Shown piece after piece: positions 1-33,099 of a stretch of DNA of 33,099 nt (position 1 is the stretch's first letter; every line of letters starts with the position of its first letter). Under the pieces are notes generated by a model, which saw nothing but the letters and a program-made list of their open reading frames with translations, made no database searches and was not told the origin of the DNA. Origin of the DNA: Phenylobacterium sp. (GTDB lineage: Bacteria > Pseudomonadota > Alphaproteobacteria > Caulobacterales > Caulobacteraceae). A program made the position numbers and the translations under genes. The stretch spans positions 1 through 33,099 of the forward strand of contig NZ_JAQGIZ010000146.1 in NCBI RefSeq assembly GCF_028290885.1. Reading direction: 5' to 3'.

Positions 1-183
1 GGACGCTGGTTCCTTATCCAGCAGGGGCGGCTGGAGCAGGATTGCTTCAAACGCCTGAGCGACGCGCTGGATGAGGCCGTGCTGCGCTTTCGGTCGGCCG
101 GCGGGGATGCTCCGGCATCGCTGTCGATCAGCTACGACGAGCTTCCGGGCGGGCCGGGCAGCCCGGCGCTTGCGCCGCCATGA
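1..183 (+). CDS. 3' end of an unknown gene (partial)
   Basis: An open frame enters from the left edge and runs 60 codons to a TGA at 181-183. The visible tail begins GRWFLIQQGR and ends in a Gly/Pro-rich stretch (LPGGPGSPALAPP). The stop overlaps the ATG of the next gene in an ATGA arrangement (180-183), so the two genes are very probably translationally coupled and belong to one operon. No domain can be recognised from this short piece. The start lies outside the window. Confidence 0.6.
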   Translation, partial: GRWFLIQQGRLEQDCFKRLSDALDEAVLRFRSAGGDAPASLSISYDELPGGPGSPALAPP

Positions 184-1403
184 GCCAGGTCATGCAAAAG
201 GTGCGGGACCAGGGCTCCGGCGCGACCGTCCGGCGCCTGCTTTCGCCGGGCATCGACGCGGCTCTCGAACAGTTCGCGAGCCCCGAGGTCCTGGCGTCAG
301 GCCGGGTGAACCTGATCGCCATGGACGCCGTCGCCGAGCGTTTTGGCGACCGCTGGCCCATGCGCCGGGACCAGGTGCACGAGCACGTCCAGGCGCTGCT
401 CGACCAGAAGATCGGCGCGCGCGGGTATCACCTGCGGATCTCCGAAACCGACATCCTGGTTTGCCAGCCGGAGCTCGGCCGGCTGGCGGGTCAGGCCTTC
501 TGCCTGCGCCTGCTGCGCGACATCCTGCACCACTTCCTGGGCTCGGCGGAGCCGGCCGACCTCGCGGTCCACGAGGTTGTGCAGGTTTCGCCCATGGGCG
601 TGGAGGCCCGGCCGGTCGACCCTCGCGCCGCCGAGGCGTCGGACGACGAGATGGGCAGGTCGGCGGCTGCGGACGTCGCCGCTGCGAATTCCGACCTGGG
701 ACCGGTCGCCGTCTGGACGCCGTTCGTCGCGTCGAACGGATGCCAGGTGGAAGTCACCTGCACGCTCGATCCGGTCATCGAGCTGAAGGGACGAACGACG
801 ATCGGCCTGCGCCTGCGACGCTCGGTGGCCGATGCGATGACCGGGCGGGAGTTCAGCGCCACGGAACTGGCGCGCCTGTCCCGCAGCGACCGGCTGCGCA
901 TCGATCTCGGCGCCATCACCCTGGGGCTGGGCGAGCTACGCCGTAGTCAGCCGGAAGCCCCGCCGCTGGCGCTTATTGTGCCGGTCTCCTTTTCCAGCCT
1001 GTCGAACCTGGACGACCGCGCGCGCATCGTCACCGCCTTCCAGGAGGCCCGCACCTACGCCCGCCAGGGCCTGATCTGCGAGTTGCGCGATATCGACGGG
1101 GTGCCGGCGACGACGCTGCAGACCGCCGCGACCATGATCGCGCCCTCCTCGCTGTTCGTCATCGGCCACCTGGAGGAGTTCACGCGGATCGAGGCCAGAG
1201 TGCTGAAGGACGCGGGGCTGCGGGGGATCTCCACCGAATGGTCGTCCCACCTGGACCCGGCGACGTTCCTTGCCTGGGCCAAGCAGACGGTCTCCGCCGG
1301 CAAGCATGCGGCGCGCTCAGTGCTGATCTATCGCCTGCGGCTGCCGCAGCACGCCGCGGTCGCCGCAGCCGTCGGCGCGACCCACGCCCACGTGATCGGC
1401 TGA
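180..1403 (+). CDS. Conserved-looking protein of unknown function, 407 aa
   Basis: Starts at the ATG that overlaps the upstream stop (ATGA) and runs 407 codons with strong G/C third-position bias. There is no signal peptide or membrane segment, so it is probably cytoplasmic. The N-terminal half is helical and charged. A middle linker (about residues 130-165) is rich in Ala/Asp/Glu. The C-terminal half (about 260-407) alternates predicted strands and helices (ALIVPVSFSSL, SLFVIGHLEE, and a final GATHAHVIG), which faintly recalls a TIM-barrel such as a degenerate EAL domain. No EAL signature is visible, so that is only a guess. It converges on the MFS gene with 12 bp between stops. Confidence 0.75.
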   Translation: MSQVMQKVRDQGSGATVRRLLSPGIDAALEQFASPEVLASGRVNLIAMDAVAERFGDRWPMRRDQVHEHVQALLDQKIGARGYHLRISETDILVCQPELGRLAGQAFCLRLLRDILHHFLGSAEPADLAVHEVVQVSPMGVEARPVDPRAAEASDDEMGRSAAADVAAANSDLGPVAVWTPFVASNGCQVEVTCTLDPVIELKGRTTIGLRLRRSVADAMTGREFSATELARLSRSDRLRIDLGAITLGLGELRRSQPEAPPLALIVPVSFSSLSNLDDRARIVTAFQEARTYARQGLICELRDIDGVPATTLQTAATMIAPSSLFVIGHLEEFTRIEARVLKDAGLRGISTEWSSHLDPATFLAWAKQTVSAGKHAARSVLIYRLRLPQHAAVAAAVGATHAHVIG

Positions 1404-1415
1404 GGGAGACCGGTC

Positions 1416-2711
1416 CTAACCCCGGGCGTCGATGGTCGCCTTGATGCGCTTGGGCACCAGGAACAGGACCGGCAGGATCAGGGCGTAGACGGCGATCGTC
1501 GCCCAGAGCGTCGTGTTGTAGCCGCCGTGGTTCTGGTAGAGGTCCGCGCCCCAGAGGTCGCCGAACCGGTTGGAAATCCAGTAGAGCGCCAGGAACAGCA
1601 TCATCATCGTGCCCTCCAGGCCCTTGGGGCAGGAGCGCATGGCGAGGTCGGTGAACGCCGCCTGGCCGATGCCGCCCAGCAGGCCCATGGGGATCGCCGC
1701 CAGGAGCGCGCTCTGCGCCGAGTGGATGAACAGCAGCGAGACCATCTGCGGCACCGCCAGGATCCCGCCGATCCAGAGCAGCGTCCCCAGCCGCAGGCGC
1801 TGGGCGAGCCAGGCGTAGAGGACGTAGACCGGCAGGAAGCCGGCGTAGAAGATGGCGAAGAAGGCGCCCACCTGGGCGTCGGTGGCGTGCAGCTCGTTGG
1901 CCATGTGGTACTGCAGAGCCAGGTTGGCGCCCGGCGCGAACTGCCAGAGCAGCTGGATCATGATCACCGGATAGATGGCCCAGGTGCGCAGCAGGCGCAT
2001 GACGTCGGCGCCGGGCGTCAGCCGCTGCGGCTCGGCGCCGGCCACCGCGTCGTCGAACAGGCGCCTGGGCCCGAAGGCTCCGAAGGCGGTGATGGCGAGC
2101 ATCAGCCCCGCGCCCAGCAGGAACAGGATGCGGGCCGCGGTCACGGCGCCGCCGCCTTCCAGCAGGCCGCTAAGGACCCCGCCGAGCAACATGGCCATCA
2201 CCCCTGGCGCCGGGATGGCGAAGTTCATCACCGTGCTCATCTGGCCGGTCATGGCGTGGTGTCGGCCGATGGCGGACGACAGCCCCGTCGCCGCGCCGGC
2301 GACGAACTGCATCAGGGCGGTGACCACCAGGACGCCCACCAGCAGGACGGCGTAGGTCGGCTCGATGAAGGCCATGGCCGCATAGATCGCGGCGGTGGCG
2401 AGGCCGAAGACCACCAGGTGGCCGCGGTCGCCGGTCCCGAACGGGCTCCAGCGGTCGCGGATGAAGCCGAAGACGAAGCCCAGGAACAGCGGAATGGAGA
2501 TGATCAGGTTGAACTGCGCGGTCTGGTGGGCCGTCAGGTGCAGCCGGTTCTTCAGGAAGAAGGTGATCGGCAGGCCGATGAGGCCCAGATAGGGCGCGGC
2601 GAAGTTGATGATCAGGATGGGAACGCCGGCGTAGAGCAGCAGGCGCAGGCGCCTGCCCGGGGCCAGCGGAATGACGACTTCGGCGGGCCGCGCCGCGACC
2701 TCGGCGGTCAT
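1416..2711 (-). CDS. MFS transporter
   Basis: A 431-aa integral membrane protein with about twelve hydrophobic segments. It begins after a short polar N-terminus (MTAEVAARP) and ends with a basic tail (VPKRIKATIDARG). A loop after the second hydrophobic segment carries GFIRDRWSPFG, which resembles the major facilitator motif A region. I chose the ATG at 2711 because the longer frame to 2768 begins with an unlikely His-rich leader. The fold-level call (major facilitator superfamily, inner membrane) is solid. The substrate is unknown; some features recall the BT1/folate-biopterin branch, but I cannot confirm that. It is transcribed alone, converging on the 407-aa gene. Confidence 0.85.
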   Translation of the reverse strand: MTAEVAARPAEVVIPLAPGRRLRLLLYAGVPILIINFAAPYLGLIGLPITFFLKNRLHLTAHQTAQFNLIISIPLFLGFVFGFIRDRWSPFGTGDRGHLVVFGLATAAIYAAMAFIEPTYAVLLVGVLVVTALMQFVAGAATGLSSAIGRHHAMTGQMSTVMNFAIPAPGVMAMLLGGVLSGLLEGGGAVTAARILFLLGAGLMLAITAFGAFGPRRLFDDAVAGAEPQRLTPGADVMRLLRTWAIYPVIMIQLLWQFAPGANLALQYHMANELHATDAQVGAFFAIFYAGFLPVYVLYAWLAQRLRLGTLLWIGGILAVPQMVSLLFIHSAQSALLAAIPMGLLGGIGQAAFTDLAMRSCPKGLEGTMMMLFLALYWISNRFGDLWGADLYQNHGGYNTTLWATIAVYALILPVLFLVPKRIKATIDARG

Positions 2712-3044
2712 GTCCGAGCCATGGTGCGCAGGCAGGTGTCGGCCATGATCCAGTCCCCCACGAACCATGGGTATCCCGGCGCGAGCAGGAGTGGAAGGGG
2801 CGATGCCTGGGCGTGTCGCCTTCAGGCGATCTCTACGCCGCCACGTTCAGAAAACGATGGTCACATAACAGAATATCTCAAAGCATTGACTTTGGAGTTG
2901 GCCGCAGGAATTGGCGAAACACTGCCATATCTCTGGTATATCAAATTTGGGACTCGCCCGATGGGTGAGTATGCTTGTTATCTGTGAAGCGTGACCGTAT
3001 CACCCCCTGCAGTCTGTTAACATTGCTTAACCATGGGGGACTGA
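2712..3044. other. Divergent intergenic region with an AT-rich patch
   Basis: This 333-bp gap separates the divergent MFS and PEPxxWA genes, so it must hold both promoters. About 2855-2990 is clearly richer in A/T than the surroundings. An open frame crosses it to a TGA at 2985-2987 but has no convincing start. Two TTAA half-sites (3017-3020 and 3027-3030) lie 6 bp apart just ahead of the ribosome binding site; they resemble CtrA half-sites, although the usual spacing is 7. No clear sigma-70 promoter was identified. Confidence 0.4.
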
Positions 3045-3617
3045 GTGTCCAAGAATCTGATCCGCTTTGCGACCGCCTGCGCGGCCGCCTTCGCACTGAC
3101 CGCCGCCGCGGCGCCCGCCTCGGCCGCCGTGCAGATCTTCGCCAGCTATGACGGGAGCTTCGCCGATACCACGTCGTTCACGATCGCTACCGATGCCGAT
3201 CTGACCAACGTGAGCTTCGGCGCTAGCGGCGGCGCCCCCGGCGCCGGGACCTGGAACATCGCCGACGGCACGGTCAACGCCGGCACGACCACGCTGGCAT
3301 TCACGGACTTCCTTGGCCCGTTCACCTTCGACTACGACGATTTCTACCCGGGTGAGGAGAACTTCACCTTCTCGGCCACCTACCTCGGCCAGACCGTGAC
3401 CGCGGCGTTCAGCCCCAGCAACAACCAGTCCGGCGGGTTCGTCGGCTTCTTGGGCAACGGCGCGGACGGTTGGGAATCCGACGCCAACATCGAGTCGACC
3501 CTGGTGGCGACGGCCGGCGGCGTGCCGGAGCCGGCGAGCTGGGCGCTGATGCTGGGCGGCTTCGGCGTGGCCGGCGTGGCGCTTCGCCGCCGTCGCGCTG
3601 TGGCGGTCGCCGCCTAA
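3045..3617 (+). CDS. PEPxxWA-CTERM sorting-domain exported protein
   Basis: A 190-aa secreted protein. Residues 1-28 form a signal peptide (hydrophobic Ala-rich core, cleavage near ASA-AVQIF). The mature part is rich in Gly, Thr, Phe and Asp, with the look of a beta-sandwich. Residues 160-190 are the sorting tail: VPEPASWA, a hydrophobic helix (LMLGGFGVAGVAL), then RRRR. This is the PEPxxWA variant common in alphaproteobacteria, thought to direct processing and anchoring by an exosortase-like system; none is visible in the window. The start is GTG at 3045, with a GGGGGA ribosome binding site at 3035-3040. A strong terminator follows, so it is probably monocistronic. The ligand or role is unknown. 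Confidence 0.9.
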   Translation: MSKNLIRFATACAAAFALTAAAAPASAAVQIFASYDGSFADTTSFTIATDADLTNVSFGASGGAPGAGTWNIADGTVNAGTTTLAFTDFLGPFTFDYDDFYPGEENFTFSATYLGQTVTAAFSPSNNQSGGFVGFLGNGADGWESDANIESTLVATAGGVPEPASWALMLGGFGVAGVALRRRRAVAVAA

Positions 3618-3643
3618 GCACTTCGCACCTTAGACGACGATTG

Positions 3644-3673
3644 CGCCGCCGGTTCCACGACCGGCGGCGTTTT
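3644..3673 (+). terminator. Rho-independent terminator of the PEPxxWA gene
   Basis: A perfect 10-bp G/C-rich stem (3644-3653 paired with 3660-3669) closes a 6-nt loop and is followed directly by TTTT (3670-3673). It lies 27 bp after the PEPxxWA stop and ends transcription before the methyltransferase-like gene. Confidence 0.9.
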
Positions 3674-3749
3674 CGTGTCCGCCTTCCGCTGCGCCCCGCC
3701 GCAAACCGGTGATAGGCTGGGGCCAGACAGATCAGGGGAGGCTTCGAGC

Positions 3750-4505
3750 ATGGCGCGCAATCTGACGGTTTCGGTGCTGGCGGCGCTGGCGATGGCGGGC
3801 GCAGGCGTGGCTGTGGCGGCGGTTCCGGCCAACATCACCGCGGCGCTGGCGGACAAGGCCAGGCCCGCGGCGGACACCGCCCGCGACGCGGCGCGCAAGC
3901 CCGGCGAACTGCTGGCGCTGGCCGAGGTGAAGCCCGGCCAGAAGGTGGCGGACTTCATGATGGGCGGCGGCTACTTCACCCGCATCCTGGCCCCGGCGGT
4001 GGGGACGACCGGCAAGGTCTACGCCTACCAGTCGGCGGAGTTCATCAAGTTCCGGGCGGCCTACGGGACCGAGCAGTCGACGGCGGTCGCCGACTACAAG
4101 AATGTCGTCCCGTTGACCGGCCCGCTGGCGGCGGCCGGGCTGCCGGATGGCCTGGACCTAGTGCTGACGGTCCAGAACTACCACGACATGCACCTGAAGC
4201 CCTTCCCGTCCGAGACCGCCGACACGGTGAACAAGCAGGTCTTCAGAGCGCTAAGGCCCGGCGGTCTTTATGTGGTGGTCGACCACGCCGCCCTGCCGGG
4301 GGCGCCGCTGGAGACCTCCGACAAGCTGCACCGCATCGACGCGGCGGTGGTGAAAAAGGAGGTCGAGGCCGCCGGTTTCAAGCTGGTCGCCGAGGACGAC
4401 AAGCTGCTGGCCAACCCAGCCGACCCGCACACGGCGCTGGTCTTCGACCCCTCGATCCGCGGCAAGACCGACCAGTTCATCCTGAAGTTCCGCAAGCCGC
4501 AGTAG
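3750..4505 (+). CDS. Exported class I methyltransferase-fold protein
   Basis: A 251-aa protein. I chose the ATG at 3750, which has a good AGGGGAGG ribosome binding site at 3734-3741, over an upstream in-frame start. Residues 1-24 look like a Sec signal peptide with cleavage near AVAA-VPAN. The rest follows a Rossmann methyltransferase: motif I region VADFMMGGGYFTRIL (66-80), a motif IV-like LTVQNYHDMH (139-148), and RALRPGGLYVVVDH (166-179), typical of the strand after motif IV. Families of this type are annotated as SAM-dependent methyltransferases, but the cofactor is cytoplasmic, so an exported version is odd. It could be a non-catalytic periplasmic protein. Expressed upstream of the CDGSH gene with a 31-bp gap. 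Confidence 0.8.
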   Translation: MARNLTVSVLAALAMAGAGVAVAAVPANITAALADKARPAADTARDAARKPGELLALAEVKPGQKVADFMMGGGYFTRILAPAVGTTGKVYAYQSAEFIKFRAAYGTEQSTAVADYKNVVPLTGPLAAAGLPDGLDLVLTVQNYHDMHLKPFPSETADTVNKQVFRALRPGGLYVVVDHAALPGAPLETSDKLHRIDAAVVKKEVEAAGFKLVAEDDKLLANPADPHTALVFDPSIRGKTDQFILKFRKPQ

Positions 4506-4536
4506 CGCTCGGCGAGCGCCCAGCCGGAGACCCGCC

Positions 4537-4761
4537 ATGCCGATCAAGATGCTGTTCACGCCCAATGGCCCGATCGCGGTCTCCGGCGATCTCTCGGAGC
4601 TGAAGCTCGTCGACTCCACCGGGCAGGCAATCGACGTCTCGGGCGAGAAGAAGATCTTCCTGTGCCGCTGCGGCGGCTCGACGACCAAGCCGTTCTGCGA
4701 CGGCACCCACTCGAAGATCGGCTTCCAGGCCGCCGAAGCCGCCGTGCGCGCCGCGGGGTAG
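4537..4761 (+). CDS. CDGSH iron-sulfur domain protein
   Basis: A 74-aa protein containing the full CDGSH signature: Cys43, Cys45, Cys54 and His58, in CRCGGSTTKPFCDGTH. In this family the three Cys and one His bind a [2Fe-2S] cluster with redox or cluster-transfer roles. The first 40 residues form short strands typical of the bacterial single-domain type. It is cytoplasmic, with no signal peptide or anchor. The gene follows the methyltransferase-like gene by 31 bp and may be cotranscribed with it. The precise physiological role is unknown. Confidence 0.93.
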   Translation: MPIKMLFTPNGPIAVSGDLSELKLVDSTGQAIDVSGEKKIFLCRCGGSTTKPFCDGTHSKIGFQAAEAAVRAAG

Positions 4762-4804
4762 CCGGCAGGAGCCCACCCTGAGGGGTTATCGCGTGCCTTT
4801 CGAG

Positions 4805-4919
4805 CGTCATCCCGGAAGGCCGGGATCCATAAGCGCCGACGATCAGCGGCTCGCCGCAGAGCGTCGCGTGTATGGGTCCCGGACAAGCTGCTGGCGCGGC
4901 TTTCCAGGATGACACTGAA
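4805..4919. repeat. REP-like inverted pair of palindromic units
   Basis: A left unit (4805-4832) and an inverted right unit (4869-4919) both contain a GTCATCC-type end, a CCCGG/CCGGG stem and a TATGG[AG]TCC-type end, forming an imperfect inverted pair. The motif of the right unit, TATGGGTCCCGG ... GGATGACACTGA, reappears at 15111-15156. Such dispersed palindromes are common in intergenic DNA of alphaproteobacteria. It lies between the CDGSH gene and a convergent small gene, where it may also help end transcription. Confidence 0.7.
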
Positions 4920-4952
4920 TAAGGACGTGGGGGGGTGGCTCGCTTTCCGCCC

Positions 4953-5165
4953 TCACCCCACCGCGCTGGGGCGGTCGTCGGGGCGGCGGCGGATGTGGCC
5001 GGCGGCGCCGACGAAGCGGCCGCCCTGCCAGAGTTCGGCGCGGACGTCGACCCGCCCGGGAGGGCGAAGCTTGCGCACGGCCTCTTCATCGGTTTTGCAG
5101 TAGAAGCTCTCGTCGGGCTGCAGGCGCCCGTCGTTGTGGACCAGGTAGATGCGGTAGATGGCCAT
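4953..5165 (-). CDS. Small protein of unknown function, 70 aa
   Basis: Starts at the ATG complementary to 5163-5165, with a good AAGGAG ribosome binding site (complement of 5173-5178). The first 50 residues predict strand-loop-strand-helix-strand: MAIYRIYLVHNDG, a segment with DEEAVRKL, then VRAELWQGGRFVG. The last 17 residues are basic and probably disordered. It resembles the 77-aa product at 16417-16650 (both have Y-x-x-Y-x-[IV]-H near the N-terminus and VRAE-[LV]-W-x-G-x-R in the middle), so these are probably paralogues. No function is known to me. Confidence 0.75.
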   Translation of the reverse strand: MAIYRIYLVHNDGRLQPDESFYCKTDEEAVRKLRPPGRVDVRAELWQGGRFVGAAGHIRRRPDDRPSAVG

Positions 5166-5336
5166 GGTCTGGCTCCTTCAGGCTCCACCGCCTTCTAGGT
5201 TGGCAAGGCGACAAAGGTATGTCGGCGGCCCTGCCGGTTCGTCATGCCCGCGCCTTAGTTATGGCGGAGCTTGCCCGCGGTTTTCGAGTGTACAGGCGTT
5301 GCGGCCAAGCTTCGGCCGCTGGTAAGGGGGTCCGAT

Positions 5337-5696
5337 ATGTTCCGAACCCTGATGCAGGCTTTCATGAGCCCCGTGGCCGGACCGGTCGGCTTCGTGCTGG
5401 CCATCGCCATGTGCGGGCTGTTGGTGGTGACTGCCATGACGGCGCAGCGGAACGAGGCGGCGCTTCGGGAGCGAATTTCCGTGCTGACGGTGGAGAACAT
5501 CCGCAACGGCATGGCGCTGCACGCCCGGCTGGCGGCCTGCGAAGGCGGGCCGGCGGACCTGGCCCGCAGCCGGCAGGCGAACGGCGCGGCCAGCGTCGAG
5601 GACCGCACCAAGCGCCTGAGTGGCGAGCCCGCCGGGTTCGACGTCTGCGCGCGCATGGAAAGCGCCGACCGCGCCGTGCTCGAAACCCTCAAATGA
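5337..5696 (+). CDS. Small inner-membrane protein with periplasmic coiled coil (i-spanin-like)
   Basis: A 119-aa protein starting at ATG 5337 behind an AAGGGGG ribosome binding site (5324-5330). Residues about 13-35 form one transmembrane helix (GPVGFVLAIAMCGLLVVTAM). Residues about 37-68 read as an amphipathic helix likely to form a coiled coil (RNEAALRERISVLTVENI). Residues 69-119 are polar. Its TGA overlaps the ATG of the next gene, which encodes a proline-rich lipoprotein. Together they have the architecture of a two-component phage spanin, but there is no sequence match I can claim. It may equally be an uncharacterised envelope protein. Confidence 0.7.
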   Translation: MFRTLMQAFMSPVAGPVGFVLAIAMCGLLVVTAMTAQRNEAALRERISVLTVENIRNGMALHARLAACEGGPADLARSRQANGAASVEDRTKRLSGEPAGFDVCARMESADRAVLETLK

Positions 5697-6052
5697 GCGT
5701 GAAGTCGTGGACATCTGCGGCGGCCGCGGCCGCATGCGGCCTGACGCTGGCCGCCTGCGCGAGCCTGCAGCACAAGGGGTCCCAGGACGCTGCGACGCCG
5801 GCCCCGCTCGCTCCGCCGCCGGCCGCCGCGCCTGCGCCTGCGCCGAGGGAGGTCATCATCAGGGTCCCGGCCCCGGCGAGGGAGGCCTGCGTGCCCAAGA
5901 CCTTCCCACGCGCGCCCAAGTACCCCGACAGCGACGCAGCCCTGCGCGAGGCCGGCGGCGCGGCCGACCGCTACCAGCTGATGGCGGCGGGCCGGCTGTT
6001 GCGTGACCGCAGGCTGGCCGAGCTGGAGAAGATGGTGGACGCCTGCCGCTAA
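5693..6052 (+). CDS. Small proline-rich lipoprotein (o-spanin-like)
   Basis: A 119-aa protein whose ATG overlaps the preceding stop (ATGA at 5693-5696), indicating coupled translation. The N-terminus has a hydrophobic Ala-rich signal ending in the lipobox LAAC, so it should be lipidated and membrane-anchored. An Ala/Pro-rich linker follows (about residues 35-60). The C-terminal domain contains YPDSDAALREAGGAADRYQ and ends in VDACR, with two cysteines that could form a disulfide. Short lipoproteins with proline-rich stretches encoded just after a single-pass membrane protein are typical of phage outer-membrane spanins. Its stop overlaps that of convergent aqpS by 4 bp. Confidence 0.75.
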   Translation: MSVKSWTSAAAAAACGLTLAACASLQHKGSQDAATPAPLAPPPAAAPAPAPREVIIRVPAPAREACVPKTFPRAPKYPDSDAALREAGGAADRYQLMAAGRLLRDRRLAELEKMVDACR

Positions 6053-6750
6053 ACGGCGGAGCGCAGCAGCCAGCGGCCCAGCGCTGCGGCGGCCAGCGCG
6101 CCGGCGAGCTGCGCGGCCACGAACGCCGGCGCGGAAGCCGGCGCGATGCCGGCGAAGGTGTCGGACAGGCTGCGGGCCAGCGTCACCGCCGGGTTGGCGA
6201 AGGAGGTCGAGGCGGTGAACCAGTAGGCGGCGCTAATGTAGAGGCCGACCGCCGCCGGGGTGACCTGAGGCCGGAACCGCAGCGTCGCCAGGATGGTCAG
6301 GATCAGGCCGAAGGTCGCCACGAATTCCGAGAACGCCTGGGCCGGGCCGCCGCGCAGCTTGGCGGAGACCTGCCAGATGGGCTCGGCGAACATAGCGTGG
6401 GCCGCCCAGACCCCCAGCACGCCGCCGATGACCTGGGCGGCGACGTAGGCCGCGGCGCTCCGGGCGCCGATCTCGCGGCTCAGCAGGAAGACCAGGGTCA
6501 CCGCCGGGTTGAAGTGCGCGCCGGAGATCCGGCCGAACACCAGGATCAGCACGGTGAGGCCGGCGCCGGTGGCGAGCGTGTTGGCCAGCAGGGCGATGGC
6601 GGCGTTCCCACCCGCCAGGCGCTCGCCCATGATCCCCGAGCCGATGATGACGGCCAGCAGCAAGGCGGTCCCCAAGGCTTCGGCGGCGAGGCGCTGGGCG
6701 AGACTGAAGGCTTCGCGCGGCGGCTCCAGGCTGGCGGCGGCTTCGGTCAC
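6049..6750 (-). CDS. aqpS: Arsenic-operon aquaglyceroporin (AqpS-like MIP channel)
   Basis: A 233-aa inner-membrane channel of the major intrinsic protein family with six hydrophobic segments and two NPA half-helices: HFNPAV (NPA 81-83) and FANPAV (NPA 186-188). The residue after the second NPA is Val189, where most aquaporins have the selectivity-filter Arg. This widens the pore and is a feature of the ars-linked AqpS group. In Sinorhizobium meliloti, AqpS lets arsenite made by ArsC leave the cell down its gradient. Here it is the last gene of arsR-arsC-aqpS. Its GTG start overlaps the arsC stop (GTGA). No ArsB or Acr3 pump is present in the window. Confidence 0.9.
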   Translation of the reverse strand: MTEAAASLEPPREAFSLAQRLAAEALGTALLLAVIIGSGIMGERLAGGNAAIALLANTLATGAGLTVLILVFGRISGAHFNPAVTLVFLLSREIGARSAAAYVAAQVIGGVLGVWAAHAMFAEPIWQVSAKLRGGPAQAFSEFVATFGLILTILATLRFRPQVTPAAVGLYISAAYWFTASTSFANPAVTLARSLSDTFAGIAPASAPAFVAAQLAGALAAAALGRWLLRSAV

Positions 6751-7256
6751 GTGACGGGGCTGTCGCGGGTCTCGCCGATCTCATGCAGGCGCCGATGCAG
6801 GGACATCCGGTCGAGCGAGGCCATCGGCAGGTTGAGCAGGAGCTCGATGCGGTTGCGAAGCCGGCGGCAGGTCTCGGCGAAGGCCGCGCCGATCTCCGCC
6901 TCGGTCCCGGTCACGGCGGCGGGGTCGGGAACGCCCCAGTGGGCGGTCATCGGCTGGCCGGGCCAGACCGGGCAGACCTCGCCGGCGGCGTCGTCGCAGA
7001 CGGTGATGACGAAATCGAGCGGCGGCGCGCCGGGCTGGGCGAAGTCGTCCCAGGACTTGGAGCGGAACGCCTGATCCTCGAAGCCGAGGCTGCGGGTCAG
7101 CGGCAGGGCGTGCGGATTGACCTGGCCTTTCGGCATGGAGCCGGCCGAAAAGGCCTGGAAGCGGCCCTCGCCGAGGCTGTTGGTCAGGGCTTCGGCGAGG
7201 ATCGAGCGGGCCGAGTTGCCGGTGCACAGGAAGAGGACGTTGTAGGGCGCGGGCAT
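6747..7256 (-). CDS. arsC: Arsenate reductase, thioredoxin-coupled LMW-PTP type
   Basis: A 169-aa cytoplasmic enzyme reducing arsenate to arsenite. The phosphatase-type P-loop is C11-TGNSA-R17 near the N-terminus. The redox relay cysteines are C87 and C95 (TVCDDAAGEVC), and the catalytic Asp is D111 in WGVPDPA. This three-cysteine pattern matches the Bacillus subtilis-type ArsC, which is recycled by thioredoxin, rather than the glutaredoxin-linked E. coli type. The C-terminus is extended by about 25 residues compared with the shortest members. The ATG at 7256 overlaps the arsR stop, and the gene's own stop overlaps aqpS, so all three genes are coupled. Confidence 0.95.
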   Translation of the reverse strand: MPAPYNVLFLCTGNSARSILAEALTNSLGEGRFQAFSAGSMPKGQVNPHALPLTRSLGFEDQAFRSKSWDDFAQPGAPPLDFVITVCDDAAGEVCPVWPGQPMTAHWGVPDPAAVTGTEAEIGAAFAETCRRLRNRIELLLNLPMASLDRMSLHRRLHEIGETRDSPVT

Positions 7257-7609
7257 CAGCAGGCGCGGCCTTCGGCTTCGCAGCAGCGGCTGACCACCCC
7301 GGCGAGCGGCGCGCAGATGCTGGGGGCGCCGCCGCAGCAGTCCTCCACCAGGAAGGCCAACAGCTCGCGCATGCGCTCGTAGGCGGCGGCGTAGACGATC
7401 GAGCGGCCCTCACGCTGGGAGGTCGCCAGGCCCGCCGCGCTGAGGATGGTCAGGTTGGAGGACAGGGTGTTGGGCAGGACGCCGGTGGTCCGCGCGATCT
7501 CGCCGGCCGCGAGGCCCTCGGGCCCGGCCTTCACCAGCAGGCGGAAGACCTCCAGCCGGCCCTCGTGGGCGAGGGCGGAGAGCGCCGTGACGGCGGATAT
7601 CGTTTCCAT
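7256..7609 (-). CDS. arsR: ArsR-family arsenite-responsive repressor
   Basis: A 117-aa winged-helix repressor. I chose METISAV (ATG complementary to 7607-7609) because the longer frame adds a basic, non-conserved leader. The recognition helix region is TTGVLPNTLSSNLTILSAAG (41-60), followed by the wing QREGRSIVYAA. There is no CxC in the DNA-recognition helix. Cysteines instead cluster at the C-terminus: C91, C92 and C99, then C109, C110 and C117. The CC-x6-C arrangement resembles the Acidithiobacillus ferrooxidans ArsR arsenite site (C95, C96, C102). It probably represses its own operon until arsenite binds. Confidence 0.93.
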   Translation of the reverse strand: METISAVTALSALAHEGRLEVFRLLVKAGPEGLAAGEIARTTGVLPNTLSSNLTILSAAGLATSQREGRSIVYAAAYERMRELLAFLVEDCCGGAPSICAPLAGVVSRCCEAEGRAC

Positions 7610-7610
7610 A

Positions 7611-7620
7611 ATTCCGGAAT
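7611..7620. promoter_or_regulatory. Candidate ArsR operator
   Basis: The perfect palindrome ATTCCGGAAT ends one base upstream of the arsR start codon, inside the 85-bp gap between arsR and the divergent DUF3297 gene. Its position would let a bound dimer block initiation or early elongation of the ars operon. No -10/-35 pair could be fixed, and no normal ribosome binding site is visible upstream of arsR, so the transcript may have a very short leader. Confidence 0.45.
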
Positions 7621-7694
7621 AGTCGAAGGTTATGACCCCCGCGTGACGGCGCCGGCGGCTTGAACCGGGCGCGCGGCTGTGCGAGGGCGGAGCC

Positions 7695-7937
7695 ATGACC
7701 GAGACCCTGCCAGACCGCCTCTCCACCGACCCCGACAGCCCGTTCTACGACGCCGACATCCTGGCGCGGAACGTGGGCGTCCGCTTCAAGGGCGAGGACA
7801 AGACCAACGTCGACGAATATTGCGTCTCCGAGGGCTGGGTGCGCCTGGCGGTGGGCGCCTCCAAGGACCGCCGCGGCAAGCCCTTGACCATCAAGCTGCA
7901 GGGCCCCGTGGAGCCCTACTTCCGCGACGAGGGCTGA
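7695..7937 (+). CDS. DUF3297 family protein
   Basis: An 80-aa cytoplasmic protein whose whole length matches my memory of DUF3297: the N-terminal LPDRLSTDPDSPFYD, then GVRFKGEDKTNVDEYCVSEG, and the C-terminal PLTIKLQGPVEPYF. Members are small single-domain proteins widespread in proteobacteria with no established function. ATG 7695 follows GGGCGGAG at an acceptable distance. The gene is divergent from arsR and 7 bp upstream of the Cys-rich unknown gene, with which it probably forms an operon. Confidence 0.9.
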   Translation: MTETLPDRLSTDPDSPFYDADILARNVGVRFKGEDKTNVDEYCVSEGWVRLAVGASKDRRGKPLTIKLQGPVEPYFRDEG

Positions 7938-7944
7938 GGCGCCG

Positions 7945-8538
7945 ATGGGCGAGCCCGCCGAACCGGTGTGGCGGGTCGGCGAGAGCGTGCCCTGGTTGGT
8001 GGCCTGGAGCGGCGAGCAGGCGTTCGAGCTGCAGAAGTCGGTGCTGTTCCCCGGCATGATCGAGCTTTCCCAGGCGGAGCGGCCGGGCGAGGGCGTGCCG
8101 ATCTTCGGCGCGGTGCACGTGAACCGCCAGCGGCGGGGCCTGGCCCGGCACCTGTGCCACGTCTGCGGCCAGCCGACGCCGGCCCGCGACCGCTGGATCT
8201 TCCCGGCGGCCTCGGGCGGCATGGTGACGATGGCCGAAGGCGGCGAACGCTATGGCGGCAACGTGCCGCCGGTGCACGAAGCCTGCGCCCGGCGCGCCCG
8301 GCGGCAGTGTCCGCACCTGAAGGCGGCGATGGCGCGTCCGATCGCCTGTCCGGCCGACGAGGGCCGACTGATCTGGCGCACCGACGTGGTTCCGGGAATG
8401 GAGCAGCTGGCGAAGTCCTTTCCGGTGGGGCTGGACGTCGTGATGTCCTGCTACCGGCTCTACGGCGAGGCGTTTTCCCGGAAGGTGGCCAGGCTCAGGC
8501 GCGAAGAGGCCGCCCGCGGCCGAAAGGCCGCCCCCTAA
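7945..8538 (+). CDS. Cys/His-containing protein of unknown function, 197 aa
   Basis: Begins 7 bp after DUF3297 and is probably cotranscribed. There is no signal peptide. A likely metal site is formed by C71 and C74 (CHVCGQP) with C114 and C122 (HEACARRARRQCPH), the latter pair flanked by H111 and H124; this is zinc-ribbon-like spacing. The N-terminal 60 residues are rich in Trp, Phe and Glu, and the C-terminus is basic (KVARLRREEAARGRKAAP). I do not recognise the family. The stop codon TAA (8536-8538) lies inside the first unit of a repeat tract, so the extreme C-terminus may have been altered by that tract. Confidence 0.75.
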   Translation: MGEPAEPVWRVGESVPWLVAWSGEQAFELQKSVLFPGMIELSQAERPGEGVPIFGAVHVNRQRRGLARHLCHVCGQPTPARDRWIFPAASGGMVTMAEGGERYGGNVPPVHEACARRARRQCPHLKAAMARPIACPADEGRLIWRTDVVPGMEQLAKSFPVGLDVVMSCYRLYGEAFSRKVARLRREEAARGRKAAP

Positions 8539-8630
8539 TGACTTGGTCGAAAGCCCGCCCCGTGATGACTTGGGCCGAAAACCTGGGCCTTGGGACTTTG
8601 CGGCGAAAATCTGTCCCTTAATCATTGAGT
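8532..8630. repeat. Degenerate tandem repeat tract, possible mobile-element end remnant
   Basis: Three to four imperfect units of about 25-30 bp follow one another: CCCCTAATGACTTGGTCGAAA, then CCCCGTGATGACTTGGGCC-GAAAA, then a weaker GGGACTTTGCGGCGAAAATC, then CCCTTAATCATTGAG. Short multiple repeats of this sort occur at the ends of some insertion sequences, where they bind transposase (for example in the IS21 family). No transposase gene is present, so this could be a solo end or scar. The assignment to an element type is a guess. Confidence 0.5.
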
Positions 8631-8720
8631 GACGAGAACCGTGCGTACCTGCGACCATCGGACATCGCGCAGGACGCCGAAGTTCGGTGAAATAAGGCGA
8701 TCCTGGGGCAGGAGAGCGTG

Positions 8721-8930
8721 ATGTTTGATCTCAGCGTTGTGGCCTTCGACGGGCGTTGGATCCTGGTGGACGAGGCCGAGGGCGAACTCGGCGACTTCGC
8801 CACCAAGGACGAGGCGCTGAAGGCTGCCGGCTATTTCGCGGTGCTGGACCGCGAGCCCAGGCACGTGCTGATCCAGGACGACGTCGGCGAATGGGACGAG
8901 ACCGTCGTCGAACCGCCCCGGATGCACTGA
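8721..8930 (+). CDS. Small protein, DUF2188-like, 69 aa
   Basis: ATG 8721 has a well-spaced GGAG (8711-8714); an adjacent GTG at 8718 is less well placed. The protein reads as three strands, a helix and a strand: FDLSVVAFDGRWILVDE, then FATKDEALKAAGYFAV, then HVLIQDDVGEWDE. This compact layout resembles the small DUF2188-type fold in which a Gly-Trp turn precedes a helix beginning with a DEAL-type cap. The protein is acidic and cytoplasmic. Function unknown. It may be distantly related to the 59-aa product at 16110-16289. Confidence 0.75.
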   Translation: MFDLSVVAFDGRWILVDEAEGELGDFATKDEALKAAGYFAVLDREPRHVLIQDDVGEWDETVVEPPRMH

Positions 8931-8955
8931 CGGCGGTCCACACCCGACCGTGGCG

Positions 8956-9219
8956 ATGTCCAGGGAACAGGTTTCCAGAATAATATGGGTTGCCGGCGCG
9001 GCGACGTTTCTATCTTCCATAGTGTATAGCTTATATCTCAATGGCGGCCCGGCCGTGCCGATGCCTGAAACAGGCCAAATATTCCCGCAATACCTGCATG
9101 GGCACGTTGCATACATCACGTCCTGGCAAAGAATTTTATTGAGAGTGACATTTGGTATCTCATTTGGACTTGGCTTAATATTTGTGGCCTTGGGCCTTGG
9201 CGATACCAAAAACAAATAG
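8956..9219 (+). CDS. AT-rich small membrane protein of unknown function
   Basis: An 87-aa protein from ATG 8956 (a GTG two codons earlier is also possible). It has two probable membrane segments, VAGAATFLSSIVYSLYL near the N-terminus and VTFGISFGLGLIFVALGL near the C-terminus, separated by a periplasmic or cytoplasmic loop rich in Pro, His and Gln. By hand count the coding bases are about 47% G+C, far below the neighbouring genes, and the codons end often in A or T. This suggests recent acquisition. I recognise no family. Confidence 0.65.
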   Translation: MSREQVSRIIWVAGAATFLSSIVYSLYLNGGPAVPMPETGQIFPQYLHGHVAYITSWQRILLRVTFGISFGLGLIFVALGLGDTKNK

Positions 9220-9346
9220 AGGTGGGGGCGGCGCTTCTTTGCCGGTATCCCTCGGGCTTGAAATAGAGCGGCCCGACCCAGGCCACGATCCTGCGGGAAG
9301 AAGGAGCCGGCCGCATCTGCGCCGACGCTCCCCGCGGGAGGATCCC

Positions 9347-9577
9347 TTGCCCAATTTCATCTGGCCGAGCCTTCGCCGGCGTGACGTAGGACCCGCCGGC
9401 GCGCTGGGGCGCGTCATCCACTGGCTGGGCGTGATCGTGGCGGGGCTGTGCGCCATGCTGGCCCTGGAGTTCGCCGTGGAAGGCTGGGCGACGCGGTTGA
9501 GCCGCGACCTCCTGCTGACGGCGATCGTGCTGGCCGTCGTCGCGCGCGCCGCGCGCTACGTGCTGGCCCGCGAGTAG
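9347..9577 (+). CDS. Small membrane protein, 76 aa
   Basis: I chose the TTG at 9347 because a GGGAGGA ribosome binding site (9335-9341) sits 5 bp upstream; the open frame extends further back but with non-protein-like sequence. The product starts MPNFIWPSLRRRD. It has one or two hydrophobic segments (HWLGVIVAGLCAMLALEFAV and LLLTAIVLAVVARAARYVL) and ends with a basic tail. It is probably an inner-membrane protein with two helices. Function unknown. Confidence 0.65.
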   Translation: MPNFIWPSLRRRDVGPAGALGRVIHWLGVIVAGLCAMLALEFAVEGWATRLSRDLLLTAIVLAVVARAARYVLARE

Positions 9578-9619
9578 GCGCGGCTTGCCAAGGCGAGGCG
9601 GCCGGGGTTTGCTCGGGCG

Positions 9620-10096
9620 ATGACCGACGCGACTTCGACCCCTCCGGACGGCTGGAAGCACACCGGCGTGCGGGTGGTGCCGGGCGACCAGCTCGACGAC
9701 TCCACGCCGCAGACGCCCGGCATGCACCGCGCTGCGGCCATCGACCGGGCCCGCATGGGCGCCCAGAAGCTCTGGGCCGGCACCGTGCACATCCACGCCA
9801 ACGCCAAGACCGGCGCGCACCACCACGGGCCGCTGGAGAGCGTGATCTATGTGGTGAGCGGCCGCGCGCGGATGCGCTGGGGCGAGAAGCTGGAGTTCAC
9901 CGCCGAGGCGGGGCCCGGCGACTTCATCTATGTGCCGCCCTATGTGCCGCACCAGGAGATCAATGCCTCCACCGAGGAGACCCTGTCCTGCGTGCTGGTG
10001 CGCAGCGATAGCGAGGCGGTGGTGGTCAACCTGGAGATCGAGCCGGTCGAGAAGCCCGAGGGCGTGGCCTGGATCGACCCGATCCACAGGAATTAG
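9620..10096 (+). CDS. Cupin domain protein
   Basis: A 158-aa single-domain cupin. Motif 1 is GAHHHGPLESVIYVVSGRARM, giving His67-69 and Glu73 as likely metal ligands; motif 2 is PGDFIYVPPYVPHQEIN, giving His111. These residues would hold a divalent metal in the barrel. Enzymes and sensors of many kinds share this fold, and nothing else in the sequence fixes the substrate. The protein is cytoplasmic with no signal peptide. It lies alone, converging on the DUF992 gene with 63 bp between. Confidence 0.9.
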   Translation: MTDATSTPPDGWKHTGVRVVPGDQLDDSTPQTPGMHRAAAIDRARMGAQKLWAGTVHIHANAKTGAHHHGPLESVIYVVSGRARMRWGEKLEFTAEAGPGDFIYVPPYVPHQEINASTEETLSCVLVRSDSEAVVVNLEIEPVEKPEGVAWIDPIHRN

Positions 10097-10159
10097 TGCG
10101 CGCCAGGAGCGGCGTCGCTCACCGCCCGGAGGGAGCCCAGAGGGCGGCGAGCGTCGACC

Positions 10160-10627
10160 TCACCCCTCGGATCGCAGCGTCATCGCGCCGATTCCCGCCG
10201 CGACGTCCAAGCCGGTGGTTCCCTCGACGCTGACGGGCTGCAGGGCGATGCTCCTGTCGAGCCCGCCGATCAGGGCGTTCGCGCCGACCCCGACAATGGC
10301 AGTCGCGCTCGCGGTTGCACCCGCGTAGTGACCTGAAAGAGCGCCGCGCGCCGTGTCGTTATGCGGTGCGATGACCGCCCAAACGAGCGTGCCGGAGTGC
10401 TGGTAGCCGACATCCACGCCGACCCTCGTCATGTTGCCTGCATAGTGCTCAATCCGGTCGCCGCTCGAGAAGGTGCAGCTGAGGGGGCGCGCCGAGCCCA
10501 GGATGAGGCCCCATCCGCCGCGCTCGTTGCAGGAGAGGGTGCCGATCTTGACGCCGGAATCCGCTTGCGCCGGAACCGCCAACCCGAACGCGCCGATGAG
10601 GGCGGCGCATGCCAAAAGCTTGTTCAT
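10160..10627 (-). CDS. DUF992 family exported protein
   Basis: A 155-aa protein from the ATG complementary to 10625-10627. The upstream extension of the frame is not protein-like. Residues 1-22 are a Sec signal peptide (cleavage near AQA-DSGV). The mature sequence follows the DUF992 pattern closely: VKIGTLSCN, GWGLILGSARPLSCTF, then a Gly/Ala-rich region ending GANALIGG and SIALQPVSVEGTTGLDVAAG. Two conserved cysteines probably form a disulfide. The family is typical of alphaproteobacteria, periplasmic, and has no established function. Confidence 0.93.
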   Translation of the reverse strand: MNKLLACAALIGAFGLAVPAQADSGVKIGTLSCNERGGWGLILGSARPLSCTFSSGDRIEHYAGNMTRVGVDVGYQHSGTLVWAVIAPHNDTARGALSGHYAGATASATAIVGVGANALIGGLDRSIALQPVSVEGTTGLDVAAGIGAMTLRSEG

Positions 10628-10861
10628 TTTACTCACTCCGTCGTCGTCGCGGGCAAAAGCGCCGCGACCGTCAGCCCTTCCAGGCCTCTCATAAGGCTCA
10701 CCCGGCCAGGTTGTTCCCAGCAACGGGACCCATGCGTGGCGGTGCATCACCGGCTGCAGCGGCGCGCGCCAACGGCGGCGAGCGAATATTTCCGCAAGCG
10801 CTGTCGGCTCCGCGCTCGCGCGTTCGTCCTTGGGCTGGAAACCCCAGCGAGGAAACCACCC

Positions 10862-11203
10862 ATGCGCTATCTGTCGATCTATCGTCCCGAGTCCGGCGTC
10901 GAGGGCGGCATGCCCAGCCAGGAACACATGGCCGCCATGGGCCGGCTGATCGAGGAATGGACCGCCAAGGGCAAGCTGATCTCCACCGAGCCGCTGACGC
11001 CGCGCGACCGCTGCGCCCGCGTGCGGCTGGCGGACGGCGAGTTCACGGTGTCGGACGAGGCGGTGCGGGCCGGCGGCTTCGCCTTCCTGGACGCCGACTC
11101 CAAGGAAGAGGCGATCGAGCTCTGCAAGGCGTTCCTGAAGGTCGCCGGCGAGGGAACCTGCGAACTGCGCCAGGTGCTGAAGTTCGCGCCCCAGCCGGCG
11201 TGA
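10862..11203 (+). CDS. YCII-related (DGPF) domain protein
   Basis: A 113-aa cytoplasmic protein with the ferredoxin-like YCII fold: MRYLSIYRPES strand, a helix (HMAAMGRLIEEWTAKGKLIST), then LTPRDRCARVRLADGEFTVSD, and a final helix with DSKEEAIELCKAFL. This layout is the usual one for the PhnB/DGPF branch of the superfamily, whose members often sit with ECF sigma factors; none is nearby here. An AGGA ribosome binding site precedes ATG 10862. Enzymatic activity is unproven for most members. Confidence 0.88.
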   Translation: MRYLSIYRPESGVEGGMPSQEHMAAMGRLIEEWTAKGKLISTEPLTPRDRCARVRLADGEFTVSDEAVRAGGFAFLDADSKEEAIELCKAFLKVAGEGTCELRQVLKFAPQPA

Positions 11204-11224
11204 CCGGCCGCCCGGGGGCCGCGG

Positions 11225-12142
11225 TCAGTGCAGGAAGTTGCTGACGACCGCGACCGTGGCCGTCGGGTTCTCCTCCATCACCCAGTGCCCGGCGTTGGGG
11301 ATCACCGCGCCCTGGACGTTGGTCGCCGCCGCGCGGGCCACCACCGCCATCGTCGGGCCGAAGGACTTCTCGCCGCCGATGGCCAGCACCGGCATGGTCA
11401 GCGGGCCCTTTGCGAGGAAGGCCTTGTTGTCGATCGCGTCCTGGTCGAAGGCGTGGAACTGCTCGAAGCCGTCGTGCATGGCCTGCGGCCGGGCGTAGAG
11501 CGCGGCATAGTGCTGGCGCGAGGCCTCGTCGAAGTTCTTCGGGTTGGCCGAGAACTCGTTCCAGAAGCGGTCGAGGTAGATGCGCTCGCGGCCCTTGACC
11601 AGGCGCTCCATGTCCGGGCCGCCGAAGCGGAAGTGCCAGAGCAGCGGGCTCTTGAGGATCTCGTCCCACGGCCCGACGCCGGGAATGGGCGCGTCCATCA
11701 GCACCAGCTTAGTGACGCGTTCGGGCTGCTCGGCCACGAAGGCGTAGCCGACCATGTTGCCGATGTCGTGGGCGACCACATCGACCTTGCCGATCTTCAG
11801 GGCGTCGAGGACGCCGGAGACGTCACGTCCCTGGTTCTTCTTGTCGTAGCCGCCCGCGGGGTGGGCGGAGAGGCCCATGCCGCGCAGGTCCGGGACGATA
11901 ACGGTGTGGTTCCGGGCGAGCTTGACGGCCAGCGGCTGCCACATATCCCCGGTCTCGCCGTAGCCGTGCAGCATCACCACGGCCGGGCCGTGGCCGCCGA
12001 CGCGGACGAAGATCTTGGTGCCGTTCGCAGCGATCATCTGCGTCTTGAAGCTGGCCGGGAACGGCTGGACGGCGGCCACGGCAGAGGCGGCGAGCAGCGA
12101 TGCGCCCAAGGCGATCGCGGCGACCGAAGCGATCTTCAGCAT
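11225..12142 (-). CDS. Secreted alpha/beta hydrolase, Cif-like epoxide hydrolase family
   Basis: A 305-aa protein starting at the ATG complementary to 12140-12142, with a signal peptide (residues 1-24). The nucleophile elbow is VAHDIGN, so the nucleophile is Asp126, not Ser, as in epoxide hydrolases and haloacetate dehalogenases. The general base is His286 (AGHW), and HGYGETGDMW (59-68) forms the oxyanion region. Several blocks recall the Pseudomonas aeruginosa secreted epoxide hydrolase Cif: MDAPIP (149-154), LLWHF with His170, and YARPQAMHDGFEQF. The Tyr expected in the last block appears to be replaced (Gln228/Phe229). The substrate is unknown. It lies 75 bp downstream of the S9 peptidase on the same strand. 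Confidence 0.88.
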   Translation of the reverse strand: MLKIASVAAIALGASLLAASAVAAVQPFPASFKTQMIAANGTKIFVRVGGHGPAVVMLHGYGETGDMWQPLAVKLARNHTVIVPDLRGMGLSAHPAGGYDKKNQGRDVSGVLDALKIGKVDVVAHDIGNMVGYAFVAEQPERVTKLVLMDAPIPGVGPWDEILKSPLLWHFRFGGPDMERLVKGRERIYLDRFWNEFSANPKNFDEASRQHYAALYARPQAMHDGFEQFHAFDQDAIDNKAFLAKGPLTMPVLAIGGEKSFGPTMAVVARAAATNVQGAVIPNAGHWVMEENPTATVAVVSNFLH

Positions 12143-12217
12143 GTCGATAGCTCCCGTTTCGATGACCAACGGTCGCACGAAAAACCGGTCGCGTAACGGT
12201 GGAGCTTTTGCGGGAAC

Positions 12218-14125
12218 CTACGGCTGCCCCAGGTAGTGGTCGAACCAGCCGAGGATGCGCTTTTTCAGGTCGGCCTTGTGCTCGGCCTCGCGGATGCCGT
12301 GGCCCTCGCCGGGGTAGATCACCAGCGAATTGGGCACGCCCACGGCGTCAAGGCCGTGGTGGAACTCCAGCGACTGGGCGGGCGGGCATTCGACGTCGCG
12401 CTCGCCGACGTAGATGAAGGTCGGCGTCCTGGCGGCCTTGATCGAGCGGATCGGCGACAGGCGGTCGTAGACGGAGGGGTCGTCGTAGACGGTCGAGCCG
12501 AAGAACGGGACCATCCACTGGTCGATGCCGTTCTGACCGTAGTAGCTGACCCAGTTGGCGATGCCGGCGCCGGCCACCGCGGCCTTGAACCGCTGGGAGT
12601 GGGTGACGGTCCACATGGTCATGAAGCCGCCGTAGCTGTGGCCGTAGACGCCCAGGCGCTTGTCGTCGACCGGGGCGACCTTCTCCACCGCATCGACGCC
12701 CGCCAGGATGTCGCGCAGGTCGCCGCCCCCGAAGTCCTTGACGTTGGCCTTGGTGAAGGCCTCGCCCTGGCCGAAGGAGCCGCGCGGATTGGGCAGGAAG
12801 ACGTAGTAGCCATGGGCCACGAGGTCGTAGGCGGTCCCCTTCCAGGTGTAGCTGGGCTGGGTCGCCGCGCTCGGGCCGCCGTGCACCTCGACGATCATCG
12901 GATAGGTCTTGCCGGGCTCGACCGTGGCCGGACCCAGCAGCCAGCCCTGGACGTCGAAGCCTTCGTTCTTCCAGGTGATGCTGCGGGCGCTGACCTGGGC
13001 GGTCAGGCCGTCGTTCTCATGGGTGATGGTCTTCGGCGCGCTCAGCGAGCCGGCCGCGATGTGCGGGCCGGTGGTGAAGTCCTCGCCGACGCCGGCCAGG
13101 ACCTTGCCGTCGCGGCTGATCGAGACGCGGCCGTCGCCGGCGGAGAAGGTTTCGGGCGCGGAGAGCAGGGTCCGGGTCGCGCCGGTCGCGGGATCGACGG
13201 TGATGAGCGCGTTCTGGTCGCCGACGACGGCGGTGGCGAAGAGCGCTTTCTCGCGCCAGATCAGCGAGGAGAGGCTGCCCTTGTAGTTGGGCGTCCGGTC
13301 GACCGCCGACCCGCCCGCGAAGGGCACGGTGTAGAGGTCGCCGCCCACCGGTCCGAAATCCGAGTGCAGGCCGCCGATGAAGGCCACCGTCCTGCCGTCG
13401 GGGGAGACGCGCGGGAACTTGATCTGCACCGGGGGCGCGGCGATCTCGCGGAACGAGCCGTCGAGGCCGACCGCGGCCAGCCTGGCGACCCACCAGTTGT
13501 TGTCGCCGTCGCCCTTGGCCTCGGAGACCACGAAGCCCTTGCCGTCGGGAGTCCAGTCGTACTCGTAGACGAAGGTGTCGGCCGGCGAGAGGAACTTCAG
13601 GGGTCCGCCGGCGGAGGGCAGGACCGCGACGCGTTGCTCGTCCGTAGCGGATCCGATCTCGCCGACCTGGGCCGCGCCGGCCTGGGTGGCGCCGGTCTGC
13701 TTGCTGGGCCGCTCTGTGGCCAGCACCGCCAGGGTCGCGCCGTCCGGCGACCAGCGGGGGGCCTCGAGCAGGCCGTCGAAGGCGAGCGCCACCGCAGCCT
13801 TGCCGGCGCGCACCACCTGCAGGGTGGCGGACTTGGCCTTGCGGTCGCTGGAGACGAAGGCCAGCGCCGCGCCGTCCGGCGACCAGGCGGGGCCGGCATA
13901 GAAGCAGCTCGCGCAAGGGTCGTAACGGGCCACGACCTTGCCGTTGGCCCGATTGCGGACCACCACGACGCCGTGCGGATCGGCTTCCGACTGGAAGAGC
14001 TCGTCGGTCTCGACCGTGGCGATCAGGTCGCCTTTCGGGGAGAGGGCCAGGTCCTGGTAGCCGCGCACCTGCGCCGCCGGCGCCGGCTGCGCCGCCAGCG
14101 CCAGCGCCATCATCAAGCCCGCCAT
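12218..14125 (-). CDS. S9 family (prolyl oligopeptidase-type) serine peptidase
   Basis: A 635-aa exported peptidase. ATG 14125 is preferred over GTG 14131 because GGGGGAG lies 7 bp upstream of it. A signal peptide covers about residues 1-18. The N-terminal 380 residues form a beta-propeller with repeated LSPKGD, WSPDG and VSPDGR blades. The C-terminal alpha/beta hydrolase domain carries the catalytic triad: Ser497 in GHSYGGF, Asp577 in GERDVECPP and His609 in GEGHGI. These enzymes cleave short peptides as dipeptidyl or acylaminoacyl peptidases; the exact specificity cannot be read here. It is likely periplasmic. Confidence 0.95.
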   Translation of the reverse strand: MAGLMMALALAAQPAPAAQVRGYQDLALSPKGDLIATVETDELFQSEADPHGVVVVRNRANGKVVARYDPCASCFYAGPAWSPDGAALAFVSSDRKAKSATLQVVRAGKAAVALAFDGLLEAPRWSPDGATLAVLATERPSKQTGATQAGAAQVGEIGSATDEQRVAVLPSAGGPLKFLSPADTFVYEYDWTPDGKGFVVSEAKGDGDNNWWVARLAAVGLDGSFREIAAPPVQIKFPRVSPDGRTVAFIGGLHSDFGPVGGDLYTVPFAGGSAVDRTPNYKGSLSSLIWREKALFATAVVGDQNALITVDPATGATRTLLSAPETFSAGDGRVSISRDGKVLAGVGEDFTTGPHIAAGSLSAPKTITHENDGLTAQVSARSITWKNEGFDVQGWLLGPATVEPGKTYPMIVEVHGGPSAATQPSYTWKGTAYDLVAHGYYVFLPNPRGSFGQGEAFTKANVKDFGGGDLRDILAGVDAVEKVAPVDDKRLGVYGHSYGGFMTMWTVTHSQRFKAAVAGAGIANWVSYYGQNGIDQWMVPFFGSTVYDDPSVYDRLSPIRSIKAARTPTFIYVGERDVECPPAQSLEFHHGLDAVGVPNSLVIYPGEGHGIREAEHKADLKKRILGWFDHYLGQP

Positions 14126-14177
14126 GTTCACGCTCCCCCGGAACTCCGTGTCCGGACTTGGCTATGAGATAAGCGCA

Positions 14178-14242
14178 GGGGCTACAAGCCCCCTCCGTCA
14201 GCTTCGCCGACACCTCCCCCGAAGTGTTCCTTTCGGGGGAGG
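14178..14242. terminator. Two hairpins between pirin and S9 peptidase genes
   Basis: Hairpin 1 (14178-14192) has a 6-bp GGGGCT/AGCCCC stem with a 3-nt loop. Hairpin 2 (14213-14242) has a 10-bp stem, CCTCCCCCGA/TCGGGGGAGG, with a 10-nt loop. The second resembles a hairpin I recall as common in Caulobacter intergenic DNA. Neither is followed by a long T-run on the minus strand, so they may be structured repeats or weak terminators after the pirin gene. Confidence 0.5.
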
Positions 14243-14251
14243 AATGCGGGC

Positions 14252-14950
14252 CTAAGCCGCGTCGACGAGGACCACCTCGGAGTCTTCCAGCGCCGTGACC
14301 CGCAGGGCGGATTCGCCGGTGATCGCGGCGCCGTCGCGGGCGTCGAGGCGGACGCCGTTGACGTCGAGCGCGCCGGTCGCGGCCACCAGATAGGCGTGGC
14401 GGCTGGGATCGAGGGCGTATTCGGTGGTCTCCCCGGCCTTGATGGTGGCGCCGGCCACCCGGGCGGGCGTGCGGATCGGCAGGGCGTCGTCGTCGCCAGG
14501 CAGGCCGGACGCCAGGGTCACGAACTTGCCGGCGCGGTCGTCCTTCGGGAACGGCTTGGCGCCCCAGGCGGGCGGGCCGCCGGTGCGGTCGGGCTCGATC
14601 CAGATCTGGAAGATCCGCGTGGTGTCGCCTTCGAGGTTGTACTCGGCGTGGCGGATGCCGGAGCCGGCGCTCATCACCTGCACGTCGCCCGCTTCGGTGC
14701 GGCCTTCGTTGCCGAGGCTGTCCTTGTGGGTGATCGCGCCCTCGCGGACGTAGGTGATGATCTCCATGTCGGCGTGCGGATGCGGCGGAAAGCCGGAGTT
14801 GGCGGCGATCTCGTCGTCGTTCCAGACGCGCAAGCTCCCCCAGCCCATGCGCTTGGGATCGTGGTAGCTGGCGAAGGAGAAGTGGTGCTTGGCCTTCAGC
14901 CAGCCGTGGTCGGCGCCGCCGAGGCCCGCAAAGGGACGTTTCTCAATCAT
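14252..14950 (-). CDS. Pirin family protein, YhhW/quercetinase-like
   Basis: A 232-aa bicupin. The N-terminal cupin has the metal ligands His57 and His59 (PPHPHADMEI) and His101 and Glu103 (SGIRHAEYN), the same numbering as in E. coli YhhW, which has quercetin 2,3-dioxygenase activity in vitro. The C-terminal cupin is degenerate, as is usual. It is cytoplasmic, and the length is normal for the family. It is transcribed on the minus strand upstream of the S9 peptidase gene, separated by two hairpins. Confidence 0.95.
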   Translation of the reverse strand: MIEKRPFAGLGGADHGWLKAKHHFSFASYHDPKRMGWGSLRVWNDDEIAANSGFPPHPHADMEIITYVREGAITHKDSLGNEGRTEAGDVQVMSAGSGIRHAEYNLEGDTTRIFQIWIEPDRTGGPPAWGAKPFPKDDRAGKFVTLASGLPGDDDALPIRTPARVAGATIKAGETTEYALDPSRHAYLVAATGALDVNGVRLDARDGAAITGESALRVTALEDSEVVLVDAA

Positions 14951-15110
14951 GATGTTCCTCCTGGCGCCGCAGTCCGCTTGAGTAAGGGGGCGGCGCTCTT
15001 CGGAGGTGAAGATAAGCTCCCGGATCGTGCGGAAAAGCGGGTGGTCGGCAGAAGATTGTTTCCGGATTGGAGGGAGCCACTCTCGCCGGCTAGCCGCCGA
15101 CTGCGACGTT

Positions 15111-15156
15111 TATGGGTCCCGGTCTTTCGCTTCGCGAAAACCGGGATGACACTGAG
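15111..15156. repeat. Single REP-like palindromic unit
   Basis: TATGGGTCCCGG at 15111-15122 and CCGGGATGACACTGA at about 15141-15155 flank a hairpin with a CTTTCGC/GCGAAA core. The same two ends occur in the right unit at 4869-4919. It lies 23 bp upstream of the PPIase start, so it falls within that gene's promoter or leader region. Confidence 0.65.
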
Positions 15157-15178
15157 GATGGGATCGGCGGGGTAGGGT

Positions 15179-16000
15179 ATGCGGCGCATTATCGAAGCGG
15201 GCGCAATCGCGCTGGCTGCCTTGGCTTGCCTCGGCGCCGCCAGGCCGCAGCCGGACTGGCGGGCGCTGGACCCCGCTGACACGCTGGTGATCGAGACCTC
15301 CAAGGGGCGGATCGTGGTGGAGATGCAGCCGTTGCTGGCGCCGAAGGCGGTGGAGCGGGTGAAGCGGCTGGCGCGGGAGGGGGTCTACGACGGCCTGCTG
15401 TTCCATCGGGTGATCGAGGGCTTCGTGGACCAGACCGGCAATCCCAACAACCGCGACGGCGGGACCTCGGCCTATCCGGACCTGCCCGCCGAGTTCAGCG
15501 CCCGGCTGCCGCCGCAGGCCGGGGACGTGGTGGTGCTGGAGCGCAGCGACGCGGTGGAAGGCTTCCTGGGCTCGACGCCCATCTCAGGCGCCTCGGCCAC
15601 GGAGCAGGCGCTGGGCGGCGACCACCGCCGGCGGGTCTGGGGCGCCTATTGCGCGGGCGTGGCCGGCATGGGCCGCCAGGCGGGGATCGACACCGCCAAC
15701 AGCGAGATCTTCTTCATGCGGGCGCCGGCGCGGCGGCTCGACCACGACTACGCCGTCTGGGGCCGGGTGGTTCAGGGGCTGGAGGTCGTGCGCGCCATCG
15801 CGGTCGGCGAGCCGCCGGCCGACCCGGACCGGATGGTTCGCGTCCGCCTGGCCGCCGAATTGCCCGCCGCCGAGCGGCCGCGGCTGGAGGTGGCGAACGA
15901 ACGCGGGCCGGCGTTCCGGGCGCGGGTGGCGCAGCTTCAGGCGCGGCTGGGCGCCCGTTTCAGCGTCTGCGACGTACCGATCCCTATCCGACAACTTTGA
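15179..16000 (+). CDS. Exported cyclophilin-type peptidyl-prolyl isomerase
   Basis: A 273-aa protein with an N-terminal signal peptide (about residues 1-21), so it should act on folding proteins in the periplasm. Cyclophilin landmarks: GRIVVEM (44-50), LLFHRVIEGFVDQTG (73-87) with the catalytic Arg77, and MGRQAGIDTANSEIFFM (164-180), equivalent to the MAR...SQFFI block. It is longer than typical bacterial PpiA (about 165-190 aa). It has an insertion around residues 125-155 and a C-terminal extension of about 50 residues, and the usual catalytic Gln of SQFF is Glu here. Activity may therefore be altered. Confidence 0.9.
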   Translation: MRRIIEAGAIALAALACLGAARPQPDWRALDPADTLVIETSKGRIVVEMQPLLAPKAVERVKRLAREGVYDGLLFHRVIEGFVDQTGNPNNRDGGTSAYPDLPAEFSARLPPQAGDVVVLERSDAVEGFLGSTPISGASATEQALGGDHRRRVWGAYCAGVAGMGRQAGIDTANSEIFFMRAPARRLDHDYAVWGRVVQGLEVVRAIAVGEPPADPDRMVRVRLAAELPAAERPRLEVANERGPAFRARVAQLQARLGARFSVCDVPIPIRQL

Positions 16001-16109
16001 CGGCCGACAACTCTGACGTGCGACAACTGGGCGCAGGGGTGAGGCGACTCGCGCTCTTGGTGCATTAACCCTGACGACCTACCGCTGCGGCCGCAGTGGA
16101 CGGGGTCAG

Positions 16110-16289
16110 ATGAAGTACGAAGTTGTCGAAACACTCGGCGGGTGGATCGTTCGCCGCGACGGCGTCGAGCTGGCGCGGTTCGGCGAGCAGCTCGCGGCCC
16201 TCGCCGACGTCGCCGAACGCCTGGGCGAGGCTGACGAGGCCGCCGCGGGCAGCTATTCGCTGGCCATGCGCTATCAGGCCCGCGCCTGA
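16110..16289 (+). CDS. Small protein of unknown function, 59 aa
   Basis: A short gene from ATG 16110 to TGA 16287-16289. The product begins MKYEVVETLGGWIVRRDG and continues with a helix (QLAALADVAERLGE) and a short C-terminal strand (YSLAMRYQA). The strand-Gly-Trp-strand-helix pattern resembles the DUF2188-type small fold and the product at 8721-8930. Third positions are mostly G or C. The ribosome binding site (GGGG at 16102-16105) is weak. No function is known. Confidence 0.6.
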   Translation: MKYEVVETLGGWIVRRDGVELARFGEQLAALADVAERLGEADEAAAGSYSLAMRYQARA

Positions 16290-16416
16290 GCTCAAGGCCC
16301 CGCTTGTTGGCAGCCCCGGCCGGCGGGCGCCAAACTCCGTCGACCACCTGACTCAGCACGAGCGTTTACTTAACAAGTCCTTAGATTTTGCTTTGAAGAC
16401 CCGCTCAGCCGGGTGC

Positions 16417-16650
16417 ATGGTGACGCCGATGGTCTACCTTTGCTACATCCATCGGGAAGGCGGCGGAGCGCCGCATTTCGAGGTGTTGCCGGAAACGTCC
16501 CGGAGCGGCGCCATGGACCACGCTGCACAAATGCTGTCGCAGCACGCAGGCGCGGTGCGGGCCGAGGTCTGGGACGGCGACCGGCTGGTTTTCACCTTGC
16601 CGCGCCCACAGGCGGGGGACCCGGGCGAAGGCCGGATGTCCGCGGGCTAG
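16417..16650 (+). CDS. Small protein of unknown function, 77 aa
   Basis: Two starts are possible, ATG 16417 and ATG 16429 (MVYLCYIHREG); the second aligns better with the paralogue at 4953-5165. The core shows YLCYIHREGG, a helix (SGAMDHAAQMLSQ) and AVRAEVWDGDRLVFTL. The C-terminal 15 residues are Gly/Pro-rich and probably disordered. The TAG stop (16648-16650) is formed by the first CTAG of the double-hairpin repeat, so the repeat either inserted exactly at the stop or supplied a new one. Confidence 0.7.
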   Translation: MVTPMVYLCYIHREGGGAPHFEVLPETSRSGAMDHAAQMLSQHAGAVRAEVWDGDRLVFTLPRPQAGDPGEGRMSAG

Positions 16651-16812
16651 TGTGCTGGATTTGAAGTTCGCCTTACTCACGCGCCACGCGCCGAGCGAAC
16701 TTCAAATCCAAGAAAGCACACTAGAAACATATACTTGCTAGTGTCCTTATCGATTCCGAAGTTCGCCAAAGCCAGCCGCAAGCGCTTGCGAACTTCGGAA
16801 TCGGGACACTAG
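16647..16812. repeat. 166-bp double-hairpin repeat, copy 1
   Basis: Two hairpins are each bounded by CTAG. Hairpin 1 (16647-16724) has an outer 9-bp stem CTAGTGTGC/GCACACTAG and an inner perfect 15-bp stem (16657-16671 with 16695-16709). Hairpin 2 (16738-16812) has an outer 9-bp stem CTAGTGTCC/GGACACTAG and an inner perfect 16-bp stem (16751-16766 with 16788-16803). A 13-bp A/T-rich spacer separates them. Both inner stems share GAAGTTCGC. The second copy is at 32532-32697. The left CTAG gives the stop of the plus-strand gene and the right CTAG gives the stop of the minus-strand gene. Confidence 0.93.
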
Positions 16813-17861
16813 AACTGGCCGAACCTGATCTCTTCGGAGCCGGCCGGCAGGTCGATGGTCATGCCGTCGCGCGCCAGCCGCCAGTCGAGCGGCCCGCCGG
16901 CGTCCATGCCCTTGGTGAAGGCCTCCGGCGTGTAGAACGGCAGGCCCGCCTGGGTCAGGTGGCTGAGCACCAGCCGCTTTACGCCGGCCATGCGGGCGAT
17001 GTCGGCGGCCTCCACCGGGGTGGTGTGGTAGCTGAGCGTGTCGGCCATGACCGAGCTCATCCGGGCGTTGGCCATCATCGCCAGGCCCTGCGACAGCTGT
17101 TTCGTCATGTCGGAGTTCTGCGCCTCGTGGATCAGCACGTCCGCGCCCTTGGCGGCGACGGCGAGCGGCGGCCACTTGATGGTGTCGCCGCTGACCACCA
17201 CCGAGCGGCCCTTGTAGTCGAAGCGGTAGCCGTAGGCCGGGGTGACCGGGTTGTGGTGGACGACGATGGCGGTGACGGTCAGGCCGTTCTCGCGCCAGAC
17301 CACCGCGGTCCCAGAGGCCGGCGGCAGGACGACCTGGGCCTTCAGCAGGCCGGCGGCGATGGGCAGCTTCACCGCGCCGTGCTCATGGTGCGCGTTGCGG
17401 AAGCCGTGGTCGGCACCGTAGGCCTCGTTGAAGCCGGCCGCCAGGTGCTCGACGCCGGGCGGGCCCACGAGCATCAGCGGCCCCGGCCGGCCCGCGACCC
17501 AGCTCTGCATGTTGAACTCGCCGACCTCGCCGATGTGGTCGGAGTGCAGGTGGGTGAGGAACACCGCCCGCGCCGTGGCCATCGGCATCCGCCAGGTCAG
17601 CAGGTTCTCCGTCGACTCCGGCCCGACGTCGACGAGGTAGAGCGCCCCGCCGGCCTGGATGGCGACGCAGGCCTTGGCGCGGTCCTTGACCGGCAGCGGC
17701 CCCGAAGTGCCGCAGAGGACGACCCTGAGGCCATCGGGCGCGGCCACTGCCTGAGGCTGCGCCTGAGCCGCCATGGGCGCCGCCCATAGCGCCAGCAAGG
17801 CCAGGCTGGTCGCCGCGACGGCGCCGATCTTCCGCCAATCCCCGATTTTCCGACAATCCAT
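16809..17861 (-). CDS. Exported metallo-beta-lactamase-fold hydrolase
   Basis: A 350-aa protein from the ATG complementary to 17859-17861, with a signal peptide ending near AAQAQ (about residue 35). The metal-binding signature HLHSDH is at 104-109. Further ligands are likely His202 or 203, Asp226 (VVSGDTIK) and the His of LVLSHLTQ. This layout (early HxHxDH, GDT, late SHL) resembles tRNase Z/arylsulfatase-type members, but the signal peptide points to a periplasmic hydrolase of unknown substrate. It is divergent from the DsbA-like gene. Its TAG stop lies in the right-hand CTAG of the repeat. Confidence 0.9.
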   Translation of the reverse strand: MDCRKIGDWRKIGAVAATSLALLALWAAPMAAQAQPQAVAAPDGLRVVLCGTSGPLPVKDRAKACVAIQAGGALYLVDVGPESTENLLTWRMPMATARAVFLTHLHSDHIGEVGEFNMQSWVAGRPGPLMLVGPPGVEHLAAGFNEAYGADHGFRNAHHEHGAVKLPIAAGLLKAQVVLPPASGTAVVWRENGLTVTAIVVHHNPVTPAYGYRFDYKGRSVVVSGDTIKWPPLAVAAKGADVLIHEAQNSDMTKQLSQGLAMMANARMSSVMADTLSYHTTPVEAADIARMAGVKRLVLSHLTQAGLPFYTPEAFTKGMDAGGPLDWRLARDGMTIDLPAGSEEIRFGQF

Positions 17862-17890
17862 GACACCGCCCCCCCTTGCTGCGTGGAAAC

Positions 17891-17913
17891 TTATGGCACA
17901 CCTTGTGTCACAA
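17891..17913. promoter_or_regulatory. Candidate operator dyad in a divergent promoter region
   Basis: In the 78-bp gap between two divergent genes lies a 23-bp dyad: TTATGGCACA, a 3-bp centre, then TGTGTCACAA. Eight of ten positions in each arm are complementary. Its length and symmetry suit a dimeric repressor of the TetR or GntR kind, or a CRP/FNR-like factor. No matching regulator gene is in the window. Confidence 0.5.
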
Positions 17914-17939
17914 TACTTGGATTTCGCGGGGTATGGAAG

Positions 17940-18599
17940 GTGACGCTCAGCTACGACCTCTACTGGTCCTTCCGCTCGCCCTATTCCTATCTGGTCATGC
18001 CGAGGCTGGCGGCGCTCGAGCGAGACTACGACGTCGCCTGCAACGTCCGGCCGGTCTATCCGCTGGCGGTGCGCACGCCGGAGTTCTTCGAGCAGCAGGA
18101 TCCGCTGTGGCTGTCCTATTTCATGACCGACGTGTTCCGGGAGGCGGCGTTCCGGGGCCTGCCGTTCCGCTGGCCCAGGCCCGACCCGGTGCAGCGCTCG
18201 CCCGACGCCGGCTACCGCATGCCCCAGCCCTACATCCACCGCCTGACCCACCTCGGCGTGGCCGCCGCGGAGCGGGGCAGGGGCGTGGCCTTCCTGACCG
18301 AGGCCAGCCGGACGATCTGGAGCGGCGAGGTCGACAACTGGCATGAGGGCGACCACCTGGCCCGCGCCGCCGAGGGCGCCGGCCTGGACTTCGCCGAACT
18401 GGCCGCCGCCGTCGACGCCGACCCCGCCCGCTTCGCCGCGGTCGTGGAGCAGAACCAGGCCGCCCAGCGCGCCGCCGGCCACTGGGGCGTGCCGACGATG
18501 GTGTTCGCCGGCGAACCCTTCTTCGGCCAGGACCGCTTCGACCAGCTCAAGTGGCGAATGGAGGCGCAGGGGCTTGAGCGCCGCGCTTGCGAGCCGTAA
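17940..18599 (+). CDS. DsbA-fold protein, 2-hydroxychromene-2-carboxylate isomerase family
   Basis: A 219-aa cytoplasmic protein. I chose GTG 17940 because GGGG lies 8 bp upstream and the product then begins MTLSYDLYWSFRSPYSYL, the family's usual N-terminus. The SFRSPYSYL segment carries the Ser that replaces the redox Cys of DsbA in HCCA isomerases (kappa-class GST-like, glutathione-dependent). Near the C-terminus, HWGVPTMVFAGEPFFGQDR is the conserved cis-Pro loop region. The substrate is unknown; no naphthalene-degradation genes are nearby. It shares a divergent promoter region with the MBL-fold gene. Confidence 0.85.
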   Translation: MTLSYDLYWSFRSPYSYLVMPRLAALERDYDVACNVRPVYPLAVRTPEFFEQQDPLWLSYFMTDVFREAAFRGLPFRWPRPDPVQRSPDAGYRMPQPYIHRLTHLGVAAAERGRGVAFLTEASRTIWSGEVDNWHEGDHLARAAEGAGLDFAELAAAVDADPARFAAVVEQNQAAQRAAGHWGVPTMVFAGEPFFGQDRFDQLKWRMEAQGLERRACEP

Positions 18600-18635
18600 G
18601 CCAGCGGGCTATACGCCCCATCCTTCGCGCACAGC

Positions 18636-18710
18636 GGATGCGTAGCTCAGCGGGAGAGCACCTCGTTCACACCGAGGGGGTCACAGGTTCAATCCCTGTC
18701 GCATCCACCA
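18636..18710 (+). tRNA. tRNA-Val (anticodon CAC)
   Basis: A complete cloverleaf of 75 nt including the encoded CCA: acceptor GGATGCG/CGCATCC, D-arm GCTC/GAGC, anticodon stem CCTCG/CGAGG with loop TTCACAC, and T-arm ACAGG/CCTGT with TTCAATC. The anticodon CAC reads the GUG codon, so the charge is valine. It lies 36 bp after the HCCA-isomerase-like gene. Confidence 0.97.
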
Positions 18711-19012
18711 TCGCTTTCAGTCAGTCAGCGATTTCGCTCCGCGGCGCTTGCCACAAACCCTGACGGAAACGCGGTCCAGCACCTGCTGACGAGCCAGGTT
18801 TGCGGATCGAGCTTTGGGAAGAGATCCTCGAGCGCATGGACCGGGAACCTGAGAGAAACGCTCCCCCTCGGGGTCGCTGATCCCAGAAGGCCGAGGTCCA
18901 GCAGGTCAGCAGGACCGGCGGGTAAGCCGGTCTGACCGTTTGCCGACACGGCGAACCGGCGCCAATCATTCCCGCAGAGGGTCGAGCGGCCGCCCGATCC
19001 AGGAACACGCGG
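18711..19012. other. Intergenic region between tRNA-Val and the efflux operon
   Basis: These 302 bp hold the efflux operon's promoter, but I could not fix a -10/-35 pair. Long minus-strand frames cross the region (to about 19150-19210) but overlap the efflux gene and look like high-GC shadows. No repeat of the tRNA 3' end is seen, so there is no sign of an integration site. No regulator gene is visible next to the pump. Confidence 0.4.
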
Positions 19013-20122
19013 ATGAAGAGGCCCTGGTTCAAGTTGCGGAGACGGCTCGCCGCCAACCCGCCAAGGATCGACTGGCGTGTGGCGCCCGAGGTCGCCTGGC
19101 GGGCCCTCGTCTTCCTCATCGCCCTGGGGATCCTGATCTTCGTCACCACCCGCTGGAACGGCTGGCAAGGGGGCGCCGGGTGGCAGTCCGCCGATGACGC
19201 CTATCTGCAATCAGACCTCACGCCGCTCGCCGCAAAGGTCGCCGGCTATGTGCGCGATGTGCCGGCGCAGGACTTCGAGCGGGTGCGGGCGGGCCAGGTC
19301 CTGGCCGAGATCGTCGACAGCGACTATCGCGCGACCGTGGCGCAGGCGGAGGCCAACCTCGCGGCCGCCACGGCGCAGGTCCAGGTGCTGAAGGCGCAGC
19401 AGGCGCTGCAGGCGGCGAACGTCGAAGCCGCCAGGGCCGTGGTCGCCGCCACCGCGGCGTCTCTCGCGCAGAGCGGCCGCGACCTGGCGCGCCAGGCGAC
19501 GCTGCTGCAGACCGGCTCATCGTCCACCGAGGCCAGCGAGAAGCTGCGGACGACGCGGGACCAGCTCGCCGCCCAGCTCGCGCAGAACCGCGCCCAGGCG
19601 CAGGCCGCGGCGCGCCAGCTGGGTGTCCTGGCCGCTCAGGAAGGCCAGGCGCAGGCGGCGGTCGCCGCGCAGCGGGCCGGTCTGCAGCTGGCCAGGATCA
19701 ACCTTGGCTATACCCGTATCGTCGCGCCCCAGGACGGCGTCCTTGGCCAGCGCCAGGTCCGGCCGGGCCAGTTCGTCGGCGTCGGCAGCCAGATCACCAC
19801 CCTGACCCCGCTGCCCCGCGTCTGGGTCATCGCCAACTACAAGGAGACCCAGCTCGCCCACATGGCCGTGGGCGAAAGGGCCAGGATCAGCGTCGACGCC
19901 TTCCCCGGCCATACCCTCAAGGGTCACGTCCTGGCCTTCGCCCCTGGCTCGGGCGCCGTGTTCGCCCTGCTGCCGCCGGACAACGCCACCGGCAACTTCA
20001 CCAAGGTCGTCCAGCGCATCGCCGTGAAGATCGCCATCGACGACGCCGACGGCCTCGCCGACCGCCTGCGCCCCGGCATGTCCGTGATCGCCAGGATCGA
20101 CGCGCGCGACGGCCGGCGATGA
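19013..20122 (+). CDS. HlyD/EmrA-type membrane fusion protein
   Basis: A 369-aa periplasmic adaptor anchored by one N-terminal transmembrane helix (about residues 30-47, WRALVFLIALGILIFVTT). The first lipoyl half follows (SADDAYLQSDLTPLAAKVAGYV), then a long alpha-hairpin rich in Ala, Gln and Glu (about 105-225), then the second lipoyl half and barrel (GYTRIVAPQDGVLGQRQVRPGQFV). It would link the inner-membrane MFS pump to the outer-membrane factor in an EmrAB-TolC-like complex. Its TGA overlaps the ATG of the pump gene (ATGA). Confidence 0.93.
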   Translation: MKRPWFKLRRRLAANPPRIDWRVAPEVAWRALVFLIALGILIFVTTRWNGWQGGAGWQSADDAYLQSDLTPLAAKVAGYVRDVPAQDFERVRAGQVLAEIVDSDYRATVAQAEANLAAATAQVQVLKAQQALQAANVEAARAVVAATAASLAQSGRDLARQATLLQTGSSSTEASEKLRTTRDQLAAQLAQNRAQAQAAARQLGVLAAQEGQAQAAVAAQRAGLQLARINLGYTRIVAPQDGVLGQRQVRPGQFVGVGSQITTLTPLPRVWVIANYKETQLAHMAVGERARISVDAFPGHTLKGHVLAFAPGSGAVFALLPPDNATGNFTKVVQRIAVKIAIDDADGLADRLRPGMSVIARIDARDGRR

Positions 20123-21759
20123 GCGTCCCCGCCACCCCTCCAGCCGGGGCGAGGCCGATGCCGCCGCCCGAACAGCCGATCCCCTGGTTCGGCCTGGCCG
20201 CCGTCCTGCTCGGCACCTTCATCTCGACCCTCAACGGGCGGCTCTCGACCTTCGGGCTTGGCGACATCCGCGGCGGCGTGCACGCCGGTTTCGACGACGG
20301 CGCCTGGATCACCACCGCCCAGACCGTCGCCCAGATGCTGGTGCTGCCCGTCGCCATCTGGCTGGGCGCGGTGTTCGGCGCGCGGCGGGTGCTGATCGAG
20401 GCGGCGCTGGCCTATGCCGTGATCTCGTTCCTGGAGCCGTTCTCGCCCAACCTCGCCATGCTGCTCGGCCTGCAGTTCATGGGGGGCCTAGCCTCGGGGT
20501 TCTTCATCCCGCTGACGCTCAGCTTCATCCTGCGGGGCATCCCGCCGCGCCTGTGGGCCTACGGCATCGCCCTCTACGCGCTCAATCTGGAGCTCTCGCT
20601 CAACATCTCGGCCTCGCTGGAGGGCTGGTACGTCGACCACCTCTCCTGGCGTTGGATCTTCTGGCAGAACGTCCCCTTGGCGCTGGGCATGTTCGCCTGC
20701 TTCAAGTGGGGCTCCAAGCCGGAGCCGCCGAACCCCGCCGGGCCAATGCCGGACCGCTTCGGCCTGGTCACCAGCGGCGCCGGCCTGGCCCTGATCTACG
20801 CGGCGCTGGACCAGGGCAATCGCCTGGACTGGCTGAATTCCGGCCTGATCTGCGGCCTCCTGGCGGCCGGCGTGATCCTGGTCGCCGCCTTCGTCGTGCA
20901 CGAGCGGCGCTCGCCTCAGCCGTTCATCAACCTCAAGGTCGCCTTGGGCCCGCCCCTACCGCGGCTGTTGCTCCTCGTCGCCTTCCTGCGCCTGACGATC
21001 CTGTCGACGGCCTATCTGATCCCGCAGTACCTCGGCGTCGTGCGCGGCTTCCGGGCGTTGGAGGTCGGCCAGACCCTGATCTGGATCGCTGCGCCGCAGC
21101 TCATCATCTGCCCCCTGGCGGCGGTCATGCTGCGGCGCATGGACCCGCGCTTTGTCTCCAGCCTGGGCTTCATCCTGATCAGCGTCGCCTGCCTGATGGT
21201 GGCGCACGGCCTGACGCCGTTGTGGGCCTCCGACCAGTTCATGCTCTCCCAGCTGTTGCAGGCCGTCGGGCAGAGTTTCGCCCTCTCGGGGATCGTCTTC
21301 TTCGCCGTCCTGCATCTGAAGCCCGAGGACGCGCTCACCTTCGGCGCCGCCATCCAGACCGCGCGCCTGATGGGCGGCCAGATCGGCACCGCCTTCATAG
21401 CCACCTTCGTGCGCATCCGCAGCCAGATCGCCTCCAACCACATCGGGCTGCACATCGAGGTCGGCGACAGCCAGGTGCTGCACCGGCTGCAGGACTATGC
21501 GGCGGCCACCGGGCGGGCGGTCGACCCGGCCACGGCCGCCGGACGCGCCGCCACCCTGCTGGTCGGCGTGGTCCGCAGCGCCGCCGCCACGCAAGGGGTG
21601 ATCGACGGATTCGTGGCCATCGGCGCCCTGACCGCCCTGGCCTTGCTGCTAGTGGTGGCGCACAAGCCGGCGCCGATCGGGCCGGCCTCGCACCTGCCGC
21701 TGTTCGCGCCGCGGCCGGCCCCGACCCCCGCCCCCGACCTGGGAGCCAAGCCGTCATGA
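20119..21759 (+). CDS. DHA2-family MFS drug pump (EmrB-like)
   Basis: A 546-aa inner-membrane transporter with about fourteen hydrophobic segments. Typical DHA2 features are the opening WFGLAAVLLGTFISTLN, WITTAQTVAQMLVLPVAIWL, and WRWIFWQNVPLALGMF at the fifth-sixth helix boundary. It would drive export of hydrophobic compounds by proton exchange through the adjoining adaptor and outer-membrane channel. The C-terminal 40 residues are Pro-rich and cytoplasmic. It is coupled by overlapping stop/start codons to the genes on both sides. Confidence 0.93.
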   Translation: MSVPATPPAGARPMPPPEQPIPWFGLAAVLLGTFISTLNGRLSTFGLGDIRGGVHAGFDDGAWITTAQTVAQMLVLPVAIWLGAVFGARRVLIEAALAYAVISFLEPFSPNLAMLLGLQFMGGLASGFFIPLTLSFILRGIPPRLWAYGIALYALNLELSLNISASLEGWYVDHLSWRWIFWQNVPLALGMFACFKWGSKPEPPNPAGPMPDRFGLVTSGAGLALIYAALDQGNRLDWLNSGLICGLLAAGVILVAAFVVHERRSPQPFINLKVALGPPLPRLLLLVAFLRLTILSTAYLIPQYLGVVRGFRALEVGQTLIWIAAPQLIICPLAAVMLRRMDPRFVSSLGFILISVACLMVAHGLTPLWASDQFMLSQLLQAVGQSFALSGIVFFAVLHLKPEDALTFGAAIQTARLMGGQIGTAFIATFVRIRSQIASNHIGLHIEVGDSQVLHRLQDYAAATGRAVDPATAAGRAATLLVGVVRSAAATQGVIDGFVAIGALTALALLLVVAHKPAPIGPASHLPLFAPRPAPTPAPDLGAKPS

Positions 21760-23189
21760 GGCGCCTGCTCCCCCTCATGCTCGCCGCTTGGGTCTGCGCG
21801 GCCGCCCTCGTCGCCTGCGCCGTGGGCCCGGATTACCGGGTCCCGCCGACTCCGGCGGGCGCGCTGGCGCCCCTGGTGTCGCTGAACCCCGCGGCCGAGA
21901 CCGCCGCCGCGCCGCCCGACGACTGGTGGCGGCTCTACAACGATCCCCTGCTGGACCGCCTGATCGGCGAGGCCTTCGCCGCCAACGCCGACCTCGCCGC
22001 GGCGGAGGCGAACCTTTCGGCCGCCCGCGCGGTGCTGGAGGCCTCCCGCGCCGGCCGCTATCCCACCACCACGATCCAGGCCGGCGCGATTCGTGGCCGT
22101 GACCCCGTCACCGACGAGATCCTGGAGCTCACCGGGCGCCCTGCGACGACCATCTGGAAGTACGACGACCTCCTCGACGTCTCCTACGAGCTCGACCTGT
22201 TCGGACGGGTCCGCCGCTCGATCGAGGCCTCCCGCGCCGACGCCGACGCCGTGGCCGCCGCGCGGGATGGGCTGCAGGTCACCGTCGCCGCCGAGACCGC
22301 CCGCGCCTACGCCCAGGTCTGCACCCTGGGCGAACAGGTGGCCGTTGCGCGCCGCTCTCTCGAGGTCGTCGCCCGCCAGGGGGACATCACCGCCGCGCGC
22401 TACACGGCCGGCGGGAATTCCGAGTTCGACGTGGTCCGCGCCCAGGGCCTGGTCGCCCAGGTGCGCGCCACGATCCCGCCGCTGGAGGGTCAGAGGCGCG
22501 CCGCCCTCTTCCAGCTCGCCGCCCTGCTCGGCCGCACGCCTTCGGCCGCGCCGAGCGAGGTCCAGGCCTGCGTCACGGCCCCGCGGCTGAGCGCCCTGAT
22601 CCCCGTAGGCGACGGCGCGGCGCTCCTGAAGCGCCGCCCGGACGTGCGCCAGGCCGACCGGCGTGTGGCCGCCGCCACTGCGCGCATCGGGATCGCCACC
22701 GCCGACCTCTATCCGAGGATCAGCCTCACCGGATTTTACGGCGGCGTCGCCGCGACCCTGGCGGACCTGACCGGCGAGCGCGGCCTGGCCTGGGGCGTCG
22801 GTCCCTCCATCAGCTGGACATTCCCCAACCAGAGCTTGCCGCGGGCGCGCATCCGGCAGGCCAGGGCGGGCGCGGACGCGGCGCTGGCCGGTTTCGATTC
22901 CACGATCCTCCAGGCGCTGAAGGAGACCGAGCAGGCCCTGGCCGTCTACAGCGCCGAACTCGACCGCCGCCAGGACCTTGCCGAGGCTCAGGACCGCGCA
23001 AGCCGCGCCTTCGACCTCGCCCAGGGCCAGTATGTGGCCGGCGCGCTCAGCCAGCTGGAGCTCCTGACCACCGAGCAGTCGCTGGTGGCCGCCGACTCCG
23101 CCGTAGCCGCATCCGACGCGGCGCTGTCCCAGGACCAGATCGCCGTCTTCAAGGCGCTGGGCGGCGGCTGGCGCACCGCCGCGCGCTGA
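21756..23189 (+). CDS. NodT-type outer-membrane efflux lipoprotein
   Basis: A 477-aa outer-membrane factor. ATG 21756 overlaps the pump's stop. The signal ends in the lipobox LVAC with Cys21, followed by AVGPDYRVP, the hallmark N-terminus of the NodT/OprM group. Two internally related halves each contain a helical hairpin and a strand pair: DDLLDVSYELDLFGRVRRSIEA, then LYPRISLTGFYGGVAA with GPSISWTFP. The third gene of the tripartite operon, it forms the trimeric exit duct. Confidence 0.94.
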   Translation: MRRLLPLMLAAWVCAAALVACAVGPDYRVPPTPAGALAPLVSLNPAAETAAAPPDDWWRLYNDPLLDRLIGEAFAANADLAAAEANLSAARAVLEASRAGRYPTTTIQAGAIRGRDPVTDEILELTGRPATTIWKYDDLLDVSYELDLFGRVRRSIEASRADADAVAAARDGLQVTVAAETARAYAQVCTLGEQVAVARRSLEVVARQGDITAARYTAGGNSEFDVVRAQGLVAQVRATIPPLEGQRRAALFQLAALLGRTPSAAPSEVQACVTAPRLSALIPVGDGAALLKRRPDVRQADRRVAAATARIGIATADLYPRISLTGFYGGVAATLADLTGERGLAWGVGPSISWTFPNQSLPRARIRQARAGADAALAGFDSTILQALKETEQALAVYSAELDRRQDLAEAQDRASRAFDLAQGQYVAGALSQLELLTTEQSLVAADSAVAASDAALSQDQIAVFKALGGGWRTAAR

Positions 23190-23642
23190 CCTCGCCCCCG
23201 GAAAGTAATCACCGCTCCGTCAGGTTGAACCCGCATGACCTGGCGGCGCGCAGAACTTCCGTGCGCCGACGAGATCGTCAGGATCGCACCGCTCGTTGAG
23301 CATATCAGTCTGCCCAAGTCATCGTTCGTCGCAAGCGACTGCTCGAAAAGCACCGCGCTCAGAGAACGGCGCCAATTGGCGGTACAAGTAGTGCGGATTC
23401 CCCGTACAGGCGAAATATTCGGGTGTGTGGCGAGCAATGAGCGCATGTCTTCAAATTTGAGTCCCGCCCAGCTTATTGCTGTGGTAGAGATCCGTTAATC
23501 CAGGGGCGTAGCCTTGGATAGGGAAGTCATTTTAGTTCAGTAAATGATGGTTCTCTGGCGTCGCCTCAACCGGCGGCCGCGATTCCGCGTGGAATAAGTA
23601 TCCTTCAGTACCTGTCTTTCTTTGGAAAAAAAGGAAGTTCAA
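23190..23642. other. Long intergenic region with an uncertain small frame
   Basis: 453 bp between the efflux operon and the beta-propeller gene. An 87-codon frame (ATG 23235 to TAA 23496-23498) is open, but it has weak third-position G/C bias, no clear ribosome binding site and no recognisable domain, so I do not call it a gene. The region after about 23450 is richer in A/T. It contains an inverted repeat TCATTT-N9-AAATGA (23527-23547), which may be part of the promoter region of the downstream gene. Confidence 0.4.
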
Positions 23643-24767
23643 ATGGGCAAGGATCCCAACGCCTCCCGTCGCGCGAAATCTGTGCGCGCGGGCATGATTG
23701 CTGCCGCAATGTTGTCGGCGCCGCTGCTGGTCGGCACGGCCGCCCAGGCCGCTCCGCCGTCGACAGGCACAGGCAGCGTGTCCGTCTTCGCCACCGGGCT
23801 GAACAATCCCCGCGGGCTCAAGTTCGGGCCGGACGGAAACCTGTACGTCGCCGAAGGCGGCGCCGGCGGCGCGAACTCAACCGATGGCCAGTGCCCGCAG
23901 GTCGTGCCCCCCATCGGGCCGTATACTGGCAGCCAGACGGGCGGGCGCATCTCCAAGATTGACGCCCAGGGTGAGCGCACCACCGTTACCGATACGCTCC
24001 CGTCCGACCAGACAAGCGCGGGATCGGGCTCACTCGTCAGCGGAGTCGCCGACGTCGCCTTCATTGGCGACACGCTCTACGCCCTGCTGGCCGGCGCGGG
24101 CTGCTCGCATGGCGTAACGGATGTGCCGAACGGCGTCGTTCGGGTGGACCCGAACGGTACGTGGTCTTTGATCGCAGACCTGAGCGCGTTCCAGCACTCC
24201 CATCCGACGCAGGTTGTGGAACCGGACGACTTCGAGCCCGACGGCACCTGGTACAGCATGGTCGCAGTCCGCGGCGCTCTCTACGCGGTCGAGCCCAATC
24301 ACGGCGAGATCGACAAGATCACCACCGACGGCGCCGTCAGCCGGCTGATCGACGTTTCCGCAACCCAAGGGCATGCGGTCCCGACGGCGCTGGCCTATCA
24401 CGGCAACTTCTACGTCGCGAACCTTGGCGTGTTTCCGCAGCCCATCGGCAGCTCGAAGGTCTGGAAGGTCACGCCGAGCGGTCAGCTCAAGTTGGACACC
24501 AGCGGGTTCGACATGATTCTGGGCCTTGTCTTCGACAATCAGGCCCGGATGTACGTGCTCGAGATGAGCGCCGAGAGCCCGGCGCCGACCCCGTTCACGG
24601 GTCGCGTCACGCGCGTCTCGCCCTCCGGCGGGCGCGAGATCGTTGCGGACGGCCTCATGTTCCCGACGGGAATGACCTACGGGCCTGACGGGAATCTCTA
24701 TGTTTCGAGTTTCGGCTTTGGCACGCCTCCCGGCGCCGGACAGGTGTTGAAGATCGAACTGCACTGA
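23643..24767 (+). CDS. ScyD/ScyE family exported beta-propeller protein
   Basis: A 374-aa protein from ATG 23643, with an AAGGAAG ribosome binding site 6 bp upstream. Residues 1-39 are a long signal peptide (cleavage near AQA-APP). The mature part is a propeller with repeated blades such as FATGLNNPRGLKFGPDGNLYVAE and FPTGMTYGPDGNLYVSS; the repeat at both ends suggests ring closure. The family is named after Nostoc scytonemin-cluster proteins, but most members lie elsewhere and have no known role. No other scytonemin genes are present. It appears monocistronic, with a hairpin after it. Confidence 0.88.
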   Translation: MGKDPNASRRAKSVRAGMIAAAMLSAPLLVGTAAQAAPPSTGTGSVSVFATGLNNPRGLKFGPDGNLYVAEGGAGGANSTDGQCPQVVPPIGPYTGSQTGGRISKIDAQGERTTVTDTLPSDQTSAGSGSLVSGVADVAFIGDTLYALLAGAGCSHGVTDVPNGVVRVDPNGTWSLIADLSAFQHSHPTQVVEPDDFEPDGTWYSMVAVRGALYAVEPNHGEIDKITTDGAVSRLIDVSATQGHAVPTALAYHGNFYVANLGVFPQPIGSSKVWKVTPSGQLKLDTSGFDMILGLVFDNQARMYVLEMSAESPAPTPFTGRVTRVSPSGGREIVADGLMFPTGMTYGPDGNLYVSSFGFGTPPGAGQVLKIELH

Positions 24768-24786
24768 GCGCGCCCTAGTAGCGAGT

Positions 24787-24822
24787 CCGGCCTCTGGCGC
24801 CCGCGCCGGGAGGCCGGCCTTT
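24787..24822. terminator. Hairpin terminator between convergent genes
   Basis: An outer 8-bp stem CCGGCCTC/GAGGCCGG (24787-24794 with 24810-24817) encloses an inner GGCG/CGCC stem and is followed by CCTTT on the plus strand. It sits in the 70-bp gap between the beta-propeller gene and convergent gph, and could stop transcription from both sides. Confidence 0.65.
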
Positions 24823-24837
24823 GCGCTCCGTTTGGAA

Positions 24838-25539
24838 CTATCGCGAACCGGTGCCCAGCAGGCGCGCGACCGCGTCGGGCAGCTGGTCGAAGCGGTCGAT
24901 CAGCATGTCGGGCGCGAGTTCGCTGGCCGGGACCTCGGTGTAGCCGAAGCTGACCAGGATCAGCGGCACATTGGCGGCGCGCGCGGCGCCGGCGTCGGTG
25001 GCGGCGTCGCCGACCATCACCGCGCGGCTCATCGACCCTCCCACCGCGGCGACGGCGGCCTCGATGTGGCGCGGGTCGGGCTTCACGGCGGGCGTGGCGT
25101 CGGCGCCGATCACCGCGTCGAACAGGCGGCTCAGGTCCAGGGCGTCGAGCAGGGTGATCGAGAGCCCGGTCAGCTTGTTGGTGCAGACGCAGAGCTTCGC
25201 GCCCTGGGCCTTCAGGGTCTCCAGCGCCGCGACCGCGCCCGGGAACGGCCGGCTGTCGTCGGCGATGTGGTCCTCGTAGCGGGCGATGAAGCGGTCGAAC
25301 AGCAATGGGACCCGCTCCGGCGCCAGCGGCGCGTCGGCGGCCAGGAAGCCGCGCTCGATAAGCCAGCGCGCGCCGCGGCCGATGAACGGACGGGCATCCT
25401 CGAGCGAGAGCGGCGCGACGCCTTCCTCGGCAAGCAGCCAGTTCAGCGTGCCGACCAGGTCGTGCGCGGTGTCGACCAGGGTGCCGTCGAGGTCGATGGC
25501 GACCACGGCGCCGGCAAGCGTTTCGCCCTCAGCCGCCAT
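24838..25539 (-). CDS. gph: Phosphoglycolate phosphatase-type HAD hydrolase
   Basis: A 233-aa cytoplasmic HAD-superfamily phosphatase. Motif I is DLDGTLVDT (Asp16 nucleophile, Asp18 acid/base), motif II is CVCTNK, and motif III/IV is KPDPRH with MVGDAATDAGAA. A helical cap lies between motifs I and II, as in Gph. The likely reaction is hydrolysis of 2-phosphoglycolate formed during DNA repair, although related enzymes act on other phosphates. ATG 25539 lies inside the end of the upstream peptidase gene (11-bp overlap), so translation is coupled. Confidence 0.85.
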   Translation of the reverse strand: MAAEGETLAGAVVAIDLDGTLVDTAHDLVGTLNWLLAEEGVAPLSLEDARPFIGRGARWLIERGFLAADAPLAPERVPLLFDRFIARYEDHIADDSRPFPGAVAALETLKAQGAKLCVCTNKLTGLSITLLDALDLSRLFDAVIGADATPAVKPDPRHIEAAVAAVGGSMSRAVMVGDAATDAGAARAANVPLILVSFGYTEVPASELAPDMLIDRFDQLPDAVARLLGTGSR

Positions 25540-27799
25540 TGACGATCGCGGTCGCCTTGTCGAGGTTCGCGGCATAGGCCTCAAGCGCCTGGGCGGTGAC
25601 GCCCACGTACTTCTGCGCGTCGTCGAACCGGCGCTCCTCGATGGCCTCGCGCACTCCTGGCAGGGTCTTTGCGCCATAGCCGGTGAAGCGGCCGGGCGCG
25701 TAGACCATGTTCATGTACCAGGGCCGGCCGGGCAGGCCTTCCGGGCGCAGCAGGCTCTGGTCCAGTGGCCGGACGGCGGCGCCGAGCCTGGCCTTCTGGG
25801 GCTTGCTCAGGCCAGCGCCCTTTGCGGCGAGGGCGGTGTCGAAGGCGGCGGAGCTCGCCTTCAGCTTCGCGACGGCGACGTCCAGGGCGGCGAAGTTCGT
25901 GGCTGGCGACTGGCCGAGCGCGGTGGGCGCGGCATGCGGGATGGTCGGGTCGGCGGCCAGGCCATAGGCGTTGGAGGCCAGGAGCTTCTTCTGCGTCGCG
26001 GCCTGGTCGCGGGTGGTCTCGGCGAGCTTTTTCACCTCGTCCAGGTAGCGGCCGACGGTGTCGGCGAAGTCGCCGTAGCGCTGTACCGGCAGGTCGGCGT
26101 CGGCCAGGCGGATGACCATGCGGCCGACCGTCTTCGCCAGCGTCGCGTCGTAGACGAAACCCGGATCGACGAAGCGGCTGTGGTGTTCGTAGTCGTCGTA
26201 GAGGGAGTGATAGACCCCGCCGCTGTCGCCCTCGCCGCCATAGCCGACATTGATCGACGCGAGGCCCAGGTGCTGCAGGAAAGCGGAATAGTCGGAGCCG
26301 GAGCCCAGCGGCGCGATCGGCAGGTCCTTGGCAGGATCTGCTGCGATCTTGCCCGTGGCCCTGGCCTGCTCGTTGGCGCCCGGATCGGCGGCCAGCACTT
26401 CCAGGCGGGCGCGCAGGCGGTCGCGGACCGAGACGCCGGTCTCCGGATCCTTCACGTCGGCCGACACCTGGTTGACGAAGTGCTGGAAGGCGTGGCTGCC
26501 CTCGGCGCCAAAGAAGCCGCGGCCGTTGCCGTCGGAGTTGATGTAGACCAGCGCCTTGGCTTTCAGCTCGTCGGCATGGGTCTCGGCCCATTCGGTGGAG
26601 CCCAGCAGCATCGGCTCCTCGCCGTCCCAGCTAGTGTAGACGATGGTCCGGCCGGGCTTCCATCCGGCCTTGACCAGGCCGCCCAGCGCCTTGGCCTCGG
26701 CGAGCAGGGCAATCTGACCGCTCAGCGGGTCCGACGCCCCCATCACCCAGCCGTCGTGGTGGTTGCCGCGCACGATCCACTCGTTCGGCGCGTCACGGCC
26801 CTTCAGCTCGCCGACGACGTCGTAGAGCGTCTTCGTTGACCAGTCCGACTTCACCGCCAGGCGGACCCGACCGCCGGCCGCGCCGCCGCCGACGTGATAG
26901 GTGATCGGCAGGGACCCGCGCCAGTTGGCCGGGGCCACCGGCCCGTCCAGCGAGGCCAGCAGCACCTGGGCGTCGGCGTAGGAGATCGGCAGGCAGGGGA
27001 TCTTCAGGATGGTCTGGGCCTGGCTGCGGTCGAGCCGCTTGGCGTCCTTGGTCGAACCGACCCCCGGCGTCAGCGGATCGCCGGGATAGAGCGTCATGTC
27101 GGCCACCGAACCGCGCTGGAACCCGTGCGGCGGCCGGGCCGGGCCTTTCGGGTAGACGTCCTCGGTGGCGTAGCCGTCGTCCTTCGGGTCGGAATAGATG
27201 ATCGCGCCGACCGCGCCGTGGTCCTGGGCGAGCTTCGGCTTCAGGCCGCGCCAGCCGCCGCCGTAGCGGGCGATGGCGATCTTGCCCTTCACCGAAATGC
27301 CCATCCGCTCCAGCGCCAGGTAGTCGTCGGGCATGCCGTAGTTGACGTAGACCAGAGGCGCGGTGACGTCGCCGTCGCCCTGAAAGGCCACATAGGCGGG
27401 CAGGGCGTCCTTGGTGTTGGTGGCGGCGTCGCCGGCGACCGGCGGCTCGGTCAGCGTGGCCTTGAACGGCGCGCCGGCGCCGCCCACCAGCTCCAGGCTC
27501 TCGCTGATCGGGGTGGGATAGAGGACGTCGAAGGTCTCGATCCGGGCGTTCCAGCCCCAGGATTTGAGCTGGGCTGCGATCCATTCCGCGTTGGTCTTGT
27601 CGTGGGCCGAACCCACGTGGTTGGGCTCTGCGGCGAGCAGCTTCAGCCAGCCGCCCATCTCCGCCGGATCGATCTGGGCGTCGAACTTGGCTTCGAGGGC
27701 CCTCGAATCCATGGTCGGGGGCGGAGCCGCCCAGGCGGCGCTCACCGCGCCGAGCGCGCAGGCGGAAAGAAGGGCGGCAAGCGTAGTGTGGCGATTCAT
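25529..27799 (-). CDS. Exported M28 metallopeptidase, glutamate carboxypeptidase II-like
   Basis: A 756-aa protein with a signal peptide (1-25). Its domain order matches human GCPII (PSMA): a PA domain inserted at about 130-290, a peptidase domain at about 325-560, and a C-terminal helical dimerisation domain like that of transferrin receptor (about 620-756). Zinc ligands line up: His347 and Asp357 in GNHHDGWVMGASDP, Glu395 with catalytic Glu394 in WDGEEPMLLGSTEW, Asp423 in INSDGNG and His531 in YHSLYDDYEH. It should be an active co-catalytic di-zinc exopeptidase in the periplasm. Substrate unproven. Confidence 0.93.
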   Translation of the reverse strand: MNRHTTLAALLSACALGAVSAAWAAPPPTMDSRALEAKFDAQIDPAEMGGWLKLLAAEPNHVGSAHDKTNAEWIAAQLKSWGWNARIETFDVLYPTPISESLELVGGAGAPFKATLTEPPVAGDAATNTKDALPAYVAFQGDGDVTAPLVYVNYGMPDDYLALERMGISVKGKIAIARYGGGWRGLKPKLAQDHGAVGAIIYSDPKDDGYATEDVYPKGPARPPHGFQRGSVADMTLYPGDPLTPGVGSTKDAKRLDRSQAQTILKIPCLPISYADAQVLLASLDGPVAPANWRGSLPITYHVGGGAAGGRVRLAVKSDWSTKTLYDVVGELKGRDAPNEWIVRGNHHDGWVMGASDPLSGQIALLAEAKALGGLVKAGWKPGRTIVYTSWDGEEPMLLGSTEWAETHADELKAKALVYINSDGNGRGFFGAEGSHAFQHFVNQVSADVKDPETGVSVRDRLRARLEVLAADPGANEQARATGKIAADPAKDLPIAPLGSGSDYSAFLQHLGLASINVGYGGEGDSGGVYHSLYDDYEHHSRFVDPGFVYDATLAKTVGRMVIRLADADLPVQRYGDFADTVGRYLDEVKKLAETTRDQAATQKKLLASNAYGLAADPTIPHAAPTALGQSPATNFAALDVAVAKLKASSAAFDTALAAKGAGLSKPQKARLGAAVRPLDQSLLRPEGLPGRPWYMNMVYAPGRFTGYGAKTLPGVREAIEERRFDDAQKYVGVTAQALEAYAANLDKATAIVNGG

Positions 27800-27906
27800 G
27801 AAGGTTCCCTGGACGCGGCGGGACGCTAGCCGCTTCTCGCCCCCGGCGACAAGGCTTGGTAAGCCTCGCGCAGACATTCGATGACTCGCAACCCGGACCG
27901 CCCAAG

Positions 27907-29268
27907 ATGACAGCCCGCGCCGCCGTAATTCTCGCCGCCGGTCAGGGTACGCGGATGAAATCGCCGCTGCCCAAGGTGCTCCACAAGGTCGGTGGCCGCA
28001 CCTTGCTGGACCGGGTGATCGACACGGTGGAGGCCACCGGCTGCGAGCGGATCGTGGTGGTGGTCGGCGCCGGCGCCTCGGCGGTGCGCGAACTGGTGGT
28101 CCGACGGCTGGGCGAAGGGTCGATCGCCGTGCAGGACCCGCCGCTCGGCACAGGCCACGCGGTGATAGCCGCCCGCGAGGCCCTGGCGGACTTCCAGGGC
28201 GACGTGCTGGTGACCAACGCCGACTGCCCGCTGCTCAGCCCGCACGACCTGGAGCCGCTGTTCGCCCTTCGCCGCGACAAGGTCGCCCTGGCGCTGCTCG
28301 GCTTCGAGCCGCACGATGCGCTGCTCTACGGCCGGCTGATCCGCGGCGCCGACGGCCACGTGCTGCGCATCGTCGAACCGAAGGAGGCCACCGCCGAGGA
28401 GCTGGCGGTCCGCGCCTGCTACGCCGGCATGCTCTGCGCGGAGAAGGGCCAGCTGTTCGGCTGGCTCGACCGCACCAGCAACCAGAACGCCAAAGGCGAG
28501 TACTACCTGACCGAGATCGTCGCGCTGGCCGCCGCCGACGAGGCGCGGGCCATGGCCTCCATCGCCCCGGAGAGCGCGGTGATGGGCTGCGACACCCCCA
28601 TGCAACTCGCCCAGGCCGAGGCGACATTCCAGCAGCGCCGGCGGGCCCACTTCCTGGCCGAGGGCGTGGCCATGCTGGCGCCGGAGACGGTGCACTTCTC
28701 CTGGGACACCCAGGTCGCGCCGGGCGCCGCCATCGAGCAGTTCGTGGTCTTCGCTCCGGGCGTGACCGTCGAAACCGGCGCGGTGATCCGGGCCTTCAGC
28801 CACCTGGAAGGCGCCGTCGTCCGCTCCGGCGCCCTGATCGGCCCCTACGCGCGTCTGCGGCCGGGCGCCGACATCGGCGAGGACGCCCACATCGGCAACT
28901 TCGTCGAGGTCAAGAAGGTCGCGGTCGGCAAGGGGGCCAAGGCCAACCACCTGAGCTACCTGGGCGACGGCACGGTGGGGGCGGGGGCGAACATCGGCGC
29001 CGGGACCATCTTCTGCAACTACGACGGCTTCGACAAATGGGAGACCCATGTGGGCGAGGGGGCGTTCATCGGGTCGAACACGGCGCTGGTGGCGCCGGTG
29101 ACGGTCGGTCCGGGCGCCTACACCGGCTCGGGCTCGGTGATCACCAAGGCGGTCGGCGCCGACGCGCTCGCGCTCGAGCGCTCGAGCCAGGTCGAGAAGC
29201 CCGGCTGGGCGGCGCGCTTCCGCGAGCGGAAACTGGCCGAGCGCGCGGCCAAGAAGGGCAAGGCGTGA
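27907..29268 (+). CDS. glmU: Bifunctional GlcNAc-1-P uridyltransferase / GlcN-1-P acetyltransferase
   Basis: A 453-aa cytoplasmic enzyme that makes UDP-GlcNAc for peptidoglycan and lipopolysaccharide. The N-terminal uridyltransferase domain opens with [20 protein letters not shown] (residues 8-27). The C-terminal left-handed beta-helix contains hexad repeats ([24 protein letters not shown]) and the acetyltransferase segment [10 protein letters not shown] with the catalytic His. The ATG at 27907 fits the family N-terminus; the ribosome binding site is weak. It heads a coupled run with rpiA (stop/start overlap). Confidence 0.97.
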
Positions 29269-29951
29269 GCGAGGCCGAGGCCCAGAAGCGCGCCGCCGGC
29301 GAGGCCGCGGCGGCGCTGGTCGAGGACGGCATGGTCGTAGGGCTGGGCACCGGCTCCACGGCGGTCTGGTTCGTCAGGGCGCTGGCGGCGCGCGGCCTGG
29401 ACCTGACCTGCGTGGCGACCTCGACGGCCACCGCCGACCTTGCGGCGAGCCTTGGCCTGAAGCTCGCCGAACTGGGCGAGACGCGGCCGATCGACCTCAC
29501 CGTCGACGGCGCCGACGAGATCGGGCCCGGCTTGGCCCTGATCAAGGGCGGCGGCGGGGCGCTGTTGCGGGAGAAGCTGGTCTGGGAGGCCTCGCGCCGC
29601 TGCGTGGTGATCGCCGACGCCGCCAAGTGCGTGACCATGCTCGGGAAATTCCCGCTGCCGATCGAGGTGGTGGCCTTCGGGCACCAGACCACGGCGCTGC
29701 GCATCTGCGACGCGCTCAGCGAGTGCGACATCGGAGCGGCGCCGCGGCTTCGCATGAAAGACGGCGAGCCCGTGCGAACCGACGGCGGCAACCTCATCTA
29801 TGACGCAGCTTGCGGGCGGATCGAGGAGCCGGCGGCGCTGGCGTTCGCGCTGAAAAGCGTCACCGGCGTCGTGGACCACGGCCTTTTCCTCGACCTGGCC
29901 GACCAGGCGCTGATCGGCGGCGCTTCCGGCGTGACCACGCTCGAGCCCTAG
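29265..29951 (+). CDS. rpiA: Ribose-5-phosphate isomerase A
   Basis: A 228-aa enzyme interconverting ribose 5-phosphate and ribulose 5-phosphate in the pentose phosphate pathway. Family motifs are visible: GLGTGSTA (phosphate loop), [11 protein letters not shown] with the catalytic Asp/Glu, and [12 protein letters not shown]. The GTG start at 29265 overlaps the glmU stop in GTGA, so the gene is translated by coupling. The length is normal. Confidence 0.96.
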
Positions 29952-29965
29952 AGAAGGAGGCCGTC

Positions 29966-31348
29966 TTGGCCCAGTACGACTACGACCTCTTTGTGATCGG
30001 CGCGGGCTCGGGCGGCGTGCGCGCGGCCCGCCTCGCGGCGATGTCCGGCGCCAGGGTCGCCGTGGCCGAGGAGGATCGGGTAGGGGGCACCTGCGTGATC
30101 CGCGGCTGCATTCCCAAGAAATTCATGGTCTACGCTTCGGAATTCTCACACCATTTCAAGACCGCGAAGAGCTATGGCTGGACGGTCGAGCGCGCCACCT
30201 TCGACTGGCCGGCCTTCCTGGCCCAGAAGGACACGGAGATCGCCCGGCTTTCCGGCGTCTATGTCCGCAACCTGCACAACGCCGGCGCCGAGCTGGTGCA
30301 CGGCAAGGGCCGGGTGGTCGACGCCCACACCGTCGAGGTCGCCGGCCACGGGACGCGCACCACCGGCAAGATCCTGATCGCCACTGGCGGACGGCCGTGG
30401 CGGCCGAGCGACATCCCCGGCTGCGAGTTCGCGATCACCTCCAACGAGGCCTTCCAGCTGCCGGAGCTGCCGAAACGCATCGTCATCGCCGGCGGCGGCT
30501 ATATCGCCGTCGAGTTCGCCGGCATCTTCAACGGCCTGGGCGTCGACACGACCCTGGTCTACCGCGGCCCCAACCTGCTGCGCGGCTTCGACGACGACGT
30601 GCGCAGCCATGTGGCCGAGGAGCTGGAGAAGCGCGGGATCACGGTCGTGCTCGCCACCCAGCACACCGCCATCGAAAAGACCGCGACAGGGCTCCTCAGC
30701 CGCTTCACCAACGGCCACGACGTCGAGAGCGACACGGTCATGTGGGCGCTCGGCCGCGAGCCCTATGTGGAGGGTCTGGGCCTGGAGGCCGCCGGCGTGA
30801 AGCTGACCGAGAAGGGCGCGGTGGCGGTGGACGACTATTCGCGCACCAACGTCGAGAACATCTGGGCGGTCGGCGACGTCACCGACCGCATCAACCTGAC
30901 GCCGGTGGCGATCCGCGAGGGCCAGGCCTTCGCCGAGACGGAGTTCTACGACCGGCCCACGAAATTCGACCACGAGATGGTGGCCTCCGCAGTCTTCTCG
31001 CAGCCGCCGATCGGCGCGGTGGGCCTGGCCGAGGCCGACGCGCGCCACCAGTATGGCAAGGTGGACATCTACCTCGCACGGCTGCGGCCGATGAAATACG
31101 CCTTCGCCGGCGCCGACGAGCGCGCGCTGATCAAGCTGGTGGTGGACGCCGCCACGGAGAAGGTGGTGGGCTGCCACGTGGTGGGCCCCGATGCGCCGGA
31201 GATGATCCAGATGGCGGCCATCGCCATGAAGATGGGCGTCACCAAGACCCAGTGGGACGCCACCTGCGCGGTCCACCCGACGCTGGCCGAAGAGTTGGTC
31301 ACCCTGCGCGAGAAATACGTGCCCCTGGGCCTGGGCCAGGTGGCATGA
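29966..31348 (+). CDS. gor: Glutathione-disulfide reductase
   Basis: A 460-aa flavoenzyme reducing GSSG with NADPH. The FAD-binding motif is GAGSGG (12-17), the redox disulfide is Cys43-VIRG-Cys48 followed by IPKK, and the second dinucleotide motif is GGGYIAVEFAG. The C-terminal dimer-interface active site is His437 and Glu442 (HPTLAEE). I chose the TTG at 29966 because AAGGAGG (29954-29960) lies 5 bp upstream and the product then begins MAQYDYDLF. It lies 14 bp after rpiA, the usual NADPH-linked company for such a gene. Confidence 0.94.
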   Translation: MAQYDYDLFVIGAGSGGVRAARLAAMSGARVAVAEEDRVGGTCVIRGCIPKKFMVYASEFSHHFKTAKSYGWTVERATFDWPAFLAQKDTEIARLSGVYVRNLHNAGAELVHGKGRVVDAHTVEVAGHGTRTTGKILIATGGRPWRPSDIPGCEFAITSNEAFQLPELPKRIVIAGGGYIAVEFAGIFNGLGVDTTLVYRGPNLLRGFDDDVRSHVAEELEKRGITVVLATQHTAIEKTATGLLSRFTNGHDVESDTVMWALGREPYVEGLGLEAAGVKLTEKGAVAVDDYSRTNVENIWAVGDVTDRINLTPVAIREGQAFAETEFYDRPTKFDHEMVASAVFSQPPIGAVGLAEADARHQYGKVDIYLARLRPMKYAFAGADERALIKLVVDAATEKVVGCHVVGPDAPEMIQMAAIAMKMGVTKTQWDATCAVHPTLAEELVTLREKYVPLGLGQVA

Positions 31349-32535
31349 CGGCAACCGCCGCCGCCGCGCCCGCGCGCGACCGCCTGGGGGTATGGTGCGG
31401 CTGGGTGTTGATCGGCGCCGCGGTGCTGGTTCCGATCCTGGGCTGGCTGGCTCCGTTGGGATTCGCGGCGCTGCTGGCGCTGGTGGGACTGCTCTGCCTG
31501 CCGGCGGTGCGGATCGCCGACCAGGATCGGCCGGCGGCGATGATCCTGTTCGCGACCCTCATCTGGGCGGCGGTCTCGACCACCTGGAGCCCATATCATC
31601 CCAGCAAGCCAGGCAACTCCACGGTCCTGAAGCTCGCCTTTGAGCTGCCGCTCTACTGGAGCGCCATTTCGGCGGCTCGGCGCGCCGATCCGGTGCTGCG
31701 CACCCGCGCCCTGCACGTCCTGGCCTGGGGCTGCGCCGTGTTCGGCCTTGTCCTTCTTGAGGAGGCCGTGACGCGCGGCGCGCTCTACAAGGCGGTGCAC
31801 GTCTCATATGAGCCAATCCGCGGCGATCTTGCGGAGTCCAACGTCGGACATTCCAGCCAGGTGCTCGCCCTGATCTGGCCGTTGGCGGCCGCCGGCGCGC
31901 CAGGCCGATGGCGGCCCTGGCTGGCGCTGGCGATGGTGGTGGGGACTGGCGCGGCGGCTCTGGCGTTTGGGTATGACGAGCCGGTGATCAGCCTCGTGCT
32001 GGCCCCCGTGACCGCGCTGATTGTCTGGCGTTGGCCCGATCGCGCGCCGAAGGTGATGGCCCTTGCCGCCGTGGTGCTCTTCCTGGGGATGCCCCTGGCG
32101 GTCTGGGCCGTCCGGCATTTCTTCGACTATGAGGCAATCCGGAACGCCCTGCCGAAGACCGATTCCATGCGCATGGGCTATTGGAGTCACGCCATCGATT
32201 GGATCCGGCTACGCCCCGTACGGGGCTGGGGCCTCGACGCCAGCCGCATGTTCGGCCCTGGGATCGTGCTGCATCCGCACAACAACCCACTGCAAATCTG
32301 GCTGGAGCTGGGTGGGATCGGGGCGGTCGCGGCCGCGGCCTTGTGGGGCGTGGCGCTGACCAGGCTTTCAAGGCCGATCCCCAGCCTGTCCGCCGCCGCC
32401 ACGGCGGCCTGCGCGGCGGTCTACCTGCTCTCCGGCGTCAACTTCGGCGTCTGGCAGGAGTGGTGGCTGGCGCTAGGCGCGCTGATTGCGGTGTTTGCCG
32501 TCATGAACGCCCCGACCGACGAGACCGCCCGCTAG
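31345..32535 (+). CDS. O-antigen ligase/polymerase-like membrane protein
   Basis: A 396-aa inner-membrane protein with about ten hydrophobic segments and one large periplasmic loop. The loop contains RMGYWSHAIDWIRLRP, GWGLDAS and HPHNNPLQIWLELGG, the pattern of the Wzy_C/WaaL family, in which the loop Arg and His are needed to transfer or polymerise polysaccharide from undecaprenyl carrier. Its precise role (O-antigen ligase, exopolysaccharide polymerase or similar) cannot be settled. ATG overlaps the gor stop. The TAG stop is provided by the first CTAG of repeat copy 2. Confidence 0.88.
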   Translation: MTATAAAAPARDRLGVWCGWVLIGAAVLVPILGWLAPLGFAALLALVGLLCLPAVRIADQDRPAAMILFATLIWAAVSTTWSPYHPSKPGNSTVLKLAFELPLYWSAISAARRADPVLRTRALHVLAWGCAVFGLVLLEEAVTRGALYKAVHVSYEPIRGDLAESNVGHSSQVLALIWPLAAAGAPGRWRPWLALAMVVGTGAAALAFGYDEPVISLVLAPVTALIVWRWPDRAPKVMALAAVVLFLGMPLAVWAVRHFFDYEAIRNALPKTDSMRMGYWSHAIDWIRLRPVRGWGLDASRMFGPGIVLHPHNNPLQIWLELGGIGAVAAAALWGVALTRLSRPIPSLSAAATAACAAVYLLSGVNFGVWQEWWLALGALIAVFAVMNAPTDETAR

Positions 32536-32697
32536 TGTGCTGGATTTGAAGTTCGCCTCATTTACGGGCCACGCGCCGAGCGAACTTCAAATCCAAGAAG
32601 CACACTAGAAAACATATGCTTGCTAGTGTCCCCATCGATCCCGAAGTTCGCCAAAGCCAGCCGCAAGCACTTGCGAACTTCGGGATCGGGACACTAG
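32532..32697. repeat. 166-bp double-hairpin repeat, copy 2
   Basis: Same layout as copy 1: CTAG-bounded hairpin 1 (32532-32608), a 14-bp spacer (32609-32622), and CTAG-bounded hairpin 2 (32623-32697). By hand alignment it differs from copy 1 at about ten positions and two single-base indels, with four changes in the hairpin-1 loop. One pair of changes (32640 C with 32684 G, replacing T-A at 16755/16799) keeps the stem of hairpin 2. Orientation is the same as copy 1 on the plus strand. The left CTAG contains the stop codon of the O-antigen ligase-like gene. Confidence 0.93.
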
Positions 32698-32798
32698 CCC
32701 TGTAAGCATCGACCTTCGCCCCCATCTTGGAGTAGAAGGCGCGGTTTCGCCGGTCCGGCTCAGCTGCCGGCGGCGAAGCGGGGCGTGGAGTTGGAGCG

Positions 32799-33099
32799 AT
32801 GACCGAACACTGGACGCCGGCGTCCTGGCGATCGAAGACCGCCAAGCACATGCCGACGGACTATCCGGACCCGGCCGCGCTGGCCAAGGTCGAGCAGACC
32901 CTGCGCGGCATGCCGCCGCTGGTTTTTGCAGGTGAGGCGCGCCGCCTGAAAGGCTTGCTGGCCGAGGTGTCGGAGGGCCGCGCCTTCCTGCTGCAGGGCG
33001 GCGACTGCGCCGAGAGCTTCAAGGAATTCCACGCCGACAACATCCGCGACACCTTCCGCCTGATCCTGCAGATGGCGGTGGTGCTGACCTTCGCCGGCG
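32799..33099 (+). CDS. Class II DAHP synthase (partial, 5' end)
   Basis: An open frame from ATG 32799 (GGAG 3 bp upstream) runs 100 codons and off the right edge. The sequence starts [19 protein letters not shown] and includes [12 protein letters not shown] and [16 protein letters not shown], all strongly typical of the plant-type class II 3-deoxy-7-phosphoheptulonate synthase. This enzyme condenses phosphoenolpyruvate and erythrose 4-phosphate in the first step of the shikimate pathway. The Cys in GGDCAE is a metal ligand in the family. Its promoter must lie in or just after the repeat, since only 101 bp separate them. Confidence 0.94.

Follow-up and report, generated by a model that had tools for sequence, protein, structure and literature searches.

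The window, meaning the whole stretch of 33,099 nucleotides that was analyzed, contains two copies of a 166-bp element. Copy 1 lies at 16647..16812 (plus strand, both terminal CTAGs counted) between an upstream open reading frame at 16417-16650 on the plus strand, which is a low-scoring gene call, and a convergent gene at 16809-17861 on the minus strand, the product of which is metallo-hydrolase-like by our reading. The TAG stop codon of the first (16648..16650) falls within the left terminal CTAG of the element and the TAG stop codon of the second (16809..16811, minus strand) falls within the right terminal CTAG. Copy 2 lies at 32532..32697 on the plus strand, and the open reading frame preceding it on the same strand (31345-32535) has its TAG stop at 32533..32535, again within the left terminal CTAG. 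A tRNA gene (Rfam RF00005) is present at 18636-18707 on the plus strand.

Each copy is composed of two separate hairpins joined by a linker, with a CTAG at both ends of each hairpin. Hairpin 1 of copy 1 (16647..16724) has an outer stem of 10 bp and an inner stem of 15 bp with a 5-nt bulge in the inner arm at 16710-16714; it is followed by the linker AAACATATACTTG (16725..16737, 13 nt) and by hairpin 2 (16738..16812), with an outer stem of 9 bp, an inner stem of 16 bp and a 4-nt inner-arm bulge at 16747-16750. The corresponding parts of copy 2 are hairpin 1 at 32532-32608, a 14-nt linker at 32609-32622 and hairpin 2 at 32623-32697. We refer to the outer arm of hairpin 1 (16647..16671, CTAGTGTGCTGGATTTGAAGTTCGC) as the left terminal repeat and to the outer arm of hairpin 2 (16788..16812, reading CTAGTGTCCCGATTCCGAAGTTCGC on the minus strand) as the right terminal repeat, on the basis of their identity with the ends of IS630-family elements described below. 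Each inner arm is a near copy of the adjoining outer arm, with 3-5 extra bases inserted at about the same place. Hairpin 2 also contains the GANTC site GATTC at 16752..16756 on the plus strand, paired with GAATC at 16798-16802. An earlier, sequence-only reading of this DNA had reported the repeated double hairpin with its CTAG boundaries, a core shared by the two inner stems, which is GAAGTTCGC in both, and a change of the pair T16755-A16799 in copy 1 to C32640-G32684 in copy 2; all of these observations are correct. It had also remarked that CTAG, usually rare in such genomes, occurs four times in each copy, and the window indeed has 19 CTAGs where 43 are expected, with 8 of the 19 inside the two elements.

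The genome to which the window belongs is a draft of 317 contigs (89.55% complete, 6.06% contamination), in which the outer arm of hairpin 2 was found at 62 places when up to 3 mismatches were allowed, while the same pattern written backward gave 0. We read 63 distinct matches in this genome, 47 of which were full length by the criterion of our script, and several contigs end inside an element, which makes the copy count a lower bound. The copies are non-coding and dispersed, with exact ends and flanks that are unrelated by eye. Almost all of the 29 copies that we aligned have CTAG at the two feet of each hairpin, leaving no head of the GTAG type at one foot only. A covariance model built from these 29 copies matched 22 of 101 genomes of the same genus, our own included; two of the matches (locus L069 in genome G085 and L067 in G087) were doubtful members when read, and the number of genomes may therefore be 20 or 21. 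Copy numbers in the relatives are likewise lower bounds, as the filters were strict and at most 28 candidates were scored per genome.

Outside this set, a 23-base pattern matched at least 90 stretches in named genomes, and a profile search found the element in 72 of the 90 listed. Among the matches listed, these 72 stretches belong to Phenylobacterium, Caulobacter, metagenome-assembled genomes of other Caulobacteraceae or alphaproteobacteria, and one record labeled Chloroflexi; the remaining stretches were stray matches or were cut. Nine plasmids of Roseibium and Labrenzia carry the element at 72.5-74.2% identity. No match was obtained in the phages searched, and no relative of the element was found in 400 kb from a complete genome of the Caulobacteraceae (G372).

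The Chloroflexi bacterium record contains a full copy (L143, 2359-2523) on a contig that is probably misassigned. Only a few bases separate one copy (L022, 1501-1665) from the end of a gene resembling the large subunit of a phage terminase, and this copy may sit in a prophage. Two loci of our own genome (L018 and L202, contigs C80 and C68 of G000, position 71) share the left flank and a nearly identical element and differ on the right side, which could reflect either recombination between copies or an assembly artifact. At L211 of genome G002 (1475-1600), unrelated sequence follows directly after the inner CTAG of hairpin 1, as if a different element had inserted there. The 400 kb of G372 (L401-L420) contain families of long palindromic repeats of their own (TGTCATCCTCCGG..., CCTTCTCCCG... 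and CCTCCCTCCCC...), some with a central GANTC. Finally, single-hairpin hybrids of approximately 70 bp, consisting of the left outer arm and the right outer arm and mostly bounded by CTAG, occur in several genomes, with several of them in one genome (L213-L215, L130, L092 and L121 from the 338R MAG and G099, and L153 from Caulobacter sp. 602-1); L185, L186, L199 and L195 are also single-hairpin hybrids. We considered these as a separate mobile form and dropped the idea, since their sequences would fit deletions between repeated GAAGTTCGCC or GCGAACTTC.

The folding of the element was evaluated as single-stranded DNA. The energies were -59.6 kcal/mol for copy 1 and -55.4 kcal/mol for copy 2 against means of approximately -20.5 for shuffled sequences, corresponding to z-scores of -12.8 and -11.8, and none of 200 shuffles folded equally low. 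Three alignments were used to examine covariation. Alignment A1 comprises the 29 own copies, that is, the 30 own matches that scored best, to which window copy 2 was added, with L001 entered as window copy 1 and with L010 and L027 removed because they are cut by contig ends. Alignment A2 comprises 43 diverse rows that we chose (5 own, 27 of the 38 rows from relatives and 11 named loci), and omits 7 further rows of G002, row L073, and three rows that were poor or incomplete (L066, L067 and L069). Alignment A3 comprises 47 own rows, the full-length set minus L010 plus L198. Both sides have changed in 31 of 50 stem pairs of A2, 97.1% of the pair cells are standard, and 128 cells are doubly changed compared with 24.6 in shuffled alignments; 0 of 500 shuffles reached any of the measures, and the signal was lost when the partners were slid out of register. 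The own copies of A3 show 8 of 50 pairs and 11 cells doubly changed where the shuffled mean is 0.9 for both (0 of 500 shuffles). In A1 the pair T16755-A16799 is the single doubly changed one, which is within chance, as 54 of 500 shuffles reach it. Relatedness among the copies can inflate all of these results. Wobble pairs are few in A2, amounting to 39 cells, 17 of them at a single loop-closing pair.

The lengths of the segments vary very little. In A2 the linker has 13 nt in 29 of 43 copies, 14 nt in 12 and 15 nt in 2 (its sequence in Roseibium is AAACATATATTTG); the bulge of hairpin 2 has 4 nt in all 43, and that of hairpin 1 has 4 nt in 34, 5 nt in 8 and 3 nt in 1. The loops have 21-23 nt and the whole element 163-168 bp, while the majority base accounts for 59% (hairpin 1) and 73% (hairpin 2) of the loop columns. 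The fixed lengths would point to a geometry on double-stranded DNA. The counting of copies and the mapping of compensatory changes that the earlier reading had proposed thus yielded a family in at least 62 places of one genome, with covarying stems, and not an isolated pair of sequences without compensation; its impression that two related units had been joined agrees with this mobile double-hairpin family. The GANTC site is retained in 36 of the 43 copies in the inner arm of hairpin 2 and in 34 in the outer arm.

A different pattern was obtained at a site where the element has stayed in place. The nine Roseibium and Labrenzia plasmids carry it at one orthologous site in 5 distinct sequences, and among the stem changes, counted against one plasmid sequence and partly shared, none is compensated, 6 lead to G-T pairs and 4 break the pair. 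Pairing would thus be kept in lineages that move and not at resting sites. Strong covariation between lineages, set against the few uncompensated changes at this one site, would mean that the moving lineage, and not the host, depends on pairing.

The position of the element relative to CTAG was determined by reading the corresponding loci of relatives. Beyond CTAG no duplication of the flanks was seen by eye. For the own copy L011, which lies between a histidine-kinase-like gene and a convergent gamma-glutamyltransferase-like gene (our naming), 96 relatives' loci matched and 29 were read. Four of these (L250, L252, L256 and L259) are empty sites in which the convergent genes share one CTAG, and translation showed both genes in frame and stopping at it; the other loci have other stops or longer spacers. 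For window copy 1, a lone CTAG is found at the end of the convergent gene in 4 of the 24 relatives read out of 29 relatives' loci (G078, G030, G124 and G099), and the left flank does not align by eye with that of the nearest relative. No element was found in the 58 relatives' loci for these two sites. CTAG is therefore the target and is duplicated upon insertion, because a lone CTAG is present in the empty sites and a CTAG is present on each side of the filled ones; a TA duplication and a 4-bp CTAG duplication look the same on such a target.

Of the genes that run toward an element, 41 of 65 in our own genome and 63 of 96 in relatives have the terminal TAG of the element as their stop codon (a trimmed end puts one of the 41 out by one base). 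All genes pointing away start at or beyond the edge of the element (40 of 40 own, 66 of 66 in relatives), and no facing frames were found that stop elsewhere inside the element, unlike what is expected from random insertion in genes. The genes were called with our own codon-usage caller except in Roseibium, where the annotation by others places the end of an SDR gene at the first CTAG of the element in 9 of 9 plasmids. CTAG outside the elements is scarce, with 66 observed in the own loci against 259 expected from trinucleotides. Location at a stop is more frequent among elements (30 of 41 in our own genome, 50 of 77 in relatives) than among free CTAGs (16 of 58 and 78 of 271, respectively); after excluding CTAGs inside genes, the difference persists (30 of 41 versus 16 of 39, p 0.006, and 50 of 77 versus 78 of 189, p 0.0007). 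Two of the own elements were scored as overlapping a predicted gene. CTAG alone therefore does not explain the placement, to which either purifying selection or some additional preference must contribute. In five relatives' copies (L146, L154, L158, L161 and L176) CTAG is intact at the end used as a stop and the other end has changed, which is partly so by construction.

The terminal repeats were compared with the ends of insertion sequences, which our scripts chose as the best inverted pair. One counterpart is an IS630-family element in the same-genus genome G031, 1201 bp long including both CTAGs, with an open frame whose protein carries DDE_3. Its ends, CTAGTGTCCCGACTCAGAAGTTCAC and CTAGTGTCCTGGTTCAGAAGTTTGC, match the right end of our element at 22 and 21 of 25 positions and the left end at 18 and 20, and GANTC also occurs within its left end. 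Five IS630 ends from the same genus match the right end at 21-22 of 25 and the left end at 17-20 of 25, and the figure for eight ends taken from other IS630 elements in the family is 10-16 of 25. Complete or fragmentary IS630 copies with a single matching end next to them were also found in G031 (contig C51), G030, G011 and a genome of another genus (G366); for most of the matching copies only one end was found. On named plasmids, one IS630 end of Roseomonas mucosa matches the right end of the element at 24 of 25 positions, those of R. gilardii match at up to 20 (left) and 21 (right) of 25, and the best values on Bradyrhizobium plasmids are 21 of 25 for the left end and 22 of 25 for the right. 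The best inverted ends lay within CTA..TAG in 6 of the 7 other IS630 copies of the family tested. The intact G031 copy has no such hairpin at its ends.

The mobilizer of the element would accordingly be an IS630-family transposase, as judged from these end sequences. Our own genome gave 0 IS630 matches (20 of 27 candidates scored, in a genome 89.55% complete), and no such transposase was found in the 0.97 Mb of element loci read, the best E value being 0.09. Among the genomes searched for both, none had the element together with a matching IS630 (G031, G030 and G011 have no element). IS630 matches with E <= 0.001 occur in 12 of 22 genomes with the element and in 45 of 79 other genomes of the genus, and the present-day presence of IS630 therefore does not track the element. 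Because many of the genomes are drafts in which repeats have been lost, this distribution is weak evidence either way.

Very probably we are dealing with a non-autonomous MITE that belongs to the IS630/Tc1-mariner type and has its outer 25-bp arms as terminal inverted repeats. An IS630-family transposase would act in trans, presumably by cut-and-paste, and insert the element at the TA of CTAG, and the duplication of TA would give a complete CTAG on each side. On our counts over a quarter of the scarce unoccupied CTAGs are TAG stop codons, and duplication at such a stop would keep the stops of both neighboring genes intact; insertions at gene ends would do little harm and persist because both stops are preserved, and the host would pay a low cost. 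Where CTAG is scarce in a genome, targeting it would in this manner bring a selfish element to stop codons, with the target duplication sparing both neighbors. The inner arms probably cannot serve as ends owing to their inserts of 3-5 nt, and the whole double hairpin would then move as a unit. Its double form could have arisen either by inverted duplication of a MITE with one hairpin or by two neighboring insertions. Taking these points together, we tentatively suggest a possible design in which four transposase-binding arms are held in a fixed geometry, two outer ones working and two inner ones disabled by the 3-5 nt insert, in which hairpin pairing is needed for efficient amplification, and in which CTAG stops, including shared convergent ones, are nearly harmless docking sites; the same design might also account for the mobility of other alphaproteobacterial repeats with two arms, for which an explanation is lacking.

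Another way to account for the position at gene ends is a structured RNA or DNA useful to the host and selected there, such as a stabilizer of 3' ends, a terminator or a carrier of CcrM sites. The covarying stems, the nearly fixed segment lengths, the mostly retained GANTC and the excess at gene ends over other out-of-gene CTAGs would all be consistent with it. We nevertheless regard a host function as rather unlikely. A search of 16400-17000 around copy 1 gave no terminator-like site, the orientation of the hairpins shows no significant bias (20:14 in our own genome, 32:28 in relatives), and no Rfam family matched the element at its gathering score. Neither of the two own sites is occupied in the relatives' loci read, the stem changes on the Roseibium plasmids are uncompensated, and the small number of wobble cells relative to double changes among diverse copies also argues against it. 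GANTC is the CcrM site according to PMC2229807, and one might at most suggest that these sites are linked to the cell cycle.

That the element is a MITE of an IS481-family insertion sequence is very improbable. The IS481 elements of the genus also target CTAG, as the copies in genome G067 show, and share with our element the TGT...ACA ends and the spacing of GAAG. However, the eight G067 copies read repeat six bases, NCTAGN, with one base between CTAG and TGT, whereas our element repeats CTAG only and abuts TGT directly; the ends differ past GAAG, and our own genome has no IS481 match. IS481 (PF13011, NF033577) was rejected on the duplication length and the end sequence. The G067 element is approximately 1020 bp long and gave ten matches of identical score in that one genome; the copies read were L277, L296 and L301-L306.

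The sequence-only reading had favored a REP/REPIN doublet moved on single-stranded DNA by a Y1 (RAYT) transposase with CTAG as its recognition foot, for which the inverted two-hairpin layout with a tetranucleotide foot, the covarying stems and the Y1 genes in 20 of 101 same-genus genomes would speak, and we now find it barely credible: PF01797 has 0 matches in our own genome, none in the element-rich genomes G078, G097, G099, G015 and G122, and is found in 7 of 22 element bearers and 13 of 79 others; no element flanks the Y1 gene at the 12 loci read out of 23 matches; and CTAG is a duplicated target site, not a REP head, at ends that match those of IS630.

We found no description of this family in the literature on REPIN/RAYT, MITEs at CTAG, repeats of Caulobacter and Phenylobacterium, CIR, and IS481/IS630, of which mostly papers outside subscription were covered. 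The Correia elements of Neisseria and RUP of Streptococcus pneumoniae have one pair of terminal repeats. Unlike them, our element has a hairpin of its own at each end, a linker of 13-15 nt between the two, and CTAG as its target. It resembles them in being non-coding, repeated and provided with IS630-type ends and a TA-containing target, as far as they are characterized in PMC2817692, where both are given as IS630-derived MITEs. IS630 of Shigella sonnei is autonomous and has a preference for TA in 5'-CTAG-3', according to the title of Tenzen and Ohtsubo (1991) as cited in PMC2170065; the likeness concerns the target only, the ends being outside the comparison. MITEPsy1 of Pseudomonas syringae also duplicates CTAG (or YTAA) and has ISPsy2-like ends, assigned with a question mark to the IS5 type (PMC3189936); it is a MITE of 100 nt with no double hairpin in the description given there, compared with 163-168 bp and a double hairpin in our case. 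REPs share with our element the inverted hairpin pair and the high number of copies; their size of 20-40 bp (PMC3733652) and their GT(A/G)G head and REP-flanked Y1 gene, as outlined in PMC2817692, have no counterpart found for it. A similar layout is found in the CIR repeats (Chen and Shapiro 2003), known from Caulobacter and further alphaproteobacteria and summarized in PMC2229807 as two arms with a linker, GANTC sites and a length of approximately 110 bp. Our element is likewise an alphaproteobacterial repeat with two linker-joined arms and GANTC sites, and is set apart from CIR as described there by its length and by GANTC lying in the stem and not at the terminal loop. The 2007 review (PMC2229807) stated that more information was needed on how CIR repeats move. 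For the element described here, which has a CIR-like layout, a target site, empty sites and a probable transposase family can be named, which makes its movement testable.
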